DNA of 64,000 nucleotides from Hemileia vastatrix (lineage: Eukaryota > Basidiomycota > Pucciniomycetes > Pucciniales > Zaghouaniaceae), in the NCBI GenBank assembly GCA_030280995.1, contig JASXTE010000014.1:23217150-23281149 (forward strand). Reading direction: 5' to 3'. Shown here one piece after another: positions 1 to 64,000 of this stretch (within the stretch, counting starts at the first letter, position 1; each line of letters opens with the position of its first letter). The notes below the pieces were generated by a model. It was not told the origin of the DNA. It did no database searches and was given only the letters and a program-made list of their open reading frames with translations. Made by a program: the position numbers and the translations under genes.

Positions 1-430
1 ATAAAAAATTGTATCCTGATTCCAACTTTAATGCACATTCCAAACTCAAAAAATCCCACATCCCCCCTGAAGACCCTCAAAAAGCAAATCACAAGCCAAA
101 ACAATAACCAAACATCACAAAAATGACACAATCCCAAAATTACAATAAAAAAACCTAAAAAACACAAAGAAAATAATATCTCAATCCATACTTAAATATA
201 AATTCAAACTCAAAAAATTAAAAAAATCACCGTAAATATCCCCAGAGGCAAAAAAATCTCAAAAACCCTAACTTTTATCATAAAGGCTTTAAATCCCTAA
301 AAATTCAAAAAATCCCAAAAACCAAACACTCCAAATTTCACAAAATCACCAGAACTCAAAAAATGCAATAGTTCCATAAATCCCAAAAATCCCAAAAACC
401 ACAAAAATTCAAAAATTAGTGAAATCTGAA
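1..430. repeat. C/A-rich decayed satellite-like sequence
   Basis: The + strand is rich in C and A and poor in G, with loosely repeated words such as AATCCCAAAAACC. It resembles the larger C/A-rich arrays elsewhere in the window but is more decayed. No gene is visible. Between this and the copia target site (746) there is only a short inverted repeat and A+T-rich sequence. Confidence 0.45.
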
Positions 431-444
431 AGCAGAAAAATTAA

Positions 445-533
445 ATCTGGCACCTGCTAGAAAGTTATCATCCCAGAATAATCTATAGTAGAGAAATAGG
501 GGTGTGTAAGACACCTGATAGCAGGTTCCAGAT
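445..533. repeat. Small inverted repeat (possible MITE relic)
   Basis: Positions 445-459 (ATCTGGCACCTGCTA) pair with 519-533 at 14 of 15 positions, leaving a loop of about 59 bp. A short hairpin-forming relic of a TIR element is the simplest reading. No target duplication was identified. Confidence 0.45.
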
Positions 534-750
534 GTTTTTTTCCTGGTGTCATAAAACTGAAACTCCCCAAATCACCAATTCTGTCAGCTTGCAGTAGTGT
601 GTAAGGAGGATAAAAATATAGGGGTTTGACATAATTAATAATATTATATTGCCTCACTTAATACTTTTAATTATTAAGTAAAGAAAATGATGCATACAAA
701 TTCCTACAAATCAGAATTGACATGAGTACAGAATATCCTGGAGTAGGGAT

Positions 751-864
751 TGTTGAGAAATAGTTATAGATGTAAGTTTAAACACTCAACTACAAAGGAG
801 CATGTACATATATTAGAACAATATGAATAACATAGTTAGTGATTTGTGAAAATTTACCATCACA
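751..864 (+). repeat. Copia 5' LTR (114 bp)
   Basis: It starts TGTTGAGA and ends ATCACA, following the TG...CA rule. It is preceded by GGGAT, which recurs after the 3' LTR. It matches 9885-9966 joined to 18620-18653, with differences that are largely transitions. The LTR is very short for a copia element. Confidence 0.85.
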
Positions 865-1375
865 AATTATAGGCTTATTCCAATAAATTATTTTTTAACT
901 CTTTATCAATTATATCAACTTTCACCTATCATTTCTCTCCTCTTGTTTTTTCCATTTATTTTCTCTTTCTCTTCTCACTTGTCTTTTTTTCACTTCTTGT
1001 GTCCAGTATCAATAATTTTATTCAATCTCTCATTTCATTATTTTTTTTACCAATATAACTCTTGTTTTGTTTCTTTTCTTCTCTTAAAACTATCTGTACC
1101 TCACACATTATAGACTTCACACAGCATTACAAAGATATTAGGTCAATATATTTAGTGGTACATTAAGAGGTTTCCCTAAAAATCTGTGAAAACCATTACC
1201 CAAAGATGAATTTTTCCTAATTACTAATCTTCTCCTTCTTCTTTTTTTTGAATTATGTTTCTTCTCTCCATATATTCCAGTTAATCAAATTTAGTTTTTT
1301 CTCTCTTTGGTTCCTTTTTATCCTTTTTCCTTTCTATTTATTACCTAACATTTAAAATAAAAAATAAAAATAAAA
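865..1375 (+). other. Copia primer-binding site and pyrimidine-rich leader
   Basis: Immediately after the LTR, 865-881 contains TTATAGGCTTATTCC. This looks like a transition-decayed copia-type primer site, in which an internal part of initiator tRNA-Met (the anticodon arm) pairs rather than the 3' end. The rest of the leader is rich in C and T and has no ORF. The gag ATG is at 1376. The primer assignment is inference. Confidence 0.45.
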
Positions 1376-1939
1376 ATGACTTCAAGAAATAATCAGGCTT
1401 CATCAAGACTATTGTGAAGGGAACAAGAAGGATCAATGGCAACACCACCTTCTAATAATCAAAGAGCAAATCTCACCTCTGAATATCACAGGAAGCCAAT
1501 TGAACAGAAAAGTACATGAATGAAAGAAACCAACCCAACCAATGTCCCAAAGCCTCAGTGGGATGAAGATACAGCCTTGTAAAACAAATAAAGGCTAAGC
1601 CATGGGTGCATGAAATTCCAAAGGTGACTTCCACAGGGGATAACTTCCAACTATGGTTAAGAAAATATATACAACTAATGAAAAGTGTGATGCAAAATAA
1701 TGGTTACTTCCTAAATAAAAGAGGACACCTCAATATCCATAAAGATCATGTTGTATGAGAATCACTAATTGAATTGGTTGATTAAAGCATCTAGGAGCTT
1801 GTATACACTGCCAGATGCAAAATGACCCATGAAGTTTTTATTTTTCTGGTCATCCAGTTAATCAAACCACATGAATTCATCATGTTAAAATATAGAAAAA
1901 ATCTCTCACATTAAGACTTAGTGATTTCCCATCAGCTGT

Positions 1940-4213
1940 TGTGGAAGTCTAAAGTTTAGTAAAATACTTAAAATACTTTAAATTGAATTTTGGATGATTT
2001 TTATGGAGATTGGAAGGCCACTCTAATTTTAAATATTTTTACTATAAAGAGAATGGATGGTTTTATTGCAAAAATGGGTCAAACAATTGAGTCAAGATGA
2101 AATATTTACTTTAAAGCTAATAATTTCAAGTATAGGTTTAAAAATACATGGAAATGAAATTCAGAAGTCCAAAAAGTCTTTGAAAATTTTTGGGGAATTT
2201 TTACTACTTTTCTTAAATATTTAATAATTTTATAAAGTATTTTTGATGATATTTAATTTTAGATATTTTACTTAACTTTAATAATTTTTAGCTCAGTCAA
2301 TAGGGCTGCACTGGCTACCAAGAATTAACTGGTTTTCAACAGATTTAACCCTATCAGCTGTAATATTTGTAGGTTTTTTAGTAAGGCTTTAAGGTTTTAG
2401 TTGTGTCAGTGTATGCTAGTATCTAAGTATGATTTAATAGTAAATATTAATGATCCAATTTATTATTGATAAATGATTTAGTGATTAAACCTCAGGGGAA
2501 GACTAATGAAATAGTTATACTCAGTTTTAACTCACAATATTTGGATTGGTGCGTGCTAGTGGTGGAAAATAGGTTAATAGAATATAGTTATAGCTAATAT
2601 AAATATAATATCAATTTATAAATGCTTTATAATATATTTCTATATGATTATACTTTTTTAATAATTTTTATTTGAATTGAAGTAAGTAAGAGATGTCCAA
2701 TAACCTGTCAAATCCTCCCTTACATATACCAAAATCCACTGGAGTGCACAGACCTTCAATCCAGATGATGTCACTGCTCTCCCCGGCAATTACAACACTG
2801 TGAGGGTCCATCACCTCCCCATGGTTTCCACTTCAAGAAGTTTCAACACCTAGACATCCATTAAGGACCCTCCATCACAATTAATGATATCATAAACCCA
2901 TACCATAAATAGAAAAAACAGATAAAAGTAGATACCATAAAGAAGCAGGTAAAATAACCCATCCAAAGAGTATATAATGAAACCCAAAGCATATAAATGA
3001 ACCAAATCAGCTTTTCAATCCCCAATAGCATCCCCAAGAATCCATATTAGCCCATTAATCATATCCCAACCCATAAATCTGTGAAAATCCATAAATGGAA
3101 GCAGATTTAATTGTTCAAACTGGATATATGTGCCTGAAAAAGGTGTATATGCTTGTTTAAGCATTGTGAGTCCAATGAATACAACCATATTACCAAAAAG
3201 AAGCAGAAAAATAAAGCTTATAGGCTATTAAGAGGTTAAAACCCACTTATAGACCTATATATACATAATATAAATACATATTTCACTGAATATGAGGTTT
3301 ATGCATACATATGAGCTTATGTATGTCTATAATTACTTAATATCACTTAAGATAAGTATATTATGACTCCATTAGAACCTTAATAAGTATTATAAGGCTA
3401 CAGATAAGCTATTTAAACTTATATAAGTCATTTCATAGTGTAATAAATATATATATAAGCATAATAACCATATATATAAGTATTATAACCATAATTTTTA
3501 CTTGTAAGCTTAATGTAATTAAGGTTATCTTATTTTAAGCACAATAAATACTCAGACCTGGGGATACCTAGGCTGACAAGTTGAGTCCAGATGTCTGCAC
3601 AAGCTCTGGGATACTCTAGAAAAGCTCTGGACAGACTCTGGAGGGATAAAGAGGGCATGTGACTTGACTATGCATATAAAGGCTGTAGACTTGAAAATAT
3701 TAGGGAAATCTAAATTAGAATATAAATTATCATACAATTACAATAGCTAAAAATAAAAATTAACCACCATCTTATTAACATAATATTATACAATTTGTAA
3801 TACCCTTATCAATATAATAATTTTACACAATACTTCATAAATTTTACTCAACAACTCATAAATATATATACATAGGGTATCATTGGAAATTTATTAACTT
3901 CAGGGACTAAATTTTAGTATCTTTTTACAAAAATATAAACCATATATAAACACATAAGTTTAATCATTTAAATAACTTTTCTCAGTGAAACTTTATTGTT
4001 GTATTTCTTTATCCTATCTTAAAGAACACAGATTCTACATCTCAAAAATGTTATTAAAAACTTGTTAAAAATTCATTTTATTATAAATAAGAGGTTTAAA
4101 TTTAGTTAAATTTGAAATCCTTATTTACTTAAAGGGACAGGTTTTTCTTCTGTTTATCCAACTTCCTTGGATTCTGCTTACAGCAAGGTGACTGTAAGAG
4201 TATTTCTACACAT
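1940..4213 (+). mobile_element. Degenerate Ty3 solo LTR, related to Ty3-A, inside copia gag
   Basis: It starts TGTGGAAGTCTAAAGTTTAG, matching the Ty3-A LTR start (TGTGGTAGCCTAAAGTTTAG). Further matching blocks follow in the same order: about 2200-2410, 3550-3700 (the repeated CTCTGG region), 3780-3920, and the 3' end around 4160-4200 (GATTCTGCTTACAGCAAGG). No internal retroelement sequence is attached, so it is a solo LTR of an older relative. Many differences are CpG in the young copy against TpG or CpA here. It is longer than the 1137-bp reference because of a block at about 2440-3540 without a counterpart. The 3' boundary is approximate and the target duplication is decayed. Confidence 0.8.
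2440..3540. other. Unidentified 1.1-kb insert within the old LTR
   Basis: This block separates two stretches that are adjacent in the Ty3-A LTR. It has no long ORF and no recognised domain. The part from 3240 on is rich in ATATAT and CTTATA-like words. The edges share a weak CTAAGTAT/CTGAGTAT inverted similarity, too short to call a TIR. It could be a further nested non-autonomous element or an LTR subfamily difference. Confidence 0.4.
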
Positions 4214-4690
4214 TTGAATATGCAGGTGAGGTGAAAAAGAAAATTCAAGCACTAAAAGAAGCAGGTTTTGAACTTACAATATAAAATATCATAGGATTAA
4301 TCATAGATGTAGGAACTGATGTATATGAATGCTTCACTGACAAGTTCATGAACCAAATAAGCAATGGGTACCGTAGCACCGATAATATTCCCAGCTCAAA
4401 ATAAATAATAAGAGTCATTTTTGACAGGAAAAAGCAAGAAAATACCAAAAACAAAGACAAACCTAAGGAAATATTTTTAATTCAACAACCAAATGACATT
4501 GCAGCCAAACTGGCTAGAAATAGAAATTCAAACATTTGTTATCAATGTAACAAACCAGGAAACTTTTCTCAAGACTGTAAATTCATTCTACATTACCCAC
4601 TTCCACCTCCACAATACTACCCAAATGGGTATATAGCTCACTATCTGGCTCTAAAACCCCCTATATTCATGCCACCACCTCAAAATCATT

Positions 4691-7617
4691 GAGAAAAGGA
4701 TATATAGCCTGTCAAAGAGAACCTGATCTATATCAACCAAACTACAACAAAGACCATAAATTCAGAATACCAATAAAATCTAGAATGCTTGAGCAGAATG
4801 AATCAGAAGACCCTAAAAAAATTATGATTGACAAGCTCAGAATATTAGATACAGGTAATATACCAATTCTAGATAGTGGAGAGACTCATCATATTACAGG
4901 AGATATGGAGAATATTGCATCATTTGTCTCTCTTGCTTGTCCTATTCCCTTAAAATTAGAAACTGATTGTGAAAAATAATTCATTAAAAGAAAAGGATTT
5001 TTAATTTTCCCAGGCATGAATGGGAATGATGTTAAATTAGGGAATGTTTATTTTTTCAAAATGGAAAACAGCACTCTAATTTCACAAGCAACCATTTTTT
5101 ATCAGGATGTAAGCTGTCCTTTAATAATAATGACATGCTTATTAAATCTGAATCTGGAAGTGATATTTTCTTGGCAAAATTGAATGAAAAAAAGTTGGAC
5201 TATACCAAAACCATTCCCCTTTCATCTATTAACTGTTGTCCTTTATGATTTTTATAATGTTTTAATTAGTCAAGGTAGTTTATGTTGCAATGCATATGAT
5301 TTAAATTATATATTCAATGAAATGCTAGAGGGAAAAATTCATATTAAAGGAAAGAAAGTTAAACTAAGAATTAGCATTGAGGAAGTATTACAATACTGGC
5401 ATAAATTACTTATACACAGGAGTATTATAAGCATACAAAAACTCATTAATAACAACCTTGCAGATGATTTTCCTGATAACTTCCCATCTGGAAACATTGA
5501 CTGTGAAGAGTGAAAGTTGGCCAAGTCAAAGAGAAGCAACCCACTCACAAAGAGTTACCAACAAGACAAAGTAGTTGAAATGCTAGCAGTGGATTTAATA
5601 GAACTTTTGTGGTTGAATCAGTAGAAGATGGTATGTACCTGCTAACCATGTTAGAAGTAGGATCAAGTTACAGTAATGTTAAGGTAATAAAAACAAAGGA
5701 TCAGGAAGGTAATCTAGTAGTGTTATATATAAGTTGGATTAAAAGGAGAGCTGATAACAAAATAAAGATACTAAAAAATGAAAATGGAGGAGAATTTATG
5801 AACAAAAGTTTAAAAAAATATTTAGATGAAAAAGGTATTAATCACAAGAATTCTTTACCTTACTATCATGATCAAAATGGAGATGTTGAATGTTTCAATG
5901 AAAAAATATATTACATGGGACAAATGCTTCTACTAGATAGAAGAATGAAAAAAGAATTTGGGGGTTATGATTTTAAATGTTCTAACTATCTTCACAACAG
6001 AATAACAAACACATGCAGAAAAAATAAAACACCTTTTGATGAACTACTAAAATAAAAACCAAAACTAGACAATCTAAAGTTTTTTGGAAGTACAGCATAT
6101 GTACACATACCAAAGGAAAATAGAAGGAAATTTGATGCAATAGGATGGAGATGTTGACTAGTTGGAAACTTTAAAAGAGCCAATGGTTGGTTATTTTTAG
6201 AGGAAGAAACTGGTAAGATATTTCCCTCTTCATGGGCAGAATATATTAACTTTTAGAGGAAGAAGCTTGTAAGATATTTCCCTCTTCATGGGAAGAATAT
6301 ATTAAAAACAACCCAATGTTAAAAAAAATGATAACAAAAAAATAAAAATAAAAAAAATGAAAAAATGTCAATATATTTTGTTATTAAAAGCCTAGTTCTA
6401 AGATAGTTTGATGCTGAAAATTTATTTTTTGAAAAAAAAACTTGTAGATGATACAATGACAATTTGAAAAGTAATTGCAAGTGAAATACCTAAGTTATTC
6501 AAATAAATAATGAGATCATAAAATGAAGAAGAATGGTTTTTTGAAACTGAAAATGAAATAAATAACCTCAACAAGATGTAAGTATGGGAATAAATGATAC
6601 TACCAAATGAAGCTTTGATAAAGATGAAAAATGGGTATTTTCTGAAAAAAGGGGCCAAAATGTAAAACTATTTAAAAGAAAAGCTAGATATTTGGAAAAA
6701 TGATTCTCACAAAAAGAAGGAATAGATTATTCAGAGAAATTTGCACTGACACCAACATTTACTTCACTGCAACTATTTTTAGCTCTAGCAGCAAATAATA
6801 ATTGGCCTATACACAGTTTTGATACTGTATCAGCATATCTCAACTTTTTAATTGAAGAATATATATGGGTGAAGGCTCCAGAATTTTTTGGACAAGCTGA
6901 GGGTAAAATAATGCACTTAAAAAAGGAAATATACAGTACAAAACAAGCTGAAAGGTTCTGGTGGAAACACCTGGAATGAAAATTAAGAGATATGGGATAC
7001 AAAGCTAGTATGTATGATAACTCACTATACATTCTGAGAACTGAAGAGAAAAATGGAGTGTTGTGGATCCATTTCAATGATGGAGTAATAAAAGCTGACT
7101 CCATTTTAAGAAAAATTTAAACATGCTACTTGAAATAAAATGGGAAGAGGGAGTGATGAAAATTGTTGATTTAAAGGTATGTAGAAATAATTCTGGATTT
7201 ATATTATCACAGCCAAACTTGAAAAAAAATTGAAGACAAAATCAGTGAGCATATTATAGCAAAGAAAAAAACAATGTTTCCAAAATATTGCACTCTTAAG
7301 TCTAATGAAAACAACAAAATAAAGAGTACTGAATACTCAAGTATCATTGGGTTACTAAACTACCTGGAGATAGGGAAAAGACCACACATTATGTTTGAGC
7401 TAAATTATCTTGCAAGATTTGCTAAAAAATCCTGATGAAAGACATTGGGAAGAATTTTGTCCCCTAATCCAGTATGTATCTCACACAATATATTATTTTT
7501 TCCACATAAAACCATATAGTACATGTGGATTACATACTTTTAAAGATGATAGTTGAGTTGGAGAGCTTTCTAGATCCACAAATGGTTAAGTAATGTACTT
7601 CAACAACAAACCAATCG
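4691..7617 (+). pseudogene. Copia pol pseudogene: protease, integrase, reverse transcriptase
   Basis: Translated fragments in order give an aspartic protease (ILDSGETHHITGD, DSG codons at 4872-4880), an integrase zinc-finger fragment (YWHKLLIHRSI, about 5393-5430), an integrase core with NGDVECFNEKI and the C-terminal NRITNTCRKNKTPFDELL (to 6052), and reverse transcriptase from about 6722 (YSEKFALTPTFTSLQLFLAL, then WVKAPEFFGQAEGKIMHLKK). The expected catalytic x-D-D reads F-N-D near 7072-7083, so the first active-site Asp has become Asn. Stops and frameshifts are frequent. RNase H is separated from RT by the insertion at 7621-9494. Confidence 0.85.
6194..6307 (+). repeat. 57-bp tandem duplication in copia pol
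   Basis: A segment of about 57 bp beginning TTTTTAGAGGAAGAAACTGG is repeated once directly (second copy from about 6251) with few changes. It lies between the integrase and RT regions and is probably a replication-slippage event after the element died. Confidence 0.7.
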
Positions 7618-7620
7618 TTA

Positions 7621-9494
7621 CACCATGCAATATTTGGGGGGGACTTGCTAGCAAGTCCTCAGATGGAAATCAGATGAAACTCAGAGTGAAGTAATACTGA
7701 AATTTCACTTGAAGTATCACACAAATAATAATAAATCTATATTGAAAACATAGTGAAAGTGTGAGGATAACTGAATGGAAGCCAGAAAAAATCATTCCAT
7801 GAGTCTACTCAATGCACAGTACTTTTTGAAGCAACTTATTAAAATAATACTTTATTAAATTAAGTTGATCAATAGAAATTGATTGACAATATCACAATTC
7901 TTAAATACAATAATTTTATTAAAAACTTTCAGATTACATATAAAAAAAATCAGTGACTTTTTCTATTACCTACAACTGTTTTTACAGAATTGAAAACTAT
8001 TTTTCAGCTAATATTTTATGGAATTGAACTCTGTTCTTTGCCCAAAGAACAGAGTTCATCCTCCTATTTTCACACTCTGTTTGCACCAATCCCCATTGCT
8101 TTCAATTCTATCAACACATGCTTGTCTTCCCTCCCCACCCCTTTCACTATCCTTCCAGCCCCATTAAAAAACATCCTCATTTGATCCCCATTTCACCCCT
8201 CTCAACCTCTCCCCAACCCTTTTCTTCATTCAAAATGCCTTGGAACCCTTAATCTTCCCTGCCAACTCTTTACCAACCTTTTTGCTACCCCATATACCCT
8301 TCCTCACCACTCTCTCCAGCCTCCCCAACCCTTGTAGCCCCATTACTCCCCTTTACCTCGCCTCCACAATCCTTGAACCCCAATTTCCTCCCTTTTAACT
8401 CAGTCCCTATTTCTGTATATAAAAATAAAGTGTTAGGGAGAAATGGGGAGGTAAGCAAACTGGAAGGAGAGGAGTGGAGAGGGGTAGAGAGGTCTGGAGA
8501 GGGAGAGGAAAATGTGGATAGGGGTTGAAAATGATTATGAAGGGAGTGAAAAGGTTGTGGAGAAAGATGAGGTGAGGATAAAGAAATATTTCAAAGGGAA
8601 AAGAGTGGGGTATTCTTGAGAGGGAGTAAAAAAAGACAATAAAAGAAGATAGCAATAAAAAATAAATATAAAAAAAATATCAAATATATAAAATATGCTA
8701 CAAAGAGTGGGCACAGAAATTCCTTGAATCCTAAAAATCCACAACTCCTATACTGTTATTCTCTTCATTTACTTAAATCAAATAAAAATCTACATTTTCA
8801 TATTTTGAAAATCTTGAAGAAGAGGGGAAATTAATTTTAATAAATATTAGTATGAATTTTTATTTATTTAATAGTGAAATATAGTATTTCAATTGAATTT
8901 GAAAATTATATGTCTAAGTAAAGTCTTTGTAACATCATTTTTAAGATTTTTGCACTTTCTTTAGATATTTTAATGATTTATAATATTCAATATTATATAG
9001 TCATAAAATAAGTATATAATTTTTTCAATTCTTGAAAATAATACAATAAATAATATAAATGCACAAAGTAACCTTTTATGAACAAATTGACATATTTCAA
9101 ATTGTAGTTTCTCCATGTATTCTGGCCAAAGAAACTTATATAATAATGTCAGATGGTGTCTTTCTGGATCTTTACATTGGTGTTCTTTTTTTTAAAATTG
9201 CAAAGAAACTGCTTAAATAGTTAAAAATATGTATTTTTCAAATTAATTTGAGTGTGGTCTGCACTGTATTAAAATTTCTATAAAAAATCTCATTCTTCAT
9301 ATCTCAAGATTTGTTCAAAGTATTATTACCTATGCTTCATTAAATGTTTAAGTTGTATTCATATTGAGTTCGCCAGAATGTCAATATTTTTTCTTGGTGG
9401 TTTCATCACTAATTCAATGTGGGCTCAAAAAGATATGAATTAGGGTTCAAGGTTGTGGACTTGCTAGCAAGTCCACCCCCCATATTGTGTGGTG
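7621..9494. mobile_element. MITE-like TIR element, 1874 bp, TSD TTA, inserted in copia RNase H
   Basis: The terminal inverted repeats read CACCATGCAATAT, a G run, then ACTTGCTAGCAAGTCC on the left. The right end (9443-9494) is the near-exact reverse complement. The element is flanked by TTA at 7618-7620 and 9495-9497. Removing it with one TTA rejoins the copia frame exactly: KPIV before, RYSKISNLTFQAEYVAL after. The interior (C-rich at 8080-8400, G-rich at 8430-8620) has no transposase. A 3-bp TSD fits a PIF/Harbinger-type non-autonomous element. Shorter relatives lie at 18043-18303 and 49974-50199. Confidence 0.88.
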
Positions 9495-9497
9495 TTA

Positions 9498-9874
9498 GGT
9501 ATTCTAAAATTTCAAATTTGACTTTTCAAGCTGAATATGTGGCACTGTGATCAGGGGCAAAATTATGCATGTAGATTCAGAATATTTTGAGAGATAAAAC
9601 AGGAAGAAAATTCACAGTTACAATATACTTTGAAAATCAATCCACCATAAAAATAACAACTGACTAACCAGAAAACAAAATAATTAGACACATGGAATGT
9701 TATTTTTACTATTTAAACTCACTCATCTACAATGGAAAGGCTTAAGTAAAGTGGATTAGTACTAAAGATAAAAGAGAAGATATTATGAAAAATCTTATAG
9801 GAACAAATTTATTTGAAAAAGGGAAATATTTATTAGCTGTGTATGAGAATAAGTTAGAATTTCATAATGTAATT
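9498..9874 (+). pseudogene. Copia RNase H pseudogene
   Basis: The translation shows the copia RNase H order: FQAEYVAL, then a DNQSTIKI-like stretch reading ENQSTIKI, then VKWISTKDKREDIMKNLIG. In this family these cover the catalytic and C-terminal signature region. It ends just upstream of the purine tract and 3' LTR. In-frame stops (for example after AEYVAL) make it non-functional. It is the continuation of 4691-7617. Confidence 0.82.
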
Positions 9875-9884
9875 GAGGAGGGGG
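9875..9884 (+). other. Copia polypurine tract
   Basis: GAGGAGGGGG-type purines directly precede the 3' LTR start TGTTGAGA at 9885, the expected place for plus-strand priming. Confidence 0.75.
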
Positions 9885-9966
9885 TGTTGAGACATAGTTA
9901 TGGATATAAGTCTAAGTACTCAGCTACATAAGATCATGTATATATATTATAATAATAAGAATAATA
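9885..9966 (+). repeat. Copia 3' LTR, first part
   Basis: It matches 751-830 of the 5' LTR. It is cut by the Harbinger-like element starting at 9967 and resumes at 18620. The 5' LTR shows the empty site (GAATAACATAGTTAG). Confidence 0.85.
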
Positions 9967-10963
9967 GGGGGTGTAAGCTCTTCCAAATCCCCACTTAACT
10001 TTAGTATTTATATCAAACCAAATCAGCACTTAAATTTTGCAAAAAGTCACTTATTTCAAAAATGGGTGTCAGTTGGACCTGAAATCAGCACTTTTTTCCC
10101 AATTTTTTTTCACAAAAACATTTTGGCCGTATTATCACTTCCTTTCCCACCCCATCCCTGTCACATGTGACACCCTGACCTCCATCCCCTCATCAATCCT
10201 TGGTACACACCCCTCACTGAGATTTGAAACATTTTATTGCAACATTTTAACCAGGCATGTTTTTTTATGTTTTCAACCTCTTAATCTCTTTTCTTGTAAA
10301 ATACCACACTGGGGAAAAAACATGAACTAGATGTCAAGTTCAGTTTTGGGACCCTATTCCATTCATGGGTGAATTTCTGTGACAAAACATGGAATGTCAC
10401 TTTTTGGGCCAAGGGCATGACTTTAGAAGTAATGATTTTAGAGTCCTTGATTCTTTTGTTTGTCTGATTTTAAAGTCCCCCATTGTTACTTCTCCTGCCC
10501 CTCATTAATTTATCCTCATTCTCCTCAATCTTCATGAGTGTTTTGTTCTTTTCATTTTTTGCTTTTATCATGAATTCTTGTTTTTACCCTCTTAATTAGA
10601 TAATTTTTTATTGTGATATAGTACATGCTTTCTGACCAGTTTTTTTCCTAATTTCTTTCCATTACATTCTATTTTGCCTTTAAGTCACATATTTTATACT
10701 TGTTTATTTTTTACTGCTTCCTCAGCTCTTTTGAATCTTGGTCTCTATTTTATCAATATTCTTTTTTAAGCTTCAGAAGAGCAAACCTTTCAAGTTTTTT
10801 TTCCCTTGATGAAACATAATTTCTTTTTTAGCAGTACATACTTTTTACTATTTCTCTACTTTTTCATTTACCTATTGTCTTCTCTATCACATGCCATTCC
10901 TCCTTAATTTGAGCCCCTCTTCTTCCTCATTAATCTTCTCTACTCTCTTTCTCTCTCATATTT

Positions 10964-12828
10964 TACGGGTTGAAAAAAGTGTGAAATGTATTTCAATATC
11001 AGTTTTGTTACCCTATTCCCTACATTTTTAGATTTTTGTAAAAGCACATGGAATTTCATATTTTGAGAAAAGAGCATGAATCTAGGAGTAGCAATTTCAA
11101 AGGCCTTTCTTTTTTTGTTTGCTTGGAATTAACATTTCCCTTGCTTACTTCTTTGGCCCCTTTTTCATTTTTCTTCATCCACAATTTTCATGAGTTTTTT
11201 TCTATCTTCCTTTGTACTTTTTCTCATGAGTTTTTGTTTACATCTTCTTTATTTGATAAATTTCTTATTATGATATACTATATGTTCTCTTCCTGTTTTT
11301 ATTTCTTATATTACCTTCTCCATCAGCTCAAATTTAAAGATTTGAATATGTAGAAATTATTTTCAGTTTCAAAATTTTCCAAACAAAATTAGTATAAATG
11401 AGCTTAAATGTATAAATAAATATACTTATATCTCAGCTCAAAAAAATTTTTACAGGAAAAATCTCTACCAAATAAAACTGTGCACCTACTAGCAAGTTTC
11501 AAATGGGGGAAGGTCATTGTAGGTTGATTTACAAGAGTCAGGAGGTGGTATGGGGTGGTGTGGGCTAGTTTACAAGTGAAGAAAAGTTGTGGAGGTGTTT
11601 TTAAAGTTTAGTAACATTAAAAAGGATTGAGTGGGCTTTTAGCAATATGAGGGAGGTTATTTGGGTGTTTTTCTAGTACAAAAAGGTGGGTGAGGGTGAT
11701 ATGAAGTTGTTTTTGGAAGAAGAGAGGTAGAGAAAGGTAGTGGGAGTGATTTGAAAGTGCAGTAAGATGTTTTAGAGCTGTGGGGGTGTTCTTTTAGTAT
11801 AATAACATTAAGGGGATTTGGGGGGCTTGTTAGAAAGAGGATGGAGGATGTTGGGGTGTTATTGAATGTACAGTAAAATGGTGTGGAGTAGTTTAAGAGT
11901 GGAGAAAAGTGATGGAGGTGTTTTTTAAATTTAGGAAAATTGGGAAGGATTGAGTGGGCTTTTTAGCAAGTGGAGGTAGGTTTTTTGGGTGTTTTTCTAG
12001 TACAAAAAGGTGGGTGAGGGTGGTCTGAGTTTGTTTTTTGGTAGAAGGAAGGTGGAGAGAGGCATTGGGAGTGCTTTGAGAGTGCTTTAAGGTAGTGTGG
12101 AGTTCTGGGGGTGTTCTTTTAGTATAGTAACATTAGAAGGGATTGGGTGGGCCTGTGAGCAAGAGGAGGGAGGTGGTTTAGGTTTTTTTAAGTACAGTAA
12201 GGTTGTGTGGGCTAGTTTACAAGTAAAGAAAGGTGGTGGGGTGTTTATTTGAGTGTAGTGAAATTGGGAGATGTTGGGTGGGCTTGTGAGAAAGAGGTAC
12301 CAGTGTGTTTTGCAAGGGAAGTGAGATTAAGAGGTTGCTTAATATGAAGAAGAGGTGAGGTGAATAAGGGATAAGAAAGTGGAAAAGTGCTGAGTGGAAA
12401 GATGAGTGGAAAGATAAATTTATAATTGCTTACATTAAATGAGCTGGGGGGAATGATAATTACAAATAAAGTAACATGTACAGCTAAATTGAATAGGGTT
12501 GGTGCAGCTTCTCAAAATTTTGCTCAACATACCCAGAAATTTTGGCAGTAAACAGGCTAGCAGGATGAAATGATGAGGAAAGACTCTGGGTAAGTTGGGT
12601 AAACCTGTTGAAACCTGAACCATCAATCTTCAATGTAGCTGTAATGATAAAGCGGATAAATAAAAAGGTTTTTAAATGACAAAATTGATGCTCATTATGA
12701 TTGAAAATGAAAAGGAGGACTGGCCTTTATCAAGGTCACTCCAATTTATTGAAATATGAATGACAACCAAGGCTTGAATGGGTTCAAAAACAACAACTAG
12801 ACACCAAGTTCATGATTTTTTCCCCTGA
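10964..12828. mobile_element. Possible older inner copy of the same TIR family
   Basis: At about 10964-11030, GGGTTGAAAAAAGTGTG is followed by a block like 10345-10450 (TACCCTATTCC, then CATGGAATTTCA). At about 12790-12828, ACTAGACACCAAGTTCATG is followed by TTTTTTCCCCTG. These look like decayed left and right termini of one element nested in, or duplicated within, 10307-13539. No target duplication was found. Confidence 0.4.
11500..12360. repeat. G-rich tandem repeat, period about 320 bp
   Basis: Blocks starting near 11583, 11905 and 12225 repeat the same order of words: GTGGAGGTGTTTTT, GGATTGAGTGGGCTTTT, GGGTGTTTTTCTAGTACAAA, GGTGGGTGAGGGTG. There are about 2.7 diverged copies. Shorter words recur within each unit. 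It is non-coding. Confidence 0.65.
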
Positions 12829-13550
12829 TTGAAAGTTAAATTTCTGTGAGAGATAGGTGGTGGTGGTGGTGGTGGAGCTGTTGAGAAATAGGAGGTGAAG
12901 TTTGATGTGGTAGTAGTTGTCGTGGAGAGTAAGAAGAGGGGTAGGGGGAGCTGAAGTTGAGAGAGGAGAAAGAGGTGGTGGTGGAATTGAGTAAGAGAGG
13001 GTGGTGTTGAGAAAGAAAAAATAGAGGTTAAAAAGGTGACATGAATGAGGTGGAAAGAATAAAGAGGTGCCATATCTTTCATCTAAAATGAAGTAAATAG
13101 GGGCAAAATGCATCATCCACACCACTCGCTGTTTACCATCAAGTAGACTAATTTCTAGAACCCATATTTAAAAGTGTGATGGACAATTGAAAGTCAACCA
13201 GTGATGGATATTGAGAGGGAAACCAGCATTTGAATAGAAATCAGGAATGGGAAGCAGCAAGAAAAATTAAACAAGGAGTGTATGAGAGGGTGTGAGAGGT
13301 GAAGTGAGAAGAGGAGGAAAGGCAGATATGAGGTTAAAATTTTGCTGTGGATGAGACAAGTGGGGGAAAAGTTGCTAGGAGGAGGGATTCCAATGTCAGA
13401 AAAACAAAAAAAAATCTGAGCAAAAGCAGGGTCAAACTGAATGTGTCAAAACAGGGTTACTCCATAAAACAGACCCAGAAGTGTATACCATGACCAAAAA
13501 CTGAACTTGACGTCTAGTTCAGGATTTTTTCCCCCTGTGCCAGTTTCTTA

Positions 13551-14830
13551 ATGCCTCCCATACATTTCAACACTCAAAAGGCAACTCAAAAAAATGCTTC
13601 ATTACAAAGGTCTTCCTGTAATGCAAGCCCCTCACCTAAGAAATCAAAGTCTGGAAAGCTAAAAAAGGAAGATTATCTCATCATCATCAACTTCCTCAAA
13701 ATAAAATCAAATTATGATGTATATTTTGGATTTGAGAAGTCCAACTTCAACAAAGGTCAATGGCTTCTTGTTTATGGCAAATTAAATAAAAAAATAAAAC
13801 AAAAGGGAGAATAAACATCAATCCTAAGAAAAAGAAGGAGAGGCTCAAAAGTTATCAATCAAAATATAAAAATGCTCATTTATCTTCCACTTCCACTGGC
13901 TTTAGTATTGAAGATGATGATTTAGAGAATAGAATTACAAATTTTTCTGAAAAGCTCAATGTCATGAGTCCTTTTTATCAGGGAATGGATAATCTTTTCA
14001 GTTCCTGAGTTGATTTCAAACCTTTTTTATACACAATATTACTAAGGATATACCCTCTGGATCTCAACCATCTAATAATCCTCTCAACACACCTGTACTT
14101 CAACCACATTGTTCCCCTCCAGCTTCTAGCCATAGTTCAACTGAAGATCATCCTGACTATCAAGCAGAAAAATTATTTTGGAGAAGATCTGATACCTCAG
14201 AGCCCCAATTCTTTGGTGTATGTTTATGTTTTCTCTCTCATAAATTCTTTTCTAAGTTTCTCATTCATTCTTTTCTAGTATACACCTACTCAAACTTAAA
14301 TTTAAATTTTTTTTAATGATTTCAGCAATGATAATCCTGCTTTAGATGAACTTCCTGAACCCTCTAGCTCAAACTCCAAACTAAAGCATAAAGCCTCAGC
14401 TTCAATGAACTTGAACCATCTTTTAAAATGTGTTAATACTTCAACCAGATCTTTGTCCTCCCTTGATTATTATTTTTAGAAAAAAGATATAATTAAGAGT
14501 TTATAACTATATATCTTCTTCAATAACATTCTATTCAATTTTCTCAGAAAAATCCCCTATTGCGAAAAATTCCCTCAACTTTGAGAAGATGAAGTCTGAT
14601 CATATTCTTATGAAGGATCAATGGCCCTTAGATTTGAAGGATATATTTTTTTGCTTCAATAAAATTTAGAAAAGGCCAGATTTGATGCAGAGGAGATTGA
14701 AAGAGTTCATATTTTCTCAGAAAAAACAAAAGACCATGATTTTTGAAGAGAAATGGAAATTCCTGAATTGGAAAAGCTAGAAATTTTTTTAAAAAAAAGA
14801 ATTTATTATGTAATGTATAAAAAATGGTCA
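13551..14830 (+). pseudogene. Harbinger accessory gene relic (putative SANT/Myb-like DNA-binding protein)
   Basis: ATG at 13551 opens a short frame (MPPIHFNTQKATQKN...) to 13814. Its core, KSKSGKLKKEDYLIIINFLK followed by IKSNYDVYFGFEKSN, matches the equivalent protein in copies 1 (33626 on) and 3 (54959 on). Homology continues in broken frames beyond the stop to about 14217, and exon-like pieces continue to about 14830. Harbinger-type elements commonly encode a second, Myb/SANT-like protein that helps the transposase find its ends. The W/L spacing and position fit, but the assignment is inference. It is truncated and inactive. Confidence 0.6.
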
Positions 14831-14872
14831 ATCTTATGAGGAAAGTAAAAAATTACTTGAATTTTTTAATTT

Positions 14873-14984
14873 CTCAGGGGGAATAAATGGCAACCAGAAG
14901 TACAGTTTAGTTCACATACTGAATTGAATTAATTCAGAATGTGAACTCAACCTGATGTCTGGTTTCCACTTTTTTCACCCTGTG
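14873..14984. mobile_element. 112-bp palindromic MITE
   Basis: The two halves are inverted copies meeting at TGAATTGAATTAATTCA. Outer ends CTCAGGGGGAATAAA and TTTTTTCACCCTGTG match the TIRs of the element at 10307-13539. It is a foldback element inside the Harbinger copy 2 accessory gene. The flanks (TTT/TTG) do not give a clean target duplication. Confidence 0.65.
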
Positions 14985-15690
14985 TTGATTTATTGTTTTT
15001 TTGGCTAATGGTTGGGTAATGACTTTAATAGTTACTTTTAATCTTATCAAAAATAGTTATATCATGAGATTCTTATAGCACCATTTGTCCTTACTGGACT
15101 CTAAAAAGGTTCAGTTTTTGAATCTCAGATGTTTTGATAATACTGACACTTGGGCAAAAATCCTCATCATCAACATACTTTTATCACCTCACCACCAATT
15201 TGTGTTTCTAAATATAGTTAAGTCAACAAAATTCTATATCTATTTGGAAAATTTGGCAATAACCTCACCTGAATTTTATAGAGGTAAGGGGTGGGTATCA
15301 CCAAAATTTTTCTAAGTTTTCAATTTTGCATGTCAGATTTGAAAATTTGGCAATACCCTCCCCTGAATTTTATTGAAGTAAGAAGTGAAAATCACCAAAA
15401 TTTAATATAATTACATAAATTAATAAATAAATAGATAAGATAAGTCAAATTTACTAGTTTTAAAGTAATGCCAATTCCTCATACCAAAATGAAGATCAAG
15501 TCTAGAAACTAAGTTTGAGACTTTCCACAAGTATAGGCTAGAGGAACCCCATGAAAAAATTTAATTTTGTCATGATTACCATTTATGCAACACAAGGTTG
15601 GTGGCTCATTACTTTAGTTTAGTAAATTGAAATATCAGATCTATCTATTAAAAATTTATGAAAGAATAATAAATATTTTCTCTAAAGTTC
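14985..15690. other. Harbinger copy 2 interior, no gene seen
   Basis: This is diverged non-coding sequence shared with copies 1 and 3. For example, 15490-15640 is alignable with 46940-47100, and GGCAATACCCTCCCCTGAATTT-like words recur at 15260, 15340, 46790 and 57000. It probably corresponds to the 3' part of the accessory gene. No continuous frame is present. Confidence 0.5.
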
Positions 15691-16210
15691 CACCAAACCT
15701 GCTCCAAAACCCCCAAAAACCTCACAAAAAGCTCTCTGAATCCCTACCTATAAAACCAACAAACCCTCCCCTCTCCTCAATTGTTAAAAATGATTGTTAA
15801 TGATCGGTTGTTAACTAACTGATTTGTTACCAAATAGATAAGTTAACAAAGGATTTATAAGAATCATTTGTTAGCTTATCAATAAGCTAACAACTGATTT
15901 TTAACAAACAATCATTAAAAATTGTTCATTACCAAATGTCAAGGGGGGTGATCCAGGTTAAAGAGAGGTAGAAGGGGGGAGTAGTGGAGTTTTGGAGGGG
16001 GTATTGAAGTGGTTGTAGGGGGGTTTGAGGGGGTTATAGGGGTGTTTTAAGGGGTTTTTTGGGGGATTGAGGGTACCAAAGAGGGAGGAAAGGGGGGTTA
16101 GAGGCTGCCAAGGAGGGTTGAATAAGGCAGCCAAAAAAGGGTTGAAAGGGAGGTTTGAGGCAGCCAAAGAGAAGGGAAATGGGGGTTATTTCCATTCCAA
16201 GGAGGGGTGA
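15690..16210. repeat. Foldback and G-rich block of Harbinger copy 2
   Basis: A short C-rich arm (15690-15776) and a long G-rich arm (15943-16205, with GGGGGTTTGAGG-like words) flank an A+T palindromic centre. The centre includes TTGTTAGCTTAT and ATAAGCTAACAA separated by CA (near 15870-15895). The equivalent place in copy 4 (62184-62760) carries a much larger version. Confidence 0.6.
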
Positions 16211-16678
16211 AAGTGAGGAAAATGACTAGGCAAAGAAAGATAAAGGGTAGGATGGAGAGAGAAAAAAAAGTTAAGTTTAACTTGAAAATAAAAAACCAAA
16301 CCACTTACCAGAAAAATGATATAAAAAAAAGAAATAAAAACTAGAAAATATAAAAATAAAAATGAAAAAAATTACTTACCTGGAGAGATGAGTTGAGAAA
16401 AAATGGACTTAAAATTTTTTGAGGGATGTTTGAGGAGAGGAGGAAAAAGATATGTGGGATGAAAGAATATAAGAATGACTGAAAAATTCTGTGATAGCTG
16501 AAAATACTTGATTTCATGTTGAGGTGGTGAATAAAAACAAATGAGTCAGGGAAAAAGAGAGACTCACTTAAAATTCAAAATAAAAGTCAATATGCAAAAA
16601 TAAAATTACAAAACCAATAGAATAATACACACAACTTGATCAATTGAAGAGTATGAAAAAAAATTAAAATTGGTGTGT

Positions 16679-18030
16679 TTAGAAATGTTGGAGTATTATT
16701 AGCATAATGATGGAGCATATCCCATTGGGAAGTAAGATTTGTAAATTAAAAGAAGGTAGTAATAGTAGATAAAAAAGAAATGAAATTTGTAATAATTTAA
16801 GAATAAATTGCTGAATCTCCCAATGTGCTAGTGTAATTGGAAGAAATTTAGCCTGTTTGTTAGTGGTTTGAGAAATAGAAGTGTTGGATATAGTGGGAGG
16901 TGTTTCAACTTCTTCATACTCATACAACTCTAACCATTGATCTTTGGGGTCAGAAAGTAGGTTATGAAGTATAGTGAAACACGGAATCCAGTTGATCCCT
17001 GACTCCATTTTTGATTCATTTCTAAGAGTAATTCTTGATTCCCTTAAACTGGAAAAATGACCTTTCAAGATTCCAATAGAATGTTCAATATGGACTCTTG
17101 ACTTTTCCAAATGATTGTGGAACTTGGAATTTAGACTGTATTCAGATGCTTCTCCCAAAAAAACAGGAAGTACATAATATCCATTCACATAAGTAGAATC
17201 TTCCAGAGTATTCTGTTCTTCATGGAAGAAATTTTCAGGTTATTTTTAAATTTGTGTTCTTTGAAAGATGTTGGAGTCATGACATGGTTCAGGATAGCCA
17301 GAAAAGAAAGATATAAATTTTTTATTGATTTCACATATAAGCTGAAAAGAAACTGAATATTTATAGAGAAGATATAGTTTCTTATTTTAGTATGAATGAA
17401 AAAAATAATGGAATTAAAAATAAGCTACCCCTTTTTTCTGTCAAAGTAATTGTTTCCACCTTGAGCAGGTTTCTGACTCAAAGGAGTAGTAGTACCATCA
17501 ACAAAACCAATACATCCTGAGAACCCCTCTGCTTGCACAACCTGAGATGATTCAATTTGCTCTTCTTTAGTTGGCAAGGTGAGAAGTATAGATTCCAAGG
17601 AGTTGATATCAGTGATTCATTGTTTTGTATAAGTTTTAACAGAGCCATACCCTAAATCAAAGACATTTTCTAAATGTTTCAAGGAAGCTCCAATACCATT
17701 GGAGCCCAAATGGCATAGTGTGATGCCCAATTGAATTGCAGGATCACATTGTGGTTTTTGAGATATATTGTGAAAGATGGAGTGTTTCTGAATAATCTCA
17801 AGCAATTTAAGGAAAAATTTCTGAGAAGTCCTGAACAACTGCCTAAAACTGGGTACAGATAGGTTAAGAAGGGTTTGAATGGTGTACTTGGGGGTATGAA
17901 GTACTTGAGGCTTTCTAGGAAGAAGGTAATGTTTCCTGGCCATTTTTGATAAAAAAAGAAAATCTTCTTCAATATCAGAATCAGAATTGTGATCAGAGTC
18001 AAATAGCAGATCAAGAGCTATGAAATTCAT
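16679..18030 (-). pseudogene. Harbinger-type DDE transposase pseudogene (copy 2)
   Basis: Read right to left, the first ATG codon lies at 18028-18030. The N-terminal part contains KPQCDPAIQLGITLCHLGSN and GYGSVKTYTK. The three catalytic blocks of the DDE_Tnp_4 family are visible: GFVDGTT (Asp codon 17497-17499), CHDSNIF (Asp near 17277) and HIEHSIGILKGHFSSL (Glu near 17084). An intron of about 70-100 bp probably separates the first two blocks. A TGA after YTKQ (near 17617) and stops after the second block inactivate it. The protein would have cut and joined element ends. A MITE sits 12 bp before the ATG. Confidence 0.82.
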
Positions 18031-18042
18031 TTCTTGATGTAG

Positions 18043-18303
18043 CACTACACAATATAGGGGGTGGAATTGCTAGCAAGTCCTCAACTTGAACTCAGATGGA
18101 ACTCAGATGGAACTCAGACTGAACTCATACTGAACCCATACTGAACTCTACTTGAACACCCACCTCAAACTGTTCTGCTGAGTGGTGTTCATCCCTGATT
18201 GTATGGTTCCTTTATCAATAGCTCAATGTGTGTTCAATCTGTGGTGAGTTTGGGTCCAAGGTTGCGGACTTGCTAGAAATTCTCCCCCCCATATTGTGTG
18301 GTG
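18043..18303. mobile_element. 261-bp MITE, TSD TAG, upstream of the transposase ATG
   Basis: The ends are CACTACACAATATAGGGGG with TTGCTAGCAAGTCC, and the inverted counterpart ending ATATTGTGTGGTG. TAG is duplicated at 18040-18042 and 18304-18306. It is the same family as 7621-9494 and 49974-50199. The interior has short direct repeats of GAACTCAGATG-like words (18095-18160). Confidence 0.85.
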
Positions 18304-18439
18304 TAGCTTATCACAATTTGAGAGTGAGGCAGGAATGACTCTTATATGGTATAAAATATAAATTTTGTACAATTTTTTGAGTTATAAAGTGTTATGATGC
18401 AAAGTGCTATGTATGAATGGGATGATGCTTAAAAATCAG

Positions 18440-18619
18440 TGAAATGGGACTTTATGGTTAAATCAGCACTTTTAGTTGAGAAAGTGCAGATTTGAGTGAA
18501 ATAAGTGACTTATTTAACTTTTGAAAGCCACTGGTTTTGGGGCTAGTGTGTTTCAGAAATCTGCACTTAGATAAGTGCAGATTTTTAAGTGTGTATTTAC
18601 CAGAAGTGACATACCCAAA
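18440..18619. repeat. Right terminal inverted repeat of Harbinger copy 2
   Basis: AAATCAGCACTTTT, AAGTGACTTATTT and ATCTGCACTTAGATAAGTGC mirror the left end and match the right end of copy 1 (49140-49331). The outermost bases have decayed to ACATACCC. Confidence 0.75.
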
Positions 18620-18653
18620 TATAGTTAGTGATTTGTGACCATTTACTACCACA
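18620..18653 (+). repeat. Copia 3' LTR, second part
   Basis: TATAGTTAGTGATTTGTGACC to CTACCACA matches 831-864 of the 5' LTR. GGGAT follows at 18654-18658, equal to 746-750. Confidence 0.85.
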
Positions 18654-18658
18654 GGGAT

Positions 18659-19060
18659 AAACTACTAAACTGATAAGTATTTTCAAGATAAGTCTTTATA
18701 TTATCTTAAATAGAATTAATAGCTCATCCTATAATTTTTCTCACTCTAGGAACTGTATTAATATCTATGAATTATTGTATTTAGTATCTTATTTTCTATA
18801 AAAGGGGGAAAATATTAGTGGAATAATATCATCTGTTACATAATTTAAATTAATATTTTCTTTTCACTAAATAATTAGCATTATTATTCAAAAATAACTA
18901 AATTATGAAAGTAAAAAATATTTGTATCTAAAATATCTTTTGGTTTCTGCTATAGTAATTAGAAGCTATCAAGTTAACATTTTAAGACCATCTAAATAAG
19001 TTTCATAAAAGTACAGTATATTTATATACTACATATATCTTGTCACCCTGATAAAAAATT
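18659..19060. other. A+T-rich flank, nothing recognised
   Basis: This is the target-side DNA to the right of the copia element. It is A+T-rich with no ORF or repeat of note. Confidence 0.5.
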
Positions 19061-19860
19061 AACAAAGCCCTTCAAAAAGACCATCAAAATCTCACCAAAA
19101 ACCTCCAAAATCTAACTAAAATAGCCCTATCTAAACTCCCACTAAATTTTTCCCAAATTCTAACCAAATATACAAAAAAATAATCTCACCAAGAACTTCT
19201 AAAAGAGAGTAACACCAATCTCACCAAAAAAACACCAAAAAAAAAACCAAACCTCATAAAAAATTCCCACCAAAAATATTACAAAAATCTGTCTAAAATA
19301 TCACCAAAATCTTTCATAAAAAACTATTAAAAAAAGACTTAAATATCATTCAATAATCACTAAATAGTCACCCAAACCTCGCCAAAAATATCATACACAA
19401 AATATCATGAAATCCTCACCAAATTCTCACTGGATTTGCACCAAACCATCAACTAAATTTCACCAAAAATCCCTCAAAAAACCACCAAAACCTGAACAAA
19501 AAAAACTACCAAAATCTAATTAATCCCTCAGCAAACTAAACTAAAAAAATGTCATCAGAATTTCAGAGAAATTTCCCACAGACTCTACCCCCCAAAAAAC
19601 CACCAAATATCTATCAAAACATTACCAAACGCTCCCCATAACCTAATCAAAACCCCATTGAAAGCCCCCCCAAGAGAACTACTGAAGCCTCAATAAAACA
19701 TCATCAAAATTTCACCACAAACCTTACCAAAACATCACCAAAGCCTCAACAAATACTCAACAATTTTTCAACAAAAAAAACAACTCTTACTCTAAAAACA
19801 ATCAAACTTCTCCAAAATCTCACCAAAACATCACCAAATCCTCACCAATATCTTGTGAGA
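19060..19860. repeat. C/A-rich G-poor satellite array
   Basis: Loose tandem repetition of TCACCAAAAC/CTCACCAAAATCT-type words of about 10-12 bp, with almost no G on the + strand. It is strongly diverged and carries no coding potential. Confidence 0.75.
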
Positions 19861-20372
19861 TAGTAGGAAGTTTTTTTATTCAAAACACTATGGAACCAAT
19901 GAGCCAATAAAACAATAAATATAATTTAATAATAATAAAAATGTGAAGTAAAAGGCATAAAAGAAGATGATAAAAATGATAATGAGGAAATTGTATGAAA
20001 GAAATGTTTAATTGGTGATGTAGGGGATAAACACTGACTTGATGATGATCCAGGAGTAATGGTCAGAATTTATGGTGATTCTAGGACAAAGGCTAGGCTT
20101 GAAATTGATGATTTGCACAAAAGTTTCTGAATTAATGTGGCGGTGCTGAGACAAATTCCAGAGTTAATGAAATTGCATAAAAACTATATCCCATGAAAAA
20201 ATGATGGTTCTGGGACAAATTCTGGCCTTGAATGGTTTATTGAAGTGGTAAATGACACAACAGTTCTCAAGGCTTAAAGTTATTGGTGAGAAACAAAAGA
20301 TCAATGTTCCAATTTCTAATATTGTAATTCTAAAAAATGTAAGTAGACTATGAGGAGAAAAGTGGTATTAAA
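19861..20372. other. Unassigned spacer, no gene seen
   Basis: This sequence is not satellite and has no long ORF. Short words such as GATTCTGGGACAAATTCTGG recur (20080-20240). Origin unknown. Confidence 0.4.
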
Positions 20373-20732
20373 CAGGGAGAAAAATCCTTGAACTAGTTGC
20401 CTAGTTCAGTTTTTAGTTGCAGGGTATAACTCTGGTTCTGATTTGTGGAGTGACCCTGTTTTACCCCACCTTATTTTTTTACTTTTCTGACATTAGCATA
20501 TCCTTGGCTCATTTCTTTGAATCTTCATGGATTCATCCAAAATTTTTATTTGAATATTCTCCTCCCTTATCTTACAAGTATACCCACATCACACCACCTT
20601 GATCCTTTTCCAAAGGCAAATAATAAGGTGGGCTCAAAAAGTGACTTTCAATGGTTTGTCACAAAAATGCACCTAGGAATGGAATCAGGTCACAAAAAGT
20701 GACTAGAAATCTAGTTCACCATTTTCCCCCTG
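20373..20732. mobile_element. 360-bp MITE of the CAGGGGGAAAA family
   Basis: The left end CAGGGAGAAAAATCCTTG with GAACTAGTTGCCTAGTTC, and the inverted right end (AAATCTAGTTCACCATTTTC then CCCCTG), match the termini of 10307-13539. There is no coding capacity. A target duplication is not clear. Confidence 0.7.
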
Positions 20733-21075
20733 TTATTACCTTATCATTATTTGTAAGAAACAAAATAGGAATTCAAAAAAAAATGTTGCATTATTTAAAG
20801 CTCCATAATCATTACTAGGTTTGTGATATGAAAAAACTGAGGAAAAACAGGTGAAAGAATCTCTAAAAGAATATATATATATTTATATATACATATCTAA
20901 ACATTATATATATTATATAAATATTTTTTAAAATTATGTTTATAACAGTATGTATAGAAGTGAGTGTCACAAAGTAATGACAAAGACCAAGCAAAAGGAA
21001 GGAATAATAGATAGAAATATTTTATGTGACTATAGAAAAGAAGAAAAATGCCTGGAGGAGTCCAACATGACCCTT
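20733..21075. other. A+T-rich spacer
   Basis: It contains an (AT)-rich stretch at 20870-20930. No gene or conserved element was recognised. Confidence 0.4.
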
Positions 21076-21912
21076 GAATTTGGAAAATTCTCACCAAAGA
21101 TGTACCAAAATCTCACCAAATATAACCCTAAACCCCACACAAATCAACCCAAAAATCAAAAAATACCTAAACCCTATAAAAAGAACCTCCAAAAACTCAC
21201 TTAAAATGTCACTAAAATCTAACCAAAGCCCACCAAAATATTATCTGAATCACACCAAATTATTACCAAAAGAATCAACAAAATCTCATAGAAAAAACCA
21301 CATGCCCCTCCAAAAAAAATCACCAAAAACTCTCCTACACCTCACCAAAACCCCAGCAAAAAAAACACTCCAAATTCTTACCAAACTCTCACCAAAACCT
21401 TACTCAAAATTTCAACAAAAAATAAAAACTTCACCAAAGCCTCATAAAATACCTACAAAAAACTCAGATAATACTAACAAAATCCTCACTAAAAAACCAC
21501 CACAACTTTATTCAATATCCCCCTCAAAAAAGACACCAAGAACTGAAAAAAAATCATAAAAGCCTCACAAAATATTTCCAAAATTATAGAAATCACCCCA
21601 TAAAAAATCAACCAAAACTACACCTAATCTTCACCAAAGACTTATTAAAAGCTCATCAATAAAAAAAATCAAAATATCAATCAAATATCATTGAACCCCT
21701 ACCACACAAAAAACATCTGAGGGAATTTTGCCCAGATATTTATAAAAAACAACCAAAATCTCACCAAAACCACATGAAGTACACCCAAAACCCTAATCAA
21801 AATCTCATCTAATAATCACCCAAATAATTAAAAAATATTTAAAATGCACCAAAACTCACAAAGACCTCAGCAATTATGTTTCACCAAACACCTCCAATTA
21901 AAATAACCAAAA
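21076..21912. repeat. C/A-rich satellite array, left of Ty3-B
   Basis: The same TCACCAAAAC-like repetition as 19060-19860. It continues at 30451 after Ty3-B, so Ty3-B inserted into the array. Open frames here, including one of about 160 codons, reflect lack of G and of stop words rather than a gene. Confidence 0.78.
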
Positions 21913-22850
21913 TGTCAGCCAGGCTACTAGGCTTATCCAGTAAAATAATTAATTATCTTACTGAGATGAAGCCACGCCTTTTTAATCCTATTAATAATTA
22001 ATTATTTATTGCTTAATTATGTATTACTTACAATTAACTAGCTAAGTACATTAAGTAATTTTAATAATTAATAAAAATAAATGTCCCATACATTTTTACT
22101 CCCTAACACCGTGCTCAATAATAAAGTTGAGAAAGGAATAAAAAATAGTATTAAAAATAAAATAAAATCTAAAAAAAATCAAATTCCTTTATTAAGAGAT
22201 TTAAATTTACGTTAAAACAACATTTTAAATCAAATGTTTTATACTAAGTGTGACAAACTAAGGGAACTCAAGTTTTATTTCAAATAAAAATGATACCTTT
22301 CATTGACGCACCATTTAGTATATCTTTTTATATTTCACATACTCTCTTTATTTAGTTTCTTCCTCTCACACCCTTTTATTAGGTAGTGTTAACTCCGTGT
22401 TTTTATCTCTCACATTTTGCCTATAAAAGGCCCTACATTTTTGTACTTTTCGAGTCATTCCATTACTTACTTATTAAAACATTTACTACACTTTAAATAT
22501 TTATTACTATTTCTTATTGTTTTAGTATTTACAAATATGTAATTCTAACTCATTAATTATAATAATATTTATAAATTTTCTACCTCTTATATTTGAGTAA
22601 AACTAATAAAAGATAGAAGTACGTACCCTAAACTTTGAGAATCCAAAAATCTCCTTGGTACTGCCATTGGACCGCCATTAAAAACCTTCTGGACATAAAA
22701 GACCCCTTGAAAATTGAGGCCCTTTCCAAATAGTCAACAGCGCATTGATATCTTGAAGCTGGAAAAAGAGGGACCATCAACAACGAGGTGCCAATAGGAT
22801 GAGTATATGACAAAGACAACAAACGTCATCAGTCACGTGACTTAATTTTT
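21913..22850 (+). repeat. Ty3-B 5' LTR
   Basis: 21913-22708 matches 29656-30450. The remaining 140 bp up to the candidate primer site lacks a match because the 3' LTR appears truncated. A TATA-like CCTATAAAAGG lies near 22420. The exact 3' boundary is uncertain. Confidence 0.65.
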
Positions 22851-22873
22851 TGCTGCGACCAGGAATCAAACCG
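22851..22873 (+). other. Candidate Ty3-B primer-binding site
   Basis: TGCGACCAGGAATCAAACC is complementary to the T-arm and acceptor end of a tRNA-like sequence (GGTTTGATTCCTGGTCGCA). Its position, just past the 5' LTR and before the leader, suits a primer site. The expected leading TGG is not intact, and the tRNA identity was not determined. Confidence 0.4.
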
Positions 22874-23063
22874 TGCTCCAAAAATTAGGTTCATATATTG
22901 ACAATAGTCATATATATTTGTGGTAATTGTTTGATTACTAATTGTGGTTCATTTTACACATTTCATTGCACATGTACATCTTTTGTTACTCAGCACTCTG
23001 TAAAGTGGCATTAACTTGCTCATTTTACAGGGGGAGGTGTCTGGCAAAATTAAATTTTTTTTT

Positions 23064-23500
23064 CCTAGTTGACAAAGATAGAACTATATTTCTCTTAGTC
23101 CTAGAAGTGATATAAGAGTTAAATTAATTATATTATTTTTTTAATTATTTCAGTTGACTTCTGTCCTGATAATTAGAAATTTATATTATTGTTTAAGTTG
23201 ACAAATTATCCTGGAAGTTAAATTTAAAAATAATATAAATTAATTAAATTATATCAAATTATTTCAGTTGACAATAAAGTTCTAGTAATTAAAATTATTT
23301 CAGTTGACATTAAGTCCTGGTAATTAAATATCCTTCAGTTGATTTTAATCCTGATAATTATCAAAATTTAATTTGTTGATTAAAAATTAATTTTCTTCAG
23401 TTGATTTCTTTAATCCTGATTATAAAATTTAATTTGAATTAATAAAAATTTTGATTATTATTCCAGTTGATTTTTATCCTGAAGATTTTAAAAAAAATTT
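23064..23500 (+). repeat. Ty3-B leader repeat: CAGTTGAY - short gap - RTCCTGRTAATTA
   Basis: About eight sense-strand copies start near 23066, 23151, 23195, 23265, 23301, 23336, 23398 and 23464. In each, CAGTTGA(C/T) is followed after about 3-8 nt (longer in the first copy) by (G/A)TCCTG, usually then GTAATTA or ATAATTA. GAC tends to go with GTC and GAT with ATC, so a tiny stem is kept. The array lies in the untranslated leader just before the gag ATG at 23584. Confidence 0.65.
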
Positions 23501-23583
23501 ATTTATTTTTCTTTTAATAAAAGCAAAAATAAAACTAATAAAACTTAATATTTTCTTCCCTCAGTTCAGGTTAAATTTAAAAA

Positions 23584-26500
23584 ATGACTGATCAAGGTGT
23601 TTCTGCTACCTGTGAAGAGGAATTGGATCTGATTGATTATGATGAAGCTAATTCTGTAAGTTCTCCCTTGACTACAAAATTGGCTCAAATTAATCAATCA
23701 TTGGACCAATCAGGATGTGGAAATGGAGGAAGTGGAAATACAAGTGGAGACAAATGCTCAGGAACAAAAGCCTTCTATCAACCCCCTAGAAGGACTTCCA
23801 AAAGGCTTCAAAATGAAAAAGATGCCTTTACCTCAGCAAGTAAAGAATCTCTCCACCCACATAAAGGAACTGAGGAAAGAGAACTTAAGACTGAGAGCAA
23901 GAACAGACTCACTAGAAGAAAAGGTAAGAAAAATAGATGCCTTTCTTCAAGAGAAGAGGAGACCTCCTCCCCCCAGGTATCTTCCACAATTGGCTCCCCA
24001 GAAACCAGAAAAGGTGGAAGTATCAAAGTGGCAGTGGGATTGGTTAAACACCCAGTGGGATTATCTGTCTCAAAATCAGCAGCCTCAAATGCCTCAGGCA
24101 TGTCCGTCAAGACCCAGTCAATTCAACCCCACACATTCTCACCCTTATCAAGGAGACAGAAAAAGAAAAAGCAATCTTTAGATCTTGCCCAAGCCTTGGT
24201 AAGCCTCTCTATTGAATCTCAAGTACTATTTCTTGTTGCTGATTCAGTTCCTTCAGGTAATTCTGGAAAAGGAGATGAAACTGTGAGACCAGTAGTGGCT
24301 GATAAGAGTAGACAAATCACTCAATATTCTAATGTATCAAATCCTTTAGTTTTAATTGCTGCTTCAATGATAAATCCTGAAATGGCTATTATTGATGAAA
24401 CACTTGAGCCTGAGTTTGATGAGAATCTGGAAAGTTACTCTGTTTCTTTATTGAGAAACACTCCAGAAGTAGCAAAAACTTATGATGAATATTTGAGGGA
24501 TATTATTTCTAAACAAAATCATATAATGAACAACATGCAATTGACTCAGAAAAAAAATAGTTTGTTAACTGAACAGGGTTATCAAGCATTGAGGAGTGAG
24601 TTGAAGAGAGTTTCTGATAATTTGTTTCATTACAAATTAACTCATGAAAAGAAATTTGCTTTATGGAAAAATATCAAGAATGATTTGTCTAAACTACAAG
24701 ATACTGTGTCTATCTGTTTCCAGGAGCTAGAGGTAGATAAGATGAACCTAAAAAGATTGATTGATCATTATTCATCTTTTCAAAATAAAACTCAGTTATC
24801 TTTTGCAACAATCAATGAGATTTTATCTAGTCTTCCAACAGTGAAAACCAGACTAACATCCATTGAAGAGAAATTGAATTCATTGTTTAATGATCAAAAA
24901 TATTCTGACATTTTTTTGAAGGAAAATATAGTACAGGATGCTCCAAATTTACCTGTTGCTAGTTCATCTAAACTAAAATTAGATTCAGAAATGCATGTTT
25001 ATACCACTGAGTTTCCATACTAAATTGATGATGCACCAGGATCTTTAACAGAAGGATTAAACAATGAGATTACTGCACAATTGGAGAATTTAAAGCTGCT
25101 TCTTACTCAGAAACAAGCTAATACTAAGGAGACTCCTTCAAATCAAAAGTATTGGCCAAAACTTGACCAGTATCCAACATTTGATGGTGATTCTTCTTCT
25201 GATTGGCAGCAATTCATTTTCAGAATTTATAACTTGGAAAATTCTTACAAACTTCCAGATGAGGAAATTGTGTCTAAGTTAATTTATTTGTTTACCAATG
25301 TAGCCCTAATGTGGTATGAATCTGTTCTCTTGGATAGGAATGACTACTCATGGGAAGATTGGAAGAAATTGATTAAAGCACAATTTGGTGGCTCCAAGTT
25401 TAGGATGGCTCAACAAAGGCAGTATGAGGAAACTAGATATAGCTCTTCTACTGATAAACCTATTGAGTTCTTAATGAAACTTATAAAAATCTTGAGGGCA
25501 ATGGACCCAAATATGGAGTTTGAGTTATGGAAGGACAGGATCCTTTATAAATTACCAATGTCTTTGAGAGACTTGATAGTGGCTAGGACTGAGTTCTCCA
25601 GAGAACCTTCTTCCATCATTAATACTTGTAATGAGAACCTTCTAAACAACAAGTATGATTCCAGAAGATTAATTCCTAGAACCTCTTTGGAGAAATCCTC
25701 CACTTACCAACAGAAACCTCTGGAAAAGGTTGGTAAAACTTCTGCCCCTGTTGCACCTAAAAAGTATGCAACAAACACTTGCTTCAAGTGCAACAATCCT
25801 TGGAAGAAAGGCCATGTCTGTAACAAGAATATAAATCTTGTTGAACAAACTGAGCAGCATGCTGATGACACAATAGCACTGGATGATACTTCAAGTGATT
25901 GTGCCAGCAATATTTCATATGAATCTCAACAAGAAATCTTGATGCTGGAAGAAGATATTCATTATTTAAATACTATCAATATTGATAATAATGATTTATC
26001 TACAGTTGAGGATTCTGAGATCATAAAGAAAATTTAGGATAGCTCAATTGTTATTTCCCCTCTCAAGGCACCAGTCTTGATCAATGGAACCAGCATTGAA
26101 GTTGTTCTGGATTCTGGAGCTGGAGGAAGTGTAGTATCTGAAAAAGAACTTGCTTCAGTGTATCAAGACTATAAATCAAAACATACGCCTATCATTTCTG
26201 AAAATTGGAGAGGTTATGGCTCTGTTTTGTCCCCCATTAGTGAATACAAAGCCACAGTGTTTTTTAAATATAATCATGGTTTTGTAAGAGCTATTTGCCA
26301 TTTTTTTGTCATAAAAAATGATAACTTTAGCAGTTGGTTTATTATAGGAAATGATATTTTAACCAAGTATGGCATAAAATTGGATTCTTCAAACCAATGT
26401 TTCACAATGGGGATGAATGGGAAGAGAAAATTTAAGATTTCCTCCCCCAAAAAATTATTAAAACCAGAATTGAACACATTTAATTCTGTGGTTCAATATA

Positions 26501-29500
26501 AAGGAAGATCTACAAAAGAAATTCATGCGCTTATGTCTGAAATTGACAATGCTTCTTTTGGAGAACAACTTTCTGGTGAGGATAAAGATTCCATCATTAA
26601 ATTGATGAAATCTTTTCCTATGGCCTTTGCTCATGGGTCACATGAACTAGGATTAGTTAAAGAAGAAATGAAACTTTCATTATCTTGTCCATTAACTGAC
26701 ATACCACCTAGTTTAAAAAAGAAGCCTTATCCTTCTTCTCCCACAAAGAGAAAAGATATTGAAGACAATATTTCTACCATTTTAAAAATGAATATTATTG
26801 AAAAGGTAGTTGAAACACCTAAACATTGTGTTATCTCACCTGTCCTAACTTCTTATGAGAAAGGTAAAGCCAGGTTATGTGGTGATTATAGAGCATTAAA
26901 TACTTATACTGTTGATGATATCTATCCTTTATCTAGAATTAGCTCTATACATGCTACCTTACAAGGTGCTAAATATATCAGCTGTCAGGATGGTAACAAG
27001 GGATATCACCAGGTACCTGTTAAGAATAATTCCCAGAATTTTCTAATGATTGCTACTAATATGGGTATTTATAAGTATGTTAGGATGCCATTTGGCCCTA
27101 AAAATGCCCCTTCAGTTTTTCAAAAAGTTATGGATAACACATTCCATCAAGAAATAATTGAAGGATGGCTGATGGTTTATATTGATGATATCATTATATT
27201 GTCAAAAACATTTGAGGACCATCTTAACCATCTGTGTAAAGTGTTCCACAAAATGGATGAAACAAATATGACACTTGCTTTGAAGAAATGTAAATTTGGT
27301 TTTCATTCTTTAAAAGTACTTGGTTATGTTGTTTCAGGGTTACAGATATGTGTTGACAAAAACAATGTGGTAGACATACAGTAGGTGAAGGCTCTTACCA
27401 CAGTTAGAGAGCTCCAGAGTTTTTTGGGAATGTGTGGATGCTATAGACAGTATATTAAAAATTACCAAGTCATAGCTTTACCCCTTATCCAATTGACTAG
27501 AAAGGATGTTGCTTTTGGCTGGAATAGTGAAAGACAGAGAGCTTTTGACACTATGAAACACTGTTCGATGTCAGCACAAATTCTTGCTTTACCTGACTTT
27601 AATCAACCATTTGTTTTGTACACTGATTCCAGTTTTATTGGTCTTGGTGCTGCCCTCCATCAAAAACAAGTGATGAATGATAAAGTATCAGAAGTAGTAA
27701 TTTGTTATATTTCAAGAAACTTGAGAAATAGTGAATTGAAATATGGTGCCACTCAGCTTGAATGTTTAGCCATAGTGTGGGCTCTAGAAACGCTACATTC
27801 TTACCTAGATGACCAGAAATTTGAACTTGGCACTGACTGCAGTGCAGTTAAATCCCTTTTAAACTTGAAAACACCCAACAGAAATATGTTCAGATGTTAG
27901 TTAGCTGTTCAGGAATACAGAGGCAGAATGACAATTATTCATAGGGCTGGTATTGTTCACTCAAATGTGGATATGTTATCAATGTTACCTTTACTAAATG
28001 ATGACTCAAATCCTGCTTATAATCCTGAGGATGAAATTATTCATATTCATGTGATATATGCAGTTGATATGGAGGAAGATCTATTACAGCTTATTCTGGA
28101 TTCATATGATAAGGAGACTGACTTAAAAAAGTTATGCACCATATTAAATGATCCAAAGAATGCTTCAATGCAAGCATTAATTAAAACCCTCCCACCAAAG
28201 TACCAAAAGGCTTTGAAAAAAGTTAAATTTTCAATTGATGAAGGATATCTATATTATAGTAAAAAGTTGAGTAATGTAATTGTTATTCCTCCTTCTATGA
28301 AAGAAATCATCTTGAAAATTTGTCATGATGACATATTAGGTGGAAATTTTGATCTTGAAAAAACAATGATCAGAATTAAAAACACTGCTTGGTGGGTTAA
28401 TATGTCTGAAGACACCAAATTATATTTTGAATCTTGTGATTCTTGCCAAAAATCAAAAAGAATGAGTTGTAAGAAAGCTGGATTAATGCAACATATTTAA
28501 CCTCCTGATGCACTATGGCAGATAATAAACATTTATTTTGTAACAGGATAACCTATTTCTGGAAAAGACAGTTATAACTCTTGTTGGGTTATTGTGGACA
28601 GATTCACAAAATTGTTTAAATGTATCCCTACTCACAAGGATGTTTCCACTAAAGAATTAGCTTTCTTATGGTGGTCTCATATGTTTAATACTGCTGGTTT
28701 TCCTAAAGCCATAATCTCTGACAGAGACCCTGAATTTACTTCTGAATTTTGGATGTCTCTGATGGATGTTTGTGGTTGTGATCTGAAACTTTCTACTGCC
28801 CATCACCCTCAGACTGATGGATTAGCTGAAAGAATGATTCAGACTTTAGAGGACATGATAAGAAGGTATTGTGCCTTTGGCCTTGAGTATAAAGACAATG
28901 ACAGATTCACTCATGATTGGGTTACCTTACTTCCTGGGTTGGAATTTTCTTATAATAGCACTGCTCATTCTGTTACTCAAAGAAAGCCTTTTGAGCTCTG
29001 GCTTGGATATGTTCCAAATACTCCTGCCCAAATTCTCAATAATAAAATACCTAAATTGGATTTACATCCTGGTGTAAAATCTTTTCTTCAAATGCAACAC
29101 CTTTGCAGAAGTCATACTCAAAAATGTATTGAAATATGCTTTGAATATGAGAAGAAGAGATGGGACAAATCCCATAAAGAATACACTTTTAAAAAGGGTG
29201 ATGAAGTGTTGATTTCTACAGTCCACTTCAATTTACAAGGTAATAACAAATAGAAAGACCCATTTTGTTGGTCCATTTAATGTCAGAAGAATGATTGGAG
29301 ATAATGCAGTTGAAGTTATTTTTTATTCTCCATATGACAGAAAACATCCTTTTTTTCCAATATCTCTTTTGAAACCTTAAACATCCAATAGTGATTTATT
29401 TTTAAAAAGGAGGGGAAGACCAAAGAAACCCCCTAATGAAATCACTGAGACAGCAGAAATTGATAAGATTCTGAATGACAGAATAGTCACTGCTGAAAAA

Positions 29501-29650
29501 GGTACAGAATATTTATTGAGATTAAAGAATAAATCATCTGAATATGATTCTTGGATACCTGGGAAGGAGATATATAATCTTCCTACTCTACTAAAGAATT
29601 TTAAAAAGAAAAAATTACTGCATTGTTTTTTATTGTTTTTTCTAATGTGA
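23584..29650 (+). pseudogene. Ty3-B gag-pol pseudogene
   Basis: One frame runs from ATG 23584 to 29253, broken only by stops at 25021, 26035, 27382, 27898, 28498 and 28549. It then shifts frame near 29240, with a further TAA at 29378 and the terminal TGA at 29648. Landmarks: capsid-like FDGDSSSDWQQFIFRIYNLE, knuckle CFKCNNPWKKGHVC (25781 on, unusual spacing), protease LDSGAG (26110), RT YIDD (27178-27189), RNase H YTDSSF (27625), integrase HHCC-like DILGGNF with the second His replaced by Asn, and SDRDPEF and GLAERMIQTLE. The first integrase Asp is Tyr (codon 28534). The C terminus has a chromodomain-like stretch (GTEYLLRLKNKSSEYDSW, about 29500-29555). All stops could be single substitutions, so death was recent relative to copia. 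Confidence 0.87.
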
Positions 29651-29655
29651 GGGAG

Positions 29656-30450
29656 TGTCAGCCAGGCTACTAGACTTATCCAGTAAAGTAATTAATTTTC
29701 TTACTGAGATGAAGCCACTCCTTTTTAATCCTATTAATAATTAATTATTTATTGCTTACTTATGTATTACTTACAATTAACTAGCTAAGTACATTAAGTA
29801 ATTTTAATAATTAATAAAAATAAATTTCCCATACATTTTTGCTCCCTAAAACTGTGCTCAATAATACGGTTGAGAAAGGAATAAAAATAGTATTAAAAAT
29901 CTAATAAAATCTAAAAAAAATCAAATTCCTTTATAAAGAGATTTAAATTTACATTAAAACAACATTTTAAATCAAATGTTTTATACTAAGTGTGAAAAAC
30001 TAAGGGAACTCAAGGTTTATTTCAAATAAAAATGATACCTTTTATTGACGCACCATTTAGTATATCTTTTTATATTTCACATACTCTCTTTATTTAGTTT
30101 TTTCCTCTTACACCCTTTTATTAGGTGGTGTTAACTCCGTGTTTTTATCTCTCACATTTTGCCTATAAAAGGCCCTCCATTTTTGTACTTTTTGACTCAT
30201 TCCATTACTTACTTATTAAAACATTGACTACACTTAAAATATTTATTACTATTTCTTATTGTTTTAGTATTTACAAATATGTAGTTCTAACTCATTAATT
30301 ATAATAATATTTATAAGTTTTCTACCTCTTATATTTGAGTAAAACCAATAAGAGATAGAAGTATGTACCCTAAACTTTGAGAATCCAAAAATCCCCTTGT
30401 TACCACCACTGGACCACCAGTAAAAAACTTCTAGACATAAAAGACCCCTT
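29656..30450 (+). repeat. Ty3-B 3' LTR, truncated
   Basis: It begins TGTCAGCCAGG directly after the purine tract GTGAGGGAG (29647-29655). It matches 21913-22708, then breaks off into satellite at about 30451, so the last 140 bp and the target duplication are missing. Confidence 0.8.
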
Positions 30451-33263
30451 TACAAAAAAGCTTTCTAAATCCTCACAAAATGATAGCCCAAAAAGAAAAA
30501 CTAAAAACTCACCTAAACATCACCCAATCCTTCTCAAAATTAGTCAAAATAACAGAAAAATATCACCTACACCTCAAAAAAAACATACCAAAACAGAAGC
30601 CTCATCAAAACACCCAAAAAAACATCACTAAATTCTCTGAAAAATAACACCAAACCATCACCAGATCCTCACCAAAATATATTAAAATACTTACCAAAGC
30701 ATCATCAAAACCCAACCAAAGTCTCAAAAAATCTTTCCATAATCTCACCAAAATCTCAACCCCCCAAAGCCTAAACAAAAAATCACAAAAATAATCAGAA
30801 AAAACTTACCAAAGGCACACCAAAAGCACAAAAAAAAGCTCATCAAAACATTAAAAAAACCCTACAAAATAATTTCCAAATACTCACCAAACTCTAACTA
30901 AATTCTTACCAGATAAAAAATCAAAAACTCACCTAACCCTCACCAAAATATAGCCTTTATCTCACCAAAATCTCATCCAAAACCTTACCAAATCTGCAAA
31001 AAAAACTAACCAAATCCTCACCAAATATTCCCAACAAAATCTCACAAACCATTCACCAAAATCTCAAATACATCTAACCAAACTTCACAAATCACTCACC
31101 AAAAACTTACCAAAAAACAACCACTCTCCTTCCAACACCTCACAATAACCACACAAAAAACCTCAAAAAGACCCAAAAAACTCCCAAAAATAAAATCAAA
31201 AATATCTCATAACTATCTCACCAAAATCTCATCAAACACTCATAAACTCCTCACCAGAAGCTCACAAAAACCTCTCAAAAGACATCACCAAAACAACCAA
31301 AGCCTTTTCAAAACCCAACCAAATGAAAACCATAAAGCCCTCCAAAATTTCACCAAAAAAACAACCTCAAAAAATATTCACCAAAAAAAACAACATCAAA
31401 AAATACACACCAAAAAAAATCCAAACCTGCATCCAATCCCCTCATAAAAACTCAACAAGACCTAAAAAACCCTCACAAAAGCCTCATAAACTCTCAATAA
31501 AACATTATCAAAATTCCCCTTAAAAAAGACAACCAAAATCAAACCAAAACCCTGTCAATGAGAGCAACTTAAATCTCACCACACTTAAACATCCTCATAA
31601 AAAAGCCACTAAAACATCACCCAAACACCGATCAAAAAAGCAATCAAAATTTCATCATGACCTTACCAAATTCTTTCTGAGCCTCACCAAAACATTTCCA
31701 AAACTTTTTCAAAACCCCTCAAATAAATAAGAAGTAAAAATTTATCAAAATTAGTATAGTGCCTTCCTAAATTTGCACCAAACCCTAAACAAGACTGCAT
31801 AAAATCAAAAAGGAAACCAATTGAAGCTCACCAAAAACTCTTTAAACCTCTAGCCCCCAGAGAGTAACCACCAAAACCCCACCACAAAAAAAATCTCACT
31901 AAAACTCTGAGAAATCTCACCCAAACCTAACCAAAACTTCAAAATACTCTTACCAAATTCACACCATAGTCTCACTAACTCACCCTAGAATGAACCAATG
32001 GAAGCTCACCAAAACCTCACTAAACCCTTACCCAACCCACATAAAAATAACCATCCGAAACACCATAAAAAACCACTCAAAAGCTCACCACATAAAACAC
32101 CAACACAAAATTTAATCTGCACCAAATCCTAACCAAAACCTCTCCAAAACCATACAAAATACCATCTTCAATTCAATGAAAGCAAATGAAATACTAAAAA
32201 AATCACACCAAATAAAAACCAATTGAAGCTCACAAAAACCACACCAAAATAAAACCACCAAAACCTCACTAAATCAAACCACCAAAACCTGGCCAAAACC
32301 TCACCAAAAATCCCACTGAAACCTCACCAACACTTTACCAAAAACTCACCAAAACCTCACCAAAAAATCAACAAGATCACAGCCAAATACTCACTAAAGC
32401 TTACCCAACCCTAGAGAAGAAACCAACCAAAACATCACCAAAACATCATAAAGAAAACTCACAAAATTCTAAAACGATTCTCACCAAACCCTCACCAAAT
32501 ACTAACAGATATTTCACCCAAATACTCACAAAATCCTTACTAAAACCTTACCAAAGCATCACCACCCCCCTCCCCCAAAGAAATTACAAAGCTCTTGTTG
32601 AAACCCCCCCCCCAAAAAAAAACCACCAATATCTTACCAGTACTTCATTCATAACTTTATCAAAATATCACAAAATCCTCTCCAACCCTCCTCCTGAAAA
32701 CCCACTAAACTCTCAATGATACCACTACTAATAAACTACCATTAACTCACCAATACCCTATTCAAAAATTTATCAAAATATAACCAAAACCTCCTCAAAA
32801 TCTCACTAGCTCCCCCAAAAAAAAATTGAGCCACTAACACTTCACTAATACCTGATTCAAGAATACACCAAAATATTAAAAAAACTCCCTTGAATCCCCT
32901 GTAAAAAAATAAGAAAATATCACCAAACCCCAAAATAAAAAAGATAAAAAATCTCATCAAACCCCATATAAAAACTACCAAAATGTCACACAAATGTCAC
33001 ACAAACCACATAAAAAACACCAAAACCTCAGCAAAATACCAATCAAAACACTACCAAAAAAACCACCAAAATATTACAAAACTCTAGCTTAATACAACCC
33101 AAAACATCAACATAAGTTTACAAAAGCAACACCAGAATCTCACAAAATTCACACCTGAGCCTATGAAACTCCTCTCAGAAACCTCTCAAAACCTCATAAA
33201 AACCTCACAAAAACTTTATCTCACAAAAGACCTTCCAAAACCTCACTAAAATGTCACAAATTA
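30451..33263. repeat. C/A-rich satellite array, 2.8 kb
   Basis: Continuous TCACCAAAAC-like repetition, for example CTCACCAAAACCTCACC near 32300-32370, with G very rare on the + strand. It continues beyond the Harbinger copy 1 insertion at 49332. There are no genes. Short open frames are compositional. Confidence 0.8.
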
Positions 33264-33831
33264 GGGGGTGTCAGTTGTGGAAAATCTGCACTTAACTTAA
33301 GTGTGGATTTCAGAGCAAATCAGCACTTAAATTTTGTAAAATAGTCACTTATTTTGAAAATGGGTTTCAGTTATGACTTCAAATCAGAAAATTTTTCCCA
33401 ATATTTTTTCACAACCACTTATTGGCCACATCATCCCTTTCTTTCCCACCCCATTCCTGTCAAATGAGACACCCAGACCTCCATCCCCTCATCAATTCTT
33501 GGAACACACTCCTCACTGAGATTTTAAAGATTTTCTTGTTACATTTTAACCAGGAATTTTTTTTACTTTATTTTTTTATATTTTCAGCCTCTTAACCTCT
33601 TTTCTTGTAACACACCAGTTTCATAATGCCTCCCAGAAAATCCAATACTCAAAAGGCAACTCAAAAAAAACTTCATCAAAAAGGTCTTCCCATAATGCAA
33701 GCCCCTCACCTGAGAAATCAAAGTCTGGACAGCTAAAAAAGGAAGATTATCTCATCATTATCAACTTACTCAAAATTAAATCAAATTATGATGCATGTTT
33801 TGGATGTGAGAAGCCCACTCAAATCAGACGT

Positions 33832-34968
33832 TGTGGTAGCCTAAAGTTTAGTACGGCACCTAAATATGTAAATGGAGTTATTACGGCGTGCAAGATTGGC
33901 GTTATTATTTTTTATATATAAAAGGGTTTTATTTAATTTATTTGAGTTTTAAATATGAAGAAATTGGTCACGAGCGAATGCCTACACGAAAACAATTTAT
34001 TTTACGGAGAAAACTTATTTTTACGGCCTGAAAAATTTATAAGTATTAAGTCGAGTCACTCAAGAACCTTGGGAAATTTTCCCAGAATTTTTACTATTTT
34101 TCTTATATTTTTAAATGAATTTTAAAGTTTTATAGAAATATTTACGTTTTCAGAAATTACTTAACTTCGATGAATTTTCACGGGGTAATTAGAGCTGCGC
34201 AGACTACGAAAATTAGTTTGGTATGTAAAGGGGAAGTAGCTCTATTATGTGTAATTTTTCTAGATTTTTTATTATAGTTTTAAGGTTCTAAATTGAGTCC
34301 GGAAGTCCGGACGGACTCCGTTTCGACTCCGTACGGACTCCGCTTTGACTCCGTACGGACTCCGTACGGGCTCCGGATTGACTCTGGAAGAGCTCTGGAG
34401 GGGAAAACTTAGGCACGTGACTAGGAATACTTAAGCGCTTCTCAAACTCGAAATTGAGAGGGGGACAGATCATACAGCTTAATCATTAACCACCACGGTC
34501 TCATTTTTTATTACTCAACAAATTAAATAAGTTACAATACCCTTATAACATTTATTATTTTTACATAACATTTTAGAAATACAATTCAACAATTTAAATC
34601 ACACTTCATATAGGGTATCTTTAGAAAGGTCTTCATCGCTGGGACTTGATTATTGCTGTCTCATATAAATTTAAATTATTATAAAAACATAAAAGTCAAT
34701 CTTTTCAGATCTTTCACTGGTACACCTTAATTGTTGTTATCAGTATTTCTTTTATCAACAGCCACTTTCTTTAAATCTCAATAAGCGTTAATTATTTTAG
34801 AGTTTCATTATTTTCATCAATAAGATCCAAGTAGATTGGTTAGCTTAGTGATTTAGAATTCCCATTTTGTTATTTTTTTATTGGAAGGACGGGGTTTTCG
34901 GCTAAATCCACATATCTCCTCCGGATTCTGCTTACAGCAAGGCGACTGTAAGAGTTTACCTTACCATA
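33832..34968 (+). repeat. Ty3-A 5' LTR (1137 bp)
   Basis: Termini are TGTGGTA and TACCATA, an imperfect 7-bp inverted pair, ending in TA rather than the usual CA. A TATA-like TTATATATAAAAGGG lies near 33910-33925. It contains the GC-rich minisatellite listed separately. Confidence 0.93.
34290..34385 (+). repeat. LTR-internal minisatellite, unit about 11 bp (CGGACTCCGTA)
   Basis: Roughly eight diverged copies of GGACTCCG(T/C)(A/T) stand next to each other in the LTR and again at 45358-45453 in the 3' LTR. Units are rich in CpG and partly self-complementary. The old solo LTR has a decayed counterpart at 3575-3645. Confidence 0.75.
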
Positions 34969-34970
34969 GT

Positions 34971-34988
34971 TGGCGCCCAACGTGGGGT
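34971..34988 (+). other. Ty3-A primer-binding site, tRNA-Lys type
   Basis: TGGCGCCCAACGTGGGG starts 2 nt after the LTR. This is the well-known site complementary to the 3' end of tRNA-Lys1,2. Complementarity to the host's own tRNA-Lys should be checked in its genome. Confidence 0.88.
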
Positions 34989-35038
34989 TCGATTTCTCTA
35001 GCTTTCTTTAAAGACTTACTTGGATCAAGAACGTTATT

Positions 35039-35101
35039 AGCCTGCAAGAGGCTTATTTTCTGGAACTCTAATTGGATTTTTGTTATTGGCCTGCAAGAGG
35101 C
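35039..35101 (+). repeat. Two leader hairpins of Ty3-A (AGCCT-GCAAG-AGGCT)
   Basis: 35039-35053 folds as AGCCT / AGGCT around GCAAG, followed by TATTTTCTGG. 35088-35102 repeats GGCCTGCAAGAGGC. They recall the CTC…CAA…GAG-TTAAACTGG module of the 3' half but with a shorter loop and altered tail. They sit between the primer site and the gag ATG, where packaging signals usually lie. Confidence 0.55.
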
Positions 35102-35144
35102 TTGTTATTTTATCGATTGTTAACGCTTTTCATTACTTATTGGG

Positions 35145-37751
35145 ATGTCTTCTTCTGCTGTTGCTTCTGGATCTTCTAACCCTCTTACTCCCTCAGTTAG
35201 AATTGTTTCTTGGGATGGCCCAAAGTTTGATGGGGAGGAGGTTAAATGGTTCATTAGCAGGTATGAAGCTGCTGCTGCTGTTGATGGTGCTTCCCATGTG
35301 GATATGGTGAAGCAAGTTAGATTTTTTATTGCCGATAGGGAGGTGGAAAAAGAGGTTATTGCTATGCAGGCATTCAAGGACAAGGATTGGGTTAAACTTT
35401 CTAAAGCTATGGTTGATAGATGGGGTGTTAGGTTTACTATGATGGACCTCAATAAAATTGTTGGAGACTGGCAAGCAAAAGGTGGAGTTTCTTCTATGGC
35501 TGACTTCAAAAAGCTCTGTGTTCAGTTTGATGAAGTGGTGGAATATCTCATACTGGTGGACGAGTTAGTGCATGAGAACCAAGCAAAAGATTTGTTTTGG
35601 TCAGCATGCAGCAGGGATATTCGTATGGACGTCTTGAAGGATCTTTCAAGAAAAGATTTGATGAAGGAACTGCCTAATGGTGAGCAGAAACTGCCGGCTC
35701 TGGAGGTTATCAAAGAGAACATTCAGGCCCGTCTCAAGTTATTGGCGTTGGACAAATATCAAGAGTCATGCACTCAATATGTTAGCAAGGTTAGCGAAGT
35801 TTTGGCCGAAAATAACGATATTATGGTCAAAGCCCAGGAGGCCAAGAAGGCACAAATGGGATTACCGGCTGCTAAAGTTGAGGGCAATGTAGACAATAAG
35901 ATGGTCGATCACTTGGCCGATTTAACGAAACAATTAAAAATATTTGTCCAAGAGACTCAAAAGGCCAACAAGGCCCCAATCGCTTCTTCGTCGACGTCGA
36001 CTTCTTATCAGTCCAGAGGTTATGAACGTCGAAATTATAATGGCAATAATAACGGTAACCGCTTCCCAGGCAATGGGAGAAATGGTGGGAATGGTAGTAA
36101 TTATAGAGGTGGCTATGATGAGCCAAAGGTGTGCTCCTATTGTAATAGGAGGGGTCATAGAGCAACAGTTTGTTTTGCTCTTGATAAGGATATGGATGCT
36201 GGGCGAGTTTTATTTGATGGTAAAGTTTATAAATTTCCTGATGGTTCGTTCATCAAGCCCAGTGATGGACAGTCTCCTTCTGATTTGGTCAGAAGAAGTT
36301 TAACGGCTGAAAGGAGAGCCAGATTTGAAGAGGTGACGGATGAAGATGTTAATGCCAAGGGTGGCAAAAATGGTAACGGTAATGGTGGAAAAGCTGACAA
36401 AGGTAAAGAGAAAGAGGTCAGTAAAGCCACATTTTCTACTTCTTTTGGTGGTTTAGAGCTGGCGACGGTTGCCCAGGTGGAGGGTAGCTGTATGGCTGGC
36501 GAATATGATGTTAATGCTGCTAGAAGAGCAGCTGCTACTAAGGCGAAAAGTAGCATTCAGAGCCAATTGAGGGCTAATCCTGGCAAGGCCAATAACAAAG
36601 TGAACCCTTACTCTAAGGACAAGATTTCTAGTGCTCAAACTGCCGCCAACAAATTGAACCCTTACTCTAAGGACGAATTATATAAAATGCAGAAGGGGAT
36701 TGCTGACATGGGGCCCCCTAGTTATGGCAAGTTTGATTTAAATGGTGAGCCTATGCCAGAGGATGATTCGGATTCTGAGGAGGACGTACCGTTGGCGTCT
36801 CTACCCAGACCAAGTTTTAGCGGTCCCATCCCAATGGAGGGTGTAAGAAGGACTAGCGATGGATCAGGATTAGTGCAAGAAGCTGGTGACGGAGTTAGGG
36901 TTATAGAAAGTGAAGATGTTATTATGGGGGGTGAAGATGGCTCGGTTGGACCTCAAGAGGTACCCAGGGCCAAGGTTGTTAAATCAAAGGTCCAGTATGA
37001 GCGGCCAGTAGTTTCTGGTCAAGCTAATGCGATGGACGCAGTTTTGAATAGGGTGAATCAACTTCAGATTCCCTTATCTTTGGGGGAGTTATTTACGATT
37101 AGTCCGGCGCTTGCTGAAAAGCAAAAGAAGCATTTGACGAGGCGTCGGGTTTCCACTGGAGAGGTGGAATATATTTGTGAAAATGTTGAAAAGTTTGGGG
37201 AAGATGTAGATACACATTTTTCCGCTCCCCTGGGTTACCTGGTGGTAACTCTTAATGGTAAAGAAGTAAAGGCCTTGGTCGATTCAGGGTCTCAAATTAA
37301 TTTAATTTCATTGGAGCAAGCAACAAGTATAGGCTTGCCAATTAAAAGTGGGACTGGGGGAAACCTCAGAGGTATTGGAGGTCATGCAACAGAGCTGATG
37401 GGTACAGCTGAGCATGTCAGGTTAGGCATTGGTGGATCTGTTGGTAAGGTTCACTTTTATGTGGCCAGAGGAGCAGTCAAAACTGTTCTTGGTGGCCCTT
37501 TTTTGATGGATTTTGAGGCCAGGATAGGGTATCAAGCTGGCATGGGGATTAGTTTGGAGATCACTGGTGAAGATATGCGGAGGTTACATATGCGGTTAGC
37601 ACCTCCTGGAGATGAAGGTTGGGAAACACGGCCAGGGATTACTACTCTGTGCCAGTGTTGTGTTTGCACCAAGAAGCGGCATATAAAACGGACGGCTTCT
37701 GGTGAATTATGTTTGTTGGAAAGGGATGAATGCCCTCATTTTTTGGGGTAG
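35145..37751 (+). CDS. Ty3-A ORF1: Gag capsid, CCHC knuckle and aspartic protease (868 aa)
   Basis: ATG 35145 is the first in-frame start after the leader. Residues 1-290 are a helical capsid-like region (WDGPKFDGEEVKWFISRYEA near the N terminus). Residues 300-325 are Gly/Asn/Arg-rich, and residues 330-343 are a canonical knuckle CSYCNRRGHRATVC. Acidic linkers follow. Residues near 713 hold the protease motif ALVDSGSQINLI, so protease lies at the end of ORF1 rather than in Pol. The ORF is uninterrupted, and stop TAG 37749 overlaps the start of ORF2. The product should assemble virus-like particles, bind element RNA and cleave the polyproteins. Opposite-strand open frames here are shadows. Confidence 0.9.
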   Translation: MSSSAVASGSSNPLTPSVRIVSWDGPKFDGEEVKWFISRYEAAAAVDGASHVDMVKQVRFFIADREVEKEVIAMQAFKDKDWVKLSKAMVDRWGVRFTMMDLNKIVGDWQAKGGVSSMADFKKLCVQFDEVVEYLILVDELVHENQAKDLFWSACSRDIRMDVLKDLSRKDLMKELPNGEQKLPALEVIKENIQARLKLLALDKYQESCTQYVSKVSEVLAENNDIMVKAQEAKKAQMGLPAAKVEGNVDNKMVDHLADLTKQLKIFVQETQKANKAPIASSSTSTSYQSRGYERRNYNGNNNGNRFPGNGRNGGNGSNYRGGYDEPKVCSYCNRRGHRATVCFALDKDMDAGRVLFDGKVYKFPDGSFIKPSDGQSPSDLVRRSLTAERRARFEEVTDEDVNAKGGKNGNGNGGKADKGKEKEVSKATFSTSFGGLELATVAQVEGSCMAGEYDVNAARRAAATKAKSSIQSQLRANPGKANNKVNPYSKDKISSAQTAANKLNPYSKDELYKMQKGIADMGPPSYGKFDLNGEPMPEDDSDSEEDVPLASLPRPSFSGPIPMEGVRRTSDGSGLVQEAGDGVRVIESEDVIMGGEDGSVGPQEVPRAKVVKSKVQYERPVVSGQANAMDAVLNRVNQLQIPLSLGELFTISPALAEKQKKHLTRRRVSTGEVEYICENVEKFGEDVDTHFSAPLGYLVVTLNGKEVKALVDSGSQINLISLEQATSIGLPIKSGTGGNLRGIGGHATELMGTAEHVRLGIGGSVGKVHFYVARGAVKTVLGGPFLMDFEARIGYQAGMGISLEITGEDMRRLHMRLAPPGDEGWETRPGITTLCQCCVCTKKRHIKRTASGELCLLERDECPHFLG

Positions 37752-40700
37752 CAGGGGCTGATCACTCTAATGTTGTAATCTCTCCTCAGGATGAGATCCC
37801 GGATTGCAATAGGTCAGCTCACTTGGAGATAATTCAAGTGGATTCTCAATTATTTTCTGTTAATATTACTTTGGAGTGCAAATACGTTTTGGACTTTTCT
37901 ATATGTTTATTGGATTTACCCTGTTTTTCTATTAAATTTAAAAATGGTAAAAAAGGCAAGATGGGCCAAATTAGGTTGGATAAAAATTGGAAGGGTATGT
38001 TTATGGACCTCCAGCAAGAGGTTAAACTGCAAGTATCTCCTTCTATTATGGACCTCCAGCAAGAGGTTAAACTGCAAGTATCTCCTTCTATTATGGACCT
38101 CCAGCAAGAGGTTAAACTGCAATTATCTCCTTCTATCACGGACCTCCAGCAAGAGGGTAAACTGCGAAAATCTCATCAAAATCAAATAAAAAATCTCGGT
38201 ATAATTAAAACACAAAAAAATAATTTTTGTGAAAATTCAATTCCGGTTCTCCAGCAAGAGGTTAAACTGCCAACTTTCTTTACGGGTGATTTACTGTTGG
38301 ATAAGGGAAGAAAAGGTGTTGGAAAATCTGTTTATAAATTAGACGAGGGAAAGGAGAAAAGGGTAAAATTTAAAAACGAAATAAAATATTTTTCTAATTT
38401 TTCTTATTCTGATTCTGGCGATGAAGAAGATTCATTTGATGAAAGTTTTAATGGCGATGTTTTACCTCAAGTTAATTTAGATGTGGACGCAGCCAAATAT
38501 AAGAAAGTAGCAAATAAAGTTAGACCTATTAATGAGCCGCTACCTGCTAAATTAAATCCACCTTTGAGAAGACCAAGGTTATCAAGAGATCCTTATGAAA
38601 GTCCCTTGGTAAAGAATCCGCCTGAATTTTCTGAGACGTCAAGAATCACTTTTGAGAGACTGGGTGTTGTTAATTTTGGACCTGATGGTTGGTTGTCTGG
38701 AGAAGAGAAGAAGTTGTTGTTGGATGTGATGGTCAAGCGAGAGAAGGCCATTGCTTTTGAAGAAGAGGAGAGGGGTGTGTTGAAGCATTCCTATGGGGAG
38801 CCTTACAAGATTCCTGTGGTATGTCATGAACCGTGGCAGCAGAAACCGATTCCTATTCCGGCTGCATTAAAAGAAGCTTATATCGAAGTTGTCAGAGAAC
38901 GGATACGCACTGGACTGTATGAGCAATCAACGTCAAGTTATTCTAGTCCGGTATTTTGTATCAAGAAACCGAATGGCAAGCTTAGAGTAGTTCATGATCT
39001 TAGGGAATTAAATAGGGTTACAATAAAGGATGCTGGGATACCGCCTAGTGCTGAGGAGTTTGTTGAAGCGTTTGCAGGGAGAGTGTGTTATGGTTTGGGA
39101 GATATTATGGGTGGATATGATGAGAGAGAGTTACATCCGGACTCAAGGCCACTCACTACATTCGATACGCCACTTGGACGTTTACAGTTAACAAGATTAC
39201 CTCAAGGAGCAACAAATTCGGTTGCAGTTTATCAAGCTCAGATGGCTTGGATCCTTCAAGATGAAATTCCACAATATGCTGGAATCTTTATAGATGATGG
39301 AGGAATTAAGGGACCAACAACCGACTATGATAACCAGGTGTTGGAAGAGAATCCCGGGATACGCAAATTCATTTGGGAGTTTGCAATTACTTTAGAAAGA
39401 ATCTTGTTTCGAATTGAAGAGGCTGGCTTAACTATTTCAGGTTCAAAATTTTCATGTTGTGTGCCAGCCTTAGAAATATTAGGCCATGTGGTATGTAGAG
39501 AGGGTAGGATTATGTCCAAGAAGAAAGTTAACAAAATTCAGTCCTGGCCAAGACCCAAGAATACGACCGAAGTTAGAGGGTTTTTAGGCGTTTGCGTATA
39601 TGTTAGAATGTTTATCAAGGACTTTTCTTCATTGGAAGCTCCATTGAGACGGTTAACGAGAAAGGATGCAGACTGGGAGTGGGATGAAGAGTGTGAGAAG
39701 GCGTTTGTGAAGTTGAAGGAGGTTGTAGGGAAGGATTTAGTCCTGCACAAGTTGGATTATGGAAAAGAAGCTGGCAGAATTTATTTAGCAGTCGATTCAA
39801 GTCAGGTTGCAGCTGGGGCGGTTTTGTCTCAGATGGATAAAGCTGGTTACATCAGGCCAGTTAGGTATGAATCTGTAGTATTTACTGAGGTCGAATCAAG
39901 ATATTCTCAACCAAAATTGGAATTATGTGGTGTGGCGAAAATACTGAAGAAACTTCAGCATATTTTGTGGGGGCAACATTTTGAGTTGCAAGTGGATGCG
40001 AAATCGTTAATCCAGATGATTAATTCCCCAAGTTTACCGAACGCACCCATGACGAGATGGGTAGCTTTTATCCAACATTTTTCGTTTGATTTAGTTCATA
40101 AGCCTGGCAAAACTTTTACTATGCCAGATGGTTTATCAAGGAGACCACCCACTGAAGAAGATTCAGACTCAGAAGAGTTCGATGAAGATATACCTATTAT
40201 CAAAGCCAGCACTAAAGGAGCTGAAGACTTTCCATACCTCCCCCATGAGGTTAAACTGGCAGGACTATTGTGTTTAGATTATGATGATGATGACCTCCAC
40301 CAAGAGGATAAACTGGAAAATAGTTTTTATGTTAATAAAGGTGTTGGAAAAGGTGTAGATAAATTCGGCAGAGAGGAGGTAGAAGAAGATGTGGTGTATG
40401 TAGAGGAAGATGGATTGGTAGTGTGGGATAGTAGTAAATTAAGGAATGGTGTATATGTTGGAGAATTAGAGAATTTAAATAAAAAGGTGGATAAAGAGAA
40501 AGAGGTATTTTCAAATACGGTTTTCGAAGGATCCAAAGGTTCGGAAGAAAAACGTCGACATAGCTCGATTAAAGATTTATTTAGGGGTCAACGATTATTG
40601 GCTCATTCATGTGCAGGTGATATTGGTGATAGAGAAGTCCCTATTGATGTTATATTAATCGATTTTCAAGATGAAGTCTGGGGTCAGACTGGTTTTTATT

Positions 40701-41974
40701 TTTTGTTAGTCAAATATTTGTTGACTTTAGAGAGGCCAGAAGATTGTGAAGACGATGAATGGGTGGCTATCAAGAGGAAGTCATCTACGTTTTACCTATC
40801 TGGTCGACGTTTAATGAGGAGGAGGTATCCAAATCCTCAAGTAGTTATAACTCAACAGAAGGGGCAAGAATTAGTTTTGAAATCACTGCATGAAGATCTC
40901 GGGCATAGAGGCGTTGGAGAAACGTTTAGAAGAATTTCTGATCGATTTTGGTGGCCTGGCATGAAGATGGCTGTTAAACAGTGGGTTAAGTCATGCGAAG
41001 AATGTCAAAGACGAAGTTATTTAAGGCCAAAAGAACCTGGACGCGCGACCGGTGAATATACGCTCTTTGGGAGAGTTAGTTTAGATGCCGTTCATATAAA
41101 AGAGGGACGGTATAAATATTTAATTGTGGCCAGAGATGATTTATCTGGTTGGGTAGAGGCAGCGCCTCTTATTAATTTAACTGCCAAAAATGTGGCAGAA
41201 TTTTTTTTAAATAATTGGGTATATAGGTATGGGGTGATGAAGTTGGTAACGGTAGATGGAGGTTCTGAATTTGGGACAGAGTTTAAAGAGGCCGTATTGA
41301 AAGTTGGATCAAAGGTTAGGGTAGCAACCCCATATTATCCTGAAGCTGAAGGCATGGTTGAAAGAGGGCATCAAGTTATTAAGGATGCTTTAGTTAAAAT
41401 GTGTGGGACAAGTGCTGAAAAGTGGAGGCACTATTTACCTTTAGTTTTATTTGCTGATCGAATCACTGCCAAAAGGACGACCGGATTTTCACCTTATGAA
41501 CTTGTTTTTGGACAGAAAGCAGTTTTACCGGTTGATTTAGAAGCTGAATCATATCTTGGAGTTGACTGGGACACGGTCAAAACTACTGAAGAATTATTGT
41601 GTGCAAGAATGATGCAGCTAGAAAAGAAAGAAGAATATTTAGAAAAGGCATATTCGCGGATGATGAAGATCCGAAATCAATCAGTCAGATATTGGGATGA
41701 GCGGTTGGCACATCGATTAAGGAAACCTTTGAACCCAGGAGATATGGTCCTGGTGTATAATAGGAGTTTGGAAAGTCAGTGGGGAAAGATGTTTGCAGAT
41801 AGGTGGAATGGACCGTATAAAATCAAGGAGCAAGTTTCCGGCGGTTCATATGTGCTAGAAGAGTTGGATGGAGTAGTATTAAAGAAGAGGGTAGCGGCCG
41901 ATCAAGTGAAACGGTTCTATCCTAGAGGCACCAGGAGTGCCGAAGTCTTCCTCCGCAATGAGGATAAACTATGA
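37730..41974 (+). CDS. Ty3-A ORF2: reverse transcriptase, RNase H, integrase (1414 aa)
   Basis: This frame is -1 relative to ORF1 and overlaps it by 22 bp. Residues 93-145 are four 15-residue repeats containing LQQEVKL. RT follows, with RLPQGATNSVAVYQAQMAWI and the catalytic FIDD at residues 520-523, an arrangement seen in a basidiomycete Ty3 group. The RNase H Asp is residue 689 (AVDSSQ). The integrase zinc finger starts at H1054 (CEECQRRS later). The core has D1119, D1176 and E1211, giving exact D-D-35-E spacing. The C terminus ends …RFYPRGTRSAEVFLRNEDKL with no chromodomain seen. The last codons and the TGA stop lie in a stem-loop repeat. All key residues are present. It is probably made by -1 frameshifting, although internal initiation at ATG 37730 is possible. 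Confidence 0.92.
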   Translation: MPSFFGVAGADHSNVVISPQDEIPDCNRSAHLEIIQVDSQLFSVNITLECKYVLDFSICLLDLPCFSIKFKNGKKGKMGQIRLDKNWKGMFMDLQQEVKLQVSPSIMDLQQEVKLQVSPSIMDLQQEVKLQLSPSITDLQQEGKLRKSHQNQIKNLGIIKTQKNNFCENSIPVLQQEVKLPTFFTGDLLLDKGRKGVGKSVYKLDEGKEKRVKFKNEIKYFSNFSYSDSGDEEDSFDESFNGDVLPQVNLDVDAAKYKKVANKVRPINEPLPAKLNPPLRRPRLSRDPYESPLVKNPPEFSETSRITFERLGVVNFGPDGWLSGEEKKLLLDVMVKREKAIAFEEEERGVLKHSYGEPYKIPVVCHEPWQQKPIPIPAALKEAYIEVVRERIRTGLYEQSTSSYSSPVFCIKKPNGKLRVVHDLRELNRVTIKDAGIPPSAEEFVEAFAGRVCYGLGDIMGGYDERELHPDSRPLTTFDTPLGRLQLTRLPQGATNSVAVYQAQMAWILQDEIPQYAGIFIDDGGIKGPTTDYDNQVLEENPGIRKFIWEFAITLERILFRIEEAGLTISGSKFSCCVPALEILGHVVCREGRIMSKKKVNKIQSWPRPKNTTEVRGFLGVCVYVRMFIKDFSSLEAPLRRLTRKDADWEWDEECEKAFVKLKEVVGKDLVLHKLDYGKEAGRIYLAVDSSQVAAGAVLSQMDKAGYIRPVRYESVVFTEVESRYSQPKLELCGVAKILKKLQHILWGQHFELQVDAKSLIQMINSPSLPNAPMTRWVAFIQHFSFDLVHKPGKTFTMPDGLSRRPPTEEDSDSEEFDEDIPIIKASTKGAEDFPYLPHEVKLAGLLCLDYDDDDLHQEDKLENSFYVNKGVGKGVDKFGREEVEEDVVYVEEDGLVVWDSSKLRNGVYVGELENLNKKVDKEKEVFSNTVFEGSKGSEEKRRHSSIKDLFRGQRLLAHSCAGDIGDREVPIDVILIDFQDEVWGQTGFYFLLVKYLLTLERPEDCEDDEWVAIKRKSSTFYLSGRRLMRRRYPNPQVVITQQKGQELVLKSLHEDLGHRGVGETFRRISDRFWWPGMKMAVKQWVKSCEECQRRSYLRPKEPGRATGEYTLFGRVSLDAVHIKEGRYKYLIVARDDLSGWVEAAPLINLTAKNVAEFFLNNWVYRYGVMKLVTVDGGSEFGTEFKEAVLKVGSKVRVATPYYPEAEGMVERGHQVIKDALVKMCGTSAEKWRHYLPLVLFADRITAKRTTGFSPYELVFGQKAVLPVDLEAESYLGVDWDTVKTTEELLCARMMQLEKKEEYLEKAYSRMMKIRNQSVRYWDERLAHRLRKPLNPGDMVLVYNRSLESQWGKMFADRWNGPYKIKEQVSGGSYVLEELDGVVLKKRVAADQVKRFYPRGTRSAEVFLRNEDKL
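37739..37745 (+). promoter_or_regulatory. Candidate -1 frameshift site T_TTT_TTG
   Basis: In the ORF1 frame the codons read CAT TTT TTG GGG TAG, so the heptamer T TTT TTG fits X XXY YYZ and lies one codon before the stop. Slipping back one base continues directly into the ORF2 frame. A downstream pseudoknot was not modelled. Confidence 0.65.
38008..38164 (+). repeat. Four 45-bp coding repeats carrying the stem-loop module
   Basis: Copies at 38008, 38053, 38098 and 38143 each contain CCTC-CAGCAA-GAGG then (T/G)TAAACTG, encoding LQQE(V/G)KL. Spacing is exactly 45 bp. A fifth single copy is at 38248 (CTC-CAGCAA-GAGG). Two more in pol are at 40237 and 40294. All are in the same codon phase. Confidence 0.85.
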
Positions 41975-42301
41975 AACTTCTTAAATATTATGGATCCTCC
42001 GCAATGAGGATAAACTATGACATTTTTCAAATTTTATGGATTCCTCCGCAATGAGGATAAACTATGAAACTTCTTAAATTTTATGGATTCCTCCGCAATG
42101 AGGATAAACTATGATATCAATGAAACTTTATGGATTCCTCCGCAATGAGGATAAACTATGAAATTTCTTAAATTTTATCAACTCCGAAATGAGGATAAAC
42201 TACAATTTTAATGACTTTTATTAAATTTATTCCTCCGCAATGAGGATAAACTATGATGTTTATAAAAATTTTATGGATTCCTCCGCAACGAGTATAAACT
42301 A
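41950..42301 (+). repeat. Stem-loop array I: eight tandem modules across the pol stop and 3' region
   Basis: CCTCCGCAATGAGGATAAAC recurs with starts at 41950, 41996, 42043, 42090, 42137, 42232 and 42280, plus ACTC-CGAAAT-GAGG at 42181. Spacing is 46-51 bp, and the intervening A+T-rich segments are themselves related (…TTTTATGGATT). The first copy supplies the last Pol codons. Each module folds as CTC/GAG with a 6-nt loop, followed by ATAAAC. Confidence 0.88.
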
Positions 42302-42626
42302 TCTTCTTATTTTTATCAAAAATACTTTACTATCATTACACTGCATATGGGCGACGAAACTGTGATGAAACATAACAAAATTTGAGAAAACCTTCATTGA
42401 AAATTTTCAAAATTTAAAATTCTTAAAATATGGGTGAAGATAGTGTTGGAAAAATTTTAAAATTTATTGGAAGAAGTGTTCACAGGGGAACCTTCTTAAT
42501 TAAATATTGGCAAGTGTGGGGGTGATTGATGGGCTGGCTGCTCTATACACAATTACCCCATAATGTTCGTTTCCAAAATTTTCCCTGTTTCTAGTTGAAT
42601 CCTGGCTTTGTCTTTTAATTTTAGGA
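42302..42626 (+). other. Ty3-A 3' non-coding segment
   Basis: Non-coding sequence with no repeat module between the two arrays. No ORF of note. Confidence 0.5.
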
Positions 42627-42773
42627 AGTCCACTAAGACTATAAACTGGAACGAATCAAGAGACACCGCTCTCAACGCCGGATTCAAGATTTTTTTTATT
42701 TTGTTTTTGATTTTTTTTATGTAAAATTGTGATTTCTTTTCTTTAATATATATTATGAATTATTGTAAAGGTG

Positions 42774-42836
42774 ATGCTCACTGGTGGTCTCTAATCATTT
42801 TTATAAATTGGAGGGAGCCCACCCAGTGATCATCAT
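42774..42836 (+). repeat. Hairpin in the Ty3-A 3' non-coding region
   Basis: GATGCTCACTGGTGGTCTC and the inverted GAGGGAGCCCACCCAGTGATC flank an A+T-rich loop, giving a long imperfect stem. It is separate from the short module family. Confidence 0.6.
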
Positions 42837-42903
42837 TATAAAAATTATCTTCTAAAAACTTTCATTTATTTTCTTTTCTTTTCAATTTCTTAAAATTGTG
42901 TAA

Positions 42904-42929
42904 CCACATCAAGTTGCACTTGGATGTGG
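42904..42929 (+). repeat. Compact hairpin CCACATCAAG / CTTGGATGTGG
   Basis: A stem of about 10 bp with a TTGCA-type loop and one bulge. It lies in the same 3' non-coding region, in the gap between module copies. Confidence 0.55.
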
Positions 42930-43104
42930 GTATGATGTCGAGGGTACGGCTCATCAAATGGCCGGGGGGCATCTTTTAAAATTTTATTTTAAAATTTTTT
43001 TTTTTAGTACTTTTTTTATCTTTCTTTTCACATTCATTTATCTTTCTTTAAAATTAAATTTTAACTTTTATTTCAAAACTATCTTTTCTAAAATCTTTTA
43101 TTTT

Positions 43105-43149
43105 AAATTTAAAAAAAAAAATAAAATAAAAAAAAATAAAATAAAATAA

Positions 43150-43180
<31 letters not shown>

Positions 43181-43217
43181 TAAAATAAAAATAAAATAAA
43201 TAAAAAAAAATAATAAT

Positions 43218-43255
<38 letters not shown>
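43105..43255. repeat. (AAAAT)n / poly-A microsatellite
   Basis: AAAATAAAAT-type units followed by a run of about 36 A near 43220-43255. It lies inside the Ty3-A 3' non-coding region. Confidence 0.85.
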
Positions 43256-43260
<5 letters not shown>

Positions 43261-44229
43261 TAAAATTTATTAATTAAATCAAAATCATTATTATAATTCT
43301 TAGTTTTATTTTTCAGTCTTCATTCTTTTAGTTTTATTCATTTAGTTTATACAGGAAACAGGGTCTAGGGGAACTCAATACCTTGGGATTTTACTTCAAG
43401 ATATCTGTTAGTCCTCCAAGACTTTAAACTGGCTACTGTTCAAGACGTTCTTTAAGGTTTTTTTTTACACGTATTTTGGATCTGTTAGTCCTCCAAGACT
43501 TTAAACTGGCTACTTCTCAAGACTTTCCTTAAGGTTTTATACGAATTTTGGAGCTGTTAGTCCTCCAAGACTTTAAACTGGCTAATTTTCAAGACTTTCA
43601 TTAAAGATTTTATATTGGAGCTGTTAGTCCTTCAAGACTTTAAACTGAATTTCAAGGATGATTAAGATTTTATGGATATTTTTGGAGACGGATTTTTTTT
43701 ATATAAATCAAATGTTAGGTCCACCAAGACCTTAAACTGGAGTGTTATCAAATGTTAGGTCCACCAAGACCTTAAACTGGACTGTTATCAAACTGTTGGG
43801 TCCACCATGACCTTAAACTGGATTTCTTATCGATTAAATGTTTGGTCCACCATGACTTTAAACTGGTAGTTCATTCATTGTTTAGTCCACTATGACTTTA
43901 AACTGGAAAATTAATATCTGCAGGATAATTCAACATTCATTGGACCACTATGGCCTTATACTGGATTACTTGTCGATCAAATGTTTGGTCCACTATGACA
44001 TTAAACTGGATTATCAAATTTATTCAATCTTTGGTCAAGCCTAGGCCTTACTTAGGAATATATCAAGATATTTATGCACTTAAACGATCTTTGGTCCACC
44101 AAGACCATAAACTGGCAATCGATTATATGTTTGGTCTGCCAAGACTTTAAATTAGAATGTCAATCTTGTTTGGATAACTCAATTCAATCTTTTAATTTAT
44201 CACTGTCCACTAAGACTCTAAACTGGTTA

Positions 44230-44899
44230 TTCAATTATTTCTGGAATTGGGTGCTGATAATCTTTAGGAGGTTAAAATTTTAGGTGATGATGATGCTAAA
44301 GAAAGCATAATGGTTAATTAGGTGGAATTTGTGGCGCTTTAACATGGTCTAAAGTTAATATTATTATTGGAAGCCTGGCAAAAGTATTTTATGGGTTTGC
44401 TGTATAGCAAAGTTTGAAAATTGTGATGAAGGAATCAGAAGTTAGGATGGTAGTTGGATTTTAGGGAATGATTTTTTTTAGTGCCTCATAGTTAGGCCAT
44501 TTTTTTTTTGGTGTGAAGCTTGGAGGACCTTATGGCGAGATTGGAATCATAGAATTCGGCTCAGTGGGGGGCCCTATGAGGTTGGAATCAGGAGTATTCG
44601 GCTCATAGGAAGATCCACTCTCTCAATGCTGTGACAAGAAGGAAGACTGGTTAATGGGAGTCTGAAGGGATTCAAACCTTGCTCTCAGTAGTGGAATCAT
44701 CACAAGATTTATATTATTTTATTTTATGTTATATCAAGCCAGAGAAGAAGAAAGAACGTTTTTTATTATAAAGATTTAAAAGAAGACCAGCTAAAACAAA
44801 TTTATCAAATTACTTTATCGGAAAAGATAATTCTTTTGGAATTGCTCAACCACTTATGCAAAGTTTTACGAATGGGGACATTCTCGATTGGAGGGAGGA
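44230..44899 (+). other. Ty3-A distal 3' non-coding region and polypurine tract
   Basis: There is no ORF. Two related direct repeats carry GGTTGGAATCA/GATTGGAATCA followed by ATTCGGCTCA (about 44540-44610). The purine tract GGAGGGAGGA at 44890-44899 abuts the 3' LTR. Confidence 0.7.
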
Positions 44900-46036
44900 T
44901 GTGGTAGCCTAAAGTTTAGTACGGCACCTAAATATGTAAATGGAGTTATTACGGCGTGCAAGATTGGCGTTATTATTTTTTATATATAAAAGGGTTTTAT
45001 TTAATTTATTTGAGTTTTAAATATGAAGAAATTGGTCACGAGCGAATGCCTACACGAAAACAATTTATTTTACGGAGAAAACTTATTTTTACGGTCTGAA
45101 AAATTTATAAGTATTAAGTCGAGTCACTCAAGAACCTTGGGAAATTTTCCCAGAATTTTTACTATTTTTCTTATATTTTTAAATGAATTTTAAAGTTTTA
45201 TAGAAATATTTACGTTTTCAGAAATTACTTAACTTCGATGAATTTTCACGGGGTAATTAGAGCTGCGCAGACTACGAAAATTAGTTTGGTATGTAAAGGG
45301 GAAGTAGCTCTATTATGTGTAATTTTTCTAGATTTTTTATTATAGTTTTAAGGTTCTAAATTGAGTCCGGAAGTCCGGACGGACTCCGTTTCGACTCCGT
45401 ACGGACTCCGCTTTGACTCCGTACGGACTCCGTACGGGCTCCGGATTGACTCTGGAAGAGCTCTGGAGGGGAAAACTTAGGCACGTGACTAGGAATACTT
45501 AAGCGCTTCTCAAACTCGAAATTGAGAGGGGGACAGATCATACAGCTTAATCATTAACCACCACGGTCTCATTTTTTATTACTCAACAAATTAAATAAGT
45601 TACAATACCCTTATAACATTTATTATTTTTACATAACATTTTAGAAATACAATTCAACAATTTAAATCACACTTCATATAGGGTATCTTTAGAAAGGTCT
45701 TCATCGCTGGGACTTGATTATTGCTGTCTCATATAAATTTAAATTATTATAAAAACATAAAAGTCAATCTTTTCAGATCTTTCACTGGTACACCTTAATT
45801 GTTGTTATCAGTATTTCTTTTATCAACAGCCACTTTCTTTAAATCTCAATAAGCGTTAATTATTTTAGAGTTTCATTATTTTCATCAATAAGATCCAAGT
45901 AGATTGGTTAGCTTAGTGATTTAGAATTCCCATTTTGTTATTTTTTTATTGGAAGGACGGGGTTTTCAGCTAAATCCACATATCTCCTCCGGATTCTGCT
46001 TACAGCAAGGCGACTGTAAGAGTTTACCTTACCATA
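44900..46036 (+). repeat. Ty3-A 3' LTR (1137 bp)
   Basis: Same length and nearly the same sequence as 33832-34968. It is followed directly by ACGT (46037-46040), the copy of the target duplication. Confidence 0.93.
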
Positions 46037-46560
46037 ACGTCCGCCTTCATCAAAGGTCAATGGGTTCTTGTTGATGGCAAGTGAAATAAAAAACAAAAAA
46101 AAAGGAAGAATTTAAATCAATCATAAGGAAATGAAGGAGAGGTTCAAAAGCTCTTAATCCAAATATAAAAATTCTCATTTTGCTTCCACTTCCACTTGCT
46201 TCAGTATCTATGATGATGGTTTGTAGATTCGAATTACAACTGTTTTGGAAAAGCTCAATTTCATGTGTTCTTTCTATGAGGAAATGGATAATCTTTTTGG
46301 CCCCTGAGTTGATGTCAACCCTTGGTTTATAAAAAGTACTACTAAGGATATACCCTCTGGTTTTAAACCATCCAACAATCCTCCTGAGACACCTTTACTT
46401 CAACAGCATCAATCCCCTCCAGCTTCTAACCATAGTCCAGCTGAAGATGCTCCCAACTATAAAGTAGAACAATTATTTCAGAGTAGATCTGAGTCCTCAG
46501 AGTCCTAAAATCTTAATGTATCTTTACTTTATCCTTTTTCTTCAATTCTTTGCAAAATTA

Positions 46561-49139
46561 CTCATTCTTTCTTTTCTAGTCTTCTTAATACTGACACCTG
46601 TGTGAAAATCCTCATTACCATCATAATTTTATCACCTCACCACCAATTTGCATTTCTAAATAGTGCTAAGTCAACAAAATTCTATATCTGTTTAGAAAAT
46701 TGGGAAGTTCCCTTCCCTGAATTCTATTGAAGCAAGGGGTGGGTATCACCAAAATTTTTCTAAGTGTTCAATTTTGCACGTCAGATTTGAAAATTTGGCA
46801 ATACCCTCCCCTACATTTTATTGAATTAAGGTTTGAAAATCACCAAAATTTAATATAATTCCATAAATTAATAAATAAATAAATAAGATAAATCAAATTT
46901 ACTAGTTTTAAAGTAATGAAAACTTCTCAAGTAAAAATGCAGACCAAGTCTAGAAACTAAGTTTGGGATTTTTCACATGTATAGGCTAGATGAACCCCAT
47001 GAAACAATTTAATGATATCATGATTACTATTTATACAACACCAGGTCATTGGCTAATTACTTTAGTTTAGCAAATTGAAATATCATATTTATTTATTAAA
47101 AATTTATGAAAGAATAAAAAATATTTTATGACTTTACAAATCTCAATTCTTTTTTGATCTACCTAGAGTTTTATTAAATTTATTAGTACAAGAGAAGAGA
47201 CAGAATAATTATTCTGTTTCTTACACAAAAAATTTTCACCTACTCTGACTATCAACAGAAATGGAGTCTTAAGATCCCAGTTAGGCCCACTAAAATTAAT
47301 GGAAAAATTTGAATACACCACATTCATCTGAAAGTATTGAATTAAACTAGACTGACTATTCTGAATTGTTTTATATAGATCTACAATCTGCAGCAAGAAC
47401 TATGAAATGAAGTAAAAATAAATGAATAAATGATAAATTGAATTGAAGGAGTTTAATGTGTTAAAATGGATTCAGGAGGGAAATGACTAACTCAGATCAT
47501 AGTGCATGGATGGGAATATCAATTTGAAACCTATGATATTTTTGATGAATTGCTTAAAAATGTATTCTACAACATTATTTTTCACTGCTGCTACCATCAG
47601 ATTATCTTCTTGAGAAGGAATAACAAGTGATGTGCTATTCTACAACAATCATGCACAATTTGATCATTTTTGTGTCAGCTATCTCCCTTCAAGCTTGTAT
47701 ACATATATACATGTTCTTTGCTTACCATATATATTAAAATTTGTTTAGTGTCTTTTTTGTGTAAATTTTTTATCTTATCTGAAATTAAAAAAGTTGTGCA
47801 AAAAAAAAATTACATAAAAAATTAAATTAAATAATCTCTTTGTGTACATTCTGTGGCAATTTTTGCGCTATATAGATGTAAAAAAAAGCCCATTCTCTTT
47901 TTCACAAACCCTCTACAAACCAAAACAACATATGAGGTGGAGGTGGGGGAGGGTAAATGTACCCCAGTCAGGCAGCTTTGCTGCCTGGCTTGGGTTTACA
48001 AGGTAAGAGGAGGGGGAGAGGTGGTGGTGAGGTGGGGTAGGGTTAAGGTACCCTGGTGGGAGGTGGGGGTGCAGTGGGAGAGGGAATGGTACCACAGTTA
48101 GGTAGGAGAGCCTCCTGGTAATGTCTTCCAACATTGGAAGAGGTCTTTGTTGGTCTGTTTGGCGCTGTTTTTGTATGTGTTAATTGACATTGGTTGAATA
48201 ATTGGGTGTTTTTCTGGTTTTATTCAGTGAATTTTGGGATTATGGGTATGTGGGTACCTCTATTGGATAGCCCTGGTTTTTCTCTATATTCTATGTCTAG
48301 ATGAAATTTTCATATTCTAAGTTTGAAGGGGTCATTTGCTCACTTTTCATTCTTAAAAGATAGCTGTTTAATTTTGTTTTTTGTGTTTTAAGGGCTAACC
48401 TTAAGTCTAAGGGTTAAGTGCTTAATACCATTAAGTAGAGATAATTTGGCTCTATATTTTATGTCTCAACATTGTTATGGATCTTCATTTAACTCCACTT
48501 TGGCAACTGGTTTCTCTGGTGTAGCTTTGCAACTTGCATCAAGTATTAATGCTGTTTTCTGTGCAACAAGTGCACAGTGTTTTGTTTTTTCTGGTGTGGA
48601 TCTCTCTGCATTTAAGGTTTCTGGCTCTTTGGTTCTCATTTTTCTGCTATTTACTACTATCTTGACTTGTTAAGCAGTCAAGAAGTGTGCTGGAAGAGGT
48701 ATAGTAACCGTCTCTAATTTGCTGTAGCAAATACATCTCACTGGGTATTTCTCAAAGGGACAAGAGGTTTTCTCTCCAGTTTTACTCCAAATCCCTTGGT
48801 CAAGGCCTATAGCTAGTACTATAGGATTGTCTACACTGGCTGGGGTCTTAGAGGCAAGTGAGGTGGAGGAGAGGTGGGGGGCATAAAATACCTCATTCAG
48901 GAAGGGGGGAGAGGTGGGAGGCATCCAGGGGGGGAGGAAGGGGGATGATAGAGGGGGGAAAAAAAGAAAGAAGAAGAGAAGAAAAAAAAATAGAATAACT
49001 TTGAAAACCAAAAAAAAAAACACTTACTAAACAAAAAAAGAAAGAAAGAAAAAGAAAAAAAATAAGAATTAGTAAACATAAAAATCAAAATCAAAAAATG
49101 ACTTTACTGGAGAGATGAGTTGAGAAAGGATGTTGCTGA
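46561..49139. other. Right half of Harbinger copy 1, no intact gene
   Basis: 46700-47110 aligns with 15270-15680 of copy 2. At 47930-48130 there is G-rich sequence, including a perfect small hairpin AGGCAGC-TTT-GCTGCCT (47969-47985). 48140-48700 is unique to this copy, with a short open frame I do not trust. 48820-48960 is again G-rich. Near 49100-49125 the conserved block GGAGAGATGAGTTGAG is joined directly to the right terminal repeat, so the transposase gene seen in copy 2 is deleted here. Confidence 0.6.
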
Positions 49140-49331
49140 AAAATCAGTGAAATGAGAAGTTATGGTGAAATCAGCACTTTTGGTTGAGAAAGTGTGGATT
49201 TGAGTGAAATAAGTGACTTATTTCATTTTGAAATCCACCAGTGTTGGGGCTAGTGTGGTTCAGAAGTCTGCACTTAAATAAGTGTGGATTTGGTCCAACT
49301 TAAGTGCAGATTTTCCAGAACTGACACCCCC
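49140..49331. repeat. Right terminal inverted repeat of Harbinger copy 1
   Basis: AAATCAGCACTTTTGG through ACTTAAGTGCAGATTTTCC to CTGACACCCCC is the inverted counterpart of 33264-33400 and matches 18440-18619. Confidence 0.82.
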
Positions 49332-49973
49332 TATTATTACCAAAAAATCACGGAAGCCTCACCAGAGCCACTCCAAACCCTCACCTATCCCCTGAAAATA
49401 TCACCGAATTCTCACAAAAATCTCACCCAAAATCTCCTAAAACTCTCATTAAAACAAAACAAAATATCTTTCAAAAACCTCTCCAAAACCCCCATCAAAA
49501 AAGAACCACCAAACTATTTCCATATCTGTAACAAAATCTAACCAAATCCTCATTTTTACCTCACCAAAATTGTACAAAAATCTCACCAATATCTCACCAA
49601 ACCCTTCAAAAAATTCCACCCAAATATAACCAAAAACTTAATATAAACCCATAACCACATCACCAAAAAATCACCAGTAAACCACATAAATAAATCTCAC
49701 TAATAACTCCCAAAATTCTCACAAAAGGTTCAACAAAATCTCATCAAACACTTTCCTTGATACCCCTAAAGAAAATCACCAAAATCTCACTAAAAATTTA
49801 CCAAACTGTTATCAAAAACTCCCCAAAACTCACTATAATCTTGTTAAAATCTTATAAATTCATGACTTAAACCTCACTATTAAATTCATTAAAAACACCA
49901 CAAAATAAGTCACCAAATACTAACCCAAAATTTACCAGACCCTAACCACAAAAACAACCAAAAAATCATCAAT

Positions 49974-50199
49974 CAGCACAAAATATGGGGGGGACTTGCT
50001 AGCAAGTCTGGAACCCTGGACCCAGATTCACCACAGATTGAACACAAATAGAGCTATTGAAAAAGGAAACATACAGCCAGGGATGAAAACTATTCAACAG
50101 AAAGGTCTTAGGTTGGTTTTCAAGTAGAGTTAAGTATAGGTTCTGTCTGATTTCAGGTTGGGGACTTTCTAGAGAGTGCACCCCCTATATTACATAGTG
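49974..50199. mobile_element. 226-bp MITE of the TTGCTAGCAA family
   Basis: The left end CAGCACAAAATATGGGGGGG with ACTTGCTAGCAAGT and the inverted right end (TTTCTAGAGAGTGC then CCCCCTATATTACATAGTG) match 7621-9494 and 18043-18303. The 3-bp flanks (AAT and AAA) are not identical. No coding capacity. Confidence 0.8.
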
Positions 50200-53100
50200 A
50201 AAATCTCACCCAAACCACTAACAAAATGCTGACCTACACCTAAAAAATATATACCTAAATACTAACAAAAACATCACCGAATTCTAACTGCAAAAGACAA
50301 ATAAAATAACCAAAAATTTATCATATACTCACCAAAACCTTACCAAAATCACACTATATTCTCAAAAAAACTAGCCACTGAAATCTTACCAAAAAAACTA
50401 CTAAAATCTCACCAAATCCTTAAAATGTCTCACCTGAATCCCCCTAAAGGCTCACCAAATCCTCACTAAAATCTAATCAAAAATACACACATAAAAACCA
50501 AAAGAACCCCATTGAAAAATATAACCAAAATATAATTGAAACCTTCCTAACAAATAAATAAAGTCTCCCCAAAGCCTCACCAAACTCTCATCAAAATTAC
50601 ACCAAAATACCAACCAAAAATTCTCCAAAACATCAATATACCCTCCTAAATAAAACCAAAAAAATCTCACCAAATCCTTACCAAACCCTTACAAAAATCT
50701 CAGCAAAAGCACACCAATACCAACCCAAAATATTACCAAAACATCATCCAAATTTAATTAAGAAACTATCAAGAAAAACCCACCAAACATCACCAAAAAT
50801 ACATCAAATACTCACCAAAATCTCAAAATAATCATACAAAGAACCTACCAAAATCATAATTTAATCTCATAAAAAAAACCACTAAAATATCACCAAATCC
50901 AAAACAAAATCTCACTTAAGCCCTTAAAAAACCTTAAATATTTACCAAAATAACAAAAAAAAACCAAAGTCACACCAAAAAAGTGACAAAATCCCCACCC
51001 AAACAAAAAACAAAACCCACACCAAAATATTAACAAACCCTACCCAAATAAAACCAACAAAAGCTCACCGAAAATTCAACAAAGCCTCACTAAACCCTCA
51101 CCAACATCATAACAAAAAATAATAAATTCACACCAAAACAGCCCACAAAATGTTTTAAAACATTGCACAAAATCTTCCCCAAAACCTCACCAAAACCCCT
51201 AAAAAGGCCACCAAATTCTCAACAAAAAAACCACCATTCCCTCATCAAAGCCCCCCAAACAAACTCTCACCAACATCTTACCAAAAAATTACCAAAAACT
51301 CATCATAAACATTCACCAAAAACACAAAAGATTTTTGACCTGAGCTTAACACAACACCTCACTAAAAGCATAACAAAGATTATGAAAAGAAACACCAGAG
51401 CCTCACCAAAATCAAACAATATCCTTACCAAATAATAAACAGAATTGAAGAGAAACCACCACAAATAAATCATCAAAACCACAAAAAAAAATTATCACAT
51501 CCTCAACAAACTCTTACCAAACCTTACCAAACTCTTATTATAATCTCACCAAAAAACCCCAACCAAAATCTCACCAAAGGCTTTTCATAAAAACACTGAA
51601 TTCTCACCAAACCCTGCACATAAAAACCTCATAAAACCCCCCCTAAAACCTCCCAAAAGTTAATCAGAGTCTAGCCCAATATCTCACAAAGGTCTCACCA
51701 TAAAAACAGACAAAACAATCACCTAAACAAATAACCAAAACAACACCAAATCTATGCAAAATATCTTCAAAATCAACCAAATAAAACAAAAAAAGGCTCA
51801 CCAAAATCTCTTCAAAGTATCACAAAAACCTAACCAAGAACTTAATAAAATCTAACCAAAATAATAATAAAAAACACTGAAGCCTCCACAAAATCCTTTC
51901 CAAACACTTCTAAAAAAATATTTAACAATAATTTCTCAAGAACCTCCACAAAAACCTCTTAAACCCCCCTAAAAATATAATCATAAATTCACCAAACCCC
52001 AGAAAAATTAAACTAGCCAAAATTTTACAAAAACTTACTAAACCATCACCATAAACCCTCACCAAAGCCCCTAAAAGATGTTGACTTAAACCACACCCAA
52101 AATCACACCAAAATCTGAGTAAACTCATCAAAACATCACTGAAATCTAAGTGAACCCCCCCCCCAAAAAAAGAATATCAAAACCTCACCACAAACTCAAA
52201 AAAAATTCATTAAATCCTCACAAAAATCTCAACAAGACCTTTCCAAAATTTTACATAAAAATTGATATAATATAACCAAATAAATCACCAAAATATCATC
52301 AATGAATTTCCAAACAAACCACTGAAATATCACCAAATCTAAAACAAAATATCACAGAGATCTCATAAAACCCCACAAAATTCCCCAAAAAACTTCACAA
52401 GAATCTCACCAAAATAAATTCCAAATCCCCACACAAATAAATACCCAAAAAAACGTCAAAATATTACCAAACCTCAAAAAACAAAACCAAAAAAAAGATC
52501 ACCAAAAACTTTCTAAACTTTCATTAAAATCATAAAAAATAACTCCAAAAACTCTCCAAAATAGTCACCATAAATAGTCACCAAAACTTTACCAACAGAT
52601 TACATAGATTAATCACCAAATGCTGAATAAGCCCCCCCAAAAAAACAACCAAACCTAAGAAAAACCTCACCAACACCAGCAAAAAAATAACCAAACACCA
52701 CCCCCAAAATCCCATCAAAAATCTCCCCAGAAATAACCCACCACAATACTCCCCCAGGAAAAACTCACAGAACCCCCCCTCAAAAATAAAAGCACAAATA
52801 ATTTTCCAAAATATCACAATAATCTTATTAAAAACCTCAATAAAACCATGCAAAAAAATAAACACCAAAATTTTACCAAAATATCAAAAAACCCTTACCA
52901 AAACCTCATTTAAAATTTTACAAAATTCTCACCAAAACCGTATTAAAAACCTTTCTAAATCCCATCAAATCAACACCAAATAAGACCACCCAAATCTTAA
53001 TAAAACTGCACAAAATACTTATCAAAAGCTCATTCAAAATTTAACTAAAATCTTACCTAAAACTCAACAAATCTTTATAAAAAACACATTCAAAATTTCA

Positions 53101-53964
53101 CCAAAAACTTACTAAAAAGTTAAAAAAATCTCATCAAAACCTTATTCAAAACTTCACCAAAAGCTTACTAAAACATATTGAAAACTCATCATACCCTCAC
53201 CAAAACCTCATTCAAAACTTCACCAAAATCTCAACAAAACCTTACTAAAAGCCTAACAAAAACTCACCAAACCCTCACCAAAACCAAAAAAAAACAACCA
53301 AAATCTTGCCTAAACCTGACCAAATCCTAACTAAAAACTCATTCAAAACTTCACCAAAACGTCACCAAAACCTTACTAAAAAACTATCAAAATCACATCT
53401 AAACCTTACCAAAACCACATTTAAAAACACCCAAATAATAGGCACAAATCCTTACCAAAATTGTACCTAAACATCAACAAATTTTTACCAAAACCTCATT
53501 CAAAACCTGTTCAAAATTTCAGCAAAGCCTAATTAAAAACCTTAAAAAATCATAAAGAACCCTTTCCAAAACCTCATTAAAAACTTCTCCAAAATCTCAA
53601 CAACCCCCCCCCCTCTAAAAAACCACAAACCCTCACCAAACCCCTCCTCCCCCCCCAAAAAAAAAATAAATAAATAAAAAGACACTAAAACCCCCTCAAA
53701 TAAAACAATCATACTACTCCACCATAAAAAAATGTCCAAAACCCACCCAAAAAAGCATAAAACTACACCCCCCCTAAAAAATTCCCAATTCAAAAAACCC
53801 ACCAAAATACACTCCCAAACAAAGAGCCATCAAATCCTAACCAAAACCACTCAAAAAATAACCACTAACACCTCTCCAAGACCTCATCAAGACCCCTCCC
53901 CCCAAAAATAATAACCAAAACTTCACCAAAACACCCCCTCCCCCCTAAAAAAAAAGAAAAAGGG

Positions 53965-54450
53965 AAAAACTACCAAAAACTCATCCCAAAGTTTTACAAT
54001 AACCTTACCCAAAACTCCTTCTCCCCCCCCCTTCACTTCCCACTCCCAAAAAATAAAAATAAAAAATAAAACTACCAAAAACTCATTTCAAAGTCTCACA
54101 ATAACCTTACTCAAAACTCCTTCCCCCCCCCCTTCACTTCCTCACTCCCAAAAAAAATAAAAATAAATATAAATATAAATATAAAATATAAAACTACCAA
54201 AAACTCATCCCAAAGTATCACAATAACCTTACTCAAAACTCCTTCTCCCCCCCTTCACTTCTTAACTCCCAAAAAAGATAAAAATAAAAATAAAAAATAA
54301 AACTACCAAAAACTCATCCCAAAGTCTCACAATAACCTTACCCAAAACTCCTTCCCCCCCCCCCCATCCCCTCCACCAAAATAAAAATTAAAAAAAACTA
54401 CCAAAGCCTCACCATAACCTTACCCAAAACTCCATCCCCCCCATATCCCA
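53965..54450. repeat. Minisatellite of about 100-120 bp units at the array edge
   Basis: Four to five copies start with AACTACCAAAAACTCATCCC (53969, 54068, 54190, 54299) or a shortened form (54398). Each continues through CAATAACCTTACCCAAAACT, a C run, and an AAATAAAAATAAA tail. They are closer to one another than the older array units. Confidence 0.8.
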
Positions 54451-54958
54451 TCCAGTCAGCCCAGATATTCCCAGGACTGAATAAAAATTGATCATAAATT
54501 ATGTTAAACACATGTAGTACACATGGGAACAATAAATAAAGGTATACAAGATGTATACATAAGTGAAATTAATGATTAAATACAATATACGCCATTATAA
54601 TACCTTATATAAATGCATATATCCACCTTTTATAAGTCTTATGTACTTAATAGGGGGTATCATTGTTGACCAATCCGCAATTAAATTAATTGCGGATAAA
54701 AATCATTATACCCCAATTATCTTTTGCAATTATTTTTGCTAATAATTGGGTTATTAGACCTTTTACATGTCAATGTTCACCTCTATATAACATTTTTATC
54801 CTCAATTTTTCATAACCACATCTTAGACAACTTTCTGGATATCCCAGGCTTCTTGCCTTTCTGCGCACTCAAATCCTGTCTATTAATTCTATCTGCTCAG
54901 AACCACTACCCATCTCATCTGTTTTTTTCTTCTCCTTTTCATCTTCAAATATCTCAAC

Positions 54959-56320
54959 ATGCCTCAATGTCATAGATCTTCTCAAAGGAAGGCTTCCCAA
55001 ATTTGTTCATCAAATCCCATTACTCTCTCTTTCCCCCGCTCAGCTAAGAAATCAAAGACTGTTCAACTAAAAAAAGATGATCATCTCATACTTATCAACT
55101 GGCTAAAAATAAAAACTAATTATGATTATTTTTTTGGTACTGATAATGCAACTAAAGTAGGACAGCCCCCTGCATCAAAATTCAATGTCTATCTTCTAAT
55201 GGACAATGAATTATGAAATAAGACAAAGGGAAGGATTGATCTTTTTCCTAAACAGATGTCTGGAAATTTCAAGCATTACCAAGCCAAATACAAGAAGGCA
55301 AAGACACTTTCATTTTCTACTGGTTTTGGTATTACTGACATTGATATCAGTAAGGACATATAATCCATAGATGATAAACTTGAATCTCTATGTCCATACT
55401 TTAAAGAGATGGATGCTATTTTTGGAGAGCAAGCTGATGTTATTCCTGAAAACATGTTGGATAGTGAAGATGCTATCTCCAAACATGATGTCAAAACAAA
55501 TCTTTTCCCATCCTCTTCCTCCAATCAAGCCTCCCCTGTTCTAAATTTAACAAATCTAGATAGCTTTCCAATAGATCCTTATGGTGATATAAACCAATGT
55601 GATCCCACTCCAGTAAGTTTTTATTTCTTGTCTAGTGGTTTTGTTTTTTTTTATTTCTAAAAAGGCTAATGAAAGAAACCAGGATCCTCAAGCAAGTGAG
55701 TCTGAAACTAGCATCAATGATGAAGAGGAAAATTTTACCTCCAAAAAAAGCAAATACTATCAACCACTTTGAATTTCAACAGTCAAATAAAGCAAAACAG
55801 AGATAGTTTTTCCCAAACCCCTTTTTCTTCCATTGATGATTTTCTGGAGAAATGTGAATCTGGTAAGTGATAGCATACCTCTTAATAAATAAGTGAGCTT
55901 TTCTTTTCTTTTGTTAATATTCCATTTCACTCTAGGTAAAGTTGAAGTTGTAAGAGATACTCTCAATTTTCAAAAGAATCAATACAAGCTCTCTTTACAA
56001 AGGGATGATAGGGCACAAGACTTGGAGGAGAAGAAATTCAAGCCTTCTTTACAGGGGGATGAAAGGGTACAAGACTTGGAGGAGAAGAAATTTGTGCTTT
56101 CTTCAAAGAGGGATGAGAGGGAACATTAATTGGAGGAGAAGAAATTCAAGATAAAGAAAGAGGAGAAGAATCTTGAGTACATTATCCTATTGGATCAAAT
56201 GAAAATAAAGTATCAATTTGAAGATGGTTCAAAAAAAAAAATTCTTGAGAGAATGTGTTAAAGCTAATAAATCTATTGAGGAAATTGAATGCTTAATTAA
56301 AATGTTTGATAACTAGTTAA
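54959..56320 (+). pseudogene. Harbinger copy 3 accessory gene (putative SANT/Myb-like DNA-binding protein)
   Basis: ATG 54959 starts MPQCHRSSQRKASQ. The core KKDDHLILINWLKIKTNYDY then FFGTDNATKVGQPPASKFNV is the best-preserved copy in the window. A TGA at 55214 follows MDNEL, but the same frame continues (PKQMSGNFKHYQAKYKKAKT, then DKLESLCPYFKEMDAIFGEQ) with a TAA near 55361. Probable introns begin GTAAGT at 55612 and 55863. The 3' part contains 51-bp repeats. This looks like a trihelix/SANT-type fold followed by a coiled coil, inferred from spacing, not from a search. Inactivated by few stops. Confidence 0.62.
55980..56150 (+). repeat. 51-bp coding tandem repeats
   Basis: About three copies of a 17-residue unit (SLQRDDRAQDLEEKKFK and variants) within the accessory gene. 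They are charged and helical, likely coiled coil. Confidence 0.75.
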
Positions 56321-57769
56321 TTTTATTTTGTTTATAAAGCTTTCTTGATAGAATGCATCAAAGCTAATAATAAATCCTCAGTACACACCCCTCACTGAGA
56401 TGTGAAAAATTTTATTGCAACATTTTAGATTATTTGTTTGTTTGGTTAAATAAATTTTATTTTATTTATTTTTGGTGATAATTTCTTATGTGCTGACTTT
56501 TTAAAGGTCTTGATTCTAGATGATTTTTATTTGAAAAAATTTGAAAAACTCATACATTTTTTATTTTTGTTATGATTAAAGAATTTTTCTTTGTTTATTT
56601 CTCTTACTCTTAAAAGTTGAACTTGTTGCAGAAAAAGAACAAGTGAAAATTGAAATCATGAAGTTAAAGTCTCATGAAAAAACTGCAGAACATCAACTAC
56701 TTTCTGAGGAAAATAAGTGGTTTCATTCACAATCAAAGGAAGAATAATTTTTAGAAATTGAAAAAGATTGTTTAGATTTGGAGAGGGAGAAAGTTAGTAT
56801 TCAAAGAGAGAATGATGAAAAATTCAAAAATAATCAATTTCAATTGGAAAACACCAAAATTCAGTTACAATCCAATGAATTAAAAATGATTTATGTCAAA
56901 AAGATTTTTTTGGAAATACCCTCCCCTTCTATTTACCATAACAGGGGGTGGGGATCACCATTTTTTTTCTCAGTCAGAAAAAAATTTATGACAAAAAAAA
57001 TGGCAATACCCTCCCCTGTGTTTTATTGAAGTAGGGGCATAGATTGCCAAAATTTATGTTCATTGCATAAATTAGCATGTAAAAAAGTCTTATAAGATAA
57101 TTTACAAACCTAAATTGATGACAATTCATGTAAAATTGTGATTGGAAATTGTCTGTGACCAAAATCAATGAAATCAAACACAAATGTATACATGAACCTC
57201 CTGAGAAAAACAAATTTCCTCATGATAACTGTTATACAACACACGGCCAATGGCTCATTAATTTAGGTAAGTAGATTATCATATATGACTTTTAAAATGT
57301 TAATTTGTGAAATAAAAATAAAATTTGACAACCTTTATTACACCCCATAATTTTTCTTTCTATTTAATGTTTTTTTTTAACTCACCTTTTTCCCACACCT
57401 TATCAATCCTATTGACCAGCTCTCTATTGATTTGAAAATAACAGCCAAAGTGAGTAAATTCTTCACAGGATTTTTAAAGTTTTTTTATATTTGTTAAATT
57501 TACTTTCTTTTTTTACCTTGTTTATTCTGTGGACTAATTTTTGACTGATTTTAAAGGAACATCCAAAATGTGTGAACTCTTGACAAGATTCCAAGCCAGG
57601 TGGAGCTTTGGTTGTTTGGTGATGAACTTGAGAAAAAATTTTTAGGTAAATAATAGATGCCTATGGAGATAAAATGAATGACATGATTTTAAGAATGAAA
57701 TATATATTATCAGACATATCAAGAGAATAGCCTTTAACAAATCCTGGTCTAAACATGCAATAAATTTAA
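56321..57769. other. Harbinger copy 3 interior, degraded accessory-gene 3' part
   Basis: Open fragments such as SIQRENDEKFKNNQFQLENT (56790-56860) continue the charged coiled-coil style. 56900-57030 carries the shared CAATACCCTCCCCT words. Beyond 57050 no coding sequence is evident. Confidence 0.45.
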
Positions 57770-58480
57770 TGAAATTGAGAAAAAAGGCTCAACTTTAAAG
57801 GTCAATATCTCAGCAACCACTGAACCAAATTCAAATCCATTTATGGGAAATGAAATATAGGCTTCAGAGGAATCTTTGGCTAAAAGAGCCTAAAATTTGA
57901 ATAAACCTAACCCTAATTTTAACTCTGATTTTCAAAATTACAGAAAAATTTGAAAATGATTGATGAAAATTCCAACAAGATGGAGATTTAAGCCTAGATA
58001 ATCATCAGATAAGAGTTTCATAATCCTTGTTCTCTAATTATTCAATATAAAAACATAAAATAAGATAAGTAACATTTGGAAAAAAAGGCTCAACTTTTAA
58101 GGTCAAAATCTCAGCAACCACTGAACCATATTCAAACCTGTTTGTGGGTAATAAACAATAGGCTTCAGGAGTGTCTTCAGCTAAAGGACATGTGACTTAA
58201 ATAAACCTAAACCTAATTTATCACATAAAAATATGAAATAAAAACCTTAAACTTAGAAAAAAAGGCTCAAATTTAAAGTTCAATATCTCAGCAACCACTG
58301 AGCCAAATTCAAATCTGTTTGTGGGAAATGAAAGGTAGCCTTCAGGAGAATCTTCATTAAAAATTACATTTTATTTGAATAAATCTAACCCTAGTTTTGA
58401 GTCTAATTCTCAAAATTTTACAAAAACTTTAAAAGTGGTAATGGAGATGAGAACAAGAAGAGTTTAATAAGTCCACTTTT
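57770..58480. repeat. Three direct repeats (AAAAAAGGCTCAA…CTCAGCAACCACTG)
   Basis: Copies begin near 57778, 58079 and 58257, each about 130-150 bp with TCAATATCTCAGCAACCACT. Spacing is about 300 then 178 bp. Non-coding. Confidence 0.75.
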
Positions 58481-59259
58481 ATCCAGATAAGAGTCATGAA
58501 TATGTTTAAGTATGAAATTTTTATAGAAGGAAAGAGATATCATTCAGTTATATAAAAGGAGATGAAACTTACCTTGATTGAAAAGTAGGAAAAATAGAGC
58601 AAGAAGGAATGATGTTGCAATTTGGGGGAAATTGAATATGGAGTAAGTGAAATGCATAAAGAATGTGCAATGTATGTGTTTTTATGACATGGAACCAGAA
58701 AAAAAGTGAAATAGGGGAGAGGGGGGATGATGACCATGCCAAGGAGGAATTATGAGTAGGGTGATGGAGCTAAAAAAGAAAGAAAAGAGGGAGAGAAAAA
58801 AAGGTTAATTTAACCATAAAAATCAAAAATAACCACTTAAAAATAAAAATTAGATACAAAAAAGAAAAAAAACAAAAAAAAAACAAAAAAAAATATAATT
58901 ATCAATAAAAAAATCAAAAAAAATAATAAAATGACTTATCTGGAGAGATGAGATGAGAAAATAAATAAAACCGAATTGTTTGAGTGATGTTTGAGGAGAG
59001 GAGGAAAGGATATGAGGGATGAATGAAAAAAGAAACAGTGAAAAAATATGCGATTGCAGAAAATATGTGATTTAATGTTGAGCTGGTGAATGAAAACAAA
59101 TGAGAAATCCAAAAAAGAGACATTCAGCTTAACTTCAAAATAAAAATGAATTTGCAAAAAATAAAAACACCAAACCAAGTGAATAAAGCACACAAGCTGA
59201 AAATCTAGAGAGTATGAAAAAAAATTAAAATGGTTATGTTTAAAAATTTTGGAGGGTGA

Positions 59260-59440
59260 TTGGCATAATGACAGAGCGTATGCTGGTGGAAAGAATGTTT
59301 TGTGATTCAAGGGAGGGGAAAACTGGTGCAGTTTTGGGATCCTCTTCTTCATAAAGATCATTAAAAATACATATAAGCTAAAGTGTCTTTCAAACCCAAG
59401 TCAGAATCAGATTCAGCAGCTAAAGTTAAAGTGATAGCAT
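59260..59440 (-). pseudogene. Transposase remnant of Harbinger copy 3
   Basis: The 3' end of the transposase gene (complement of 59260-59370, like 61590-61690 of copy 4) is joined to its 5' end (the complement of ATGAATGCTATC near 59430). About 1 kb including all catalytic blocks is missing. Confidence 0.65.
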
Positions 59441-60512
59441 TCATAGCTGAGTGAATTTTCTTCCTAGTAGAGAGATTCTTTATTATTGTTGGTATAAGGC
59501 TTAGATGATGTGTGGTAAGTGGGAATTTGCCACCAACTGAGCAGGTGGGGTGTGTAAATAGAAAGAAATTTTATGTGTTCACCACCAAAATTAAGTTTCA
59601 TAGATTGAAGAGAAACATAAGTATGAGAATGAAATTTTAAGTTTTTTCCACCAAAATTAAGTAGCATAGAGTGAGGAAAGACTTAAGGATGGCATCAGAA
59701 ATTATAAGTCATGTGACTTTCTTAAAAATCCATCATGGATGTGATAAATTTGAAATCAGGAATTAGGAATGAGAATGGGGGTATAAGAGGCAGGATAATG
59801 AATTATTGTGGATTCCTTATCCACTAGCCCTGGGGATAGTGTATAAGAATCTTCTGCAATTAATAATGTCTGGTCCCAGGAAAAAAATTCCTGATCCCTA
59901 ATTGTGGATCCCTGAACATTGATACCCCCTAATATTAAGTTGGAATATGTTAGGGTAATATTAAGGAGCTTAAAAATAGGCTACATAACTTTTAAGTAGA
60001 ATTAAAGCTGTTATTCTCATTTTTTATGGAAAAAAATAAGAATTGTACTTTAAATCACTTAAAAGTTAAATATATGCACTATAAATTTAATAGGGGGTGT
60101 CAAAGTTGACCAATCTGCAATTAGGGATCAGGAATTTTTTTTCCCAGGATCAGACATTATTAATTGCAGAAGATTCTAATCCACTAGCCCCAAGGCTAGT
60201 GGATAAGGAATCCACAATAATGCATTATTCTGCCTGTTATACCCCAATTTCAAATCCTAATTCCTGATCCCAAACTCATCACATCCATGATGGATTTTTA
60301 AAAGAAAGTCACATGACTTATAATTGCTGATTCCATCCTTAAGTATTTCCTCACTCAATGCTACTTAATTTTGGTGGTGAACACTTAAAGTTTTTTTCTA
60401 TCTACACACCCCAACTGCACATTTGGTGGTAAATTCCCACTTCCCTCATCACATAAGCCTTCCACTGACAACTATGAAACACCTCTTTACTAGGTAGCTA
60501 CTTCACTCAACT

Positions 60513-61690
60513 ATGAATGCTATCTCTTTAATTTTAGTTCTTTACTATAAAACAGACTCTGATTTGGAAGATGCTTTAGCCTATAAGTCTTTTCTTTTCA
60601 AAAAGTGTTACATAAACCCAAGGGGGCCAAATCTTCATCATGATCCCAGATATGATCTCTGCTCCATTCTCAACATTCCTCAACTAAACTTCACTCAACT
60701 ATTTCCAAATTCTCCTAATTCTTTCTTCGAGCTTTATCAACTTGTCTCCAAACATCCTATATTTCATAAAAATTCTCAAAATAGACAGTGTGATCCTGCT
60801 ATTCAACTTGCTGTTGCACTATGTTACTTTGGCTCAAATGGGAGTGGTGCTACTGTAAGACGTTTGGAAAATCTCTTTACCATAGGATACGGGAAAGTGA
60901 TATTATACACCAAGCACTGTATGATTGCCATCTTTTCCCTCAAGTCTCAAGCACTTGCTTGGCCAACTCCACAACCTCAACTTGAATACTCTCAAGTAAT
61001 GTATGCTGAAGGTTTCCCTGGATATGTAGGATTTATTGATGGTACAACTATACCTTTGAGTAAAAAGCCTGCTTATGATGGCAACCATTATTTTTATCAC
61101 AAAAAAATGTTTCTTCAAAATGTTCTCCAATTTCACATCTTTCATAAACTGAATTTTTATCTTCTTTCTAGATACTCTATTGACATTCAACTTGTATGTG
61201 ATGCCAACAAAAAATTTATTGCTTTTCATAGTGGCTGCCCGGCTCATGTCATGACTCTTCTGTCTTTCAAAGAATGAGGATTTCTCAAATTCCTGACTCA
61301 TACTTTGACAAATCTCAGTACCTCCTTGCAGACTCAGAATTTTCAAGTGGAAAGTACATTATACCTGCTTTCCATGGTGCAACTATAGAAAATGACCCCA
61401 AAACCACCTTTAAGTATCACCTTGCCCAATCAAGAGTATGGATTGAAAATGCTATTGGGATTTTAAAGGGTAGATTTTCTAGTCTCTGTGAACTCAGAAT
61501 CCAATTTCAAAAAAAATGGAAATCAAAACTGCAAATCATTGTATAATGACTTGTATTATACTCCACAATATCCTAGCTGATTTAAAGGATTAGTGGAATG
61601 ATCTTTATGAAGAAGATGATCCTGAACTTGCACCGGCTCTCCCCTCCCTTGAATCACAAAACATTCATTCAACTGGCATATGCTCTGTCA
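60513..61690 (+). pseudogene. Harbinger-type DDE transposase (copy 4), frameshifted
   Basis: ATG 60513. QCDPAIQLAVALCYFGSN and GYGKVILYTK match copy 2. Catalytic blocks: GFIDGTT (Asp 61038-61040), then after a probable intron (about 61117-61171, ending CTTTCTAG) YSIDIQLVCDANKKFIAFHS. The second Asp (61253-61255) lies in another frame, because a 1-nt indel near 61245 turns the expected CHDSSVF into HVMTLL. The Glu block IENAIGILKGRFSSL (Glu 61445-61447) is in the shifted frame. All three acidic residues survive in the DNA, so this is the least damaged transposase here. The C-terminal part beyond 61540 has a stop. Confidence 0.82.
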
Positions 61691-62183
61691 TTATGCCTAT
61701 TACTCTCCAACATTTCTCTTCACCACCCTTTTAAATTATTTTTTTGTACTCTCCCAATTTTCAACTTTCTTGTTTTTTTCACTTGTGTTATTTTCATGTT
61801 CCATGTTTTATTCACTTTTGTTGGTTATTTTTTTTGCATAACTACAATTTTGAATTTGCTGTAAATTCTCTTTTTTGGATGTCTCATTTGTTTCATTTCA
61901 TCAGCTCAACATGAAATCGCATATTTTCTGCAATTGTATAATTTTTCACTGTTTCATTTTTTCCTTCATCCCTCATATCCATTTCCTCCTCTCCTCAAAC
62001 ACCCCTCAAATATTTTCAATTCTTCTATTTTCTCATCTCATCTCTCCAGGTAAGTCATTTTTTTCTTATTTTTGATTTTTTTACTTGCTAATAATTTATT
62101 TTTTCTCTTTTTTATGTCCTGTAGGTGCTTTTTTTTGGCTTTCAAGGTTAGACTAATTCTATTTTTTTGTTTTATCTTTTTTT
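61691..62183 (+). other. Transposase 3' region with a conserved splice-donor-like block
   Basis: CATCTCATCTCTCCAG followed by GTAAGT at 62050 is conserved in all four copies (complements near 16380, 49106, 58940). An acceptor-like TATGTCCTGTAG lies near 62125. This suggests an intron in the 3' untranslated region or a downstream exon. No protein domain was recognised. Confidence 0.5.
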
Positions 62184-62765
62184 TCACCCTCCATCATCCC
62201 CCTTTACCCCCCTTTACCCCCCTTTACCCCCCTTTACCCCCCCCTTTACCCCTTCTTTACCCCCCCTTTACCCCCCCTTTACCCCCCCTTTACCCCCTCC
62301 TTTCCTGCCTCAAACCCTCCCCTTCACCCCCCTTCACCCCCCTTCACCCCCCTTCACCCCCTCCTTGGCCCCCTCAAACCCGCCTCAAACCCCCCCCTCA
62401 AACCCCTGCACAAACCCCCTACACCCATCTTATCAAATTGGTAACAATTTGATAAGTAGGTACTGGGGGGTGTGTGGAGGAGTTTGAGGGGGTGTTTGAG
62501 GCGGGTTTGAGGGGGTAAAGGGGGGGCTTGAGGGGGCCAAGGAGGGGGTGAAGGGGGGTGAAGGGGGGTGAAGGGGAGGGTTTGAGGCAGGAAAGGAGGG
62601 GGTAAAGGGGGGGTAAAGGGGGGTAAAGAAGGGGTAAAGGGGGGGTAAAGGGGGGTAAAGGGGGGTAAAGGGGGGTAAAGGGGGGTAAAGGGGGGTAAAG
62701 GGGGGTAAAGGGGGGTAAAGGGGGGTAAAGGGGGGTAAAGGGGGGTAAAGGGAGGGGACTTTTTG
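62184..62765. repeat. Large G/C-rich inverted repeat of decamer units
   Basis: The left arm (62184-62428) has CCCCTTTACC-type decamers then CCTCAAACCC words. The right arm (62457-62765) has the complement, including about eleven tandem GGGGGTAAAG units (62640-62750). The centre is a perfect stem CTTATCAAATT / AATTTGATAAG (62429-62439 and 62446-62456) with loop GGTAAC. The G tracts fit the quadruplex pattern. Open frames through the left arm are repeat artefacts. Confidence 0.88.
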
Positions 62766-62859
62766 GGGGGAATTTTAAAGCAAAAAAAAAAAAGACTAAT
62801 CTCTGCTTTTTAATTTTTTACAGAATTTTTTTTTCTTTCCCTTAGTTTCTGGACATTTC

Positions 62860-63460
62860 CCCCTGTTTTCAAAATAAATCAGGTAATTTATTTTTTTTAT
62901 TTGTGTTTCTTTTTGCAAATAATTAATTATTCTGAAATTTACTGAATTCAATTTTTTTTTAATTTTATTTTAATAAATTGGATTGAAGGACATCTAGTGG
63001 TATTTCCAACAGCAGGTAAGTCATTTTTGTTTGTTTTTTTTTGCAATTAAATTCACAGAATTTATTTTAATTTTTTTTTTATTTTCTCTTTTCTTTTGTT
63101 GAATTTGTTTGTTTTTTCAAGAACTTTATCTGGTATTTCAAAACCCATTCAGGATTTATTTTGATTTATTTTGATTTTTTTTTTTTTTTTTTTGCAATTA
63201 ATTTAACAATTTTTTTTTTTTTTTTTTTTTTAGAAATTTTTTTTTCTAGGATATTACCTGATATTTTAATCATAATATAGGCTCTTATTTTAAAATTTTT
63301 TTTTTTTTTTCAAAATTTTTTACTGATTTTTTTACAATTTATTTTTTTTCTTTTCAATTATTTTACTGATAATTTTTTATTGTTGGGGTTTTTTTAATAT
63401 ATATATTTATATAAATATATATATTTTTTGTTTATAAATTTTTTTTTCCAGGATGTTACT
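62860..63460 (+). repeat. T-rich degenerate repeats with splice-like junctions
   Basis: Related words GGACATCTAGTGGTATTTCC (62987), GAACTTTATCTGGTATTTC (63120), GGATATTACCTGATATTTT (63249) and GGATGTTACTATGG (63452) are separated by long T runs with CAG/GTAAGT- or TTCCAG-type edges. This could be a diverged tandem repeat of about 125 bp or small exons. Confidence 0.45.
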
Positions 63461-63757
63461 ATGGAAAATTTAAATTGCTCATCTTCATTATCATCCATTT
63501 CTTCTGAATCATCTATATCCTCTCTTTCTTCCTTGTCTTCAAATCTTGAAAGCTCAAAGAATAATCATCAAATATATTCAACTTCTTCTTCTTTATCTTT
63601 TCTTTCTTCTAACTCTTCAATGTCCTTCAATTCTATTCCTTCTCCCAATCAATCTGAGCTTTCTTTACCAGAAAATAAAAAGCAGAAAATCATGGAACCA
63701 GCTAAAGAATCAAGCAATTCAAAGACAAATTTTTATCAAAATAGAAAAGTTAATTAG
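63461..63757 (+). CDS. Hypothetical Ser-rich protein, possibly broken
   Basis: ATG 63461 follows a good acceptor (TTTTTTTTCCAG at 63440-63451). The product of about 98 residues is Ser-rich at the N terminus, then basic (PENKKQKIMEPAKESSN, a possible nuclear signal). The frame stops with TAG-type chance codons at 63755, but related open sequence continues in other frames to 63990. I do not recognise it. It may be a gene carried by Harbinger copy 4 or by another nested element. Confidence 0.35.
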   Translation: MENLNCSSSLSSISSESSISSLSSLSSNLESSKNNHQIYSTSSSLSFLSSNSSMSFNSIPSPNQSELSLPENKKQKIMEPAKESSNSKTNFYQNRKVN

Positions 63758-64000
63758 GATGATGATTTTTTGCAAAACATTCTTTGGACATTTGGAGAAT
63801 CTCAAATTTTTATAAGACTTCAATATCAAATCTTAAGAATTTTTTTTTTTTCAAAAAAATCAAAAACCTTACAGAAGGCAGTATAGATCTCATTGGTGCA
63901 GTTTTCAATAATGGATACAAACCACAATTCATCTTAGAAGTTCATTCATTTAATGGGAAAAAGGATAAAGTTTTTTTGCCAGCTTTCTAATTTAATTTCT

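What the first reader, a model, noticed from the sequence alone, without database searches (positions are those of the whole stretch)
38008..44229. About 31 copies of a stem-loop module in Ty3-A whose two arms covary
Seen directly: a repeated module of 4-nt arm, exactly 6-nt loop, 4-nt arm, then (T/A)TAAACTGG, always on the sense strand. By my count there are 12 CCTC/GAGG copies (plus three with only CTC/GAG), 6 AGTC/GACT, 4 GGTC/GACC, 4 GTC/GAC copies with a weak or mismatched outer pair, and 2 broken copies. The inner T-A and C-G pairs are constant. The outer two positions swap C-G, G-C and A-T together. The loop stays C-N-Y-M-A-W. Compensatory change with a fixed loop length and tail is the signature of a selected RNA (or single-stranded DNA) structure. 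Inference: a multivalent binding site for Gag or a host factor, serving packaging, dimerisation, localisation or RNA protection. I know of no described equivalent in a Ty3 element.
Basis: partly seen in the sequence, partly recalled or inferred. Interest (0 to 1): 0.92.

Follow-up and report, generated by a model that had tools for sequence, protein, structure and literature searches.

The report
Repeated RNA pseudoknots in a retrotransposon
A jumping genetic element carries about 30 copies of one tiny RNA fold whose paired letters change together, and related elements in the same genome carry it too, which points to an unrecognised RNA signal that probably binds protein.

Summary
In detail: 30 clear sense-strand copies (38008-44226) plus one wreck (44033) of a 23-nt module in a Ty3-type element whose LTRs differ at 2 of 1137 positions. 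Loop positions 7-9 match tail positions 21-23 (CCA/TGG, GCA/TGC, TCA/TGA, wobble CTA/TGG), so 21 of 22 copies outside one array can fold as a small H-type pseudoknot. The 8 copies at the pol stop lack this second stem.

The host genome (748 Mb) holds 112,736 matches to a pattern that leaves the variable pairs free (reversed control: 34). Elements with pol 60-79% identical carry the module. There stem 2, fixed beforehand, appears in 28 of 45 modules outside the pol-stop class after collapsing similar copies (1 of 10,000 shuffles reaches this). Two tree-based tests of stem 2 fail: all 30 window copies counted equally, and 92 pooled cores.

Rare Leu codons in pol modules and low divergence against adjacent spacers point to selection on the nucleic acid. 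Function is inferred: multivalent protein-binding sites on the genomic RNA, most likely for packaging or assembly; an RNA-stability shield is the chief rival.

The parts
33832..34968 (+). 5' LTR of the element (BLAST extent)
   Evidence: 1137-bp direct repeat, 2 differences
44900..46036 (+). 3' LTR of the element (BLAST extent)
35145..37751 (+). gag-protease ORF, 868 aa; no module inside
37730..41974 (+). pol ORF, 1414 aa (RT, RNase H, integrase), overlapping gag in the -1 frame; holds 8 modules
38008..38030 (+). module, in pol, S1 4/4, S2 3/3 (GCA/TGC)
38053..38075 (+). module, in pol, S1 4/4, S2 3/3
38098..38120 (+). module, in pol, S1 4/4, S2 3/3
38143..38165 (+). module, in pol, S1 4/4, S2 3/3
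38248..38270 (+). module, in pol, S1 4/4 (outer pair U-G), S2 3/3
40237..40259 (+). module, in pol between RNase H and integrase, S1 4/4, S2 3/3 (CCA/TGG)
40294..40316 (+). module, in pol between RNase H and integrase, S1 4/4, S2 3/3
41950..41972 (+). module at the pol stop, S1 4/4, S2 1/3
41996..42018 (+). module, 3' UTR, S1 4/4, S2 1/3
42043..42065 (+). module, 3' UTR, S1 4/4, S2 1/3
42090..42112 (+). module, 3' UTR, S1 4/4, S2 1/3
42137..42159 (+). module, 3' UTR, S1 4/4, S2 1/3
42181..42203 (+). module, 3' UTR, S1 3/4, S2 1/3
42232..42254 (+). module, 3' UTR, S1 4/4, S2 1/3
42280..42302 (+). module, 3' UTR, S1 3/4, S2 1/3
42627..42649 (+). module, 3' UTR, S1 4/4 (AGTC/GACT), S2 3/3 with wobble
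43410..43432 (+). module, 3' UTR, S1 4/4, S2 3/3
43487..43509 (+). module, 3' UTR, S1 4/4, S2 3/3
43559..43581 (+). module, 3' UTR, S1 4/4, S2 3/3
43626..43648 (+). module, 3' UTR, S1 4/4, S2 3/3 by the TCA/TGA swap
43718..43740 (+). module, 3' UTR, S1 4/4 (GGTC/GACC), S2 3/3
43758..43780 (+). module, 3' UTR, S1 4/4, S2 3/3
43799..43821 (+). module, 3' UTR, S1 4/4, S2 3/3
43844..43866 (+). module, 3' UTR, S1 4/4 (outer pair G-U), S2 3/3
43884..43906 (+). module, 3' UTR, S1 4/4, S2 3/3 with wobble
43942..43964 (+). module, 3' UTR, S1 3/4, S2 3/3 with wobble
43987..44009 (+). module, 3' UTR, S1 3/4, S2 3/3 with wobble
44033..44057 (+). decayed module, left out of all counts
44093..44115 (+). module, 3' UTR, S1 4/4, S2 3/3
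44133..44155 (+). module, 3' UTR, S1 4/4 (outer pair G-U), S2 2/3 here; the open S2 pair is C-G in 18 of the 20 sampled sister loci
44204..44226 (+). module, 3' UTR, S1 3/4, S2 3/3 with wobble

Best explanation
The module is a cis-acting RNA structure of the element's genomic RNA. The sense RNA folds most modules into a small H-type pseudoknot: stem 1 (4 bp), then three loop bases pairing with the last three bases of the tail (stem 2), with an A-rich UAAAC strand lying across stem 1. Thirty modules sit downstream of the gag stop codon, at joints of pol and along the 3' UTR. I think they act together as multivalent, sequence-specific protein-binding sites that mark and condense full-length RNA for Gag during assembly, in the manner of dispersed packaging signals. 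Shown: a non-random, sense-strand RNA module with covarying stem 1, carried by several families. Supported with stated failures: stem 2. Inferred: the strand across stem 1, protein binding, Gag as the partner, packaging as the purpose.
For: Stem 1: 93.8% of cells paired on 20 distinct cores, 0 of 500 shuffles as high; 0 of 5000 tree simulations. Stem 2 in the window: 88.3% of cells paired, 0 of 500 shuffles as high, at most 37.5% for slid registers; first of 1035 three-pair helices by pairing without the pol-stop array, fourth with all 30 copies; family-wise 0 of 300 without that array, 2 of 500 twice and 30 of 5000 (19 copies, 2 of the 8 array copies kept, repeated cores dropped); within stem-1 class 21 of 22 against 17.5, 78 of 5000. 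Stem 2 out of sample, columns fixed beforehand, pol-stop class left out: 70 of 113 modules in 15 loci against 56.0 when loops are dealt anew within locus and stem-1 class, 0 of 5000; 28 of 45 after collapsing copies alike at about 75% or more, against 19.1, 1 of 10,000, five neighbouring registers 0 of 45 each. Descriptor (S1 at least 3, S2 3, NTAAAC exact): 20 hits in the element on +, none elsewhere on either strand. Nucleotide selection: CTC for Leu in 8 of 8 pol modules against 4 of 118 other Leu codons in pol; in 20 sister loci substitutions 68/1591 in cores against 413/1675 in spacers of the pol-stop array. Families with pol 60-79% identical carry modules. Genome: 112,736 matches, reversed control 34. 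[quoted passage not shown]
Against: With all 30 window copies counted equally stem 2 is not significant family-wise (81 of 300), and its pairing level alone is not unusual on the tree (0.70 and 0.48 of 2000 runs as high; jointly with the covariation statistic 0). On 92 pooled cores of other families the tree null reaches the stem-2 helix in 357 of 1000 runs and pair 7/23 alone in 59 of 1000, and no branch there shows a matched change at pair 7/23. Measures that count changed pairs or pair types do not exceed shuffles. The pol-stop class lacks stem 2 in the window (8 of 8) and elsewhere (14 of 92 cores, the class being defined by A at positions 8 and 22). 18 of 92 cores have C opposite A at pair 7/23. 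Cores in the main 3' UTR array differ by 4.3%, hardly less than module-free 3' UTR (5.0%), and pol-start cores by 7.9%, more than the rest of pol (2.0%). Hairpins alone are weak (-1.7 to -5.2 kcal/mol) and 11 of 12 tested are no better than shuffled sequence. No partner, expression or structure data. A role of the Ty1 pseudoknot in packaging could not be shown, and most of internal Ty3 is dispensable for retrotransposition when proteins come in trans (PMC4974528, passages).
Confidence: 0.4

Rival explanations
1. The same RNA folds serve as a stability shield: they recruit a host factor that keeps the long RNA downstream of the gag and pol stop codons from being treated as an aberrant 3' UTR and destroyed, as the Rous sarcoma virus stability element does.
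For: 30 of 30 modules lie downstream of the gag stop; an array starts at the pol stop codon; the 3' UTR is 2.9 kb. RSV has a stability element just after its gag stop (PMC5580461, abstract).
Against: Copies inside pol and at pol joints are not obviously needed for this; the RSV element is one 400-nt region, not a repeated fold. No decay data.
Confidence: 0.25
2. Plain 4-bp hairpin with a conserved single-stranded loop and tail bound by a protein; loop-tail complementarity is a by-product of shared history.
For: The pol-stop class keeps stem 1 and the UAAAC strand without stem 2; the tree null on pooled cores is not beaten for stem 2 and no matched branch change is seen at pair 7/23 there; all 30 window copies together do not pass.
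Against: plain hairpins are weak; it leaves unexplained why tail letter 23 follows loop letter 7 (of 92 cores: C with TGG 22, G with TGC 12, T with TGA 14; C with TGC 0, G with TGG 0).
Confidence: 0.2
3. A double-stranded DNA palindrome recognised by a dimeric protein (transcription factor, insulator).
For: The arms are inverted repeats; the LTR has palindromic 11-bp repeats of that kind.
Against: The conserved tail and loop are one-sided; copies are in sense orientation (30 of 30 here; 452 of 454 hits in 20 sister loci); arm swaps come as matched pairs; loop-tail complementarity has no meaning for duplex DNA; copies sit inside codons.
Confidence: 0.06
4. A repeated peptide motif (L-x-x-E-x-K-L) at polyprotein joints, for example protease sites, with the 3' UTR copies as relics.
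For: Eight copies share one frame and sit before RT, between RNase H and integrase and at the pol end.
Against: 22 of 30 copies are not in pol; most of those have GTC/GAC arms; Leu codon choice is not that of the rest of pol.
Confidence: 0.05
5. Neutral minisatellite growth of two or three variants.
For: Arrays with regular spacing and differing numbers of hits between sister loci (13-28 per 7.5 kb); core divergence in the main 3' UTR array is close to that of module-free 3' UTR.
Against: Cores outlast their own spacers; stem-1 covariation beats the tree null; modules are present in other families.
Confidence: 0.03

Closest known systems
Compact polerovirus frameshift pseudoknots (BWYV, PLRV, ScYLV)
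   Same: Compact fold; [quoted passage not shown] Here too a short stem 2 and an A-rich third strand. The stem and loop lengths of BWYV are recalled.
   Different: Those stimulate frameshifting at a slippery site; none of the 8 modules in pol has an X3Y3Z heptamer 3-11 nt upstream. Here there are tens of copies, most of them outside the ORF.
Dispersed packaging signals of MS2 and other small RNA viruses
   Same: Many copies of a fold with a shared recognition motif spread over the genomic RNA (PMC6281560, passages).
   Different: Those are stem-loops with evidence of coat-protein contact (MS2 abstracts in the listing); here a pseudoknot, a retroelement, and no binding data.
[quoted passage not shown]
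   Same: Lies downstream of the gag stop in a long RNA (PMC5580461, abstract).
   Different: One region, not a repeated module.
Ty1 and Ty3 pseudoknots of yeast
   Same: LTR-element RNAs with pseudoknots; Ty1 Gag binds the 5' pseudoknot of Ty1 RNA (PMC4974528, passages); two potential pseudoknots in Ty3 (PMC11381356, passages).
   Different: One or two unlike pseudoknots per RNA, not a repeated one; the yeast Ty3 3' UTR is 214 nt; a packaging role of the Ty1 pseudoknot could not be shown.
Tandem pseudoknots in plant-virus 3' UTRs (upstream pseudoknot domain; recalled)
   Same: Several pseudoknots in a 3' UTR.
   Different: There few and stacked end to end (recalled); here 40-1989 nt apart, start to start, and also inside the ORF.

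Membership tests
H-type RNA pseudoknot | Stem 1 with covariation | tested here: met
   not significant for the outer pair within a stem-1 class
H-type RNA pseudoknot | Hairpin loop pairs with sequence 3' of it, with covariation | tested here: inconclusive
   Met; not met with all 30 copies equal or in the tree null on 92 pooled cores; absent in the pol-stop class
H-type RNA pseudoknot | Fold seen by probing or structure | not testable with these tools
   no experiment available
-1 frameshift pseudoknot | Slippery heptamer a few nt upstream | tested here: not met
   0 of 8 modules in pol
Dispersed packaging signal | Many copies of a common fold and motif across the genomic RNA | tested here: met
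   30 copies, though none in the gag half; other families
Dispersed packaging signal | Binding by the capsid protein or Gag | not testable with these tools
   no binding data
RSV-type stability element | Located downstream of the gag stop | tested here: met
   30 of 30
RSV-type stability element | Protects RNA from decay | not testable with these tools
   no RNA data
Ty3-type (Metaviridae) LTR element | LTRs and domain order PR-RT-RNase H-IN | tested here: met
   the integrase core model scores 29.8 bits, under its cut-off of 32.6, the integrase zinc-binding model is well above its own
Known Rfam RNA family | Match at gathering score | tested here: not met
   0 matches in the window

The most novel reading that the evidence does not exclude
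A whole group of Ty3 elements organises its genomic RNA with roughly 10-30 copies of one sequence-specific mini-pseudoknot, kept across families and present in more than 100,000 pattern matches in one genome: a distributed cis-acting code for assembly or RNA fate, of a kind I found described for no LTR element.
Probability: 0.4. Interest if true: 0.9.

Novelty: new variant of a known kind. Interest (0 to 1): 0.78.

Why it matters
The cis signals by which Ty3-type elements choose and pack their own RNA are not defined even in yeast (PMC11381356, passages). An element with dozens of natural copies of one small fold, in many natural variants, makes that question testable by binding and probing alone. 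It would also be the first repeated pseudoknot array in a retroelement known to me, and a case where RNA structure appears to dictate rare codons inside pol. Seven literature searches aimed at this listed no such report; they cover open-licence full texts only, their lists were cut, and I read passages of two of the listed papers on Ty elements, the rest as listings.

Tried and rejected
Outer stem between sequence upstream of stem 1 and the tail: it folds in several copies of the pol-stop array but its register is not kept and some copies lack it. Helix at columns 15-17/21-23: high pairing, but weak pairs on a 3-nt loop. C-G swap of the inner U-A pair: 12 matches against 11 in the control. Frameshifting by the modules: no slippery site. 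Rfam: nothing at gathering score; two sub-threshold hits in the 3' UTR taken as chance. Relatives in viral contigs: none by pol; 52 single pattern matches taken as chance on my own estimate of about 100 expected, no tool result; two-module pattern 0 in viral contigs and 0 in genome contigs. A looser pseudoknot descriptor (one mismatch in NTAAAC, S1 4 of 4) also hits 3 places on + and 1 on - outside the element. Dropped rows: the hit at 43596, spacer of the 72-nt repeat; 44033 from all counts; 43942. Genome-wide counts of the mismatched stem-2 types could not be finished because the machine stayed busy; the paired type G-C gives 13,571 against control 0, which alone proves nothing. Genome counts are lower bounds by the tool's own note.
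Full report
What is there. The element spans 33832-46036. Its LTRs align over 1137 bp with two differences, so the insertion is young. ORF 1 (35145-37751) ends in a protease; ORF 2 (37730-41974) has RT, RNase H and integrase domains (the integrase core model is under its cut-off, the integrase zinc-binding model above), which is the Ty3 order. ORF 2 overlaps ORF 1 in the -1 frame. Thirty clear module copies lie at 38008-44226, all on the sense strand, none upstream of the gag stop; a wreck lies at 44033. Eight are inside pol in one frame, the last reaching the first base of the stop codon; 22 follow in a 3' UTR of 2.9 kb.

Stem 1. On 20 distinct cores, 93.8% of the stem-1 cells are paired and none of 500 shuffles is as high; the two measures that merely count changed pairs or pair types do not exceed shuffles. 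Because copies are related, I also moved each column's inferred changes at random over a tree of the copies: no run of 2000 reached the stem-1 pairing level, nor did any of the possible three-pair helices in 5000 runs on 19 copies, nor in 1000 runs on 92 cores of other families. Independent events are few: 1 branch with a matched change at the outer pair and 1 (or 4, with a tree from unpaired columns) at the second pair in the window, 1 and 1 in other families. Within a stem-1 class the outer pair does not covary significantly (39 of 45 paired, 37.3 expected, 1017 of 10,000). So the stem-1 signal rests mainly on the swaps between classes. The inner U-A and C-G pairs hardly vary: in the whole genome the C-G form of the U-A pair occurs 12 times, against 11 for the reversed control. 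Sequence as well as pairing seems fixed there.

Stem 2. A mutual-information scan put loop position 7 with tail position 23 among its top pairs. Loop positions 7-9 are complementary to tail positions 21-23: GCA/TGC in the first five copies, CCA/TGG in ten, TCA/TGA at 43626, CTA/TGG with a wobble in five. This would make an H-type pseudoknot: stem 1 of 4 bp, a 2-nt first loop, stem 2 of 3 bp, one joining base and a 6-nt third strand NTAAAC. Of 22 copies outside the pol-stop array 21 have three of three pairs, and the exception (44133) looks private, since 18 of 20 sister loci have C-G there. The exact descriptor finds 20 places in the element and none elsewhere in the window on either strand.

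Results against stem 2. The eight copies at the pol stop (41950-42302) have one of three pairs. With all 30 copies counted equally, stem 2 is not significant family-wise (81 of 300), and its pairing level alone is ordinary on the tree. Without them it is 0 of 300; with two or one of them kept, 2 of 500 each, and 30 of 5000 in the longer run with two kept. Leaving the array out was decided after seeing the data, so I looked for a test outside the window.

Other families. The host assembly (747.6 Mb, unnamed) answered after many busy replies. A pattern that leaves the outer stem-1 pairs and stem-2 positions 7, 8, 22 and 23 free has 112,736 exact matches, 34 for the reversed pattern (lower bounds by the tool's note). 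Twenty sister loci of the same family (L061-L080) gave 454 hits, 452 in sense; at least ten of these are spacer look-alikes. Fifteen loci chosen from other families (L081-L095, + strand) gave 132 modules and 92 distinct cores; in the 14 of 15 loci with a pol match, mean identity to the window's pol is 60-79%. By my reading of positions they sit at matching places: near the pol start, between RNase H and integrase, at the pol stop and in 3' UTR arrays. Loop letter and tail go together: C with TGG 22, TGC 0; G with TGC 12, TGG 0; T with TGA 14, TGG 1, TGC 1. Against it, C with TGA occurs 17 times and G with TGA 3 times; 13 of the 17 are followed by GG, against 0 of 14 T-TGA copies, so a stem 2 with a bulged A is possible there (post hoc). 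Dealing loops anew among modules of the same locus and stem-1 class gives 56.0 full stem 2 on average against 70 observed of 113, 0 of 5000 runs. With copies alike at about 75% or more over 45 nt collapsed to one, 28 of 45 against 19.1, 1 of 10,000, and five neighbouring registers score 0 of 45 each. Both tests leave out the pol-stop class. Against this, the tree-based null on all 92 cores is reached by some helix in 357 of 1000 runs and for pair 7/23 alone in 59 of 1000, and no branch shows a matched change at that pair.

Selection on nucleotides. Leu is CTC in 8 of 8 modules in pol, a codon used for 4 of 118 other Leu residues of that ORF; the second Leu is CTG in 7 of 8, against 7 of 118. 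Copies are related, so this is not a simple product of odds, but the letters have not drifted. Against the window, the 20 sister loci differ at 4.3% of core and 24.7% of spacer positions in the pol-stop array, 4.3 and 7.4% at 43401-44230, 7.9 and 13.3% at 38000-38275, 0.8 and 2.5% at 40230-40320. Two comparisons are less kind: module-free 3' UTR differs by 5.0%, close to the 4.3% of the cores, and the rest of pol by 2.0%, below the 7.9% of the pol-start cores. Repeats can be misaligned, which blurs these rates. The third strand of the pol-stop copies changed once in 522 positions. Between families, cores at four matched places are 88-96% identical where 60-nt flanks are 44-72%; detection by pattern favours conserved cores, so this is an upper bound.

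How it may work. Many equal copies, a sequence-specific inner part and loose spacing suggest a protein that reads each fold and gains from many copies. Gag is the obvious candidate: ORF 1 shows a CCHC zinc knuckle by eye, Ty1 Gag binds a pseudoknot in Ty1 RNA (PMC4974528, passages), and Ty3 localisation and packaging depend on UTRs and POL through signals not yet defined (PMC11381356, passages). Against it, a packaging role of the Ty1 pseudoknot could not be shown, and internal Ty3 sequence is dispensable for retrotransposition with proteins in trans. The placement of every copy downstream of the gag stop fits a stability shield about as well (PMC5580461, abstract). Packaging is my first choice at roughly 0.4, the shield at 0.25.

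Known relatives. By anatomy it resembles the compact polerovirus pseudoknots (PMC5009743, passages; lengths recalled), but the modules in pol have no slippery site. By use it may work like dispersed packaging signals (PMC6281560, passages); membership is untested because no binding is shown. A second Ty3-type element in the window has its own unrelated repeated hairpin in the 5' leader, so repeated small RNA folds may be a habit of these elements.

Noticed in passing
23151-23480: A second Ty3-type element (LTRs 21913-22708 and 29656-30450, 94.8% identical) has seven copies of another hairpin-like repeat in its 5' leader: CAG, TT, GAY, 4-7 nt, RTC, CTG; two of the seven are imperfect, and the inner third pair is C-G in some and T-A in others. 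The CAG could also be repeated splice sites.
   Followed up: partly
35040-35052 and 35089-35101: Two hairpins GCCTGCAAGAGGC in the 5' leader share the 8-mer GCAAGAGG with the first five pol modules; on the + strand the 8-mer occurs only once more in the window (12159). Possibly truncated modules near the usual packaging region; the leader as a whole folds no better than shuffled sequence.
   Followed up: partly
41950-42302: The pol-stop class keeps stem 1 and UAAAC but has A opposite A where stem 2 should be, in the window and in other families; its different role is unexplained.
   Followed up: partly
42740-42985: 3' UTR stretch folding better than shuffled sequence (-59.8 kcal/mol, z -3.4); no Rfam family at gathering score.
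   Followed up: no
37739-37751: Run of six T then G just before the gag stop, in the phase of a -1 slippery site; the 101 nt from 37735 fold no better than shuffled sequence.
   Followed up: partly
34306-34384 and 45374-45452: 11-bp tandem repeats, partly palindromic (TCCGTACGGAC type), in both LTRs; possibly a duplex-DNA protein site.
   Followed up: no
34971-34987: Primer-binding-site-like TGGCGCCC... just after the 5' LTR, of the type recalled for lysine tRNA.
   Followed up: no
window-wide: Long AT-rich tracts made of degenerate 11-bp units such as AAAACCTCACC.
   Followed up: no
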